Source: Siphonodentalium dalli (Eukaryota; Mollusca; Scaphopoda; Gadilida; Siphonodentaliidae). From it: DNA of 64,000 bases. The stretch covers positions 64,183,897 to 64,247,896 of the forward strand of contig CP136063.1 in assembly GCA_032622095.1 (NCBI GenBank). The letters are read 5' to 3'. The translations under genes were made by a program, and so were the position numbers. The notes beneath the pieces were generated by a model, which saw only the letters and a list, made by a program, of their open reading frames with translations, was not told where the DNA came from and made no database searches. This document shows positions 1 through 64,000 of this stretch, piece by piece (within the stretch, counting starts at the first letter, position 1; every line of letters begins with the position of its first letter).

Positions 1-890
1 TACATTATATGTTTTCTTTGCAAGAACCAAATGGCATATTTTGCTTACATTTGTTATGAACTGCCTTGGGTGACAGGAATTCAGATTTGTGAAATGGGAT
101 CACAAACTCAAATAAGGGCAGAGACAGGGATATAACTATTCACTCCATAGTAATTCTTAAAACATGTTTGCAAGAATTAGTTGGCTTATTTAGCATGGAA
201 TGTTCTTGTTTGACTGGAATTCAGATTTGATAAAATGGGGTCACCAGGTCAAATATACGGTTCTTGCTGATCGAAATTATACATTTTCACGACTTTTTGA
301 CAGTTAAAACGCAATTTTGAGGCATCTAGGTGATAATTCGATTAGTTTTTTTCGATCCCATAACAATCTGTGGCACAAATGAGCGTGTTAATAACGAAAC
401 ATTCATTGTGCGAGTCATAACAACGACAATAACCGCGATTTTTGATTATTGTTTGGGTTCTCTCCCGATCGATTCGGTTCTATCCCCATTAATCGTTCTA
501 TACGGGTAAAACTATTGCTAATATTTGTCATGGTACATGGTTCAAACTGCCAATTTTGTGAAAGTATACAAAGATAAACACAACAAACTATGCAGTAAGT
601 TGAAATTTGCACCACTTGTCATTAATTTCGACGAATTACACTGCCTTTCTATGCTTATCCAATAAGCTGTGTTACGCCTATCAAAATTCACAAAGTCGCC
701 AGCTAGTTTGAAAAATAACGCGTTTTGCAGGCCCGACATTTCCATGAGTCAACAGCCGGTTAACAATAGTGAAATTTCATTGAGCTGGACTTCGTAAAGC
801 GTGAGCGTAGACGGGATATATAGAGTTATCTTCTTCTAGCTATCTAAACGTCCGTTTAGGACAACCTCGTGTTGCGAGTAATATCCGCAC
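1..890. other. Non-coding stretch, nothing recognised
   Basis: Only short open frames without family signatures are present. No tandem repeat, terminal inverted repeat or RNA gene was recognised. It lies downstream (in its own orientation) of the decayed minus-strand LINE. Confidence 0.5.
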
Positions 891-3033
891 TTAACTGTGG
901 TCTATACATATGTACAGACTAAAATAATACTTAGATAAAACAAAGATTTGGCGGAGACGTGCAGATTCAGCATTCGCAGATGTATTAATTTTATAAAAGT
1001 TACTTTTTGCAGACAGTGTTCTGTATCGTACACAATGAAGGTAGCAACAGAGGTCGGATGAATGATGATGGTCATCAATAGTGTGGATATCAGCAGTCTC
1101 TACGCCAGGTAGTGATGAAGGATCTGGCAGGAATTGTACTTTTATTTCATCTGTACACAGTTTGAATTCAGAAGTGAATATACTCTGATAACATTCAGCT
1201 ACTAGAGCTAGGGAGTGTCCGATCTCTGACATGTTGTAAATATGTACAGTGCAGTAGAAAGTGGTGTATGGTTTCAGATTCATCATTACACAGCAAGCAT
1301 ATATCAGAATTTGAGTTTTTATTGTATCGCTGTTGGCGTATACCTAGTGAGTATGTAGTAAAGTTTGTCACGAGGCGAAGTTTGGTTGATAGTTTGTAAC
1401 AGGATCGATGTTGCTCACTGCGGGTCTTCAGAAGCTGGTTGACTATCCCATGATTATACGAATATGAATTAAAATAAAGTACTGTAGAAAGCAGCTTCAG
1501 CGACAATCCGATATTTCCAGTACAATTTAACTGCTTTCTTCACTAGATGTTTCCATTCCTCTTTGCTGTGTGGTGATGTTAGTTCCTCATATATGCACGA
1601 TAAATCATATATTTTAGAAATAGCTTTCTGACCTCTGAGAACCAACTATTGCTGTTGACATCTTTAAGTAGAAGTTGACGATGGGCGAGTGTTATATTCA
1701 ATGTCAGGTTGTCTACAAACATTGTTGAATGAAACAAGTACTTTTTTGTCGATTTGTCCCTGAATTGGTAAAAGTCCCGATAAAATATATATGTCTGCAA
1801 CTGCATTTGATAGTATTAAAATCTGTTTGATAAATTTATTTTGGAAGCATTCCAATAATTTCACATGCTTCGGAGATGGAATTAAAACTTCACATCCATA
1901 AGATAAAACAGGCGCTACATAAATATTAAATAGATGTATACATGTTTGATGATCCAGGCCATTCTCACCATGGAATCCAAGAGGCATAAGAACATAAGCA
2001 GTCCGACGAGCCTTTTTGATATTGTTTCCAGGAGAGTTTTATTGATAGATGTTGCACGAATAATTCCTAAATGTGAGGATGAGTCAACATTGGGCATATT
2101 TATGTTGTCAATAGTGAAGGATTCAACTGGATGCTTCTTCTTTCCACGTTGGGATACTTTGATAATGACATTCTTCTTAGGTTGGAGCAAATACCGATGT
2201 TCTCTGTTATACTGGTATACCACATTAATGAGAGTTTGTAGATCAGTGACGTTTGAGCTCACAAGGGCAATATCACCAGGTGTTGATCAGATAAACGTTG
2301 TAGGAGATCATTAATATAAAGTTTGTAAAGATCGGCCGCACCCCTTGTAATATTTGGAAACTTGCAGATTTCTTGGATGCCCATTTTACGACAAAAGAAC
2401 AGTCAGAATGAAGATCATCAACAATAGACCATGACTTTTGTGTTGTAGTCAGATGTAATAAAAGTTTTCCGAAGAAGAATTTCTTTACAAACAACGTCAA
2501 AAGCTGACTTGACATCGAGTAAGGCAATATGTACATCTGTTTTGTTGTCATATTGCTCCCTGATTGCTTTCTCTAACAAGAGTGCACCATATTTTAAAGG
2601 AGAAGCATTTGCTGTGAAACCTCTTTGTAAAGGTGATTGTTCAGGAAAAGTGTATTTCCTTAGCTCGTCACGAATGATAACTTCAATAATTTTAAGCAGG
2701 ATAGGTAGCAGTAATTCCTCTGTAATTTCAAGAATTATTTTTTTCGCCTTTGTTCTTGTAGATAGGGTTGAGAAGACCAGTTTTCAATGCAGTCGGAATA
2801 GTGTTATGCTGAAGTATCACGTTGATTAATTCAGTTAATATGAATATAAAATTGTTACTAGCATATCGAAAGTGTTCGGCAGAAAGTCCAAAAATATCCT
2901 CGGCTTTCCCTTTATTTAGCGTTGAAATTGAATGGTTCACTTTCTGAATATCAACCACTAATGCTGTCTTCTCAGTCCTAGAAGCTTTGATTGCACAAGG
3001 CCTGGGCCTTGGTTTCCCCCAACTGCATGACAC
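891..3033 (-). mobile_element. Decayed APE-type LINE: reverse transcriptase and C-terminal zinc-knuckle relic
   Basis: Read from 3033 down to 891, frames in succession give one reverse transcriptase. An N-terminal block (about 2730-3033) reads KGKAEDIFGLSAEHF. About 2480-2720 holds ITEELLLPILL, SPLQRGFTANASPLK and the first catalytic Asp in ALLDVKSAFDVV. Then come ILQGVR and the thumb region HLGIIRATSINKTL, GFHGENGLDHQTC and IYVAPVLSYGCEVL. A C-terminal C-x2-C..H-x4-C knuckle (CLLCNDE...HHFLLHC) follows near 1240-1300, and a tail down to about 960. Several frameshifts separate the blocks, and the usual (Y/A)DD motif reads PGD just before IALVSSN. The endonuclease and ORF1 are missing. Seen: the motifs and frame breaks. 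Known: this order is that of APE-type non-LTR retrotransposons. Inference: a dead, 5'-truncated copy. Confidence 0.85.
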
Positions 3034-4851
3034 ATTATAGCTCTAGATTGTATACAATTCTGACGTGAATTGATCAGTAGCCTTTGATTGGCCACCATGT
3101 AAACCGGGGGAGAAACTCAGGATACATGGGCCCAGTCAGAAAATGTGGATATCTGAACCTGAAAATTGCAAAAAAGATATAGACTGGCTTCAAGATTCCC
3201 AAGTGTTGGAAGTTTCCAACCTGGCGCCCCCACCCCACAAGATTGGAAATGTTCCCAACAGATGGAGAGAGAGATGATTTATTTTGCAAAAGAGCATACA
3301 TTATTTAATACAAAGCATACTAATTAAATGGAATTAGATTATTTGTCCATTAAACCAGTTTCTTGCCAATTGGGGGGGGGGGGGGGTAAATATGATATAG
3401 AAAACTAGATCACACCTGCTCCCTACTTCATGTCCACCCATCATGAGTTTTGGATCAAGTCTATTTGTATATGTCAAATATGGTTGATCACATGTTTAAA
3501 GTGTAGTGCAAATGTTAGTCTCAAAACGACAAAATCCCCACTATTAAATTGTTGTCAAATCAAATTAAGAGAACAATTTCAACATATTGTTGGTGTTAAA
3601 TTTCAAACCAATCTATTGTAAGATAAGAAATTTGTAACTGTTGAACATTTTGACCAAAGTTGGGATAGATACCAATTAAGCACCCCCTCCCACCCCCCCC
3701 ACCACCCCAATCACGTCATAACCTATAAGTGATTCAGTTGAATGTGATTTCATAAGTTATATTCATGCCTGGGCGACAAACATGTGTAAATGTCCCTCAT
3801 GCGGACTTCAGAGGAGGAAATATGATGGCGCTGCATGGCATTGAAATATTGTCACACCTGGATCTTTCAATAATGCCCAGATTAAGTAAATGAATATAAC
3901 ATATTATATTCTCTTGAGGGTAGATTTATATTACCATTGGTCATTTATATAGGCGGGCATGATTATGATACTTTACTCATCGGGACTTTCAATATTTTCT
4001 TTCTGCCTATTAATGTCACTTAATCTCCCGTATTAGGTATTTATTGTGTTATTTATTAATATACCTGTTGTATTATGCAAATTACATAAGCTACAGTCAT
4101 TATCTGGTTTAAACTGTCAGATACACAAGACGATTTTCGGACCCAAGTGCAGAAATCGTTCGAATAAATCTCATGGACAGAACCGTCACAGCCATGATCG
4201 GTTTGAAATAGAACCGTAACACGCACCCGTGTTGATTACGAGGTCACAGCTCCAAATTATCAACCCCTATCGGGATACTTTCTCAGCTATTTTACAAAAG
4301 AATAACACGGGTACACTTTATAGTCAGTGTTTGTCTTCAGAATGCGTTTCATATTTTATACGCCACGAAAAACCAAGAAATTGCGTCCACGTGGCTTGGT
4401 TTTCAGTGGTAACATGTTGATATTTACGCATTAACTCGCTAATACCGAGTTAATTGTGGTCTAGATTTCAGGTTTCGATAACACGGAACTTCTGCAGCAT
4501 CTGTTCGTTCAGGAAAGTTTACTATATTCAAGATATCTATAATTATGCGTGATTTTGTCACAAAATTGATTATTTTCAATCATCAGGAACCGTAACAAAT
4601 CAGGCAAGAACCATCACACTACCGGCGATAGAACGATTTCCGATGTAACAGTTCCTACACAGTGCTCCCAAGTGTGCAATATGACATTTCATATTGGACT
4701 CTGTGACGTCACTTGAAGATGTAATTCTAATCGAAGCGGAGTAACTCTATTGGTAAATGAATCGTGAAATTGTGATGCGCGCGCATCATTTTGGTGGATT
4801 TACCATTTAGCAGACGTTTCACTTCCTCATTCTATTTATGTTTTCACTTCC
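3034..4851. other. Intergenic stretch upstream of the first Crypton-type gene
   Basis: No coding region was recognised. It holds a G tract of about 19 bases near 3369-3387, a C-rich stretch near 3685-3710, and a perfect CRE-like palindrome TGACGTCA at 4704-4711, about 150 bp before the first exon. No TATA box is obvious. Promoter function is inference from position only. Confidence 0.4.
4704..4711. promoter_or_regulatory. CRE-like palindrome TGACGTCA
   Basis: Perfect 8-bp match to the CREB/ATF consensus, 141-175 bp before the two candidate start codons (4852, 4879) of the Crypton-type gene. An 8-mer can occur by chance, so its role is unproven. Confidence 0.25.
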
Positions 4852-5289
4852 GTGTTTTCCGTGAGGCTATTTGAAATCATGCTTTCTGAGGGTGAAATAA
4901 AGCAATTTGTTGAAGATCAAGTGCCGAAAAACACCAAAGTAAAACACAAAAGTGATATTGGAGTATTCAACAGATGGATGACCGCTACTGCGGGCGAAAA
5001 CCGTCCATTTTGGGAAATTTCTGCACCGGACTTAGACAAATTGTTGTCGCAGTTTTATTTGACTGTAACTAAGCCAGGTGGCGAAGAATACGAACCATGC
5101 TCGCTTCAGAATTACACCTACAGCATTGATCGGCAGCTCGGTAAGGAAAATTATGGCAAAAGCATAAAGAATTCCGAAGAATTTGAGAGCAGTAGGAAGG
5201 TACTGGCCGCCAAGTTAAAACAGCTGAAATCAGTGGGCAAGGGCAGGAAACCAAATCAGACTGAGCCACTCGATTCTGAGGAAGAAGAG
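4852..5289 (+). pseudogene. Exon 1 of Crypton-type gene (N-terminal domain)
   Basis: It encodes 146 codons and ends in phase 0 at an acidic run (DSEEEE) followed by the donor GTAGGT at 5290. Residues TKVKHKSDIGVFNRWM and the ..LSQFYLTV.. block match the helical N-terminal part of DUF3504 proteins. This exon shows no internal stop. Confidence 0.8.
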
Positions 5290-5796
5290 GTAGGTTTTTA
5301 TTTTTTTGCAATTAATTATTAGCAATTCGAAATATCACGTCATTGTTGTAGCTCAGGTTGATCGCTGCACAGAAGTCAGAACCATAATATTTTGACACCC
5401 ATTCAGAGTCAGAGTCAGAGTCAGTCTCAAAGCAATGGAGAGTCAGAATGTGATTATTATAATGACTACACTACACTCTACACTACAGGTAGTACAGCAC
5501 GGGATCATTGTAATGAAATACACAGGTGAAAATGAGTTAATTTTTCATCCAAACCAACTGAAAAACCATATTGTATAAATCATTTTTATTAAATGTGTAA
5601 ATTTGTACTATAGTATGTGTAATTATATCACAGTTAATTCCCACAAGTTTTATATCATCTCTAATAGTAATAGTATTACTCTATGCAAAAGACAGAAAAT
5701 TCATGTTGAGATTTATGGCAATACTAATCACATTAACGTAATCAAACTATTTCCTCGAACAGTACGCTGATATTGTATTAAAATATTAAATTGCAG
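5290..5796 (+). other. Intron 1 of Crypton-type gene
   Basis: GTAGGT donor and TTGCAG acceptor. It contains a short CAGAGT microsatellite near 5403-5425 and is otherwise AT-rich unique sequence. Confidence 0.7.
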
Positions 5797-6092
5797 GTGC
5801 TGTGGTAAAAGGGCTTGATGGGATCATCAAATCCGACAAGTCTGACGAATGCAATATGGTGGCGGAATAATTTCTTCGGACTGCGAGGAAGAGACGAACA
5901 CAGAAAGCTCACCTGGGGGGATATAACGATTGGAACAAAAGTTGATGGGAAGCGCTATATGGCTTATGAGGAACGAGACACAAAAACCAGGAAACACCCG
6001 TCACAAGATCGTGCTTTCTCACCAAGAGTATACGAGACACCTCAGCAGCCAGAGAGATGCCCAGTTAGTATGCTCCTGGAGTATACACACAG
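5797..6092 (+). pseudogene. Exon 2 of Crypton-type gene (first catalytic Arg), premature stop
   Basis: It follows the acceptor at 5796 in phase 0: GTG CTG TGG TAA. The TAA at 5806-5808 stops translation; related proteins have WEKG here, so a GAA to TAA change is likely. The rest reads SSNPTSLTNAIWW and GLRGRDEHRKLTWGDI and ends in phase 2 at ..CACAG before GTAATT. Confidence 0.8.
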
Positions 6093-7260
6093 GTAATTAC
6101 TTATTTTATATATATTGGAGAGGGCTGTAAACCATGGGAAAACTTCGTGTCAAAATACTGCTTTGTGTTCAGTCTCAGGTGAATTTATTTAATATGAGAG
6201 CTTATTTATAACAGGTTTATGCATGCACACCTGGTACACATATGTTCACATGTGTCGGATTATGTGACATTTTTCTGCAAAAATTATTTTCTCTAGCTGT
6301 CTACACAAGAATAAAAATATGCAACAGTTGAATAAATAAATTGGTATATCTATATGCATGGTAGATTATTGTATTGACTAAAATTGTAAACAGTATGTAT
6401 CAATTGACAATTCTTCTAATACCATCATAGATACCGTTATACATGGATGAATGAAGAGGGGATCAGATAACAAGTATATAAATTGTTTGTATACGTCTTC
6501 TCCCCTCTGATTGTAATCGTTGAGTGCTCACAAGGTAAAAAATGAAAAAGTTCGAACAAAATAAAACAAAACACAAAACCAAACAAAACAAACACAAATA
6601 AAAACAAAAGAAAGCAATAAAAAACAAAAACAACAACACTCAAAAAAAACAAAAACAAAGCAATTGAAAAAAAACAAGAACAAAACAAATACAACAAAAC
6701 TGGGTGGTAACAAGATAAAAAAAAGAAAAAGTTGCAACAAAAGAAAACAAAACACAAAAGCAAACAAAACAAAACAAAAATAAAAAAACAGAAACGAAAA
6801 CCAAAACAAATACAACAAAACTGGGTGGTAACAAGGGTGAAAAAGAAAAAGTTGCAACAAAAGAAAACTAAACACAAAACCAAACAAAACAAAACCAAAA
6901 TAAAAAAACAGAAACGAAAACAAAACAAAGCAATTAAAAAAAAACATGAACAAAACCAAAACCAAAACAACAAAACTGACAAAAATAAAACAAAAACAAA
7001 ACAAAGCAATAAAAAAACAACAACAAAACAAAACAGGAGAGGTGCACATCTGCATTATTACCATCCTGGTGATATGCATGTAATACCCGGAAGAAAATAA
7101 TAGTGGATTAACACAGGATAGTGAGGCTATCGTATTGTGTGGTACTGCTCATAAATTATCTTTTTCAGATACTTACTAAAGCCATGACACTGATCCACAG
7201 TCCACACCTGGTTCTGTGAACTTTGCAAAATAATTGAAAAAAATCACTCTTATTTTTCAG
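6093..7260 (+). other. Intron 2 of Crypton-type gene, with A/C-rich low-complexity block
   Basis: Donor GTAATT, acceptor TTTTTCAG at 7260. The intron holds a long AAAAC-type low-complexity block (see separate entry). No gene is seen inside; open frames there are artefacts of base composition. Confidence 0.7.
6540..7040. repeat. AAAAC/AACAAA low-complexity block with ~120-bp higher-order repeat
   Basis: About 500 bp made almost wholly of A and C on the plus strand. A phrase 'caaaactgggtggtaacaag' recurs at about 6693 and 6814, and 'gttgcaacaaaagaaaac' at about 6731 and 6851. So a unit of about 120 bp has been duplicated within the microsatellite. Confidence 0.8.
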
Positions 7261-7828
7261 GCGACCAGTTGCGATGACACAGCCAGACTCTCCTTTTTAT
7301 TTGGCTCTCAGATACCCACACGAAGGATTTACTGGCTCAAGTGATTGGAGTCCATTCTCTTGGGAATATCATGAAGAAGATGGCAGAGCAGGGTGGAATT
7401 CCAGGTCGTAAAACTAACCACAGCGGAAGAAAAACTACTGTTAAACGACTACGAGAGGCTGATTTTGACAATGTGGATATAATACAGTTGACAGGACACA
7501 AACGAGTACAGTACAGTAACTATCAAAAAACATGTCAGAAACACTAACCCATCCAACAAATGTTGCTAGTACTAGTAGTGCTGAAAGTGGACAGGACAAT
7601 TTCAATGCTCTGTTTGATGAAGGGATAAATTTCAGTGATGTTATTCGTGACATTGAGGAATTTGAACGCAATTTGCCTAAACCTGTTGAAAGTGAGAAGG
7701 AAAATTGTATGCCAACCAATACAAGTACATGTAATACATGTAGTCCACAGAATCAGAAACACCCCTTATTTGCTGGATCTACTGTAAATGGTGGTGTGTT
7801 TAACATAAACATTCAGATTCAAAAGTAG
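7261..7828 (+). pseudogene. Exon 3 of Crypton-type gene (H-x-x-R, His, Tyr and C-terminal tail), frameshifted
   Basis: It begins in phase with exon 2 as ..RRPVAMTQPDSPFYLAL, then shifts frame near 7335-7345 to GVHSLGNIMKKMAEQGG. TNHSGRKT and LTGHKRVQ..NY supply the last catalytic residues. A second shift near 7530 moves into MSETLTHPTN and a low-complexity tail ending NINIQIQK, stop at 7826-7828. Confidence 0.8.
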
Positions 7829-8223
7829 TAAAATGCTGTCATATAGGGAATGTTGGGTCCAAATTTTTAAACTGGTTTCACCAACATTTCCAACTGGAGT
7901 GAAATTTGATTTGCATCTCTATTTTTCAACTTGATCTCCACAAAGAGGGTAATATGGTTTGTACTCCTATCCTATACATACCCCCTTGCCCGTTGGGGTT
8001 TTGCAACTGAGTTGAAAAGTGGAGCTGCAAAAAGGTTTCTAGATTCCCATTAAAAACCTAAAATTGGGCTAAATTGCAGTGGGAAATGTCAAAATTTTAC
8101 TGATGTTCCCACTACATAAATGAGGGGTCGCCGGGTCCGTGGGGAGTTTACATGTACATCCTCTAATTATACAATAATTTTATTCCAAAATTTTTGGTAA
8201 ATATACAGATGGATAATAAAAAT
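7829..8223. other. Spacer after Crypton-type gene
   Basis: AT-rich, no gene or repeat recognised apart from a short C/G-rich patch near 7978-8000. Confidence 0.4.
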
Positions 8224-8391
8224 GTTATTATACAATGGTGTGTACAATATGAGTTTTTTCTTGTACTCATCCAGGTTGTGGTGAAAAGTCATATTGGACT
8301 CGACACTGCGTGTCTCGTCCAATATGACTTTTCACCACAACCTGGACTCGTACAAGAAAAACTCATATTGTACACAACATTGTATAATAAC
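8224..8391. repeat. Foldback (hairpin) MITE, ~80-bp arms
   Basis: GTTATTATACAATG at the left end is the exact reverse complement of CATTGTATAATAAC at the right end. Between them, 'gttgtggtgaaaagtcatat' pairs with 'atatgacttttcaccacaac'. The arms are nearly identical, with a loop of about 10 bases (centre about 8308). The whole 168 bp could fold into one long hairpin. Confidence 0.85.
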
Positions 8392-10199
8392 TTTGTAATA
8401 TCGGTGGTCATGCAGGCATACATAAAAGCTAATATGCACATTTTCCTTTTTGGTATTACTATAGGCTCTAGGCCTACTAGTTGATGCTGGTTGATGTCTG
8501 AAAAAAAGATAAATTTAATTTTGTGTAATTTTTTATTCTATTATAGGCCCTAACACTGGCCCTAGTTATTTTTTGTTGTCATTCCAGGTGATTCAACATA
8601 TTTTGCATCTACTCACACAGATGTACAGGCTGGGTTATAAATATACCAATATAATCACATCATATTCTACCTTTGCTGATTGCTTAAAGTTCAATTTAGT
8701 TGAGATTATCGCTGATTACTGATGATTATCGCATAACTATCAGTCAAGAAAATATTTGTCTTGCACATGTTTGTAAACAGGAAGTAACATTTAATTTGGT
8801 CTTTCAAAGAAGGGACCAATATAGAGCGGTTGGTCATTTTTACAGAGGGGACCAACATAAAGCTTTGGGGTTTTGGGGTGTGTGTCTAAAATGTTATGAA
8901 AAACAAATGCAAGAAATGGTGGGTGGGTGTAAAAAAAATGCCAATGTAAACCCCCCCCCACGACTCGCAACTGTTTTACGCCCACCCCTGCTTAAAACAT
9001 ATTTAAATGTTTTTAAAAAGGTACATGTGAGGTTGGAAATTTTTACCAATTGAGAAAGTTTGAGGTTTCGGTTGTGAAATTATAACATAAGAAGGTGCGC
9101 AAAACATGTACGAATCCAGTTGGGGAGGACTTGTTATGAGCTGGAATGGGGGGGGGGGGGGTGATTGGTAGTGCACATTTTGTCATTTCAAGGTGAATAT
9201 TCACCGATCTACATACAAAAGCCTCTCTAGTCACATGTCCTGTTTAGAACTACTTTTAAAGAGATTATGACAAGTTCTGACTGTTGTGGGCGCCAGAGTC
9301 TCAGTCGTTTCAGTCTTCATAGCCAGGTGAGCTACACCACAGTCCTTGACTGTCTTGTTTTGACCGCCTTCGCTAATTTAAGTCACAAAACACCACGAAC
9401 TGAAGGGCTATACTCTCAATTTTAACTAAGTGTGTGGACAAAGGGTGTTTACATCAGGAAGTAAACAGTTTATATGGATGGGTTGGTTCCTGTATAACGG
9501 GAGTCCGGGACAATTTGCAATAATCTGCTAACAATAACGAAAGGCGATTTTTCAGTCCTGAACAAGTTACAAACTAAAAAGATATGCTATACGTATAAAT
9601 ACAGGGTGTTGGGGGGGGGGCTATTGGACCAGGAAATATACAATTACTATGGATGGGTTCGTTCGCGAAAGTCTGCGGCACCTTACAAAAAACGAGCGGC
9701 AAATAATAAAGTTGTTATAAAAAAATATAAACGTGTTTGGGTGGGTGGGGGGGGGGGGGGGGGGGGGGGGGTAGCTAAAATCTAGTATCTCGCAAACCGT
9801 TGAAACTTTTTGTTAATGTCTTTCTACATATGCCTCTCAGATAAGTGCTACACGATATGGATTAAATGTTTCGGCATTGTTGTAATATCCATTTGAATTA
9901 TAAAAGAGCGATTTTTCGGCAAAAAATAAATGTGTTAGCTCCAAAATGGCAGGAAATCATATTAACCAACACGTTTTTTATCCTGAAATCTAGAGCTCGT
10001 TTTCGATTTGGCCGCTGCACTAATATCCCAGATGTCACACAATATCACAGATTTATGAAAGTATAACTAACGTTTATTATTATTATTATTATTAACGTGT
10101 CAATATGGAACTATATTTTCCCACGGTGTTACTATAACGCGGCTCGAGCATTGTAGCCCAACTTGGCGGTTCAAACAATTTACTGCGATGATCAAGCGG
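8392..10199. other. Non-coding stretch with poly-G tracts and one dispersed repeat
   Basis: No gene is supported. G tracts occur at about 9149-9161, 9609-9619 and 9742-9771; the last is over 25 G long, with near-G flanks. A dispersed repeat (9247-9362) is listed separately. An (ATT)n run lies at about 10076-10094 in like sequence just downstream. Confidence 0.4.
9247..9362 (+). repeat. Dispersed ~115-bp repeat, inverted copy at 26754-26870
   Basis: The block containing CTGACTGTTGTGG, CCAGAGTC and TTGACTGTCT reads as the reverse complement of 26754-26870, with moderate divergence. No termini or family could be recognised. Confidence 0.6.
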
Positions 10200-10505
10200 G
10201 TCATATATTGGTTACTATTTTAGAAGAGACCGTTCATGTGACATCGGATAGCGACAGAGATTATTAGAGTTCTTCCATTGTGACGTCCCGAACGTCAAAT
10301 GTCACATAGTCATAAGCGTTAATGAGTCTAACGTTTATTTATGACAAAATTGCACAATACAATCTCTTGTCTCTATAACGACTATTGGTCATTATACTAG
10401 ATCAACTATCACACATGTTTATACCAGAACATATTCGAAATATAACCAATATTAACCGATAGAAGACTTTTTCGATATTTGATTCATATATTTTATTTTA
10501 TACTC
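10200..10505 (-). repeat. Degenerate copy of the TTAA MITE family
   Basis: The stretch 'gttaatgagtctaacg..atttatgacaaaattgcacaat' and the later 'ttaaccgatagaag' match, in reverse orientation, the interior and arm of the MITE at 19062-19557. The ends are too decayed to place. Confidence 0.55.
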
Positions 10506-10581
10506 AGGAAACATTTAAAACTAATTAAAACATTATCCACATTTAATGGAAGAAATCAGTCGTTTACTACTGGTAATTTAA

Positions 10582-10913
10582 ATGCACGTTTCTCGTAAGT
10601 CCATGTCGGTACGAAATTCTATGAGTACGCGAGCGAACAAAATGTCTAAAGGCCTGCCAAATCTAATCGCCCAACACACATATCCATTGTACGGAACCCG
10701 TTTTAAAACATGTTATCTTATCAATCTTTTGTCATTTTTCAAGCCTATAACTAAGAAAGGAACTTGACGTTTTTTGTTGACAGTGCTCTTGTCGGCTGTA
10801 AGGCTGGTTTTGTTTATTATATTGATATTATTATCACATCCAATTCAAGTAGCAAAGTATACCGTTCTTTGTCGAATTGAATATAAATGCGATGCTTGTG
10901 ATAAATTGTTTAG
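10582..10913 (+). pseudogene. Copy of a zinc-finger gene 5' region ending in the start of a C2H2 finger
   Basis: The segment shares blocks (GTCGGTACGAAATTCT, CGCCCAACACACATATCCAT, AAAGGAACT, TTGTTGACA, ACCGTTCTTT) with 14930-15985, 44466-44560 and 45755-46985. The last copy leads into a C2H2 zinc-finger gene. Here the sequence just after 'ccgttctttgtcg' reads EYKCDACDKLF, the first half of a C2H2 finger, before it is cut by MITE sequence. Seen: the shared blocks and the half finger. Inference: a truncated member of a local zinc-finger gene family. Confidence 0.6.
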
Positions 10914-11117
10914 ATAAAAGCCTTTCCCGACAAGGGTCTTTCAGTTCATATTTATTATTTTATACCCACGCAACTATTTCAAATTTGTTATTTAAAGAGA
11001 TAATCCATCTTTAAATGATAGAAGCCTTTCCGGACAGAGGTCTTCAGTTCATATTTATTATTGTATACCCATGCAACTATTTCAAATTTGTTATTTAAAG
11101 AGATAATCCATCTTTAA
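10914..11117 (-). repeat. Two tandem copies of a TTAA-MITE terminal arm
   Basis: A ~100-bp arm containing CCGGACAGAGGTCTTCAGTT, GCAACTATTTCAAA and AGAGATAATCCATCTTTAA occurs twice in direct order (about 10914-11015 and 11016-11117). The second copy supplies the TTAA (11114-11117) at which the 3.8-kb element begins. Confidence 0.75.
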
Positions 11118-11193
11118 GGGGATGGTAAAGTCTGGTCAAGATGGCCACTAGACCCAGTTGAGTCACATACATGATATACACATGTATGAGACT

Positions 11194-11852
11194 CAGATTG
11201 GGTCAGTAGTGGCCGGATCTGATGCTCATACCTTTTCTAATTACAGGCGACAAAGGACTCCTGGTCGCAGATTCTGCTTGGTTCTCTTATTATGGTGACA
11301 ATAAAGACAAGATTCCACCAAAAGTTCCGAAATCCGCGCCTTCATGAGCTAAAATAAAGACTTTTGTCATTTGTGCAAAAGAAATTGTTGTCTGTCTGTT
11401 TACGGAAGCGATATTTCACCACATGTTAATGCTGTTTGTCATGCGCAGTTCAATGTTTCATGATGGTCAATAAAACGTGTACTCCACCCCGAAGACGACT
11501 GTTGGAAATGTGTACTTGGAAGATATTATGGAAAAACTAAATTCTTTTGCTAAATGTTATGCTACTATGCCAATTTATTACATATGTAATAAAAATATTA
11601 CCGAAAAATTATCAACATATACTTTTTAATAGAATTGTTGCATCGAAAATATACTATTTAAAAAGTGTACTCCAAGCCAGAATGAGAAAAAGCGTAGCGA
11701 GTTAGATCATGCTTTATTACCCACTTCTACAAAATGTTGTATTATACTTTCAACAAGTTGTAGAAATATATTGGTGATATGAAGTAATTATTTTATTCAG
11801 TGAAACATAATCAGTTCTCACATTTGTCATGGTGTCAAAAAATGACATACTC
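11194..11852 (+). repeat. Left ~655-bp inverted arm of the 3.8-kb element
   Basis: It runs from CAGATTGGGTCAGTAGTGGC to AAAAAATGACATA and is the reverse complement of 12671-13323 with few changes. The match covers AT-rich and GC-rich parts alike, so it is a true duplication and not a composition effect. Confidence 0.85.
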
Positions 11853-12670
11853 CGGCCCTGACGCCGACTCGGGGAAATTGTGTGTATACCGGTACCGGTA
11901 CTCGGAAGATATATGGTATAATTGCATCACTATACGGTATATATACTTATACCATTGTTAACTTCATTAAAAGTTGAACAAAACAATCATTCTCCTATTA
12001 TAATAAAGTGTACATCGAAATAGCATTAAAAAGTGTAGGCCTACTGCCCTACTCCGGATCCGACTCATACATTTGGCCAATATCGGGTTTTTTTTCTTTC
12101 ATTCAGTGTCTATTTGTTCAGTTTAATTACGGTACCTACTCTCGTCCTGTATCTGGGATTGGGATAAGCAGACTTCATGGTAGCCGTTTTGTTATAGTTT
12201 TCTTTGTCCTGGTTTTCCCCCTGCACTAACAGCTACAAACTTGCACCATCATCTGGTCGTCCGTTGTTCGCACAGTAGTGAAACAAACGCTATTTATTTA
12301 TACCATATCAGGAATAGACTCACACGGAATGCTCTTTTCCAAAAGCAAATATTTTTAGGTGTAACATGTTTTCATATTAGCGAAACAAACGCTAATTATA
12401 ATAACCTATTTAGTGACACTTTAGTGATAATATATCGCCATTTTATTGTTCATAAATAGGCCTAACAAGTTTTGAGACTTTTTTTTACCATACAGTTTCA
12501 AGACTGGTTTATAGCATTAGTCTGTTGCAGTAAATCGATTCTGATAACTAAAGCTTATTTTGAACAAATGTTGTTATTGTATATATATACGCAATAGGCA
12601 CACGAAAGCAAACCTTATGGGTGTTAGAATACAAACACAGTTCGCGCAGCTATCAATGCGCGACGATGTG

Positions 12671-13323
12671 ATTATGTCATTTTTGACACCATGCATGACA
12701 AATGTGAGAACTGATTATGTTTCACTGAATAAAATAATTACTTCATATCACCAATATATTTCTACAACTTGTTGAAAGTATAATACAACATTTTGTAGAA
12801 GTGGGTAATAAAGCATGATCTAACTCGGCTACACTTTTTCTCATTCTGGCACGTTTTAAATAGTATATTTTCGAAGCAACAATTCTATTAAAAAGTATAT
12901 GTTGATAATTTTTCGGTAATATTTTTATTACATATGTAATAAATTGGCATAGTAGCATAACATTTAGCAAAAGAATTTAGTTTTTCCATAATATCTTCCA
13001 AGTACACATTTCCAACAGTCGTCTTCGGGGTGGAGTACACGTTTTATTGACCATCATGAAACATTGAACTGCGCATGACAAACAGCATTAACATGTGGTG
13101 AAATATCGCTTCCGTAAACAGACAGACAACAATTTCTTTTGCACAAATGACAAAAGTCTTTATTTTAGCTCATGAAGGCGCGGATTTCGGAACTTTTGGT
13201 GGAATCTTGTCTTTATTGTCACCATAATAAGAGAACCAAGCAGAATCTGCGACCAGGAGTCCTTTGTCGCCTGTAATTAGAAAAGGTATGAGCATCAGAT
13301 CCGGCCACTACTGACCCAATCTG
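12671..13323 (-). repeat. Right ~655-bp inverted arm of the 3.8-kb element
   Basis: Partner of 11194-11852. An open frame on the minus strand (12743-12970) is the mirror of the left-arm sequence and is not considered a gene. Confidence 0.85.
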
Positions 13324-13675
13324 AAGCTCTAAAGAGTGTAAATCTTTAGAGCTTCCCTGGAGCTAGATGGCCACCGCGGATTGCACCCTACCTCCAGATG
13401 ATCAATAATTACTCACCGGCCATAGAATGGATAAACTTCATATTTTTCACACATAATAATCAATAATAAACAAAGATCTTGTCATTAGTAGAGAAATTAT
13501 AGCTGTTATAATTTACTCGCGGTAGAGTGACAAAAAATCATGTCCCCAAACGGCGTTTCTCCAGTTCCAATGGTTAACTTTTTGTACAAACTGAACAGTC
13601 AAAATGGTCCTATAAGAATCTGGCTAGAGACAAGGAGACATCATTTTGAGGAAAAACAAGAACTTTCCCAAATAC

Positions 13676-13837
13676 CCTGCCTGTGAAAATAGTACTGTCA
13701 TCCTGAATAATGGCAAAATGTCCTCCATTTGCATTGTTTACATTCTTAGGAACTATTTTTCTTGGTATGGGAGACCATAATATCGTAACATTATTTTGCG
13801 ATAGCCGATACGCATGCCATGGAGGCGGGGCGGCCAT
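13676..13837 (-). CDS. Possible short coding exon, unrecognised
   Basis: Minus-strand ATG at 13837 opens 54 codons starting MAAPPPWHAYRLSQN and continuing to IFTGR, where a GTATTT donor-like site follows (13675). The composition looks protein-like, with no low complexity. No acceptor exon was found downstream and no family was recognised. It may be a captured host exon or chance. Confidence 0.25.
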
Positions 13838-14511
13838 GATTACAAACAAACCCATCCGTCAATACTAGAATACGATTACGATTGGAAATCGATCAGTATG
13901 GACAATCGCGCATGGGATCAAGCTTTTGATTATGCCCATCAATAGATATGGGTTATAAGCAATATGATTGTACCTGATAACCGACAATTTCTCGATTAAT
14001 TTACATTCAAATGTTATTAAACGTATTTTACTCCACAATGTTGTTGATCCCAGTGCACCAAAATAGAATTGACCGGAAGTGAACTCGCACAAGGAGTTCG
14101 TCGTAAAATATGACATATTTCGTCGGAATACGGTACTTTCCTATTCATAAATATGTTTTTATATAGGCTGTTTGATTTTAGAATAATACAATATTCTGAA
14201 ACATGTAAGTTTTCTATTTATGTGATTTGCATACTAATACGACATCTTGTAATCTCGCTTTCGACTATAGACTGGTAATTCTAAAAATAAAATATCAACA
14301 TTTCCATCTGTAAACAGCACAAAACTTCATAAATCGTGGGTAATCAAGCAACTAAATTAATTCCAACAACTTAAATAAACTGAAAGCATCGATTTCATAT
14401 CATAAACTTGCCCGATTGCAGGATCGGATTGCTTTTCTGGTCGATTTTCATGTACCTGCCGCGAATTAAAAAATGACAACAACGTCATGAACATGTGTTT
14501 ACAATTGAAAT

Positions 14512-14611
14512 ATGGCGACTGGCTCCCAAGAAAAACTGACACGTTTTAGCGGACGTTTTGCAAACGATACAGTGAACATTAATCTAAAGCATAGCTCCTT
14601 GGCTCTTAACG
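14512..14611 (+). CDS. Possible first coding exon, unrecognised
   Basis: ATG at 14512 begins MATGSQEKLTRFSGRFANDT and continues to SSLALN. A donor GGTATGT lies at 14611-14617, leaving phase 1. It lies about 290 bp inside the right end of the 3.8-kb element. No family was recognised and no partner exon identified. Confidence 0.25.
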
Positions 14612-14924
14612 GTATGTCACTTATCATAATGGGCTGCCTAATGATACTGTTGAAGTTATAGTTTTTCACATTTGAATGCCAAAACAATGACATAATATTG
14701 CAGATATACTCTGTTTCAAAGTCATTTTTCTGGTACAAAAAGCTTTTTAGCTCACATCTATTCGTGGCACCTCCTTTAACGATATATGCTCTATATATTA
14801 TCTCTATGTTGTTATATCTATTTCTGTCTGCTTTTATGTGAAAAATACCAATTTTGTCAGCCCGTTTCCAGACATTTTTTATGAAACAGACTTTGCCATC
14901 CCCTTAATGGTGGTACGATCATAT

Positions 14925-15040
14925 TATAAATGCACGTCACATCGACGTTTCTCGCGCGTTCGTGTCGGTACGGAATTCTGTGAGCGAACATAAAATCTGA
15001 TGGATCTGCCTTGCCACATATCATCGCCCAACACACATAT
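14925..15040 (+). repeat. Partial copy of the zinc-finger 5' region (first half)
   Basis: Contains ATAAATGCACGTCACATCGA, TCGGTACGGAATTCT and CGCCCAACACACATATCAAT, matching 10582-10690 and 44466-44560. Its continuation lies at 15785-15985, after an insertion. Confidence 0.65.
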
Positions 15041-15129
15041 CAATTCCCTGCATGGCCCGGATAGATTGTCTGGTGTATCCATGAGAATTAAAGTACTACT
15101 AATCAGTTAATAATTTATTTGGCCGCAAA

Positions 15130-15545
15130 GTCGACCCAACGAAGAAAGATCCACGGACACAAAGAACACATGCAGTCCAAATACAAACAAGACAAATAAT
15201 AAGCGACACATGTTAAAACAATACACATGCTACATATGACAAACTCAAACTAAATAAATACACACATGGACACACACATAAACATAATAAATAAGCAACT
15301 GAAGGACATGCAACAGTTAACCAATTCACCAACTTTACTGACTTCAAAGCCGCTGGTACACGATAAGCTCACTGGTATGAATTTACCATTGCTTTCAATT
15401 CAAAACTGACTATAATAGCCATCAACAGATTATCTCATTTTGTGAATATACAATCTACCCTTAATTGGGTGGGAGGGCTTGGGAAATTTTTTTTTACTAG
15501 TCCTGTGGGCTCTCAAATCAGAAGACCTTTCTTCGTTGGAGTCAA
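15130..15545. mobile_element. Possible TIR element inside the zinc-finger 5' copy
   Basis: CCAACGAAGAAAGATCC near 15135 is mirrored by the reverse complement of ACCTTTCTTCGTTGG near 15525-15540. The segment separates two halves of the duplicated zinc-finger 5' region. The target duplication is unclear and nothing inside is coding. Confidence 0.4.
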
Positions 15546-15784
15546 TTTACTGAATGACAATACAATGAATTCGCGCGAAAAAGGTGTGACAGCTCATTAA
15601 TGAACTGTGCCAATAATTTCCTCGATAGAGCAACCAATGAGCGAATGAATAGCGCTCTCTTATTGGATATGCAAATGAGGGTTTCTCTATCTGTGATAGC
15701 GACACTATAGTCTTGTCAGATACCTCTCTGATTTGATTTCTATGCCTAAACCACTTGGGAATTACGCAATTTGTAAACAAATAC

Positions 15785-15985
15785 TACTATTCTACGGAAC
15801 CAGTTTAAAAAAAATGCAATCGGTATCAATCTTTTGTCATTTTTAACGGCGTTCAACTAACAAAGGAACTCGGCGTTTCTTGTTGACAATGATCTTGTCG
15901 TCTGTAACGCTGGGTATTTGATTATATATTGATATTATTATCACACCCAAGTAACAAAGCAGACCGTTCTTTTTCGGCCAGAACG
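15785..15985 (+). repeat. Partial copy of the zinc-finger 5' region (second half)
   Basis: Contains CGGAACCAGTTTAAA, ACAAAGGAACTCGGCGTTTC, TTGTTGACAATGATCTTGTC and ACCGTTCTTTTTCGGC, matching 10700-10880 and 46830-46985. No zinc-finger coding follows it here. Confidence 0.65.
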
Positions 15986-16274
15986 CAGTGACAATAAGCC
16001 ATGTAGACATTCCGCAGCGAATTTGAGGTCAGAGGTCAAGTGAGATAATATCCGCTGAACTTGTGCGTCGTCAGTGTAAATAATCGGCTGTCAAAACGAT
16101 TTAGCTGTCACTATTTTACGCAATATCGTTATTTTTTTAGCCTTAGATACAAAAATGAATTGAAGATGTGTCCTGCGGTTGTATCTTGTCGGCTTCTAGT
16201 CATGTAGTAAAAGCGAAAATTGCGTTTTTATTGGGTAAATCTCGGCAAAAATCGAATGATTTCTACGATGCCAC

Positions 16275-16418
16275 CTAGTCCAACAAATTAAACGATTCGG
16301 ATTAAGGCCTATTTTAATATTTGGACATTTATGTGGCCTTAATCCCTCATTAATACAATCGTAAATGTCCAAATATTAAATTATGTATTAATCCGAATAG
16401 TCTAATTTGTTGGACTAG
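16275..16418. mobile_element. Foldback MITE with 7-bp target duplication
   Basis: CTAGTCCAACAAATTA at the left is mirrored by TAATTTGTTGGACTAG at the right, and the arms continue through ATTCGGATTAA and ATTTGGACATTTA. ATGCCAC flanks both sides (16268-16274 and 16419-16425), which supports insertion with a 7-bp duplication. Confidence 0.75.
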
Positions 16419-16590
16419 ATGCCACCGGGCCCGATGGTTGACAGTCAAAATTCAATGGCTGTCGCCATCGACGTATATAGATCGATGCTGTCGCATTCTC
16501 TATCTTTTTTCAAAGAAGCTTGGAACTTGATATATAACTGCCCAAAGTAATTAACAATTATTTGGCTGGGCAAACTGATTATTAATAATC

Positions 16591-17133
16591 ATGGCTGATA
16601 AAAAATTCTTTAAAACATGGCGAATTGATATCTTAAAAGATTATCTCAGAAAAAGGAGACTTAACAAAGTGGAACTGGTGAATCTGTGCTATGTAACAAA
16701 TCACAGGTATTGGAATTTGTGTAAAAAAATGGGTTTTTATGACAATTTACTCCTCTGAATGAGGATAGAATGAAAGGAGTAAATTGTCATAAAAACCCAT
16801 TTTTTGACACAAATTCCAACTTAGAATACCTGTGAACGAATGTAGCTTGCTCGTTAGGTCTGCCAGAGGTAGTGGACATAGATCCTGATGGGAAAAAAAA
16901 CTCAGAAAATAATGACATTCTAGCTTAAAATTCATGAAAAAAGATTGCCAGACCCTTTATCAGATCTGACCACAGGATGGAAAGGCGAGTCGGAGGGAAT
17001 TACCAAATCGCCACCCACAATGATTTACGTGACAATGTACCATGATATTGTTAATTTCTTGAACTCAAAAGCGGGAATAAACCAAGAACACCAGCAAGAG
17101 TTGAAAATCTTGCTCACCATCTATGAAATGTAG
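16591..17133 (+). pseudogene. SAP-domain protein relic
   Basis: ATG at 16591 begins MADKKFFKTWRIDILKDYLR, followed by KRRLNKVELVNLC. This fits the SAP fold (two helices around a conserved L..YLR.R..L) found at the N-terminus of many invertebrate YqaJ/SWIM-type proteins, though a few loop residues before KVELV appear lost. A hairpin (16701-16836) interrupts it. The frame resumes at about 16927 as KIHEKRLPDPLSDLTTGWKG, E..GITKSPP and DIVNFLNSKAG, matching the block that follows SAP in that family, and stops at 17131-17133. Stops between 16836 and 16925 show decay. SAP domains bind DNA; any function here is lost or unproven. Confidence 0.5.
16701..16836. repeat. Inverted repeat (hairpin) inside the SAP relic
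   Basis: TCACAGGTATTGG followed by AATTTGTGTAAAAAAATGGG and the following TTTTTATGACAATTTACTCCT is mirrored by AGGAGTAAATTGTCATAAAA up to AATACCTGTGA, with a ~23-bp loop. The right arm has six extra bases (cttaga). This may be an inserted foldback element or a template-switch duplication. Confidence 0.75.
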
Positions 17134-17174
17134 AGAACACACTCTGCTGGAACTAACAGCTAGGCCTCCAAATA

Positions 17175-17447
17175 TCACCTTTGTACGGTTAGACTTTCTA
17201 TTGACTTTGTGAAGTTTGTCAACCTCAACCTGCTACTTGGATCTTTTCTTTCCATGGGGAATACAAGCAACAAAAAACATCTACTTGGTACTCCATCGCC
17301 CTCAACGTGCTGAGGATTATGTGGAGGTGACATACATATACATGTATATTTGTCGAAACCATTCTTGCATTTATGAATTTCACAGATTTTCTCCTTCCAT
17401 TTATCCAAATGGTATGCGCCACACCCTTTAATTGCACATATTCTCAT
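17175..17447 (-). pseudogene. THAP-like zinc-binding domain fragment
   Basis: Minus-strand ATG at 17447 gives MRICAIKGCGAYHLDKWKEK, then ICEIHKCKNGFDKYTCICMS, then FPMERKDPSSRLRL and a stop at 17175. The pattern C-x4-C..W..C..H..C-x-C..FP..KDP..R fits the cysteine-rich, THAP-like N-terminal domain of transposon-derived invertebrate proteins. An extra stretch (about 15 residues, HNPQHVEGDG..) splits the usual PP..FP link and the Trp after RLR is missing. It overlaps no plus gene but ends about 40 bp from the SAP relic, tail to tail. Seen: ligand pattern. Inference: relic of a THAP/Kolobok-type or THAP-YqaJ gene. Confidence 0.45.
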
Positions 17448-19057
17448 AATGATACTAGTACTGCCATGAAAAGAGAAAGAAGAGGTATGCATAACTGCCA
17501 TAAGAACAGAGAAACCGAGACTGGTAGTGGAATATAACAACAGTGAAGAAATTCTGGGGCAACTGCCAAACAGGTGATTGCATAGAAGTACAATGAATAT
17601 ATCTGGCATTAACTGGAAAACTGTAAAAGAGGCAAAAGCAAATAGAAGACCAATGAAGAAACTCACAAGTAACTGAAAAAAATGCATAAAATTGAATAAA
17701 AAAGTTGAACTGAAATTCAAAAGAATGAAAAATTCTGTCCTGCTCCTGAAAAGTGAAGCAACCTTGGGAGCATATATACATTGCATAAGGATGAAGTATA
17801 ACATTTATTATTTATGATTAAAAATTATTTTATATGGTATCATCATCCATATGCATGAAATTTGTTGGTGTCAATTTATCAAGCTTTATATGATTTATAT
17901 TTTAAAAGTAAAATAATGGTTAAAATTAGCCAAGTGTCAAAATTTCAAATGGATCATGAGAAAACACTGATATTTTCATTCGACCTCTGCAATTTTAAAT
18001 TTTAATACTATGTTATGTTCCATCAAGATGGCTATAACAAATTCAGCTATTTTAATGGTCATTGGACGTGAGAAGCATATATCAATGTTTTTTGTTTGAC
18101 CCAATTATTGTAAACAGAAAGTAGATATTTTGAAAATACTGTGCACCAAAATTGGTGACAACAACAAACCACTATTACAGGGAGATGAAGATAAATATGA
18201 GCAAATGGAGTATAAGAATACTTAAAATAGTAATTAGAATAATAGTTGCTAGTAAAAAATATTGTGAAAAAGGCAATGATTAATAAAATACATTGAGTTG
18301 TTAGCTGTGAAAAGTCTCCGAATTAGCACATGTCCACATTCATATGAGGATCGGAAACGAGTACGAGGAAGTGAGGTTGCTAATGGTAGGCTAGATTATG
18401 AACTAAAGCATTATTTTAATTAATGCTTAAATTTCCAGTTGAGGGGGGGGGGGGGGGGGGGCTGATGTGACTGATTTCCTCTAGCATCCTTAACACTAAA
18501 TTTTGTTAAATAAATAAATAATAAGGAAGCTGGCTGTCCTGGCTTCATGAATTTCAAACACACTTTGAAACTACTTTTAATCACACGTTTGCTTCTTCAA
18601 GATTATGGACCATATGGCACATATTGTACCTTATTTTAGCAGCTAAATAATAGTGCAATTCACCAAATAAAAGTGATCACCTATCATTATTAATAACAGG
18701 ATGATCTCAGGTTTATATCCGTTGTCAGTGTTGACAATCGCTTGAATCACTGACGAAGCTAAAATCTGGTCACGGCAAACGAAGTAAAAAAAAGAGGTTA
18801 TTTTCTACAATTTAAATATTAAAAGATTCATATAAACTGCCTGAGTCATGACAAATAGTTTATGTTTATATAACATTGTTTCTTTCTTTAATTTGAAGCT
18901 AACCTCGTTAAAACACAGGGTAATGATCGTTAATCGTATTCGTTTTCATTTCATTTCATTTTTGGACATGCGGTAGTTACAGTTTGTTTTAATATCTCAC
19001 TTGACCCCTGACCTGAAAATTTCCGCGCATGCGTACTTGAAACGTCTACTTGGCTTA
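17448..19057. other. Non-coding stretch
   Basis: A long minus-strand open frame (to 17804) is rich in F, S and L and has no family signature. A plus-strand patch near 17505-17570 (PRLVVEYNNSEEILGQLP) looks protein-like but is too short to call. There is a G tract near 18445-18461. Nothing else was recognised. Confidence 0.4.
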
Positions 19058-19061
19058 TTAA

Positions 19062-19557
19062 AGGTGGATTATCTCTTTGTAAACATGTATTATATAGTTA
19101 CCGGGGTATACAATATTAGATTTGAATCGAAGACTCCTGTCCGGAAATGCTTCTATCGATTAATATTAATTTTATTTCGAATATTTTCTGGTCTAAAGAG
19201 GTGTGTTTGTTCAGCTAACGAACAATAGTGGTTACTGTTAACATAGACCAGAAATTATATTGTGCAATTTTGTCACAAATAAACGTTAATTATACTCAGT
19301 ATCGCTTATATCTGTGGAACAAAACAATACAAACAACCAATCTGTGACATTTGACATTCGTTGCGTAGCCGTAGGAACAGCCCAGTGCTCTATATCGCAA
19401 TACGGTCTCATCCGAATGGTCGGTTCTAAAAATAGTATCATAAATGGGCCCGATTTAATATTCGAAATAAAATCAATATTAATTGATAGAAGCTTTTCCG
19501 GACATAGGTCTTCAGTTCATATCTATTATTTTATACCCACGCAACTATTTAAAATAA
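19062..19557 (+). mobile_element. TTAA MITE, 3' end cut by tandem repeat junction
   Basis: Starts AGGTGGATTATCTCTTTG after TTAA (19058-19061). It carries the left arm (GTCCGGAAATGCTTCTATC), the interior and most of the inverted right arm (GATAGAAGCTTTTCCGGAC, GCAACTATTTAAA). It breaks off at 19557, where the 1,017-bp tandem unit begins. Confidence 0.75.
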
Positions 19558-20575
19558 GTCCATTTTGGGGGGTTTTTCTCCATTTTAAAGATATTCGTAA
19601 ATAAATAGAAGAAAATCAATGAGTGGTTTGATACCTTTGGTACTAGTGGGAGCTTGCACTAATGGGTCTATCGTTCATATGCAATTTGTCCCACGCCTTC
19701 TGTTAGCACTATAATAATAATATATTTGTTTGTGTGTTTTATCTTGTGGACTACACAGCGCTCTATAAATAATTCCAAAGAATATAGACATGTCCGAAAT
19801 ATTATTAAGTTTTAACCAATAAAAAACAGATGGAAGCACCCTTCAGACATTTCTGTCGTCAACCCAGTAAACATTGCGGGCATGGTAATATTAGTATCCC
19901 TCGTCACAACTGGGCGGAGCCACTCTCCCATATTACTTATTAAGAGCCTCGAGACACCAAGTGCATGGCATCAGAAATAGTATTATTGTCTCTTTCATAC
20001 CATTTCAATCGAGAAGAATTGCATCGGCTCCTGCACCTGGCTAAGCCAAAAATCAATTTTTAATATAATTTTGACAATATGTAGTCCACTTGAAGCCAAA
20101 CACACCCCTGATGTCGTTATATGCATCAAAGAAAATATCCATCACCTAATTAGTCAAAATTGCTAATAGAAAGTGAATAAAAATTTGAAAGTCAATATCC
20201 GGCCATCAAATAGGCCCATAAGCTCGGCTCGACAAGGACATGTACATTTTGTTAAAAATATTGAGGCGTGTTACAAATTACAAACATAGTAGTTACACTT
20301 AAAACAAAATTTATTGTTGCAACAAATTGTCAAATGCATCAAAACAATTTTCAGTCAAATAAACCGAAACATATTCACCTTTTTGCAAAACAATTATTAC
20401 TTTATGCATCTATGTATGTTCATTGCATGGAATTTGTCCGCAATCCAGAACTGTGGTTATGAAATGGGATATTTGAGGTAATTTAACTCAATAAATTGAT
20501 AACCATGTAACACTGGATATAAACTACACAACATTGGCGATGAAAATCTTTGAAAAAAAACATGAAAAAAAAAGA
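19558..20575 (+). repeat. Tandem unit 1 (1,018 bp)
   Basis: Begins GTCCATTTTGGGGGGTTTTT. The next copy starts 1,018 bp later with almost identical sequence, including the open frame MLQITNIVVTLKTK, which is repeated in both and is not a known protein. The unit contains an ATAATAATA run and an A-rich end. Confidence 0.9.
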
Positions 20576-21591
20576 GTCCATTTTGGGGGGTTTTTCTCCA
20601 TTTTAAAGATATTCGTAAATAAATAGAAGAAAATCAATGAGTGGTTTGATACCTTTGGTACTAGTGGGAGCTTGCACTAATGGGTCTATCGTTCATATGC
20701 AATTTGTCCCACGCCTTCTGTTAGCACTATAATAATAATATATTTGTTTGTGTGTTTTATCTTGTGGACTACACAGCGCTCTATAAATAATTCCAAAGAA
20801 TATAGACATGTCCGAAATATTATTAAGTTTTAACCAATAAAAAACAGATGGAAGCACCCTTCAGACATTTCTGTCGTCAACCCAGTAAACATTGCGGGCA
20901 TGGTAATATTAGTATCCCTCGTCACAACTGGGCGGAGCCACTCTCCCATATTACTTATTAAGAGCCTCGAGACACCAAGTGCATGGCATCAGAAATAGTA
21001 TTATTGTCTCTTTCATACCATTTCAATCGAGCAGAATTGCATCGGCTCATGCACCTGGCTAAGCCAAAAATAAATTTTTAATATAATTTTGACAATATGT
21101 AGTCCACTTGAAGCCAAACACACCCCTGATGTCGTTATATGCATCAAAGAAAATATCCATCACCTAATTAGTCAAAATTGCTAATAGAAAGTGAATAAAA
21201 ATTTGAAAGTCAATATCCGGCCATCAAATAGGCCCATAAGCTCGGCTCGACAAGTACATGTACATTTTGTTAAAAATATTGAGGCGTGTTACAAATTACA
21301 AACATAGTAGTTACACTTAAAACAAAATTTATTGTTGCAACAAATTGTCAAATGCATCAAAACAATTTTCAGTCAAATAAACCGAAACATATTCACCTTT
21401 TTGCAATCAAATTATTACTTTATGCATCTATGTATGTTCATTGCATGGAATTTGTCCGCAATCCAGAACTGTGGTTATGAAATGGAATATTTGAGGTAAT
21501 TTAACTCAATAAATTGATAACCATGTAACACTGGATATAACTACACAACATTGGCGATGAAAATCTTTGAAAAAAAAATGAAAAAAAAGAA
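20576..21591 (+). repeat. Tandem unit 2 (1,016 bp)
   Basis: Near-identical to unit 1 (for example aagaattgc to gcagaattgc and a few single-base changes), so the duplication is recent. Confidence 0.9.
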
Positions 21592-22430
21592 GTCCATTTT
21601 GGGGGGTTTTTCTCCATTTTAAAGATATTCGTAAATAAATAGCAGAAAATCAATGAGTGGTTTGATACCTTTGGTACTAGTGGGAGCTTGCACTAATGGG
21701 TCTATCATTTATATACAACTGGGCGGAGCCACTCTCCCATATTACTTATTAAGAGCTTCGAGACACCAAGTGCATGGCATCAGAAATAGTATTATTGTCT
21801 ATTTCATACCATTTCAGTCGAGCAGAATTGCCTCGGCTCATGCACGTGGCTAAGCAAAAAAAATTTTTTTTATATAATTTTGACAATATGTAGTCCACTT
21901 GAAGCAAAAAACACCTCATGTCTCAGTCCTTCCCAGGAGATGGGAGTGATTGCCCTCGCACCTATACGCACTCATAATTTTCAAATGACGGGTGCTAAAA
22001 TTCACACCCATCCCTCATCTCAAAATACTAATGGAGACTGTAATTGTTGGGTCAATAGTGAACTGTTTGAAAGTTTAATTAGATCCTTTACCAACTCAGT
22101 TCAACAATGGCATATTAAAGTGTAACTAGACATAGGTCTATTCCACAATGACTTTTTGTTTTAGAAAAACCCAACTTACAATTATAGTATGGGTGCAATA
22201 TTACACCCATCTTCTGAATTACAGGAGCAAATAAATGCTCTCGCTGTGTTTTCCTCGTGGGAAGGACTGATGTCTTATATGCAGTCAAAGAAAATGTCAA
22301 TCACCTAATTAACGAAGTGGGTAGACTTTTGAAAAATGTTATTGTAGCAACAAATTGTCAAACACTTCAAAACATTAATTTTTTCTGTCAAATAACCAGA
22401 AACATGTTCAACTTTCCATGGTAAGGACAT
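21592..22430 (+). repeat. Tandem unit 3, deleted and interrupted
   Basis: Starts like units 1 and 2, then lacks the segment from 'gcaatttgtcccacgcc' to 'ccctcgtca', about 190 bp. It resumes at 'caactgggcggagcc' and is interrupted by a MITE at 21924-22269. It ends with a diverged match to AAATTGTCAAA..CATCAAAAC. It is more diverged than units 1 and 2. Confidence 0.8.
21924..22269. mobile_element. 346-bp MITE with CAGTCCTTCCCA termini
   Basis: CAGTCCTTCCCAGGAG at the left and CTCGTGGGAAGGACTG at the right are inverted with one mismatch. ATGTCT lies directly outside both ends (21918-21923 and 22270-22275), a 6-bp target duplication. The host tandem unit continues across the empty site. No coding region inside. 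Confidence 0.8.
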
Positions 22431-23901
22431 TTCTCTTGGCAAACTCAGTTCACGCATTTCTCAGTAATTCATACCAGGTTTCTCAGAATTCATGTCTAGA
22501 CCAATGATAACATAGCCATGTCGTTTGCATGAGACATGTATATGTCACTCAAACCTATTAACCTAGCTTGTATGAGGCTCTTGATTTGGGAGAAAAATAA
22601 TCCATCATGACTTGGGTCGGGATATGGGCATAGAAAAAAGTCATCTTCAGGGTCAGATATTTGGTCTGGACGCCTTGTGTTCGGCCGCAATATCTGACCC
22701 CTCGGGGTGAGATCTTTCCATCACACATGCCAGGTCATGATGGAAAATATTATTCTTACCTCAAGCATGAAATTCCTGCCATATGACATCAAAGCGCACA
22801 GTTTTATGAATGTTTTATGAATGTTATCTCCTGTCACTTTCGTTTTGGCGGATAATAAAACGGGTGCTAACTGTGAAATTATCAATGTGACCAGATATGA
22901 CAAGAGATTTATTATGCTATTTTAGCTATGTGTCGAGAAACTTTGGGAGTTCCCTGAATATCATCAATCGACTGATTGGCTTCATCACTTTAAGCGTTGT
23001 GATTGACTGACACTAACATAAAGATTCTTGGCGGTAATGGAATTTCCAGATATTTTCTTTAGACTCTGTAATGCATAGCTTGTTCAAGAGTGTAATTTCA
23101 ATTAGAACTGGTGTACATTGTATAATACACAAGCTTTGTACATCTCGATGATAGTGAAATTAATACATGAAATAATAGAAAGAAACTCTTAAAGGTGACA
23201 TGCAACAGTTTAGAGTGTTCTATGCCCCTACATATTAATATGCCATGATTCTACGACGTGGAAATGCAAAGTTTGTGTAACTTACCCTCTTTTCAGTTAG
23301 GTGAGAATCCATCCTATATATAATGATAGTTCAAGGAATACTATTTCACAAGAGTAATATTCGCATTGATTGCACAATAGGCCTGTTATAGCCCAGATAG
23401 CCCCAAAAATTGTCTATTTGATCATATCAGATTTTGAAAACAATTTTGAGACTTCTTTCTCTTAACAAATTCTACCATTTGCTCTGTGTTCAAAGAAGAT
23501 TATAAGATACACTTTGAAAAAGAAAACATATATGTATCAGTCGACTTAGACTTATCATTTTGCAGAAATATTCTACGATATGTGTTAGGAGAAATCAACT
23601 GCGAATGCTTTAACCTCAATCAGTGATGTAAAAAGATATGGGGAGATAAGTCGTGACATTTTTCGCTTTAAAGACAAAATTAATATACAAATATGATCAG
23701 GTTTAAACTAACCAAATTAGGGCTCCCAGTTTCAATATTTACCTGGTAAATGTTTTTTTATAACATTATATCAACAGGTCTGGTTTCTGACGAGGAAAAC
23801 ATTGCACTGAAAAAAGGCAATTTCATCCGTTATCACAGATTTTCAACCTTTAATTTCAGCTTTAATTATCCCTGTGATGCCAATATCAGCATATTTAATT
23901 A
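22431..23901. other. Non-coding stretch
   Basis: No gene, RNA or clear repeat was recognised. AT-rich unique-looking sequence. Confidence 0.4.
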
Positions 23902-23987
23902 AATGGTACAAAAATTGAAAGATATACATATTTTCTGTATTATTAAATGGTACAAAAATTGAAAGATATACATATTTTCTGTATTAT
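23902..23987 (+). repeat. 43-bp tandem duplication
   Basis: AAATGGTACAAAAATTGAAA through GTATTATT occurs twice, head to tail, without visible differences. Confidence 0.85.
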
Positions 23988-23992
23988 TATAA

Positions 23993-24135
23993 GTTATTTT
24001 GGTGGACTGACAATAACATGGTATGACCTTGATGGCTTGGGGTGGTTATGTTCAACTGAGTTGCGAAGCGACGAGGTCGAACATAGGCAGGAAGCTGTCA
24101 ATGTCACCATGTTATCATCAATCCACCAAAATAAC
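23993..24135. repeat. Foldback MITE
   Basis: GTTATTTTGGTGGA at the left is mirrored by TCCACCAAAATAAC at the right, with inner pairs AATAACATGGT / ACCATGTTAT and GTTATGTTC / GAACATAGGC around the centre near 24065. Several mismatches show it is older than the 8.2-kb hairpin. Confidence 0.7.
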
Positions 24136-25033
24136 ATAACGGCCCTGGTCATTCACAGAAATTTAAACTTATTCTGAAGAATGATCAGCAGAAAATGTCA
24201 GAAATCTCCTATCGCTCTCTCCATAACGTTGTTCAATGTAAATTACATCATGAAAAGGGAGGCCAACACGAGACTATAAAACAGTTGTCTTGGATTGGAT
24301 GATGATCATCCTTGTCACCATGTTAGAGACTTTCCAGCTAGACATCCACTTTGATACAACTTTGACGGATATATGCTGGTGATCTGGTTAACCTGTTGGT
24401 ACGATGTTGAACCTTTAATTCTTAGTAAGATCATCAAACTGTGCCATCTCAAGCTCAGAGCCCGGAATCGCAATATTAGGTGTTCGTGTTGAACTTCTTC
24501 TCTGTAGTTCCAATGAATTCCAAACACGTTCCTACCTGCAATTAACGGACAAAAGAGATGATATACATTAATAAAAGTGTTAATGATATTGTAGCTCAGA
24601 TTGGACACGAGGCATAATTCTTACAGAAGTTAATGGAATGATAAAGGGGAAAGTTGAAAATTTCCAGTATATACATGTACCACCCACGGTTAATTAGATT
24701 CATATATCACACACATATCTAGGCCACCCGACCTGTTACAATAGGTTTGGGGGCTGAAGTTTGGGTGCCCCAAATTAATTATAACCAAACAGTAATATTC
24801 AGAGTTTGTCATGTTTTGTACATCTATATCTATATTTGGAAAAACAAGCAAAAATACCATTGGAAATCATAATAATCAGTGCCATTGTATTATCACTGGA
24901 ATAATTTCTCATTATATTGATATCTGTTTGTTTTATAAAGCACAATTTTTTATGCATTCACATGTCATTTAAAAGGAGGTCAACAAATAACAGTTAACTT
25001 CCAAATACTAGAAATAAGGCCAAAACAAAATGA
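24136..25033. other. Non-coding stretch
   Basis: No family or repeat recognised. A 97-residue minus-strand open frame at 24315-24608 has no signature. Confidence 0.35.
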
Positions 25034-25327
25034 ATGCGTGTTTCCCGTAATCCGACCGACCGTCTTCAAAACATCCCGACCCAAGTTCATTTTATTGGTT
25101 TTAAATTAAAAAAATCAATCTATAAACCAACCGACCGCACTGATAAGCTATGTACGCATGGTTCCATTTTATCTGATTCACCTCGCGAGATAAATGATAT
25201 CTTTGATATATTTATATATTTTTTCGCAAAGCCACATTGCCACTCTTCAAACGGTAAGTCAAATTACGACTGGAAGATCACCAGTTATTGTACCTCTTCG
25301 CTGACCGGAAGCACGTGTTTGTGTTGA
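25034..25327 (+). other. Unrecognised 97-codon open frame
   Basis: Reads RNPTDRLQNIPTQVHFIGFK then PTDRTDKLCTHGSILS. Composition is protein-like, but there is no recognised domain. It stops just before the SINE head. It could be a repeat-borne frame or chance. Confidence 0.2.
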
Positions 25328-25350
25328 TATGGGAGTGTGTTCATGGGAGT

Positions 25351-25820
25351 GTGATGGCTGAGTGGTTAGCGTGTTTGACTATTGGCCAGAGATTTTCGCT
25401 TGGACCCCGGATCGATTTACCTCGATCCTCGACAAAACAAAAATCGGGAGTTTTGAGTGTGCCTATATAAAGTACCGTGTATGCTTCGCTGAGGTGTCGT
25501 TAAGCGGTAATCCTCTCCCGCACGGTGTCATGTACAGGGATGACACTGGTTTGATCACGCCGTTCTATGAACTTCTATCAGGTGGGGAAGTTAATGGCTG
25601 TCCCTGTCCCGTATACAACCATGTGTGCACGTTAAAGAACCATACTGTGGGCAACGATCCACAAATTAATGGCAAAATTCCTGTCTAAATTCCTCCCTTG
25701 GGGGTGTAAAGTTGACATTCCAGGTGATGGCTTAATAGAGTTATCTCTCTTCATAACTGTGTGTATATATAGTACATTGTAGCATTCGATGTGTGACGCA
25801 ATAATGGGACCTTTCAGCAA
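25351..25820 (+). mobile_element. tRNA-derived SINE
   Basis: The head has a canonical RNA polymerase III A box (TGGCTGAGTGG near 25355) and a B-box-like GGATCGATTTACC near 25410. It is followed by a conserved-looking body (GGTGTCATGTACAGGGATGA, GTTATCTCTCTTCATAACTG). The 3' boundary is estimated. SINEs use LINE machinery; no partner is identified here. Confidence 0.65.
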
Positions 25821-26279
25821 CGTCGGCGGGTTCGCTTACATGTGCCGCAACACAGATCAAAGGCTCATCCAAGTTTGAGGTCCACTGTGCGCAGGTCAAA
25901 GGCCGATTTCAGGTCTACTGTGGATTCGCATGTAGAGGGTGACTTTACGATATAAAAACATGTTTGTATAATATAGTACATTGTAGGATTCTACCCCATC
26001 TGATGGGGGTGCGCGGACAAGTCATCGGCGGAATTTACTCATACCATACCATATGGCGTATTGTTGAGTGTATTTGAGCAAAAATGATGTAGCCAGCTGT
26101 GACTTATAAGACATGCACAGTAGGAAGCTACAGCGGCCAGGGAAATGAGCATAGTTCTAATGATGTTTTCTATGGAGTGGTACGATTAATTTCTTTGAAT
26201 TTTTCGGTAATTTTTTAGTGGAATGCTAAATTCCCCATGTTGGCATATAGCCTAAGAACTAACTTATAACTTTGTCGCA
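25821..26279. other. Spacer between SINE and repeat mosaic
   Basis: Nothing coding. Some words recur from the SINE tail (ATATAGTACATTGTAG near 25970), so the end may be a further SINE fragment. Confidence 0.3.
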
Positions 26280-26910
26280 CTCAAACAAGTCCATAAGGTG
26301 TGACTGCCCCAGTGGGATTAAGGATACCCCCGTGTTTTTAAAATACTAAGACGTTTCACATGTGAGTAAACATTTAGTTAAAATTATAAAATAACAGTTC
26401 CCATTGCAGGTGCACAAACCTAACCGTAATCTTAAACCTATTGACCGAAAAATGTAGGAATAAAAGCTCCGACAAAATTATGCAAGTTGAAAAAGGGGAA
26501 TAACTCCACAACAAAAGTCGGATGGACATCATAATCGCGGGTGCACAGGTTCTCATGGTACTAAATATCAGTGCCAAGATTTAAAAATATTGACCTAAAA
26601 ATATAGAAATAAAAAGCTCGGACAAAATTAGGCATGTTGCAAAAAAAATTATAAGTCGGAAAATGGGGATAACTAAACCAAAAAATGTCGAACAGACGTC
26701 ATAATCGCAGGTGCACAGGTTCCCATGGTACTAAATATTTGTGCCAAGTTAAAAAAAACGAGACAGTCAATGACTGTGGGGTCGCTCACCAGACTGCAAA
26801 GACTGATAAGACTGGGACTCTGGAGACCACAACAGTCAGAACTGTTCATAACCACTTTAAAAGAAGTAGATATCTAAAGAGTTAAATCTAAAAAAAAAAA
26901 AATTTGGATT
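26280..26910 (+). repeat. Repeat mosaic, family P (first block)
   Basis: Units of about 150 bp carry CCGAAAAATGTAGGAATAAA, GGATAACTCCAC, CATAATCGCAGGTGCACAGG and GGTACTAAATATC. The block includes the dispersed 115-bp repeat at 26754-26870. Open frames here are repeat-borne. Confidence 0.7.
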
Positions 26911-27862
26911 TATGTCCCTGGCCCCGCCCACATCTGACACAGTGACCTGATTTGAACAAATCTGAACCCCAGTCACCCAAGAATCCTTCATACCAAATAT
27001 GAACCCATATAGCCTGATGGTATTTGAGAAGTTATTTTAAGAATACTATAGAGGGAAAGAGTTATGGCCCTGGCTTCGCCAAGTGAACTCATTTGAACAA
27101 ATCTGAATGTGAGTCACCCAGGGAACATCCTCACCAAATATGAACCCATTCCGTCCAATGGAATCAGAGGAGAAGATGTTCAAAGAATTGTTGTCGGACG
27201 GATGGACGGACAGACGAGCAGTGATGACTATAGCTCCACCGGAGACTTCGTCTCAGGTGAGCTAAAAAGCACAGGTAGGGTGGCTGGTTGATAATTAAAT
27301 CTCTTATCTCTGCCCCTATTTGAACAAATGTGAATCCCAATCTATGAGATCCATTCATTTGGTAATTTCAGACAGTGGATTTTAGGAGTTGAACTGAACT
27401 GATTTTCCTAAAATGACCCCAAATCTGAACAAATCTAAACCCCAGTCACCGAAGGACCCTCCATACCAAACATAAGCTAAATAGTCCAAATGGTTCTTGA
27501 GAAGAAATTGTTTTAAGAATTACTATGGAAGGAAAGAGTTATGGCCCGGACTTCTCACCTATTTGACCTGATGAACTCATTTGAACAAATCTGATTGTGA
27601 GTCACCTGGGGGACATCCACACCTAAATATATAAACCCATTTGGTCTTTAATATGTATCTGGAGAAGAAAACAATTGATGGACGGATAGAGACATAATGA
27701 CAGATGGATGGGAGAACAGTCTGACATAGAGACTGACAAATTCAATCCAATATACCCCCCAAGTATTCTTTGCAAAATCAGGGTACAATGAGTTCAACTG
27801 GATGGAGACTGGTGGTTAAGAAAATATATTCGAACAGTCAAGCCTGAACATAGTGTCTGACA
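26911..27862 (+). repeat. Repeat mosaic, family Q (first block)
   Basis: Units of about 200 bp carry TTTGAACAAATCTGAA, CACCAAATATGAACCCATT and GTTATGGCCCTGG, ending in AGCTCCACCGGAGAC..GTCTCAGGTGAGCT (27232-27262), itself a small palindrome. At least four partial units occur here. Confidence 0.75.
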
Positions 27863-28260
27863 TTTGCAGAATGAGGTCCCCAAAGGGTGAATGTAATGAC
27901 GCAATCCTGCAATGCGGGCTAGCATCACCAATTTCACCCTCTGGAGACCTAATTCTGTTTAGGCCTCAACTGCTATGGGAGACATAGCATCAGATTGAAG
28001 TTCTCCAGTTAAAATTGGTGATGTGCACCTATTGGCACCTCAATTATGCATTTTATATTCACAAATCAGGGGATATAGAAACTAAACAGAAGGAAAAAAG
28101 TAAGTAAAAATGTCAATTTAAGGGCCTATATACTTCCCAGAAGATGAGGCCTAAGCAGAATGAGGACCCTGGCTAGTGTATTTGGTGATGTTAGCCTGCT
28201 GTGCAGGGTAGCATAACCAAATTCACCCTCTGGGGACCTCATTCTGCAAATGCCAAACAC
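27862..28260. repeat. Nested inverted repeats (four related ends)
   Basis: The end motif AGAATGAGGTCCCCAAAGGG appears at about 27872, inverted at about 27940-27960, forward again at about 28158 and inverted at about 28225-28250. Each half is thus a palindrome and the two halves also pair with each other. Probably one MITE family inserted or duplicated head to head. Confidence 0.6.
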
Positions 28261-28600
28261 ACTAAATTCAGGTTAGAGAACAATAATTTGTTTTGATTTT
28301 ATTTTAATAACACACACTGGCATGAGTGCTAGCTAAGCATTTGTTCACACCTGTCAGCCTCATAAACATCTCCATTGATGACTGTGTATTTCTATTAACT
28401 CTCGCTCTGTCTGTAGCTAATACAATTGACTTAATCTGCTGGTGGGAGAGATCCTGTGAGTTAGGAGATGAGATGGGGTGAAGTGCTGTTGGTTGGGGGC
28501 AGGGTGGGGGTCTGGGTCATGTGGGGGAGGGTGATAAATGTTTTTTGTATGTTAAATTGATGAATTTGATCAAGGAGTTCAATCTGAATTTTTTATAATA
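28261..28600. other. Spacer inside repeat mosaic
   Basis: No recognised feature apart from a G-rich patch at about 28490-28540. Confidence 0.35.
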
Positions 28601-29565
28601 TTTTTTTTGGAATTATGTCCCTGGCTCCACCCCTATTTGACCCAATGACCCCATTTGAACAAATCTGAACCCCAGTCATTCAATGACCATCCATACCAAA
28701 TATAAACTAAATCGGCATAATGGTTCTAGACAAAAAGTTGTTATAAGAATTACCAAGGAGGAATATAGTTATGGCCCTGGTTTCGCAACTATTTGACATA
28801 GTGACATCATTTGAACAAATCTGAATGACAGTCACCTAGGGAACATCCACACCAAATATGAACCAATTCGGCATTACGGTTTCAGAGGAGAAGATGTTCA
28901 AAGAATTGTTCACGGATGGACGGACGAACGGCGGACGAGGAGTGATGACTATAGCTCCACCAGAGACTTTGTCTCAGGTGAGCTTTAAATCAATGATCAA
29001 AATGCAAAAATGTAATTTTTTTGTTTTTAGAGTTATGTCCCTGGCTCTGCCCCTATTTGACCCAGTGAGCCAATTTGAACAAATCTGATTCCCAGTCACC
29101 CAAGTTCCCTCAGTACCAAATATAAGCTAAATCGGCCCACTGTTTCTTGATAAGATGTCATTCTAAGAATTACTAAGGAGGAACAGTTATGGCCCTGGTT
29201 TCTCAGCTAATCAACCTGGTGACCTCATTTGAACAAATCTGAACCCCAGTCATTCAAGAACCCTTCATACCAAATATAAGCTAAATCGGACCAATGATTC
29301 TAGACAAGAAGTCATTTTAAGAAGTACTATGGAGGGAAATAGTTATGGCCCTGGCTTCGCAACTAATTGACCCAGTGACCTCATTTGAACAAATCTGAAT
29401 GGGAGTCACCTAGGGAACATCCACACCAAATATGAACCCATTCCGTCCAATGGAATCAGAGGAGAAGATGTTCAAAGAATTGTTGACGGATGAATGGACG
29501 GATGGACGACGAACGAGGAGTGATGACTATAGCTCCACCGGAGACTTTGTCTCAGGTGAGCTAAA
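28601..29565 (+). repeat. Repeat mosaic, family Q (second block)
   Basis: Further family Q units with the same words as the first block. Two end in the AGCTCCACC..GGTGAGCT palindrome (about 28950-28984 and 29530-29562), each preceded by a GGACGGA-rich stretch. Confidence 0.75.
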
Positions 29566-30628
29566 AATTTACCTAAAAATGTAGGAATAAAAGCTTGGAC
29601 AAAATTATACGTGTTGCAGAAATTTTCTAAGTCGAAAAAGGGGGAATAACTCCACCAAAAAAAGTCTGACAGATGTCATAATCGCAGGTGCACAGGTTCC
29701 CATGGTGGTTGATGCCTGTGCCAAGTTTCATGGAAATTGATAAAAACTAGAGGTGTGACTGTCCCAATGGGACTACGGATACCCCCCTTTTTAAAATACT
29801 AAGATGTTTCACATGTCAGTAAACATTTAGTTAAAGTAATAAAATAACAGTTCCCATTGCAGGTGTACAACTATAACCCTAATCTTAAACCTATTGACCG
29901 AAAATTGTATGAATAAAAGCTTGGACAAAATTATGTATGTTGCGAAAACATTTCTAAGTCGAAAAAGGGGAATAACTCCACAAATAAATGTCGGACAGAC
30001 GTCATTATCGCAGGTGCACAGGTTCCCATGGTACTAAATATCAGTGCCAAGATTAAAAAACATTGACCGAAAAATGTAGGAATAAAAGCTCGGACAAAAT
30101 TATGCATGTTGCAAAAAAAGTTTCTAAGTTGAAAAAGGGGGATAACTCCACCAAAAAATGGCGGACAGATGTCATAATCGCAGGTGCACAAGTTCCAATG
30201 GTACTAAATATCTGTGCCAAGTTTTTAAAAAATTGACCGAAAAATGTAGGAATAAAAGCTCGGACAAAAGTATACATGTTGCGAAAATTTTCTAAGTCGA
30301 AAAAGGGGGGATAACTAAAAAAAAAAGTCCGACAGACATCATAATCGCAGGTGCACAGGTTCCCATGATGGTTGATGTCTGTGCCAAGTTTCACGGAAAT
30401 TGATAAAAAAACGACTGAGAAAAACTCCGGACAAATTTGTGTCCACGGACGGACGACGCCGACGGACGACGCCGACGGACGGACGGACGGACAAGCTGAC
30501 TCCAGTATACCCCCCTAACTTCGTTGCGGGGGGGTATAAAAACTCCGGACAAATTTGTGTCCACGGACAGACGACGGATGACGAGCTGACTCCAGTATAC
30601 CCCCACTAACTTTGTTGTGGGGGGTATA
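29566..30628 (+). repeat. Repeat mosaic, family P (second block) with GGAC-rich ends
   Basis: At least four ~150-170-bp family P units are followed by GGACGGACG runs and AGTATACCCCCCTAACTTCG through GTTGCGGGGGGGTATA (about 30500-30536). That end is partly repeated at 30541-30628. Overlapping minus-strand frames up to 114 residues are repeat-borne and not genes. Confidence 0.75.
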
Positions 30629-30629
30629 A

Positions 30630-31440
30630 CTATTAAGAATGCATTTTCTGATACATCAGTTGCAGAATGGAATATACCTGAGGTTAACAGATAGCAGCAG
30701 CAAGCCATATCTGGCATTTTAGAAGCAAACTCCAATCCTTCATTCCTTCAGGCAAAGTCAGCCTAAAAATGAAATAAATGTACATGTTGATGTATTGAGT
30801 TACAAATTTTTTTATTGTTTTCTTATTTTTTAACTATTAAGAATGCCTTTTCTGATACATCAGTTGCAGAATGGAATATACCTGAGGTTAAAGGTACTCA
30901 ATCCGATTCGACAGTCCCCATATCATCAGATTCCAACAACAACATTTTTTGAAATGCCACTTCAGTTATCAGAATCGATTAATTGCCCAAAAATAATGCT
31001 ATTATAGCCTAACCAGAGTCAAGTATAGTATAAAATTACCCAAAACCTGTTATTTATCAACATTTGTTCAACGGATTTTTGCCAGTTGTCAAATAACTGA
31101 CACAAAAAAGAGACTCGATTTTAGAGTTATCGATCTCCATCCGCTATCTGGTCAGATAATTTCTTCTCGTCGACAGATTACTGGGCCACCTAAAATTGAA
31201 ATAATAGATTTCAAACATCAATATCTGATCACCCCTAGCTATGATGTGTGGGTTCCTCGACACGAATCAAATATTTTTTACACCCGAAGCCAAGGAAATG
31301 GTAATTTGCGAGCTTTAATTCGGATTGAGTACCTTTGACAGTTAGCAGCTGCAAGACATATCTGGCACGTTAGAAGCAAACTCCATTCCTTCAGGCGAAG
31401 TCAGCCTAAAAAGGAAATAAATGTACTTGTTGATGTATTC
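30630..31440 (+). repeat. ~200-bp tandem duplication, second copy split by a MITE
   Basis: ACTATTAAGAATGC.TTTTCT through AATATACCTGAGGTTAA and the later TATCTGGCA.TTTAGAAGC and AAGTCAGCCTAAAAA occur at 30630-30833 and again at 30834-31440. The second copy is interrupted at 30891-31335. Confidence 0.75.
30891..31335 (+). mobile_element. 445-bp MITE with AAGGTACTCAATCCGA ends
   Basis: AAGGTACTCAATCCGA at the left is mirrored by TCGGATTGAGTACCTT at the right. It is placed exactly by comparison with the uninterrupted duplicate at 30630-30833. The flanks are TA and TG, fitting a TA target duplication with one later change (Tc1/mariner-like; inference). No coding. Confidence 0.75.
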
Positions 31441-31965
31441 AGTTTACTACCAAATAATTTTTTTCTTCTTTATATGAATATATGTACAATATTCTTTACC
31501 CATTATAAAACCATATATCCATGTTTTATAACTTGAAAATAAATTTTATAACAAAATTAAACAATTTAATGAAAAGAAATAGAAACAATAAGATGAAAGA
31601 GAAAACAAATTCCAATGGATGGGGGAGGGGGGTGGGGAAACGAAATAGTGTTGTAAATTAATAAATGATCACTCAAGAAAATATGCAAACATTGACAATT
31701 GGAGCGATTTATTGATGATGTACATGTACCATGATATTTTAAACTATGGATGGAAGCTACATGTAGGCCTACATCTGGGAGGGGGAGGGTGTTTAACTGC
31801 TTGCTTTCAAGGTTTGATTCAACAAAATAATTGTGATTTGCAGGAGTCTAACCTGACTATGAAAACAAGAAATTACCGTGCATTGACTGGTCCCATAAAC
31901 ACCTTTCTCATAATTTTGGCTATAATTTCTGGCAATTTGCCATGTGATTGCTGGCTCTCATAATA
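31441..31965. other. Non-coding spacer
   Basis: AT-rich, with a G-rich patch near 31620-31636. No gene recognised. Confidence 0.35.
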
Positions 31966-32372
31966 ACATTAAAGAATGCATAATCAGAACAAACGTTCCC
32001 AAATTAATATTTCTTAGGCTTCAGGGTAAAAAATATTTTATTCGTGTCCAGGAACCAACCCAGAGTCAGAGTGATCAGATATCAATATTTGAAATCTATT
32101 ATATTTCACCATCAGTACTTTTTAGTGGCCTGGTAAAAAGTTGATGAGAAGACGGCCCCGAACCAAACTGCGGATGAAGATGGATAACTCTAACATCCAA
32201 GTGGCTTTTGTGTCAGATATTTGACAAACTGGCCAAATTTTGTTGAACAAAATGGTCAGCATTATTTTTGGGCATTTAATCAATTCTGATAACTGAAGTG
32301 GCATTTCAAAAAATGTTGTTGTTGTCGAATATGGGGACCATCGAAATGGATTGAGTACCTTTAATAAAGCTG
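31966..32372 (-). mobile_element. Diverged copy of the AAGGTACTCAATCC MITE, inverted
   Basis: The right end GGATTGAGTACCTTTAA (about 32350-32366) and interior words (TTTTGGGCATTTAATCAATT, AACTGAAGTGGCATTTC) match the reverse complement of 30891-31335. The left end is altered (TAAAGAATGCATAATC). Confidence 0.7.
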
Positions 32373-32924
32373 AAGGTGTCATTAATTGTCACTACATTTT
32401 GGTGCGATGGGTACCCAGCTTACAAGTGTTTTGGGTACCCATCTTACCGTCTCTGTGTATTCAGCACATATTTGATAACAAAATCTTTCAACTGACCACA
32501 TGGTGCATGATCTTTAAAACTATTATTCCTGCCTCGTTATCATAAATGCGTGTTTATTGGCAACATAATTCAAAGCAATGGGATAAATTCTATAACTCAC
32601 AAAAGGCCAGTATGGGTGCACAAAATATATTTTTGTAAAATTGGGTAACCAACACCAAAATCTAACACGACCACAAAATATATACCTGTGTTTAAGGCAA
32701 AAAACAGAGGAGAGGCGGTGATACTTTTATTAAATTATTTCTTTAGTTTTTTTTCGCTGGGGGGGGGGGGGGGGGGGAACCTACCAGATGCTAAACAACT
32801 TGTGAAATCATCTCTACTTGATCAAGTGTGAATCAAAGGTATTTAATACTAATGTCATGACTAAAAAAAATTAAATTTTGTATATGCCTTGATCGATAAG
32901 AATACATGCTATCATAATGAATAA

Positions 32925-33099
32925 CCCTTTCATGACAGGAGCTGCGCTGGAACGGTATGAAAAACCCTGTGCCAGTGCAGTTTCATGGGGAGCCTCGCAT
33001 ATATCATATAATTTATTGGCTCAAGTTATGTACATGTATAAAAGAATGCACTCGCACAGGGTTTTCACAAAATTTCAAGAAACTCCAGTCATGAAAGGG
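32925..33099. mobile_element. piggyBac-like MITE, 175 bp
   Basis: Ends CCCTTTCATGACAGGAG and CTCCAGTCATGAAAGGG are inverted, one base apart in the stem. The right flank is TTAA (33100-33103) and the left ATAA, a mutated TTAA. CCY-type ends plus TTAA are the known piggyBac signature. It shares the inner motif CCCTGTGCCA.TGCA with 35716-35927. Confidence 0.7.
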
Positions 33100-33212
33100 T
33101 TAAGTGGGAAGTAAAGAACTAGAAACCATGATTGTGTTTAATGTATTGACTTTAGGCTGGTATGACTGCTAATGGCTTTTTCCATGTCTGTTTTGAACTT
33201 TTCTGTGCATTT

Positions 33213-33480
33213 TAAAGATGCATAATCTGATTAAACGCCCCCTCGTTTACTATTTATTTGAATTTGGGGTAAAAACTATTTGATTCGAGTCATGGAACCC
33301 ACCTATCATAGCTCAGAGTTATTAGATATTAATTTTTGAAAACTATTAATTTTTACCATCGAGACTTATCAGTGGCCCAGTAAACAGTCGATGAGCGACA
33401 GAATTGGACCAAATGGCAGATGAAGATGGATAACTCTAAAATCAAGAGGCTATGTGTTGATAATAAGGCCAAATTTAGGT
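33213..33480 (-). mobile_element. Truncated copy of the AAGGTACTCAATCC MITE family
   Basis: TAAAGATGCATAATCTGATT, GATGAAGATGGATAACTCTA and related words match the copy at 31966-32372 in the same orientation. The GAGTACC end is missing. Confidence 0.6.
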
Positions 33481-34113
33481 TTCACTAGAGAAAAGAAAAT
33501 CGGGGAAAGCTAAGTTTTTCATGGACAACATGGCGAAAGTCCCCTAAAATCCAAGTTGAGCTTTTTTGAAATATCTTGATTTTTCTGAGTGGTTCAAATT
33601 CTGAAGCATTTCCATCAGGCCGTATGCGAATGCAGTCATTTATAGATATACACAAACAATGCTTAGTCGTGAAACATATTAGTAGAATGTATGTCCCAAA
33701 ATGGCCAAAATAGAATGGAAATAAAATTTTGTCAAAAAAAAAGAAAAGCTAGTCCCATAAGAGTGACAACACGCTCAAACTGTGTGAGGAACAATGGATG
33801 TGAAGTATAAGAGAAACATTATATCAGGGATTTACGAAATTCTCTCCAATATATATAGTGATATAGTGATTTTCCGATAATCGGAATCGGCGATTAGCAC
33901 TCGGCGATGTCAAGGTTATAATAATTTTGAGTTCATTAGAACGAACGTAGCCATTAACTTCAGTGTTATGAATAGCCAAACATACAAACAATATAAAAAT
34001 AGGAATGCATGATGGACCGCCGGCGGTTCCTAAAAAGAAGGAATTCTAATGTTACAGAAACTAAGTTTCAGCAAACTTCCAGAGTGTGGATAACAATCAC
34101 AAAATTAGCCCCC
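33481..34113. other. Non-coding spacer
   Basis: No gene or repeat recognised. Confidence 0.35.
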
Positions 34114-34121
34114 CCCCCCAC

Positions 34122-35458
34122 TAGAGATGGGCGGTACTCGGTATTTACCGTGCGATATCTGTATCAGCGTAATACCATTTTTACCGTACCGAATCAAAAC
34201 TAAAAATACCGTATTTTCGGTAATGAAATTATTCATGTGTTGCCAACATATGTGCGTCACCTTGTCACCGCGACCGTGACATGCATGAATTGTATGACCA
34301 TTTCAAACGTAAGCAACAAGAATCGGATAATTATGATAACTCGGTGTAACAAGTCGGTACTGCATGTGTTAGTCTATAATTTCAACATTGTTACATCAAG
34401 GGCACAGCTGCCCGATGGCATCTTTGATCTTTACAACATATTAATGACAATGTAACTAACATCATGAGATATGACTACTCACAGCTGGAGCATTATGTGT
34501 CAATTTCGGTATCCGTCCAAATGGAAAATGCGTGGGCAACTCGGTATCTGTGTCCCAAGTTGGATCGAAGCATGTGGAATCGAAGCACGTTATGGGGGGG
34601 GGGGGGGGGTCCCCGTTCACAACAAATTGAAAACCCCACAGGTTACTTTATAATTAGACGGTGATGCAATAGCGATTGATATACACATTGCAGATTTTTT
34701 ATACAACCTGATCTTGCCAATTGCAAATAGCATATCTTGGAAAGTTGTGCACAAATATGTTTATATCCTACTATAAATTACTTTATTAAACATATATATT
34801 ACTTACCGGTTTATTATACATATGTGCCTATATCAGACAAAAAAGATCGCGTGATAACTTTAAATTAACACTTGGGCATCGTGTGTAACAGGTAGCTTGC
34901 CTGCTGCAAATAAGAGGGACTCTTAAATTGTATACATGAATGGTATATCACGCTGCAAGGAGGAGAATATGAACCCGCGGGTTTGGGCATCTGCAGTTCG
35001 GAAATTGTCATGGCCGGTTTGCCTATTTCATGACATCGCGCCAACGTTCATAAATTTGTGAATTGTGATCACTGATTACTACTCACAATTCTATTCACTC
35101 ATGGAAATGTTACGAAAATCAATTGACACGAAAAAATATTGTAGTCATGCTCTTACTCTTTTCAAATCAGTGCGACGACATGCGTGTAAATCATCAAAGA
35201 GATTTGTGAATATTACTTAATTACGTAGGTAATTTTGTTGCCTAATTTAGGTATTGTCATGAATGTAGTAGATCCGTGGACCGTGGTCATATATACATGT
35301 ATATTGTTCAGCTAAAAACTTGAATTACAATAATTTACTGGGAATATCTGCTTTGATCTTATTATTTAATAGCAATACCGATTACTGTACCGATACAGAG
35401 GTAAATCAACGAAAATTTACTGATACCGAGATTGAAATTTCAATACCGCCAATCTCTA
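34122..35458. mobile_element. Non-autonomous hAT-type element, 1,337 bp, perfect 8-bp target duplication
   Basis: Ends TAGAGATGGGCGGTACT and the mirror of ATACCGCCAATCTCTA (one mismatch), followed inside by repeated GGTATT/AATACC words. CCCCCCAC lies directly outside both ends (34114-34121 and 35459-35466), an exact 8-bp duplication as known for hAT. No transposase; a G tract sits at about 34596-34608 and two overlapping 60-66-codon frames nearby have no signature. Confidence 0.85.
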
Positions 35459-35715
35459 CCCCCCACCCAGAAATTTCAGGACTCAGAACAAATTAAATAA
35501 TTGTAATAGTAATAGTGAGTTTCATTCTGCAGTCACCACACGATAAGTGATAGCCTGTACTAGTAACATCTAAGTATATTCATGTTGTCAGAATCTCTAT
35601 GATGCACAATCAAAGGTTGTTTAACCTTTGGTTGTCGATTAAACTGTGTAAAAAAAACACGGTATTCAATAATACCTGGCAATTTCCTACATCCAAAATA
35701 AATAAAGGAGATTAA

Positions 35716-35927
35716 CCCTTTACCCGACAGAACGGCCCTGTGCCAATGCATTCTCTTATATATGCGAGAATGCATTGGCACAGGGCATAACTGTAACTAC
35801 CACAATGTGGTCAAGGAGCCGGTTCCAATGATATCCATATTTGTATGGTTCTATTGAGACAGACCGAAGATATTTAGGCTGTTGAAGCTTTATTTGGCCG
35901 GTTTTGGCCGTTTTGTTGGGTAAAGGG
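35716..35927. mobile_element. piggyBac-like MITE, 212 bp, with inner hairpin
   Basis: CCCTTTACCC and GGGTAAAGGG are exact inverted ends, bordered by TTAA on both sides (35712-35715, 35928-35931). An inner hairpin pairs CCCTGTGCCAATGCATTCTC with GAGAATGCATTGGCACAGGG around a 10-base loop (35746-35785). The short open frames here are carried by the element. Confidence 0.85.
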
Positions 35928-35931
35928 TTAA

Positions 35932-37316
35932 TCGAATACAACAGTTTGCCTTCAAAATCGTCATTGTTTTGGCTCAGTCTTTTATTTCATATCCATTTCT
36001 GCAAAATTAATTTGAAGTTTCCCTTTGAATTGGTGTCTTCGGTTCGAGAATTGTGAATCAAACAATATTGAGTGCATTTTGTTTCGGCTGAAATATTGTA
36101 ACAGCATTCAATTATTTCCATGATTGTGAAATATCTATATAACTGTTGTGAAAACATTATATAACTCAGAAAGTTCAACTCGGATTTTAGGGAACTTTAC
36201 GTGACACATCTGTGATGTTATGGCTAAATATTTAAAAAATCAAATCCCCCCCCCGATTTATTTCCTTACTTTTCCACTTTCATGTCTTATTGCCTGGACT
36301 ATAAAGGGAGACTGTATGCCAATTTCAATAAATTACAGATAACAACACAGATCTACTTTCGACAAGAAATAGAAAAATAATGAATTTGTGTTGAAGATGT
36401 TTACTGTAAATGTTCAGGTTAAACACATATTATGGATTTGTTCGAGTTTATGAAAAGTTAGTATTCAGGTGTTATGCCAACCTGGATAATGTAGTATTCT
36501 ACTAACAGCGCTGAAAATTTCAAAGAAATGGACCATACCACTCAATAGAAAACATCAAAACTAAGCTCAATTGTAAATATTTACATCTGGATTCGAGATG
36601 CAACAATCGGCGACAAACAAACAAAAATGATTTTGCCATCCAGAGTCAGTGCATTTAATTAATATATCAGAATGATGGTAGGTGTTGACAATTTGGATTA
36701 ATATTCGTAAAAAGTACAACTTTGAGTAAGAATATTCTCCATTTCTATTGGATCACCCTACTGGAGTGTTTCACATCTCTTTAACAGGTTATCATAAAAT
36801 TAATTTTTATAATTTAACTTATATTTACCATAGGTTATGAATCACTCCATAAAATACACATGTAAGTTTAGAATTGCCCTGTAACGATGTAATCATGCAA
36901 ATTAATTGGACAGTCAATTTAACAACATTTTGCACAGACCAAATACAAATTTAAGACACCCACTGAAAGTGACTACAATAAAATTTACAAATTTCTGGGA
37001 CAAGTACTTCTGTATGCATATAATGTAGCATTTTATTTATTATATGCGATACATTTTCCTGAAAATTGTACAATAATATTCTCGATGAAAAGTTAGTGTT
37101 CAAATTTTATTGCATCAAATAAATCAAATCTCGGCATGACACCAACGGCAAAGGAAGCCACATCAGAAGTGGAGAGTACCGTCTGATGAGAGAACAGGCT
37201 GACAGATGGCAGGGCTCAATTTAACAAGATTCGCATCACAATTTGTGATGCAATTTCCAATTTTTGCAACCAATTTACAATGAAAAAACATGCATTAGTA
37301 GGGAATAATATACATA
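35932..37316. other. Non-coding stretch
   Basis: AT-rich, with a C tract near 36247. No gene or repeat family recognised. Confidence 0.4.
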
Positions 37317-39400
37317 CACAGAACGACACGATACGCGGAAGGATAGCTAGCGCCTCGAGTTCTATCCTTCTGTGACACTGTATCAAGAAACCCATTTACA
37401 CATCGTGTCATTCTGTATTTATTACATGCTTTGCGTCCTAGAATCCGTGCAGTAAACATACAGACTTAGAAAGGTTTATTTAGGCACATAGAGGGCGTGT
37501 TTTGTCATGTGTGATGATGCTTTTATTTTATAGTTCCGGTTCCATGTTTGAGGCGAATGTCATGTACGTTATTTTACGTCAACGAGATGCATATGGAACG
37601 TACATTCAATAATGCATATGGAACATACATTCCATACGTATCTGTAAATATGGAACAGCAATAACACTGAAGGAACAAGCTTGTAATAAATAATCTACCC
37701 AGTAATGCAAAATTGTATCCATATTAAAACGAATACATTGACCCATTGGGCTACATTGCACTGCATACACTGTTAACTAGTGGTTACTTATAGGCATGAC
37801 ATCGGGGCATAGTACTGATTACATACACACCATACCTGTCCCGCGCTTTGGCGATTCGATTCGTCGATGAAAGTAAATAAATATCAAGGTTAGACGATAA
37901 ATCACCTACCACATATGTCTGGCCAATAAAGCTGCTCTCTGGCATGCATGGCCCTCTATCTAGCTAAAGTGTTGTTATTCTGCACAGGCTGTGGTTGTTT
38001 CACCAAATAAAACAAGCAGTCATCGACAGTGGTGGCCCCAGCCTAGATGGGCAAGGTTGAGGAAGAGCATTTTCAAAATATGCTGAAAAATAATTGAAAT
38101 CAGTTAATATTTGTTTGAGATATCCTAAGATCCATTTCAAGTTGCTTCTCCCAAAACAAAATGAAAATCAAATGGCAATAACTCCAGTGAAAAGTGTGTG
38201 GCTGGGATGGTTCACTGTCTTGTTTCTTGGTGTTGCTTGTCGAAAAATGATGATCAAAGGAACATAACTCTTGTGAAAATGTCTGGCCAGGGCTAGATTG
38301 CAAACTCCAGATCTGGTCTTGCTTGTAAACTAAAATACCGAAAATCTTTCAAATTCTTTGATAACTGTTCAACATAAACCCCACACAATTTTTCCCTGGA
38401 TGCTATACACCAAAAAATGACTCAAAGGGCCTAGTTTGTAAGCTCATTTAAGATATTCCTCTTGTGACAAATATCAAAAATCTGTAAATAATTTTTCAAA
38501 ATAACACCCGGACAACTTTTCAAAGGTGCTCAATGCCAAAAAATGTAAATTAAAAGGTCGTAACCAGTAAAAATATCAATCCAAGCCTAGTTTGCAAACT
38601 CATTTCAAATATTCACCTTGTGAACTCAAATACCGGTAATAAAAAAATAAAATCTGGATAATTGTTCAATCACCTCATGGACATCATTTTGGGACACAAT
38701 TATATAAATATTTGACTCCAACTTAATGATGACCTGTATGTTTTTATTTAAAAGGTGAACCAAATATCAAAAGATTCTTTTGAAGATTGCTCCATTTAGC
38801 ATTTATACAACATGAATATTATGATTTCTAAGCCAAATGAAAGTGTCAATGACACTGACACTATTGCTAAATTTGGATTTGGTATAATATCATGTGTTTA
38901 ATACAGTCAATGACACCCCTGTGTACGTGGTATCAACAAAGCTGAGGGTATCACCAAAGCCGAGAAAATGGGAAACTCATTTTCAAGTTTATTACACGCT
39001 TGTTCCTAGAAGTACAGTGTTATTGCTGTTCCATATTTCAAATTCGTATGGAACGTACGTTCCATACACATCTCTTTGACGTAAAATGATGTACACGACA
39101 TTCGCATCAACCATGAAACTGGAAATATTTAAATAAAAGAATCATCACACATGACAAACACGCCTTGTATGAACCTAAATAAGCCTTCTAATCCTGTATT
39201 TTTAATGCACGAATTCTAGGACGCAAAGCGAGTAATAAACACAGAACGACACGATGTGTAAATGGGTTTGTTGATACGGCACTCGTGCTGTCGCGGAAGG
39301 ATAGAATGAGAGGCGATTGCGCATCGATTCTATCCTTCCGCGACAGCACGGATACTCGTACCGTATCGACAAACCCATTTACACATCGTGTCGTTCTGTG
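37317..39400. mobile_element. Long foldback element, ~2.1 kb, hairpins at both ends
   Basis: Left end CACAGAACGACACGAT (37317) and right end ATCGTGTCGTTCTGTG (to 39400) are exact inverted copies. About 400 bp at each side pair with each other (GACGCAAAGC, CACACATGACAAA, GACGTAAAAT, CATATGGAACGTAC and mirrors). Each end is itself a hairpin; the right one (39240-39400) is the fuller. The inside (about 37690-38980) codes for nothing recognised. The flanks TATACATA and TATATATG may be a decayed 8-bp duplication. Confidence 0.75.
39240..39400. repeat. Terminal hairpin of the long foldback element
   Basis: CACAGAACGACACGATGTGT, AAATGGGTTTG, TGCTGTCGCGGAAGGATAGA pair with their mirrors, giving ~67-bp arms. 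The centre is near 39319 (gaggcgattgcgcatc). Confidence 0.85.
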
Positions 39401-41934
39401 TATATATGATATGGGGATATGTTTGTTTCTGATCATAATACAGACAATGAACATTGTCTGTCCTCACAAAGCAGGAGTCTTTATCCACCAGTTTTCCCAG
39501 ATCAAACCATTTAATATATCTTTTGGCGAAAACTGCTCACTCAAATTTTCGAGAACATCCACCCACTAGTATAGTTCCCGGACTTCCACGCTTCCAAAAC
39601 AAATGCCGGTATATAGTTGTATCTATCAATGAAGCATAGGATAGAACAGAATTTTAAAAATCAGTTTCGTTCTCAAAATCCGCGCAATATGCAGGGACCA
39701 CTGTCGGTCCAGAAAGATGTTAACATCGCAGATGAAGATGTCACCAAACGCTGAGCTTCTGTGCAGTAAAATTTGTATCACTTAAGGAGTTCTGATGAGT
39801 TTTAAAGTGTTTTTATGTGTATCTGAGGCTGATCAATTGGACTGTGTCATCTGAAATATGAATCCATAACATATGCGAAATATTGTGTGCATATCTATTA
39901 TGAATGTAATTCAATTGAAATTAATTGAACATCCATCAAGCATTCAGATTTGCGATGCCTTGATCACACACAGTGAATACTATCGTTCGTATGCATGCAG
40001 CTAACCGGATATTCGTTTAGTATTCACATGCTTGGAGTTTGTATATAGACCACACATGCAGGACGATAGGATGATTTTTTATAATCATGTTTATTTTTAA
40101 ATACAGACTTTATGACTCGTTACCACTCGAGTAGACTGTTACGCGACAATGAAATGACAATGAATCATCTTATCGAATACGAATATATCGTATAGCTACA
40201 AACTATACAATTATGGCTTTTTAAAGAGTCATCAGATAATATTGTAACGATTCTATGTTAACCCGACACATCCATACACATGATCGCAATGTGCTATGTG
40301 TGGAACATGTGTGTGCCTTCTTATCTGGAGGTCGATGGGCCTATTTATTGTGTCTATATGTAGCACATGTATAGTCAACTTACCAAGCTACAAAACCATG
40401 TTTAAACAGAATCAAACCCGACCATGCAGTTTTGATAAATGAACGTATCTTTGCGAAGGTGCCCAGGGGGTCCTCTAATGTAAGCCCACTAGTCCCAAGA
40501 TTTTGTGTCAAAACAATCACCCTCGCCCTGGGCTCACACAGTACTAGTAGATAGTCAATGCAGCTACTCACAGCTTGTGTTTTCGGTTTGGCACCTCAGA
40601 TAGCATCCTCAGTCAATTGCTGCCTGAAATTAAATAATAAATCTGTATTACCCTATTGTAGTCCTGAAAAAAGTGGCTTTCATATGACATTTGTTTCTTT
40701 TATCTTTTATTTTGTAGATCTTGATAGGCCTCAATGAGTCAATTCTTAAGACATATTTGTTGGTCTTAGCAAGCAGCAGTCTACGATAATCGAAAATCGG
40801 TCGTCAATAATCAATTATAATCGATTAATCGTGCCTATTATCAATAACAGTGGAAGTATTCCATAATATGGCCTATTGGCTGGGTGTTGGTTAAACAAAT
40901 CGACTGGTGTAATTTTTACGTTAATAATGTGCACCATAAACCACCGGTAATCACTAATGAGCACAAACCATGGGAACAGCCCAAACTTGACTTTCTCAAG
41001 TTGAAGTAAAAACAGCACAAACCTGAATTTAACTCTTTTAGTCTTTTAGATTTTCCATTCCCTATTAGAGGAATCATACGCATCAGTATGTCACACACAA
41101 TTCAGTTTCAATTGATACAAGGCAAGCAATGTATACTCACTGCGATTATTTGTACATCAATTGCTTCACCCATGTCACTGACATCACTGACTTCACTTAA
41201 ACTTGATACACTACGAAAATAATCCTGAAACAAAAGTTTACCAAAAGCAAATGGATAAATTTATTTTCTCATCACATGTGACAAATATTTGTAGCTGATA
41301 TGTATGTCAAACATCGCATCAATATACCGTAAATTTCGGTGGATAAGTCACATCTTTCTAACCCAATTTCCCCTATTAAATTCCACCTGTGACTTATAGA
41401 CCGGTAAGTCAATGAGGAGCACATTTTTAGCCAAATTTTGAGGTAAACAACTGGGACAAAATGCCGACGCAAACTAAATCCAACACGATAGGATGATACA
41501 ATTCAGTATAAAAAAAAAAATAAACACCCCAATCTTCACTGTTTGTCTTTATTTTATTTCCGTATATGGCATATAAGTGTATAAATGTTTGCATCCTGTA
41601 CTTGGTTTAAACATTAATTTGGTTACATTCAACATGCTCGGAATTAGGTTAAAATATACTTATGTTGTTTTGTTCACTTTTGATGACTAAATAAAATACT
41701 AGACACACGTTCAAATTTAATTATTTCTGGTTTATTATATTAAAGTTATGTAGAACACACCAGTGGGGTGATCACATAGAAATGGAATAAAATCTTGATC
41801 AAAGTACCGGTAGTTATTTTTTACAAATTTATAAACCAAATTGACAATGCATATCGTTTTGACAGGGAGCATTACAAAGTCCAAACAAGGGGTACACATA
41901 TAAGATGCTTTTGCAGTCCAACCCAGTGTGACTA
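39401..41934. other. Non-coding stretch
   Basis: Only short open frames without signatures. Near 41341-41415, GGATAAGTCACA and TGTGACTTATAGACCGG form a short inverted pair. No gene or RNA recognised. Confidence 0.4.
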
Positions 41935-43020
41935 ATTACCGCCCGGGTGGCCCCACGTGCCCTTGGACACAATATCTCGACGTTATAACGTAGCGACATG
42001 CCACCTGAGGGCAACATAGAAAAATTTACTCGTCTCTGGCCATATTAACCCCACAAATGCCGATATTGGATAAAAGAGCCTGTGTGATTACCGATGTCTT
42101 CGTGTGTTTTCAGACAGATTATTTTGGTGATTCTCGGTAGTGCAATACACCTGAGTGTTAATTCCATATATTGACTCGTTGACGCGTCCACGGCCGATGT
42201 TATTAACCCCTCAATCTCCGGTAAAATAGTGTAAAAACAAAAAGAACATTGGGACCGCCCGGGTGGCCCCATGGGCCCGTGGACTCTATACCTCGACGTT
42301 ATAACATAGCGACATACCCCACGAGGTCAACCTAGAAAATGTTACTCGCTCGCTCGACTCCGGCCGGTGTTATTAACCCCTCAAAATCCGATAAAATGGT
42401 ATATAAACAAAAAGAACACTGAGACCACCCGTGAGGCCCCATGGGCCCGTGGACACTATATCTCGACGTTATATCGTAGCGCCATACCCCACGAAGTCAA
42501 CATAGAAAATGGTACTCGCTCGCTCGACTCCGGCCGGTGCTATTAACCCCTCAAAATCTGATAAAATGGTATATAAACAAAAAGGACAAGTGGTGCTGGG
42601 ACCGCCCGGGTGGCCCCATGGACACTATATCTCGACGTTATAACATAGCGACATACCCCACGAGGTCAACCTAGAAAATGTTACTCGCTTGCTCGACTCC
42701 GGTCGGTGTTATTAACCCCTCAAAATCCGATAAAATGGTATATAAACAAAAAGAACACTGGGACCGCCCGGGAGGCCCCATGGGCCCGTGGACACTATAT
42801 CTCGACGTTATATCGTAGCGCCATACCCCATGAAGTCAACCTAGAAAATGGTACTCGCTCGCTCGACTGCGGCCGGTGTCATTAACCCCTCAAAATCTGA
42901 TAAAATGGTATATAAACAAAAAGAACACTGGGACCGCCCGGCACCGCCCGGGAGGCCCCATGGACACTATATCTCGACATTATAACGTAGGCCATACCCC
43001 ACGAGGTCAACCTAGAAACG
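41935..43020 (+). repeat. ~170-bp tandem satellite
   Basis: CTCGACGTTATA recurs at 42292, 42462, 42631 and 42801, with a variant near 42973. The spacings are 169-172 bp. Each unit also carries CATACCCCACGA.GTCAAC, ACTCGCT.GCTCGACT, ATTAACCCCTCAAAATC and AAACAAAAAG. Degenerate units reach back to about 41935, at about twice the spacing. The GC-rich word CCGCCCGGG.GGCCCCATGG varies in length among units. Confidence 0.9.
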
Positions 43021-44265
43021 TTATCCCCCCCCAACCAAATCAGATCACATATATTTGTTCACAGCTCTATCTTTTTTATAGAAATTGAAAAGTCACTATT
43101 TAAGGATCGACTAGTCTAATCTAACGCACCAATTTATACATGCCTGGAATATTATCATATTATGACAAATAAAGAGCTTTTGGTAACAATACGCTATTTG
43201 GAACGCCCCGAAAAACATTATCAATGGCCTAGACTAGAGAACGCCCTATATAAAGCTGTATAAAGTGGTAATAAATAATCAGTAGATCTAAATCACCTGA
43301 ACAAGAAAATGTCAAGCCAAAATTAGCTGCCTGCTAAAGTGTTATTGATTCATGTTCCAATACATTATCAATATATATATAGTCTATTCTTCTTCTTATC
43401 GTGTATATAGTAGAAATTTGCGTTTTTTTTTGTTGTGGTGAAAAGTGAAGTATTGCGTTTCAAAATTCCACGGCGACAGATGCAAAACGAGGAAAAAAAC
43501 GAAACGATTTGATTGTGAAGATTCTACACTACAGAGTTAATTTATAGTTTATTGTCTTGAATTTTATATGAATTATGAATATGGTGCAGTCCAGAAATGT
43601 GTCAAGGCAATATTGCAACATGACATTGTCATTGTGGAATGCAACATTTTCCTAATTCCGAGTTATTTTAAGTCGTCTCACATCGATCACATATGTGTTC
43701 GATCGACACATTCTATTTTTAGACTGTTAACTACACACATGCTCTCAATTTGATTTTTGAAACATTTGCATGGCCATCATGCAATAACAAACACAGTTCA
43801 AGTTTCGTTATCTGTGTTACCTACATGGATACAAAAAATACTTACCACTAAATCGTTGTTGCAGGTCCGCCGAGAGGGCGGAGAGGCCCCATTCAACCAA
43901 TTGTCCGGAGACAAAATCGTCCGCCATCATCTATAAAATTTGAATCTGAAAGCGAGTCTCCAAATATATCACGTGCACCAATGAGATTAGCACGTTTTTT
44001 GCGGAACCCCCCAATTTTCACATCTCGTTCCTCCAATTAAGTAATATCTCCCGGGAGAGTTCAAATGAGTCTCAGTGAGATTGAAAACGACCCCTCGTTG
44101 CCACGCAAAACTATGGAATCAAGTCTCCAATTAACTTACCCCCGAATCTTGAACCCCCAATGTTTAGTGTGCACCCCAGGATAGACAATTTGTTCCCCGT
44201 GAGAGACCAATTGAACCTACGGAATTATCAACCTTCCAACGTTGACCCCCGTGTATTTAGTGTGT
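43021..44265. other. Non-coding stretch
   Basis: No gene recognised. A C tract lies at 43026-43032 where the satellite ends. Confidence 0.4.
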
Positions 44266-44445
44266 ACACAAATAAATTCCACGCCTAGATAGGCGTATAT
44301 ACGCCGATGATCTGCGTGTTTACGCCATTGATCAGCGTATATATAGTATATACGCCGATGATCTGTGTATTTACGCCAATGATCGGCGTAACTATGTCGA
44401 TGGTCGGCCTATATACGCCGATCTAGCCGTGGAATTTATTTGTGT
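44266..44445. mobile_element. 180-bp palindromic MITE with TATACGCCGATGATC subrepeats
   Basis: ACACAAATAAATTCCACG at the left is mirrored by CGTGGAATTTATTTGTGT at the right. The inside consists of alternating TATACGCCGATGATCTGCGT-like words and their complements, so the arms pair in several registers. Confidence 0.75.
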
Positions 44446-44465
44446 ATGCTGCGGCTCCATGCTTC

Positions 44466-44560
44466 TGTATATTATAAACGCACGTCACGCCGACGTTTCT
44501 CGTACGTTCATGTCGGTAGGAAATTCTCTGAGTATGCGAGCGAACATAATAACGAAGAAA
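44466..44560 (+). repeat. Short copy of the zinc-finger 5' region
   Basis: CGCACGTCACGCCGACGTTT, CGTACGTTCATGTCGGTAGG and CTGAGTATGCGAGCGAACAT match 10582-10640 and 14930-14990. It ends without reaching the CCCAACACACATATC block. Confidence 0.6.
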
Positions 44561-45754
44561 AGCCGGACGCTTTGGGTCGTATATATAGACTATAGCTGAT
44601 TTTGTGACGTCACCAATCATTATCTGATACGACGTTGTTGTTTTGAATTTCGCGAGCGCTTTTGTCGCACAGTAGATGGTTGGGCTGAAAGCATTAATGT
44701 CGTAATCGGGTAATCTTGTTACTGTGTCTTTCGATTAATGGTATTACAAACAGTTACAAATGAGAATTATGAATATTGAATTACAATGTAAATTCATTCA
44801 TGCGTTAGTTTACCTTTTATTGATAGGGCACAATAAATAACGACACTATTGTAACTATCGTCTACACACATCGGGGCGAGTGAAAAGTGATCGAAATTCC
44901 TGTTGTGAAATATAATAAGAATGTCATCACGAATTTACCGTTCTACTGTGCACTTGGAACGATGCTGTATTGTGTGAAACGAAATAACATATATTTGATT
45001 AATTGTTACCATAAGACGATATAGTACATACAGGCATGTGATAATCCATACATTTACCGGTACTATTTTCTGGAATCGAAAGGAAACACATAATTATGAC
45101 CAATTCAGAAGATACAGGCGAACTCGGTCAATGGGGGAAGTTACCCGATGACGTTGTTCGTCGATTTTCGTTGAAATGGACACGGTGACACCTTTGAATG
45201 AAATGAACAGCTATGAAATGGACACGTTCTCGGTATAGTATCTCCACCGTAGTGCTCACCCATTGTCAAGAAATAAATAAATTGTTTTTAAATTCATTAA
45301 AGATGTTCTCGTTCCCTTCTTGACAACTTATGACAAGGTATAATTATTTTCACTTTGATGTTGGTACTAGTAGTTTATAACCATGAATAGTCAAGCTGTC
45401 GATCAAGAGTACCCGGAAGTACGCTCTGCCTAATTTATACTCGAAATTACGATTGGTGTCCATTCATTGGACGAACCCAGGAAATATATCTTTATGTGAA
45501 TCTTATTTATACCAGGGAATATATAAACCGATTTTGATAAAAAGAGAGAAAAAAAGCATAGCTACCCTCGTGTGAGTGGTTTTTCTTTGGTTCGTTAATT
45601 AATTACGCTAGCGTATGATCATATCATCTAATGCATCTGCCCAAGCTCTGTCAGCGAACCAGTCACTGGTTTGCGTTCCCAGGGAAGGTAACCAATTTCT
45701 ATGTTCCCTGGCGTTCCGGAGCGCGAAGCATAGCAAAGGGACGCAGCTGTATGG
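44561..45754. other. Non-coding stretch
   Basis: No gene or repeat recognised. Contains TGACGTCA at 44605-44612. Confidence 0.35.
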
Positions 45755-45800
45755 CAATTGGCAACTACCCTGTCACATATGATCGCCCAACACACATATC

Positions 45801-46825
45801 TATGGAGCCCCGGAGGTGACATCCGAATTTTTTATTTTAAGTCGTGGCCACGAGAATAAAGTCGTGGCCACGAGAATATGAAGTCGTGGCCACGAGCATA
45901 TGAAGTCGTGGCCACGAGAATATGAGGTCGTGGCCACGAGACTACGAAGTCGTGGGCACGAGAATAAAGTCGTGGCCACGAGAATAAAGTCGTGGGCACG
46001 AGAATAAAGTCGTGGGCACGAGAATAATGTCGTGGGCACGAGAATATGAAGTCGTGGCCACGAGAATAAAGTCGTGGGCACGAGATTAAAGTCGTGGGCA
46101 CGAGAATAAAGTCGTGGGCACGAGAATAAAGTCGTGGCCACGAGAATGTGAAGTCGTGGCCACGAGATTATGAAGTCATGGCCACGAGACTATGAAGTCG
46201 TGGCCACGAGAATATGAAGTCGTGGCCACGAGAATATGAAGTCGTGGCCACGAGAATAAAGTCGTGGGCACGAGAATTAAGTCGTGGGCACGAGAATAAA
46301 GTCGTGGGCACGAGAATAATGTCGTGGGCACGAGAATAATGTCGTGGCCACGACCATATTCTCGTGGCCACGAGAATATTCTCGTGGCCACGACTTTATG
46401 CTCGTGGCCACGACTTTATTCTCGTGGCCACGACATTATTCTCGTGCCCACGACTTTATTCTCGTGGCCACGACATTATTCTCGTGGCCACGACTTTATG
46501 CTCGTGGCCACGACATTATTCTCGTGCCCACGACTTTATTCTCGTGGCCCCGACATTATTCTCGTGGCCACGACTTTATGCTCGTGGCCACGACTTTATT
46601 CTCGTGGCCACGACATTATTCTCGTGCCCACGACTTTATTCTCGTGGCCACGACTTTATTCTCGTGCCCACGACTTCCTAGTCTCGTGGCCACGACCTCA
46701 TATTCTCGTGGCCACGACTTCATATGCTCGTGGCCACGACTTCATATTCTCGTGGCCACGACTTTATTCTCGTGGCCACGACTTAAAATAAAAAATTCGG
46801 ATGTCACCTCCGGGGCTCCATACAT
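45801..46825. mobile_element. 1-kb palindromic element of ~20-bp TCGTGGCCACGA units
   Basis: The ends TATGGAGCCCCGGAGGTGAC and GTCACCTCCGGGGCTCCATA are exact inverted copies, running into ATCCGAATTTTTTATTTTAA and its mirror. Inside, about 24 units of GTCGTGG(C/G)CACGAGAATA with spacers AA, AT or TGAA run to a centre near 46345-46385, then about 20 inverted units lead out. The outer five or six units of the two arms mirror each other almost exactly. CATATC borders both ends, and the uninterrupted site CACACATATCCATTG is seen at 10677-10691, so the insertion is placed exactly (6-bp duplication). No transposase; all long frames here are translations of the repeat. The superfamily is not known to me. 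Confidence 0.85.
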
Positions 46826-46985
46826 ATCCATTGTACGGAACCAGTTAAAATTTTTTTTTTGATCGGTATCAATCTTGAGTCACTTTAATCGGCGTTTTAC
46901 TGACAAAGGAACTCGGCGTTTCTTGTTGACAACGATCTTTTCGGCTGTAACGCTGGGTGAACGTTCTTTTTCGGCAAGAATGGTA
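46826..46985 (+). repeat. Zinc-finger 5' region joined to a zinc-finger gene
   Basis: The left part lies at 45755-45800, before the palindromic element. CATTGTACGGAACCAGTT, ACAAAGGAACTCGGCGTTTC, TTGTTGACAACGATCTTTTC and ACGTTCTTTTTCGGCA match the other copies. This one lacks the 45-50 bp (GTATTTG..AAAGCAG) present at 15917-15965. Confidence 0.65.
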
Positions 46986-48182
46986 AAAAGAATAATGAAG
47001 AGATAACAAACCGTGAATACCAATGCGATATATGTGAGAAATCGTTCAACCGGAGCGGTTATCTGATATTGGCCATACATAAGAGATTTCACACAGGCGA
47101 TCGTCCGTATCAGTGCGATGAATGTGATAAAGCATTCACCTTGAGATATAGTCTACAACACATAAGAGAATCCACACAGGAGAGCGACCGTATACATGCG
47201 ACGTGTGTAATAAATCGTTCTCCCAGAACGGTCACCTAATGACCCATATAAAGAGAATCCATACCGGAGATCGTTCGTATCAGTGCGATATTTGTCAGAA
47301 AGTGTTCACCCAGAGCGGTTATCTGGCAGTACATAAGAGAATCCACACAGGCGATCTTCCGTATCAATGCGATGTGTGTGACAAATCATTTAGTAGTTCG
47401 TATCAAGTTACCGTTCATATGAGAATCCATAGTGGGGATCGTCCGTATCAGTGCGATATGTGTGATAAATCATTCACCCTGAGATATAGTCTTAAAGCAC
47501 ATAAAAGGGTCCACACGGGAGAGCGTCCGTATCAGTGCGATGTGTGTGAGAAATCGTTCGACCGGAACAGTTACCTGGTTGCACACACGAGATTCCACAC
47601 GGGAGAGCGCCCGTACCAGTGCGATGTGTGTGATAAATCATTCTCACAGAACAGTCACCTGATGACACATAAAAGAGTCCACACGGGAGAGCGTCCGTAT
47701 CAGTGCGATGTATGCGAGAAATGTTTCAACCGGAACAGTAACCTGGTGGCACACAATAGAGTCCACACGGGAGAGCGCCCATATCACTGCGATGTGTGTG
47801 GTAAATCATTCTCACAGAACAGAACCATGTTAGCACATAAGAGAATCCACACTGGAGAGCGTCCGTATCAGTGTGATATGTGTGATAAATCATTTACCCA
47901 AAGCAGTCACCTGAACCTGATTGCACATAAGAGAATCCATACGGGAGAGCGTCCATATCAATGTGATCGATGTGTGTGAAAAATCATTCACCGAATCAAC
48001 TAAACTGACAAGGCATAATATACTTCACACCAGTGATCATTCGTATAAGTGCGGATCTTTCTACAATCGTGATGTTCTCAGCTGGCGATACAAAAGAGAA
48101 GTCACCCCGGTAATCGCCCGCATATGTGCAATGTTTGTACGCATTTATTCGTTGAGAAGCGTGACTTTATGACATTAGATCG
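46986..48182 (+). pseudogene. C2H2 zinc-finger gene, at least eleven fingers, frameshifted
   Basis: Krueppel-type fingers with [16 protein letters not shown] linkers. The first, near 47018, reads YQCDICEKSFNRSGYLILAI and has two extra residues before its His pair. The second breaks near 47151 (a base lost in SLQ/HKRIH). An open run at 47203-47979 carries nine fingers, the ninth with two extra residues (SSHLNLIAH). A 4-bp CGAT duplication near 47968 ends the frame after YQCDRCV. No ATG is in frame before finger 1; a TGA lies just upstream (near 46959), so a start is missing or on another exon. C2H2 fingers bind DNA; the target is unknown. The tandem linkers are otherwise well kept, so decay is recent. 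Confidence 0.8.
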
Positions 48183-48183
48183 A
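47850..48183 (+). repeat. Zinc-finger 3' segment, tandem copy 1
   Basis: 334-bp segment (CACTGGAGAGCGTCCGTATC to GACATTAGATCG) repeated at 48184-48505. It carries the SSHLNLIAH insertion and the CGAT frameshift not found in copy 2. Confidence 0.85.
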
Positions 48184-48505
48184 CACTGGAGAGCGTCCGT
48201 ATCAGTGTGATATGTGTGATAAATCATTTACCCAAAGCAGTCACCTGATTGCACATAAGAGAATCCATACGGGAGAGCGTCCATATCAATATGATGTGTG
48301 TGAAAAATCATTCACCGAATCAACTAAACTGACAAGGCTTAATATACTTCACACCAGTGATCATTCGTATAAGTGCGATCTTTCTACAATCGTGATGTTC
48401 TCAGCTGGCGATACAAAGGAGAAGTCACCCCGGTAATCGCCCGCATCTGTGCAATGTTTGTACGCATTTATTCGTTGAGAAGCGTGACTTGATGACATTA
48501 GATCG
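48184..48505 (+). pseudogene. Zinc-finger 3' segment, tandem copy 2
   Basis: Contains a finger [20 protein letters not shown] in register, then [10 protein letters not shown], where the first zinc-binding Cys is Tyr, and TRLNILH, where copy 1 has TRHNILH. A stop follows the degenerate SYKCDLST. Most likely a decayed duplicate of the gene end. Confidence 0.7.
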
Positions 48506-49032
48506 CCAGCGAATGATATCGCGCAGTCATCTAACCTGAGAAAATCTACATAGGAAATCGATCGTATGAATGTGAGATATATTGTAAAACATTTACTTAT
48601 TCGGGAACTCTGTGTTTAAGAGAATACATGCATATGAGCATCTTTATCAGTGCGATTTGTGAGAAACCGTGAATTGACTCGAGTTCCTGATAAATACATG
48701 ATAGTCCACATGGGAGATGTTCGACATAAGGTAGGGATAAGGGAAATCATTTAGTTCAAACCTGACACAAAGCGACTATATCGATGTGAGATGTGCAGTA
48801 AATCGTTGGCTCGTTCCGAAGTCTGAATGTTGAGCCAGAAAAGCGTCCATTTCGGTATGATCTGTATGCTAAATAATAACAACGGTCGTTAATTAAGAGT
48901 TTACACGATAGAACGTAAGTTTGATTTGTGTGAGCAATGGTTCTCTCACGCAATTCCAGAAACGAGAATTTCGTATGAGTTCGATATCAAGATTCCACAG
49001 AAGATCGCAGTGTCGGTTTGATGTGTTTTTCT
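48506..49032 (+). other. Degenerate zinc-finger sequence and spacer
   Basis: Isolated finger fragments (SYECEIYCKTFTYSGTLCLR near 48567) occur in mixed frames with stops. From about 48800 nothing is recognised. Confidence 0.5.
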
Positions 49033-49036
49033 TTAA

Positions 49037-49542
49037 AGGTGGATTATCTCTTTAAATAAAAAATTTGATATAGTTGCGTGGGTATAAATAATAAATATGA
49101 ACTGAAGACCCCTGTCCGGAAAGGCTTCTATCAATTAATATTGATTTTATTTCGAACATTTTATTGGGCCCGTTTATTTGTCTATTTTTAGAACAGACCA
49201 TTCGAGCGATACCATATATCGATATTGAGCATTAGGCTGTTCCTATGGCTACATACCGAAACGTCAAATCTTCCAGGTTAATTTATTGTATTGTTTTATT
49301 CCATAGTTATAAGCGACAATGAGTACAATTAACCATTATTTGACAAAATCTGACAAAATTACAGAATAAAATTTCTAGTCTCTGTAAACGGTAACCACTA
49401 TTGTTCGTTCCCCATTTAATATTCGAAATAAAATCAATATTAATTGATAGAAGCTTTTCCGGACATGGGTCTTCAGTTCATATTTATTATTTTATACACA
49501 CGCAACTATTTAAAAAAAATTATTTAAAGAGATAATCCATCT
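49037..49542 (+). mobile_element. TTAA MITE, complete, 506 bp
   Basis: AGGTGGATTATCTCTTTAAA and the mirror of TTTAAAGAGATAATCCATCT form the ends, flanked by TTAA (49033-49036, 49543-49546). The arms run about 130 bp through GTCCGGAAAGGCTTCTATC and ATTAATATTGATTTTATTTC. The interior is non-coding. Confidence 0.85.
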
Positions 49543-49621
49543 TTAATATTCAGTTTATTCGAATATGATCTGGTCTAAAAAGTTGTCGTTGTTTAGCTAA
49601 CAAACAATAGTGATTACTGTT

Positions 49622-49855
49622 AAAGGTAGTCAATCCGATCAGGCCCTCATAAATTACTATTTCTTTGGCTTCGGGGATAAAAAGTTATTTATTCGAGTTG
49701 AGGAACCTACCTATCAACGCTCAGAGTGGTCAGATATCAACTTTTGAAGTTTTGTTATTTCTATTGTTTCTGGCCCTAAATATTTCAAATTTGTTATTTC
49801 AAGATGGATTATCTATTTAAACAACAAATTTTAAATAGTTGGGGTGGGTATATAT
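49622..49855 (+). repeat. Truncated MITE pieces
   Basis: TTAAAGGTAGTCAATCCGAT and CTCAGAGTGGTCAGATATCA (49622-49780) match the AAGGTACTCAATCC family. AAGATGGATTATCTATTTAA (49800-49850) is one end of the TTAA MITE. Confidence 0.65.
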
Positions 49856-49982
49856 GCAATCAACGTCGTTTTCGATGCATCTGTCGGTGTATAGAAGTGT
49901 CGGATGCCGAATTACATACGATGTAGTTCGGCATCCGACACTTCTATACGCCGACAGATGCATCGAAAACGACGTTGATTGC
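49856..49982. repeat. Near-perfect 127-bp hairpin, 56-bp arms
   Basis: GCAATCAACGTCGTTTTCGA, TGCATCTGTCGG and TAGAAGTGTCGGATGCCGAA pair with their mirrors with one mismatch across a 15-base loop. A half copy with about ten changes lies at 52741-52795. Confidence 0.9.
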
Positions 49983-50223
49983 TTATAATTACGACAATCC
50001 GCATAAATTAGTTGCGGATTATGACTATTTTTCTGAAGAAAATAAACCAAAAACACCAAATTGTAAAACTACTAAAGTTAGAGTTGTGTCTGTACTTCAT
50101 AACGGATTTTGGGAAATTGGGTCGAACATAAATTGGGCGACTTTATAATTCGGCAAGTTTAATAAAAGATCAATGTCAAGGATAAACAACGAAATCATGG
50201 AATATTAATTCATAATCATAGAT

Positions 50224-50815
50224 TCATTTGTTGAAGTGGAAATTGAAATTGCATGTGTCAATTGTTGCATTTGTTAAAAAGGCGGATTTGAAGCTTGAAG
50301 AATGCATAAGGTTCTCAATATTATGAAGAGCTGAAGTCAGTGAAGATGCTGAACTGTCAATTGGAGATTTTGAATTAGATGTGGACATTTCAATGGCGAC
50401 CTCTGGTTGATGTGGATCAGATTCAGAATTGGAAGTGGTACTGCTGTGAGATTTAGTTGATTTTGAGTAGTTATCATCCTGAGCTTGCACATCAAGTTGA
50501 TCAACAGCTGTTGCTGTTCTGAAAAGGGCATCGCTGATGTTTTCTTTCTGCTGTCGCGAACAATCTCTATTATAACTTCTGACAGCAGATTCACTTTTAT
50601 GGCCGGACATAAACAGTATATGCCTCAGTTCGAATCCTGCACCATTCAGGGTCTGAATAGCAGTTGCTCTGAGACAATGTGCTGTATAAGCTTTATCGGT
50701 ACCAGCAGATTTGCAGATATCCCTCATGTGGTTGACGAAACTGTGTTTCGCTTGAGGTTTGGCGGTGTACCAAAACTGAAACTCCTTCGGATTGAGTGAG
50801 TATAAACTATCCTTT
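50224..50815 (-). pseudogene. End of last exon, second Crypton-type gene (catalytic H-R-H-Y and tail)
   Basis: NPKEFQFWYTAKPQAKHSF to HCLRATAIQTLNGAGFELRH, then MSGHKSESAVRSYNRD, a Ser/Thr-rich linker (STKSHSSTTSNSES) and the terminal NFNFHFNK. No break within this part. Confidence 0.85.
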
Positions 50816-50821
50816 ATATCC

Positions 50822-51330
50822 TATCTCCCTACTCTAAGACAATTCCCTGGGTACCATTGGTGGGCTAAATAAATAAAGACCAAGACATATTTGCGTAATG
50901 GCAATTCTTTTATTGAATTACCGAAATCAATAAAAACAACCATCGGCATGTGGCGCGGCCCCGCTTGAGCCATATACAACGTGTGTGTACCACGCCACAC
51001 ACCGAGACCAATACTTGTATGGCTAGAACCTGGCCGTGCCATACCCAAGGCACTAATCAGTCACTGGAGGGAGTGTTGGGCCATATGCCCAAAATTAAGG
51101 GGGTGGGATGGCGGGAAGAATTTATTGAACTTTTTGCCTGTGTGGAATTTGTATGAATGGGCAGTCGGGTATCGGCAACGTCACCACGAGGACAATCAAT
51201 CGAGATACCCGCCATCCTCGTGCTTGGCACTCAGAAGTTCACTTGACATCGAACGTTCTAACCAGCTGACCCCGATCGCAGGTCGATACAGTATTAAGGT
51301 CGGCCGTCTATAAAAATCTTTTCCTTCGTA
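50822..51330 (-). mobile_element. SINE-like insertion
   Basis: About 500 bp on the minus strand with an A-box-like GGTCAGCTGGTTAG (mirror at 51259-51272). It has GC-rich body words (GGTATGGCACGGCCAGG) and TTTATTTATTTAG near the far end. It separates TASALFN from NPKEFQFWYTAKPQ. Boundaries are approximate and the family is not recognised. Plus-strand frames through it (to 110 residues) are not genes. Confidence 0.5.
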
Positions 51331-51340
51331 AAAGTTTATT

Positions 51341-51811
51341 TTTTGCAACAATTAAATAAAGCACTTGCTGTCGGATCTGTAAGTTCGATGAACATTTTTA
51401 GTGCTTTAACTGGACACATCTCTGAACCTTCCCACGGCATACATTCGCTTGTCGAAGCCAACTTCACCTTTCATGTCTAAACCACCTTGCCAATTTTTTT
51501 GCTTTGTTTCATGGTTCAGATTTGCATACTCTCTGCCATTTTCATCAATACAAAAATCATAAGAATTCAGTGTTAACTGGTGATGGAATTCCAATCCCCG
51601 ACTTACAAAATGAAAGGTAATTAAGTACCACACTCTCAGTTTTAATGTTATTGGGGTGTCTTGGGCAAGATATGAATTTATCAGCTGTATATCTTTGGTT
51701 GATATCACTTCTTTATGTTTCGTCGGCTTTGATTTGCCATCAGCTAACAGTTTTTTCAGTTTGGCATCCAAAACTCTATTCGCCCCACGAAATTCACTAT
51801 CCTTTACGATA
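51341..51811 (-). pseudogene. Middle of last exon, second Crypton-type gene
   Basis: KIDIVKDSEFRGANRVLDAK to the first catalytic Arg in HFVSRGLEFHHQL, then FDKRMYAV. A one-base shift near 51430 moves to EGSEMCPVKALKMFIELTDP and TASALFN, where the SINE-like insert follows. Confidence 0.8.
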
Positions 51812-52021
51812 TCGATTTTAGTATTGATACATAATTATTTAGCCGTGCATTGTAAAACGAATCCTGACCGCCTATCGTAACATCTTTTCATCTTTAAGGG
51901 GGCGGCAGTAAGACAGTCTAGCCTGACTATGCCACCCCCTCGAATATACAATGTAATATTTGTCAAATGTATCATGTATTAATATGTGTATATTCAAATA
52001 AAATATCCTATCCTATCCTAT
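51812..52021 (+). mobile_element. 3' fragment of a LINE with (TATCC)n tail
   Basis: About 210 bp, from ATTATTTAGCCGTGCATTGT through GGCGGCAGTAAGACAGTCTA and CTATGCCACCCCC to AATAAAATATCCTATCCTAT. A 5'-truncated, tail-ended insertion in the plus orientation. It interrupts the coding sequence between ..HMSDSK and KIDIVKDSEF; the protein is otherwise continuous. Confidence 0.75.
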
Positions 52022-52200
52022 CTTGCTGTCTGACATATGCCGATTTACAGCTGAACGTATTGACTTCAGTGTGTTCTTATGGTATTCTTCTCCATTCTTT
52101 GGCCGGGCTTCAGCATAGAATAGTCTGAGCTTCTCATTCAAATCTTCTTTTGTCATTTTATACATATCAAATTTCTGCCCAAATCGCTCATTACACCATT
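52021..52200 (-). pseudogene. Start of last exon of second Crypton-type gene
   Basis: Acceptor TTTTCAG then (G)AATGGTGTAATG = EWCNERFGQKFDMYK, continuing KMTKEDLNEKLRLFY and TLKSIRSAVNRHMSDSK, where the LINE 3' fragment cuts in. Confidence 0.8.
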
Positions 52201-52536
52201 CTGAAAAAAAAAGTTATCACGTGATAAATACAAAGTAATTTAACATATTTCAAACTGTATTTCAGAAAAGTTTACCGTTTACTATTGATTTAGGATTTTT
52301 AGCATCCATCATTTCTGTGTAACCAGAAATGCATAAAAACAACATTGATGGAATGCATAGAAATTAGACAGTATGTTGCTTGGCATCATTATGACACTTT
52401 TATATGCCCAGAGATTGCAGAGATGCATGGAAAATGATGTTTATTGTATATTTCAAAGACATTTTTTTTATTTTACGTCAAAAGAGATCTTTAATTTTAT
52501 CACACATAACTGAATATTCTTATTGAAATAACGCAC

Positions 52537-52663
52537 CATCAAATAGTTTCATCCCCCATCTTGTGTTTGATTTGGTCGATGCAGCCAGTCTGTTCTTTTC
52601 AAGCTCTTCTAGCTCATGTTCGTCAATTTTGTGAAATCGGCTTGCAGTCGCAGACTTCTGTAC
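52537..52663 (-). pseudogene. Exon 3 of second Crypton-type gene
   Basis: Reads VQKSATASRFHKIDEHELEE to WGMKLFD in phase 0 and ends in phase 1 before GTGCGT. RF..I...ELEELE..R is a hallmark of KIAA1958/ZMYM-like DUF3504 proteins. Confidence 0.8.
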
Positions 52664-52740
52664 CTGAACAAAAGTATGAAAAAGAAATTATAAACATTAT
52701 TACAATTTTGTTTGAAAATGGAGATTTCAATTTACATATG

Positions 52741-52795
52741 AAATCAATGTCGTTTTCAATGCATCTGTTGGCGTATTGAAGTGCTTGATGCCGAA
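52741..52795. repeat. Half copy of the 49856-49982 hairpin, in intron 2
   Basis: AATCAATGTCGTTTTCAATG through GAAGTGCTTGATGCCGAA matches the left arm with about ten changes. The mirror arm is missing. Confidence 0.75.
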
Positions 52796-52873
52796 CTATA
52801 TACTGTATAATTTCGCGATTCCTTATACTATTTTTCCTCGTAATTTCAAATATATTTTCATTAAGATTCTCAC

Positions 52874-52972
52874 CTTGGCGGTGGGTGTTTCTTCATTAAG
52901 GTCTTTTCCTGTTTCATGAGATTCCTTCTCGTCAGATTCCAGGTCACAGGTATTCAGTATTTGGTCATTTGC
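52874..52972 (-). pseudogene. Exon 2 of second Crypton-type gene
   Basis: 33 codons, ANDQILNTCDLESDEKES to EETPTAK, with acceptor TTTTTGCAG and donor GTGAGA; phase 0 on both sides. Before the LINE arrived, intron 1 would have been about 390 bp. Confidence 0.75.
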
Positions 52973-53009
52973 CTGCAAAAATATTAGAATTAGAATTTAG
53001 AAAGAGTGC

Positions 53010-53390
53010 ATAACAGTTATCTATGAAAACATAATTATTGTAGGATATATCTATACCATACTTATTTAAGTAATCAAATGTTTGCTAATTTACAGTTACT
53101 ATTAGTCTAACAACATCACACTTCTACTATGTAAATAATACAGGCTACAGCCATTTAAATAATCAATCAATAAATAAATAATAACCAGCATCATCACTTC
53201 CAGTACTACTAGTATACTATAGTCAGTTCTCACTGTACTGGTACTAGTACTATTATTAGTTATTTAGTAGGCCTACTAGTACTAGTATTACTAATAATTT
53301 ATTTTAAATTTAGTAGCGCAACACTATTTTATATAAATTATTTTCAAGGGTTCAATTCTTACCTGCATCGGTGATATTTCCATTGGTATT
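53010..53390. repeat. Left copy of the ~380-bp direct repeat (long target-site duplication)
   Basis: Runs from TAACAGTTATCTATG to CCATTGGTATT and equals 60060-60440 except at about 53075 (C here, A there). It contains most of intron 1, the donor complement (ACCTGCATCG) and 28 bp of exon 1 of the Crypton-type gene. Confidence 0.95.
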
Positions 53391-53910
53391 CCAGGGGTCG
53401 TATTTCAAGATGGCGGATTGCGAGTACCACTTATCGAATTGCTCTCGTTCATTTCCATTTTATCATAGTTTTCGATGTTACTAAACCTAAATCTCATGCT
53501 GGTTTCCTTTCGTTATGACTACGGATATTCTATATGGTGTTGTGTAGTTTCGTATGCTTCGCAATGTTAAATAACTGGCGATGACACTTAATGCATATGG
53601 AGTTTCCTGGTTATATCCCGAAAATTGGCGACTCAACCAGAGCTTCGGATAAAATTATGTGTTATTCTACAGTATTACAATACGGATGTAACTGTTATTG
53701 GAAATTACGGATTATCAACATACAAGGTTTGGAGAATCTTACAATTCAAGACATTGACTTTGCACAATTGTATATATTGTTGAATATGCAAAGTAGTGTT
53801 TACTAATTTGCATACCAAAATGACCACTATACTTCTGTGACATGATCGTATATAGAAAGGTGTGATAAACAATTCATTCTCGTTAATTGAGTTATCGCTA
53901 TAGAGAGACA
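53391..53910 (+). promoter_or_regulatory. LINE 5' UTR
   Basis: Includes AAGATGGCGG at 53407-53416, a YY1-like word often found at LINE 5' ends (as in human L1). Full-length LINEs carry an internal promoter here; activity is inference. Confidence 0.5.
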
Positions 53911-55620
53911 ATGGAGAGTTATAACAGTGACTACCATATCACCGACATTTCAAATGCGACCGGTGACGTGTCACACACAAGTGACGATCGGCCTATTCAG
54001 CTACTTAATTATTCCCGACTGAACAATATGAGCACTGACTTCATTGATCTACATTCGTATATCATCAAATATCTTGAGAGCCCATCAAAAGAAAGTTCAG
54101 ATTCATGCGAACAGCATCTTACGATTGTCCTGCAACACGTCAATACAACCATTAAAGATCGCGTTATCGAATCAATACTCTTTGCAGTTCAAAATGAAAG
54201 TTCACTAAAAGATATACGTGACTACATATTTCTGCAAGTCTTGAAATCTGAGAAATACCAATTCGACAAATCACTAGACATTAAATCTCGCATTTCTAAC
54301 AGAAATTGCGCACCTGTTAAAGATCGTCTAGCTTGTGATATTTATAACTTGTTGCTGTTCTTAGTTGATGAAAATCCTGATGTTATTGCAGAGCTAATCA
54401 GCAAAACTGTTCAAAGAAAATCTACAACCGTTGTTCCACGTCTCCCAGAATCACAAATCGTAGACTCCAAACTTGATGATTCCAAGCATAAAATTAACGT
54501 TCCTAATGCTATAATACAGATTCAGAAGGACATAGCTGCAATCAAAACGGAGTATCTGCCTGCAATGAATTATATCAATGAACAGCTTCCAAAGATAAAT
54601 GGTTTCATTGTTAATATTGAAAGCAGACTCACAAAAATGGAGGAGCGTCTAAACCCGGATAAATTCATGAAACCATTAAGTGACAGAATAAAAATACTAG
54701 AGAATAAATTCTTAGAACTAACAAATGCCAGTGTAATAAATTCGCAATCAATCTCACGAGTAGAAAGCGACAAACTCGACGGAATAGCTAGGATCAGATC
54801 GAATATTAAAACAGTCGAAGATGATATGTCTACGGTCCTTGAGAAGGTTGAAAGCTATATAAAATCCGAGAGGAAACAAGACGCTCAAATCGCCACACTG
54901 AAAGATGTAATTTCAAAACAGCCTGGAAAATGTTCAAATAACACTCAAAATATTAACATTGACAAAAACGTGTTGGAAACAATGAAACAGAATACAGACA
55001 GAATGCAGCAAGAATTCCGACGCCACACTAACGAGACGTGCAGTAAACTACAGACCATGATTGAAAGTGTGTCGAAATCACATACTGGGTCAATGAATTC
55101 CCAAACAGAGCTGATTAATAGTGTTAAGGTGCTTTGCACTTCTATTCAACAGAGACCTCAACCAAATTCGTATATGTATAAGGAGGATAACCAGAAATCC
55201 ACAAGTGTTCACATTAACAACCAATCAGCAGACGCCTCTATAAACAGCATCCCTGTCGATAATTCCGACCACAGTAGCGAAACCCGTGAAACGAACGAAA
55301 CGTATTCCAGAACAATTAACAAGGATCGTGTTTTTAGACAGAGACTTGATGAACCACTGAAAACAGCTAAAGTTTTTGTTAGCAACTTTGTTGATGAAGT
55401 CACAGTCTATGACTTGAAGGACGTTCTGACGCAAAATGACATTTCATTCACCAAAATTCTGTTAATGTCAAATAACTCGGCTAGAATCAATGTCTGTGAA
55501 TCTCAAGTTGATCAAGTTACAAGCAGGTATTTTTGGGCAAATCGGATTTATTGTCGGAAATGGATACCTTACAACGAGCATACAACAAAGCGTGAAGAAG
55601 AACGCCGTTATTATGATTAG
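53911..55620 (+). CDS. LINE ORF1 protein, 569 residues
   Basis: ATG at 53911 (MESYNSDYH) is the first in the frame, which is open without breaks. Residues about 190-340 are heptad-rich (IQKDIAAIKTEYL, ESRLTKMEERLN, KILENKFLEL, KTVEDDMSTVLEKVE), a likely coiled coil for trimer or dimer formation. A Ser/Asn-rich linker follows. The C-terminal ~80 residues (TAKVFVSNFVDEVTVYDLKD, FTKILLM, ARINV) look like an RRM-type fold. Known: LINE ORF1 proteins bind their RNA and act as chaperones. Domain calls are by eye; no CCHC knuckle is seen. Confidence 0.75.
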   Translation: MESYNSDYHITDISNATGDVSHTSDDRPIQLLNYSRLNNMSTDFIDLHSYIIKYLESPSKESSDSCEQHLTIVLQHVNTTIKDRVIESILFAVQNESSLKDIRDYIFLQVLKSEKYQFDKSLDIKSRISNRNCAPVKDRLACDIYNLLLFLVDENPDVIAELISKTVQRKSTTVVPRLPESQIVDSKLDDSKHKINVPNAIIQIQKDIAAIKTEYLPAMNYINEQLPKINGFIVNIESRLTKMEERLNPDKFMKPLSDRIKILENKFLELTNASVINSQSISRVESDKLDGIARIRSNIKTVEDDMSTVLEKVESYIKSERKQDAQIATLKDVISKQPGKCSNNTQNINIDKNVLETMKQNTDRMQQEFRRHTNETCSKLQTMIESVSKSHTGSMNSQTELINSVKVLCTSIQQRPQPNSYMYKEDNQKSTSVHINNQSADASINSIPVDNSDHSSETRETNETYSRTINKDRVFRQRLDEPLKTAKVFVSNFVDEVTVYDLKDVLTQNDISFTKILLMSNNSARINVCESQVDQVTSRYFWANRIYCRKWIPYNEHTTKREEERRYYD

Positions 55621-55679
55621 TTTGATTGATTGCTTGCCTATAGTGAGCACTATTAATTGTATTAACACGAAGTAATATC

Positions 55680-58600
55680 ATGTCACCACCCTGTCATTCT
55701 AACCTACACCATAAGTCGTATTTTACTATAATAGGTTTATTGCTGTGCCTACTATCGACATTGTGTATTCATGTATCTCTAAATTATATATCACAATATG
55801 TACCGCCGTATTTGAGCACCACATATATTATCATGACGTCCAATAACTGTAGCCAATTAAAACGGAGCTTCCTAACATGGAATGCCACAGGCCTAATGAG
55901 CTCTTCAGCTTACCTAACAAGATTTCTTGAATTTAATCATATCGATGTGGTAGGTGTCAGTGAACACTGGCTACATGAACACAATGCAGATTATGCGCAA
56001 TGTATCAGTAAGCAATATGATTATCACGTTGTCTGTGACGCCTCGCAACGTCTACCCATGCAGAGGGGTAGATATTCCGGCGGTGTTCTACTTATGTGGC
56101 ATAAAAAATACGCAAAATACGTTACCGCTCTTCAAATTCCAGATGATAGGATTGCTGGCATTCAAATGCAAATTAGCCGACATCAGTATCTATATATCTT
56201 CCAGATATACCTTCCTTCTACAAATCACACTCTTGACTTTTACAAAGAGTATTTACAAAAGGTCAGCACTGTTTTCGATACATATAGTTCGCTGGGCAAA
56301 ATAATTATGATGGGAGACTTTAATGCAAATCCGGACAAAAAGGGTCCAAGGAATTCTGCATTCAAGAAATTTGTCAAAGCGCTAAAATGTTTCTCTGTGA
56401 ATCACTCGAGATGCAGATACCCAAATAGTTCTACGTGTATTCCGTACAATAGTAATAACGGCACAGTTACTGATCACGTTTTGATTCCCACTGAAGACTC
56501 AGCCCTTATACCAGACATCAATGTTATCGATGACGATTCCCTAAGTGTGTCAAATCATCGCCCAATTTTGTTCACAATGCAATTTCCAGTTGACAATCAC
56601 GGCATTTACAACGTCACGAACAATAACTCTAAACCAAATTGGAAAAAAGTTAAATCAGACCCTTCAATTTTGCAAAATTATCGCAATGCTCTTGACTTAA
56701 AGCTATGTGATAGTAAAACTGACATTATTAACGTATCTGAAGTTGATGTTATATATAATGAGATTGTAAACGCGATAACATATGCATCTGATCAGTGTAT
56801 ACCCCGCAAGAGGTTCTCAAAACACCTCAAACCGTTCTGGAATAAAGAACTTAATAGCTTGCATAAAGAAATGAAAAAGTATCGATCTATTTGGATCAGG
56901 GATGGCCGACCCCGTGCTTGCTCTGGTGCTATAAGCTACACAAACTATAAAAACGCAAAGGCACACTTTCGAAGGTTGTATCGTTTGAAATCTTATAAGT
57001 ACATTCAGGAAATAAATCATGAAATTGATCACAAAGCTGAAGTTGACCACTACTCATTATTTAGGTTATTCAATCTGAAACGGTCTAAACGAGTCAGCCC
57101 CAATAATATGTTTCATCACGATGGAAAACTCTTAAGGGACCCTGAAGACATTGTGTGCGCATGGGGTGATTACTTTGAACAATTATATACGCCACTGACC
57201 TCAGAAGAATTTGATCAAACGCATTATACCTCAGTAAATAGTTTTGTCAATGACATAATACAAGAAAAGGCACCTTCTTCTATTGATAAACTCATTCTCT
57301 TCCCAGTTACATGTCAAGAACTCAAATCTGTGTATAAGTCTCTAAGCTTAAATAAAGCTGTAGGGTGGGATAACGTAGCATACGAGCATATTATATACGG
57401 CAGCGACTTACTCACAAATATTTTATCAACCTGCTTTTCCGGAATATTTAAATATGGTAAAGTTCAAAAAAATGCAAAGAAAGGAATAATTATAACTCTA
57501 CACAAAGGCGGTTCCAAAAGCAAAGATGACTTTAATAACTATAGAGCAATTACATTGATGCCTGCCCTATACAAAATTACTGAACGTGTGCTTCTGAACC
57601 GAATCGAGACATTCTCTCCCCGTACTCTAGAAGTTGACCCATTGCAGCACGGGTTCCAAAAATGTTTGAGCTCAAATATGGTGTCGTACATGACACTAGA
57701 ATGTATTGATTATGCTAAAGATGTTGGTCACAAAATGTACGCATGTTTCCTGGACGCAATGAAGGCCTTTGACACGGTGTGGATCAACGGGTTGTTGTAC
57801 AAACTATATGATCGCGGCATTCAAGGCCTCTCGTTTTCTCTTATACATAGCCTGATATCTGATGTCCAATGTTCAGTTAGGTATAACGGTACATCATCCC
57901 GTTGGTTCACAGTGTGTCAAGGAGCAAGGCAGGGGGGAATATTATCCCCTTCATATGATCTATGTGAACGACCTCATACTACAGCTGAGGAACTCAAGAA
58001 ATGGTCTAAACTTATATGGTATAGATTGTTCCAGCCCAACGCTAGCTGACGATATGTTATTACTTTCACTTACTATGACTGGGTTACGTAATCTTTGCGA
58101 CATCTGCTACCGTTACAGCACGGTGTGGCGCTATATGTACAACCCATCAAAATGTTCCGTTATTGTATTCAATGAATCTAAGGCGCGTGCAAACAAAACT
58201 GACCGTAGATGGCATATTGGACCATCTGTAATACCGGAAGTGGAAGAAGTTACCCATCTTGGTATTCCTTTAAATAAGTATGATTTAAATGGTGCATTTG
58301 TAGATACAGTTTGTCGCAAAATCAGGGGCACCTATCTCATGTTCTCTAATGCTGGCCTTTACGCCGGTGGGATAACGCCACTGAGCTGTAAGACAATATA
58401 CGAATCTATTGTCCTCTCAAAGTCGCTATTTGGCGCAGAATTACTATGGAACCTGGCACATAAACATGAGGAAGCTCTTGAAAAATGCCATAGATTTTGT
58501 CTGAAACAGGTTCAGGGTTTACCTACGCGTGCTAGAACAGTTATCGTCCATGGGCTCATAGGAGTTCACCCTATTATGAGCTATATAGATAAACGAAAAC

Positions 58601-59316
58601 TATCGTTCCTTAGTTCAATGTGTAATCTGGAACAAATTAAAACGGCCAAGGAAATTTTCATTTTCCGTCTTTATCAACACGCACTTGCTCCAACTACTTC
58701 TTGTAAAAATTTCTCCTCCGATATCATGGTAACAATGAATAAATACAAACTGGTAGACTACTTGCGTCTGTATTTGAAGGAATCAGTATTTCCTTCTAAA
58801 GAGAAATGGAAACAATTAACTAAAGCTCTCATTAATGAGACTGAGAGCGCGGCCTGGTCCGAGAGAATTCATGCTGATAACTCCCTAATTCGATTCTCGA
58901 AGATTCAGACCACGTTCGAAGTCTCGCATCTGTGGAAATTGTGCCGCCTGTTTCCAGAAAATAAATTGTCTTATTACAAAATGGCACAAATTATACAATT
59001 CTCCTGCGTTCCGTGTGATACAGGTATTTGTTCAAATTGCTCTCGCGCGTACTCCGACTACATGCGGCATGCAATAGTCCAGTGTTCCTCATTAACGTGT
59101 ATCCGTGACGAAATAGAATTTTCTGTTTTGTGTAGATTTGGAGTTCAAATTTACATACGCTTTGATTCTCTTTCAGATGAAGATAAATTATTATTCTTCT
59201 TGACGGCAAAATTTGAAGAAATTGCCTCTTATGTCGAAGATATCAACGACTTTGCAAATTTCATAATTAATTGCACTTGTAAACTATGGGAAGAATATCA
59301 TTGCCTCTCTGTTTGA
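55680..59316 (+). pseudogene. LINE ORF2: APE endonuclease and reverse transcriptase, one frameshift
   Basis: ATG at 55680; the endonuclease core starts near residue 60 (LTWNATGL). Its motifs are SEHWL, GGVLL, MMGDFNAN (about residue 212) and SNHRPILF (about 290). The RT has KAVGWDNV, LHKGGSK..NYRAI, FLDAMKAFDTVW (about 690) and GARQGGILSP (about 748). Frame is lost near 57948 and resumes as MIYVNDLILQL with the catalytic LADDMLLLS at 58042-58068. The thumb (HLGIPLNKYDLNGAF, LFGAELLWNL) and the C-terminal knuckle CSNCSRAYSDYMRHAIVQC follow, stop at 59314-59316. The lead before the endonuclease is hydrophobic (FTIIGLLLCLLSTLCIHVSL); translation may instead start at ATG 55833. All catalytic residues look present, so one indel separates this copy from an intact ORF. 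Confidence 0.85.
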
Positions 59317-60060
59317 ATTGTAGTTAAACAATTTATAGTATACGCTAGTAATGACATAATGCTATACATAACTCATAGAATCCATAGAATCCGAAGACAC
59401 GACAAATGAGTAAATATATATACTAGAGTGGTGCTGGGGAAATGGTCGGCTCCGAGTCGGTAAGACTGCACAAAGGCATTGGCGTTTGTGGGTCTTCCAG
59501 AGAGAGAGATCCCCGATTTGGGTCCAACTCCGGCTTGGTCGTCTCGGAGTATGCTATTTCTCTGGTCCCAGTTCTTTATATATAAAGATCTATATAACCG
59601 TATAATAACACATCACATTTAGCCTGTCGTGGAGAGCCAATTAGATATTTGACCATATGTTCATTCCATTACACGATAACGCTACATTGCCATTCTGGTC
59701 GTCTGTCTCTGTCTATACATATAACGAATGTGTGTCTGTTAGTATGAATACTTCATGCATGTAATTCGCCAATGTTTTATGTGTGTCTGTTAGTATGAAT
59801 GCTTCTGGGAGTTTGTTTGTTATAAATGGAAGTCATGCATGTAATTCTCCAATGTTATAGATGTGTGTCTGTTAGTATGAATGCTTCTATGTGTATGGTT
59901 GTTGCAAATGGAAATCATGTATGTAATTCTCATGTTCACCACTTAGATGATGACTGTAAATATGTTGACCTTTGTTACCTGTTTATGTTCTTATAATTTA
60001 TATTAATTGTATGCATTCTCTAAATATCTCCATGAATGGAGGAAATAAAGAATATATATA
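59317..60060 (+). other. LINE 3' UTR with short tandem words
   Basis: TGTGTGTCTGTTAGTATGAA recurs near 59729, 59779 and 59860, with GCATGTAATTC.CCAATGTT between. The end is AATAAAGAATATATATATA, a TA-type tail without poly(A). Confidence 0.75.
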
Positions 60061-60440
60061 TAACAGTTATCTATGAAAACATAATTATTGTAGGATATAT
60101 CTATACCATACTTATTTAAGTAATAAAATGTTTGCTAATTTACAGTTACTATTAGTCTAACAACATCACACTTCTACTATGTAAATAATACAGGCTACAG
60201 CCATTTAAATAATCAATCAATAAATAAATAATAACCAGCATCATCACTTCCAGTACTACTAGTATACTATAGTCAGTTCTCACTGTACTGGTACTAGTAC
60301 TATTATTAGTTATTTAGTAGGCCTACTAGTACTAGTATTACTAATAATTTATTTTAAATTTAGTAGCGCAACACTATTTTATATAAATTATTTTCAAGGG
60401 TTCAATTCTTACCTGCATCGGTGATATTTCCATTGGTATT
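60060..60440. repeat. Right copy of the ~380-bp direct repeat (long target-site duplication)
   Basis: Partner of 53010-53390. Here the sequence is continuous with the remainder of exon 1 (60441-60736). Confidence 0.95.
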
Positions 60441-60736
60441 ATTTCAATGATGCCACCATTATTATCAACATCTTCTATCAGTTTGTCCAGTCCAATTAGG
60501 CCATAAATCCCTAGTATTTCTTCTGGCTCTTCAAATTCAACTTCAGCCTCAGGCTCTGACTTAACTTCAAGCTCCAATTCTTCTATTTCCATTTGAGAAG
60601 CAGCATTGTAGAGTTCATTGTCATCAAAATTATTTATGAAAAAGTCTTCTTCTTGACTTAAATTAATTTGATAATCCATAATATGATTAATATCTATATT
60701 AAATTCGCCGTAGATAGCTAACGGTAGGTCTTCCAT
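60413..60736 (-). pseudogene. Exon 1 of second Crypton-type gene
   Basis: ATG at 60736 opens 108 codons (MEDLPLAIYGEFNIDI ... GGIIEIIPMEISPMQ), rich in Asp and Glu, ending in phase 0 before GTAAGA at 60412. The exon itself is intact. Its last 28 bp are duplicated at 53363-53390 as part of the long target duplication. Confidence 0.75.
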
Positions 60737-61214
60737 GTTTTGAACACCTGTTCAGGTAACCGTCAAACGTTGCTACATTGTCATGTTAGCACGTTCTTTT
60801 CAAATGTACCGCACTAATTTACGAAGAAACCCATATCTAAATTTAGCCCTGATGTTTGATGATAACAGGAAATGTTTTTTTTTACCAGAAAGTGGGGTTT
60901 TATTCTCCATTTTAATTTGTTTTGTTTAATTAATGTACTATTTTGCTGTTTAAATCGGCGATAATTTTTCGCTGAGATTTGGCGTCTTGCGTTACCACTA
61001 GAAACGGAAGTGGTTTCTTGCGATTTGATTGGTGGACAAAATAAAATTCCGGGTAAATTCGCCCCATGGATATTCGACTTGGTTTGCGAACTTTTTAAGG
61101 TATCACTACACCCAGTGATGCGGGAAACGACACTTCCCTCCATTGATAGATATTGTCGCTACCAAGTGTATCTGAGGGCCTTGACCAATCAAATGCACGC
61201 ATTTTAATCAAAGC
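60737..61214 (-). promoter_or_regulatory. Upstream region of the second Crypton-type gene
   Basis: No TATA box is evident just before ATG 60736. Overlapping open frames on both strands (60814-61143 minus, 61010-61207 plus) have no signature. Promoter location is inference. Confidence 0.25.
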
Positions 61215-61711
61215 GAAAGTAGTTGTAATTATAAAATAATCACTATGAACTGACTACCCCTATCCGGACATGCTTCCATCAATTAATATTCATTTTATTT
61301 CGAACATTTTATTGGGCCCGTTTATTTGTCTATTTTTAGAACAGACCATTCGAGTGATACCATATATCGATATTGAGCATTAGGCTGTTCCCATGGCTAC
61401 ATACCGAACGTCAAATCTCCCAGGTTAATTGATTGTATTGTATTATTCCATAGTTATAAGCGACAATGAGTACATTTAACCATTATTTGACAAAATCTGA
61501 CAAAATTACAGAATAAAATTTCTGGTCTCTGTAAACGGTAACCACTATTGTTCGTAAGCTAAACAACCATACCATTTTAGGCCAGAAATTATTCGAAATA
61601 AAATTAATATTAATCGATAGAAGCATTTCCGGACAGGAGTCTTCGATTCGGATATAATATTTTATACCCCGGTAACTATATAATACATGTTGGCAAAGAG
61701 ATAATCCACCT
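61215..61711 (+). mobile_element. TTAA MITE copy with decayed left end
   Basis: Interior and right arm (ATAGAAGCATTTCCGGACAG, AAAGAGATAATCCACCT then TTAA 61712-61715) match 49037-49542 closely. The left tip is lost before CTATGAACTGACTACCCCTA. Confidence 0.75.
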
Positions 61712-61715
61712 TTAA

Positions 61716-62220
61716 AAATTAGTCTTTTTTATGTACCGGTATATATTTATACTCAACGAATAACGTATTTAGCAATTACGTAGTTTGAATTGCATTGTGT
61801 TTATAACATGGGTAATCATTCAAACATAGTTGGGGTCTGTACTTAATATTCGATTAATATATTATACAAGAAATGATTGTATTCTGGCACGCTTTCCTGG
61901 AAGTTGAGCATAAGCTTACACAACAACCTTGGAGGTGGTATCACACAATCACATACGTAGTGCTAGCTCTACATAACTTATTATATCGCATAAACATCTG
62001 CTATGCACCAAGTCTGAAAAGGGCTATATTTTACGAGTTAGCTCAACCGACCAAATATAATATATTAATGACCAGAGGGGGCGGGAATCTATTAATAGTG
62101 ACAATTATATAATTCTTGGATAGGGACACAGCTTCTGGAAATGGTAGATTCATAAAAAATTCCTTTGAAAACGTAAAACATATTATTCAATATTTGTCAA
62201 CATTTTAAAAGTAAACGTCA
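61716..62220. other. Spacer with an unrecognised 79-codon frame
   Basis: A plus-strand frame at 61873-62112 (MIVFWHAFLEVEHKL..) has no signature. It may be part of the LINE relic that follows or chance. Confidence 0.25.
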
Positions 62221-62870
62221 AAACACTTGAAATTATGTTTACAATTTATATTCTTCCATTGATGAACTATGGTGATGTAGTCTGGGACAACGCCCCTGGC
62301 AAACTTTTAAAGATGGATTATCTCTTTAAATAACAAATTTGAAACAGTTGCTTGGGTATAACATAACAAATATGAACTGAAGACCCCTGCCCGGAAAGGC
62401 CTCTATCAATTAATATTGATTTTATTTCGAATATTTTATTGGGACTGTTTATTTGTCTATTTTAGAACAGACCATTCGGGTGATACTATATAGCGACATA
62501 GAGCATTTGGCTGTTCCTATGCTACGTACCGAACGTAAAATGTCCCAGATTTGTTGGTTGCATTGTTTTATTCGATATTTATATGCGATAATGAGTATAA
62601 TTAATGTTTATTTGTGACATTACAATAAAATTTATGGCCTCTGTTAACAGTAACCACTATTTTTCGTTAGTTAAACAACCACACCTTTTTTAGACCATAT
62701 TCGAAATAAAATTATTATTAATCAATAGAAGCATTTCCGGATCGGAGTCTTCGATTCAGATCTAATATTTTATACCCCGGTAACTATATAATACATGTGT
62801 ACAAAGAGATAATCCACCTTTAAAGAAGGTGGACCATATTCACATTGATGCAAGTGGAACAGTCACAATG
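62221..62870 (+). pseudogene. LINE reverse-transcriptase fragment split by a MITE
   Basis: 62238-62306 reads MFTIYILPLMNYGDVVWDNA then PGKLL; after the MITE, 62820 on reads KKVDHIHIDASGTVTM. Joined across one TTAA they form a continuous thumb segment (..ILP..NYGDVVWD.....L..V.IDA....T) typical of LINE reverse transcriptases. Confidence 0.7.
62311..62819 (+). mobile_element. TTAA MITE, complete, 509 bp, inside a LINE fragment
   Basis: AGATGGATTATCTCTTTAAA and the mirror of CAAAGAGATAATCCACCT form the ends; TTAA at 62307-62310 and 62820-62823. Removing the element and one TTAA restores the LINE frame (CTT TTA AAG AAG), which fixes the ends and the target duplication. Confidence 0.9.
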
Positions 62871-63640
62871 TTAAAGATGGATTATCTCTTTGTAAACATG
62901 GAGATATCCACTGGAAATATAATACCATTATATCTACAATGGCCGACCGCCTTAGAAGTGTAAACATTACTATAATTTCAATCCAGAATAATCTATTTTG
63001 GAGATCATAATTTGGACGATGATAGACTCTTCGAAATAGTTCATACATTTCACAATCTGAACGGTTAATATGACCACGAGTTGATACAAATCTCCCAGTG
63101 TCCCGACCGAGCACCACAGCTTATACTGTACCAATACATGTTGCATAAATTACCTCACCCCTCCCACATGGAATTATAAGGACCACCAAACGTGGCACCA
63201 TCTACAAATTTATTTACAAACTTATACGTATATATACGTACCGGAATATATACAATATAATACGGGGAGAGGAGCTTTATAATTTAAGTTGCATGACTTC
63301 TGCCCCAATCCCCATTGGGTACTCCCTCATTCATTACCTCCACATCATCATTTAATTGTCAATAATGTATATATGTTACAAAAAAACATGGTTTTCTGCG
63401 GTGTATACCCATAGTTGTGAGATTGATTACTTTCACCATATTGTTACCACAAAACTATAGGTTTACCGCAAAAACCATGGGTCTACCGTACTATAGTAAA
63501 ACATGGAACAAATTTTAAAAGGGATTGAAATTCAGTAATGGCCGAAAACATTTGGAACGGAATTTCGTAGCTAACGTGATCCCCGATCAAAGAAAATATG
63601 TAAGCCGTTAATGACGCTGGGAGAGGAGGCAACTCGAGAA
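62866..63640. other. MITE tip and non-coding stretch
   Basis: TTAAAGATGGATTATCTCTT at 62871-62890 is a lone TTAA-MITE end. A minus-strand 84-codon frame (62863-63117, MVLGRDTGRFVSTRGHINRS) has no recognised family. Confidence 0.4.
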
Positions 63641-63642
63641 GG

Positions 63643-63743
63643 TATGCGGCTCTTACGGACCCTGGCTCTTACGGACCCTGGCTTTTACGGACCACCGGCT
63701 GATACGGACCCTGGCTTATACGGACCCCGGCTCATACGGACCT
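63643..63743 (+). repeat. Short tandem repeat, ~17-bp GGCTCTTACGGACCCT
   Basis: About six imperfect units (GGCTCTTACGGACCCT, GGCTTTTACGGACCAC, GGCTTATACGGACCCC and so on). Confidence 0.8.
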
Positions 63744-63756
63744 CAATTAAATTATG

Positions 63757-64000
63757 CAATTTGCAAACTTATATTTATGAATTTAATATATTATTATGAT
63801 TGTCTTTTCACACATGTATCTGTATTAATTGAGAATTTATGTGATTTTTTTTGGTGATTTTCAAACTTATATTTATGAATTTAACCGATTTTTTCGGTGA
63901 TTTTCAAACTTATATTTATGAATTTAATATATAATTATGATTGTCTTTCACACATATATCTGTATTAATTGAGAATTTAGGTGATGTTCTGACTTGAAAA
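63757..64000 (+). repeat. ~100-bp tandem repeat at window end
   Basis: AAACTTATATTTATGAATTT recurs at about 63763, 63869 and 63906. The first and third are followed by ATTATGATTGTCTTT and CTGTATTAATTGAGAATTTA; the middle unit is shortened to about 37 bp. Confidence 0.8.

What the first reader, a model, noticed from the sequence alone, without database searches (positions are those of the whole stretch)
53010..60440. LINE flanked by a ~380-bp target-site duplication
The 6.67-kb APE-type LINE is bounded by direct repeats of about 380 bp with one visible difference. Outside sequence is different at both outer edges, and the repeats are host DNA: exon 1 end, splice donor and intron 1 of the Crypton-type gene. 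Most LINE duplications are under about 20 bp; the long fixed case I know of is the ~126 bp of rotifer R9. A staggered cut of this size suggests an unusual second-strand cleavage or a different insertion route.
Basis: partly seen in the sequence, partly recalled or inferred. Interest (0 to 1): 0.85.

Follow-up and report, generated by a model that had tools for sequence, protein, structure and literature searches.

The report
LINE duplicating kilobases of its target
This jumping element copies itself into animal DNA in a way that often also duplicates a hundred to a few thousand bases of the host sequence around it, instead of the usual handful, which bears on how the last step of such insertions works.

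Summary
Window 53010-53390 and 60060-60440 are 381-bp direct repeats with one mismatch, exactly at the two ends of an APE-type LINE. In 16 of 18 fetched paralogs of the host repeat the segment is single, so the second copy came with the insertion.

It is a habit of the family. Of 28 LINE-A insertions with both junctions in reach, 18 have long direct repeats (16 bounded at both ends, 106-2496 bp, median 605; 2 partial), 1 has about 11 bp, 1 lost about 75 bp of target, and 8 show no repeat. The first-strand site is constant (|AT[A/T]); the second shows no shared motif; lengths fit an exponential (mean 865 bp). A relative, LINE-B, gives 46, 172 and 662 bp in 3 of 10.

Best reading: ordinary target-primed reverse transcription without a near second-strand cut; a distant top-strand 3' end is captured instead. 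This resembles human L1 in NER-deficient cells (PMC5223499), yet XPA and ERCC1 domains are present here. The control with an unrelated LINE is one insertion. A third 381-bp copy outside the window comes from a later 10-kb tandem duplication. New variant of a known kind.

The parts
53010..53390 (.). left copy of the 381-bp target-site duplication (host Crypton-type repeat: exon-1 end, splice donor, intron 1 on the minus strand)
53391..53402 (+). about 12 nt of extra sequence at the 5' junction, before the conserved LINE start TTTCAAGATGGCGG
   Evidence: comparison of full-length copies
53391..60059 (+). LINE-A copy with (TA)n tail, about 6.67 kb
53887..55620 (+). ORF1 frame (577 aa stop to stop), no Pfam family at E 0.001
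55647..58049 (+). ORF2, first frame: Exo_endo_phos (APE-type endonuclease) and start of RVT_1
57856..59316 (+). ORF2, second overlapping frame (the window copy changes frame between the two); no Pfam family at E 0.001
60060..60440 (.). right copy of the 381-bp target-site duplication, starting at the first-strand site GC|ATAA
57872..64000 (+). first unit of a later 9,992-bp-period direct tandem duplication; continues beyond the window (C3:64247897 onward) and yields the third 381-bp copy

Best explanation
The 381-bp repeats are a true target-site duplication of an APE-type LINE. The LINE nicks the bottom strand at a |AT[A/T] site and primes reverse transcription there (constant first site shown; the nick is inferred). 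Unlike published L1, L2, CR1 and RTE elements it has no second-strand cut at a set short distance (inferred from the lengths). Its 5' end is joined instead to a top-strand 3' end a variable 0.1-2.5 kb downstream (shown by the duplications), often with a few bases of microhomology or short filler (shown). Filling in or copying of the stretch between the two sites duplicates it. My preferred source of the distant 3' end is a pre-existing or nascent end, for example the leading strand of a passing replication fork that switches onto the LINE cDNA (inferred). When the captured end lies upstream, target DNA is lost (about 75 bp in one copy).
For: 18 of 28 assessable LINE-A copies carry long direct repeats, identity 99.1-100 % in those bounded at both ends (L073, in a tandem array, is ambiguous). 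Single segment in 16 of 18 paralogs. First site |AT[A/T] in 16 of 16 resolved cases, three of them displaced by one base within the TA tail. Second sites end in AT in 2 of 16. Lengths fit an exponential, Lilliefors-type p 0.90, n 16; a log-normal fits too. Microhomology sums to 23 nt in 7 truncated copies, p about 1e-6 against random joining (values read by hand). LINE-B shows 46, 172 and 662 bp in 3 of 10. A very similar length range is published for L1 in NER-deficient human cells (PMC5223499).
Against: 8 of 28 LINE-A and 7 of 10 LINE-B insertions show no repeat; whether they are losses, blunt joins or longer events is unresolved. One LINE-A copy has an ordinary 11-bp duplication. No test separates a random nick, a nascent fork end and copying from a sister.
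Confidence: 0.62

Rival explanations
1. The cDNA 3' end invades the sister chromatid or nearby DNA at a microhomology downstream and is extended by break-induced copying, so that the duplication is copied DNA and not a filled stagger.
For: Microhomology, short fillers and both gains and losses suit template switching.
Against: No filler was traced to a nearby template; equally compatible with end capture.
Confidence: 0.3
2. The host, not the LINE, causes it: a second-strand or flap nuclease such as the NER machinery is lost or weak in the germline, as in NER-deficient human cells.
For: Close match of length range to PMC5223499; LINE-B shows it too.
Against: XPA_C and Rad10/ERCC1 domains are present. 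A LINE with an (ATTC)n tail in the same genome has a 5-bp duplication, but that is one insertion. XPC, XPD, XPF and expression were not examined.
Confidence: 0.2
3. The LINE endonuclease makes a programmed, widely staggered double cut.
For: R9 of rotifers has a long fixed duplication (recalled; title seen).
Against: Lengths spread over more than twentyfold, and the second site lacks the first-site motif.
Confidence: 0.05
4. The repeats are a pre-existing tandem duplication, a post-insertion recombination product or an assembly artefact.
For: A recent 10-kb tandem duplication adjoins the window, and spacing of matches suggests a 20.8-kb one around copy L035.
Against: 16 of 18 paralogs have one copy. 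The same architecture occurs at 17 other insertions in different host sequence; in the 15 of these with a resolved left edge it begins at the LINE 3' end.
Confidence: 0.03

Closest known systems
Human L1 insertions in NER-deficient cells (PMC5223499, passages read)
   Same: Duplications from 5 bp to 5.3 kb, median 1495 bp, mostly at usual first-nick sites; authors propose a distant second nick or an exposed end from replication or repair
   Different: Cultured cells with NER mutations; here native genomic copies in a genome that keeps XPA and ERCC1 domains, and another LINE family
L2/CR1-clade LINEs such as ZfL2-1 and ZfL2-2 (PMC4245944, PMC2666801, passages read)
   Same: APE endonuclease and RT, extra nucleotides at 5' junctions, microhomology; 1 of 25 ZfL2-2 insertions in wild-type DT40 had a 1228-bp duplication
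   Different: Those clades peak at 3-5 bp, and 24 of 25 ZfL2-2 changes were at most 20 bp; LINE-A is long in 18 of 28
R9 of bdelloid rotifers
   Same: LINE with an exceptionally long duplication
   Different: rDNA-specific R2 relative with a long fixed duplication (recalled); LINE-A has variable lengths and many sites

Membership tests
APE-type LINE using target-primed reverse transcription | APE-type endonuclease and reverse transcriptase in ORF2 | tested here: met
   Exo_endo_phos E 1.1e-7 and RVT_1 E 3.3e-14
APE-type LINE using target-primed reverse transcription | Constant 3' end, variable 5' truncation, and a first-nick motif at the 3' junction | tested here: met
   TA-tailed 3' ends; truncated copies; |AT[A/T] in 16 of 16 resolved sites
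L2/CR1 group | Position in an RT phylogeny | not tested
   No reference LINE set in the tools; only features (3' repeat tail; weak GDSL match in LINE-B ORF1 at 24 bits, below the 32.9 cut-off)
L2/CR1 group | Duplications peaking at 3-5 bp | tested here: not met
   18 of 28 long, 1 of 28 about 11 bp
R9-like LINE | Fixed long duplication at one rDNA site | tested here: not met
   Lengths 106-2496 bp at many unrelated sites
L1-in-NER-deficient-cell outcome | Broad 0.1-5 kb duplications | tested here: met
L1-in-NER-deficient-cell outcome | Loss of NER function in the host | tested here: inconclusive
   XPA_C and Rad10 domains found; other NER genes and function not tested

The most novel reading that the evidence does not exclude
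A natural LINE lineage (LINE-A and its relative LINE-B) has given up programmed second-strand cleavage and completes insertion by capturing a distant top-strand 3' end, most likely a nascent end at a replication fork, so that a new copy is usually also a segmental duplication of 0.1-2.5 kb of host DNA, exons and splice sites included.
Probability: 0.4. Interest if true: 0.87.

Novelty: new variant of a known kind. Interest (0 to 1): 0.76.

Why it matters
How LINEs cut and join the second strand is open, and published work holds that duplication length is short and set by the LINE clade (PMC4245944, passages). A natural family whose commonest outcome is a 0.1-2.5-kb, exponential-like duplication suggests that insertion can finish routinely without a near second cut. 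It offers a native system to test what supplies the second 3' end, and the NER link so far seen (in the papers found here) in cultured human cells. It would also make such LINEs a steady source of small segmental duplications.

Tried and rejected
A 7.3-kb duplication for copy L061 (early notebook entry) was rejected: another LINE (LINE-B) is nested in that copy and the real duplication is 1006 bp. Early estimates of about 4.5 kb for L035 and 2.3 kb for L064 (notebook) were withdrawn to at least 297 and at least 248 bp, because their left edges were not found where predicted. The third 381-bp copy as a second LINE insertion with a 7.8-kb duplication was considered; shared private substitutions and even divergence fit a plain tandem duplication better, though a LINE copied from its neighbour is not strictly excluded. 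Host-wide NER loss was tested only in part. The unrelated-LINE control gave one informative insertion; nine more copies were longer than the fetched DNA. A structure model of the endonuclease was too poor to use (mean pLDDT 43), and a PDB search with the LINE-B endonuclease found nothing useful. Concatenated flank searches score only 40 candidates and can be flooded by repeats: one search returned only one repetitive segment and decided nothing for its other segments; some searches were partly flooded, so a single match there is not proof of a unique flank.

Copies left out of the 28: six predicted full-length copies whose 3' end was not at the predicted place (L045, L047, L049, L051, L053, L057) and six copies whose 5' junction was not reached (L063, L065, L066, L067, L068, L072). 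From the 40 3'-end and 32 5'-end rows, I fetched 19 predicted full-length copies and 20 others, mostly best-scoring first, so the sample leans to young copies. For LINE-B, 18 of 40 listed copies were fetched and 8 of the 18 did not reach the 5' junction.

Paper searches for earlier reports of long LINE duplications. They gave the NER study and single cases, and no natural family like this in the listings; the library lacks most subscription journals.
Full report
OBSERVATION. The two repeats are real: 53010-53390 and 60060-60440 match over 381 bp with one mismatch and abut the LINE on both sides (sequence). The window lies at C3:64183897-64247896 of a 2.23-Gb genome in 9 contigs. That search lists 23 matches: the two window copies, a third copy 10 kb further on, and 20 elsewhere, 16 of which cover at least 379 of the 381 positions at 80-97 % identity. 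I fetched 18 of these places. In 16 (L003-L018) the left flank up to 53390 and the right flank from 60060 meet in one single copy of the segment, so these paralogous sites are 'empty'. L019 and L020 are rearranged. On the minus strand it holds CAG|GTAAG, and TTTTTGCAG ends at about 52973, which fits exon 1, donor and intron 1; no transcript was seen.

THIRD COPY. The further 381-bp copy at C3:64253948-64254328 belongs to a direct tandem duplication: 57872-67865 equals 67864-77857 with 6 mismatches in 9,994 bp. The second unit begins inside the LINE. At three sites (58344, 59425, 59970) it shares with the window LINE a base not seen in the 9, 12 and 11 other copies that could be read there, so it was very likely made from this LINE after insertion. 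It does not bear on the origin of the 381-bp duplication.

OTHER COPIES. Searches with the LINE ends gave 488 first-look 3' candidates (40 scored, all at 99-100 %) and 32 5' matches. I fetched flanks of 9 paired full-length copies, 10 predicted full-length copies and 20 copies known by their 3' end. With the window copy, 28 insertions have both junctions in reach. Direct repeats bounded at both ends (bp): window 381, L023 568, L025 1538, L027 242, L029 1693, L037 1131, L039 641, L041 869, L043 2496, L059 352, L061 1006, L069 106, L073 119 (inside a tandem array, so ambiguous), L075 349, L077 297, L078 2052. Two more are partial: L035 at least 297 and L064 at least 248; their left edges were not found in the stretches fetched. 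That makes 18 of 28. Of the other ten, L076 has about 11 bp, L060 lost about 75 bp of target as judged against one paralogous empty site, and eight have no repeat found (L021, L031, L033, L055, L062, L070, L071, L074). For L031 the 5' flank matched only itself among the candidates scored, which argues against a hidden distant repeat there.

ANATOMY OF THE JUNCTIONS. In the 16 copies with a resolved left edge the duplication starts at the LINE 3' end, and the site before insertion reads |AT[A/T] (in L059, L073 and L078 the edge is displaced by one base within the TA tail). In the 14 undisplaced sites tallied (13 of these plus L060) the preceding base is C in 9. This suits priming by an AT-ending target strand on the TA tail of the RNA (inference). 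The other edge has no visible motif: 2 of 16 end in AT (edges are blurred by microhomology). Lengths have median 605 and mean 865 bp and fit an exponential (Lilliefors-type p 0.90) and also a log-normal. Seven truncated copies show 23 nt of microhomology in sum at the 5' junction (2, 0, 5, 2, 2, 4, 8), p about 1e-6 against random joining. These values were read by hand from alignments; the 8 is a TA run; L077, with filler, was left out, and full-length copies were not used because the LINE start is uncertain. Fillers: about 12 nt in the window, 37 in L077, about 60 in L043, with no convincing template nearby for the six junctions tried.

A RELATIVE AND A CONTROL. LINE-B, with open ORF1 (680 aa) and ORF2 (1199 aa, endonuclease and RT) in L107, lies inside copy L061 and is about 50 % identical to LINE-A in the endonuclease. 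Of 18 copies fetched from 40 listed, 10 had the 5' junction in reach: 662, 172 and 46 bp in three, none found in seven (four of the seven also with about 1.5 kb more 3' flank). The LINE-B copy in L061 took out about 85 bp of LINE-A. LINE-B thus shares the looseness, less often as long duplications. A third family with an (ATTC)n tail has a 5-bp duplication in Crypton paralog L003; its nine other fetched copies did not reach a 5' junction. The unrelated control is therefore a single insertion.

HOST REPAIR. In NER-deficient human cells L1 duplications range from 5 bp to 5.3 kb with median 1495 bp, against a median of 14 bp in complemented cells (PMC5223499, passages). The resemblance is close. 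This genome holds XPA_C (E 3.2e-19) and two exon matches of Rad10/ERCC1, so plain absence of those genes is not the reason. XPC, XPD, XPF and activity were not examined.

MECHANISM. Shown: constant first site, LINE exactly between the repeats, variable second site downstream, microhomology and filler, occasional loss. Inferred: no programmed near second cut, and use of a distant top-strand 3' end. Published L1, L2, CR1 and RTE elements have clade-set peaks between 3 and 15 bp (PMC4245944, passages), and 24 of 25 ZfL2-2 insertions in wild-type DT40 cells had changes of at most 20 bp, the other being a 1228-bp duplication (PMC2666801, passages). The authors of PMC5223499 suggest exposed ends from replication or repair, or a naturally occurring distant nick, as the second primer; the same idea fits here. 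I favour a nascent fork end because gains outnumber losses 19 to 1 among the 20 resolved LINE-A outcomes, but the eight unresolved copies could hold losses, and no test here separates a fork end from a random nick or from sister-chromatid copying.

ENDONUCLEASE LEAD. LINE-A (window, L054, L108, L109, L110, L112) and LINE-B have S-N-H where APE-type endonucleases usually have S-D-H (the usual form is recalled). The structure model was too poor to map the residue. It is a lead only.

LIMITS.

Noticed in passing
57872-64000 and on to C3:64261753 (L001, L002): Recent direct tandem duplication with a 9,992-bp period that begins inside the LINE; 6 mismatches in 9,994 bp; could be a real event or an assembly duplication.
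   Followed up: partly
L107 (C1:220769200-220779050): LINE-B with open ORF1 and ORF2 nested in a truncated LINE-A copy, with about 85 bp of LINE-A missing at the insertion.
   Followed up: yes
C1:243351859-243383939: Spacing of matches suggests a 20.76-kb tandem duplication that carries LINE-A copy L035 and its flank repeats twice; not sequenced through.
   Followed up: no
C6:72546140-72557722: Three LINE-B 3' ends spaced about 5.5 kb apart in one orientation, as if LINE plus flank had been tandemly amplified.
   Followed up: no
L092 and L111 (C6:109312150-109318756): A tandem-repeat block of about 2.6 kb sits inside LINE-A copy L074 near LINE position 3560.
   Followed up: no
window 56547-56570 (ORF2): S-N-H in the endonuclease of LINE-A and LINE-B where S-D-H is usual (recalled); coordinates approximate.
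   Followed up: partly
window 45800-46862: A repetitive stretch that matches itself on both strands, open in several frames.
   Followed up: no
window 47152-47979: Zinc-finger array ORF ([10 protein letters not shown] repeats, by eye).
   Followed up: no
L109, about 1590-1790 (C1:234283000-234287280): The 5' flank of LINE-A copy L070 looks like a 5S rRNA gene fragment (by eye).
   Followed up: no
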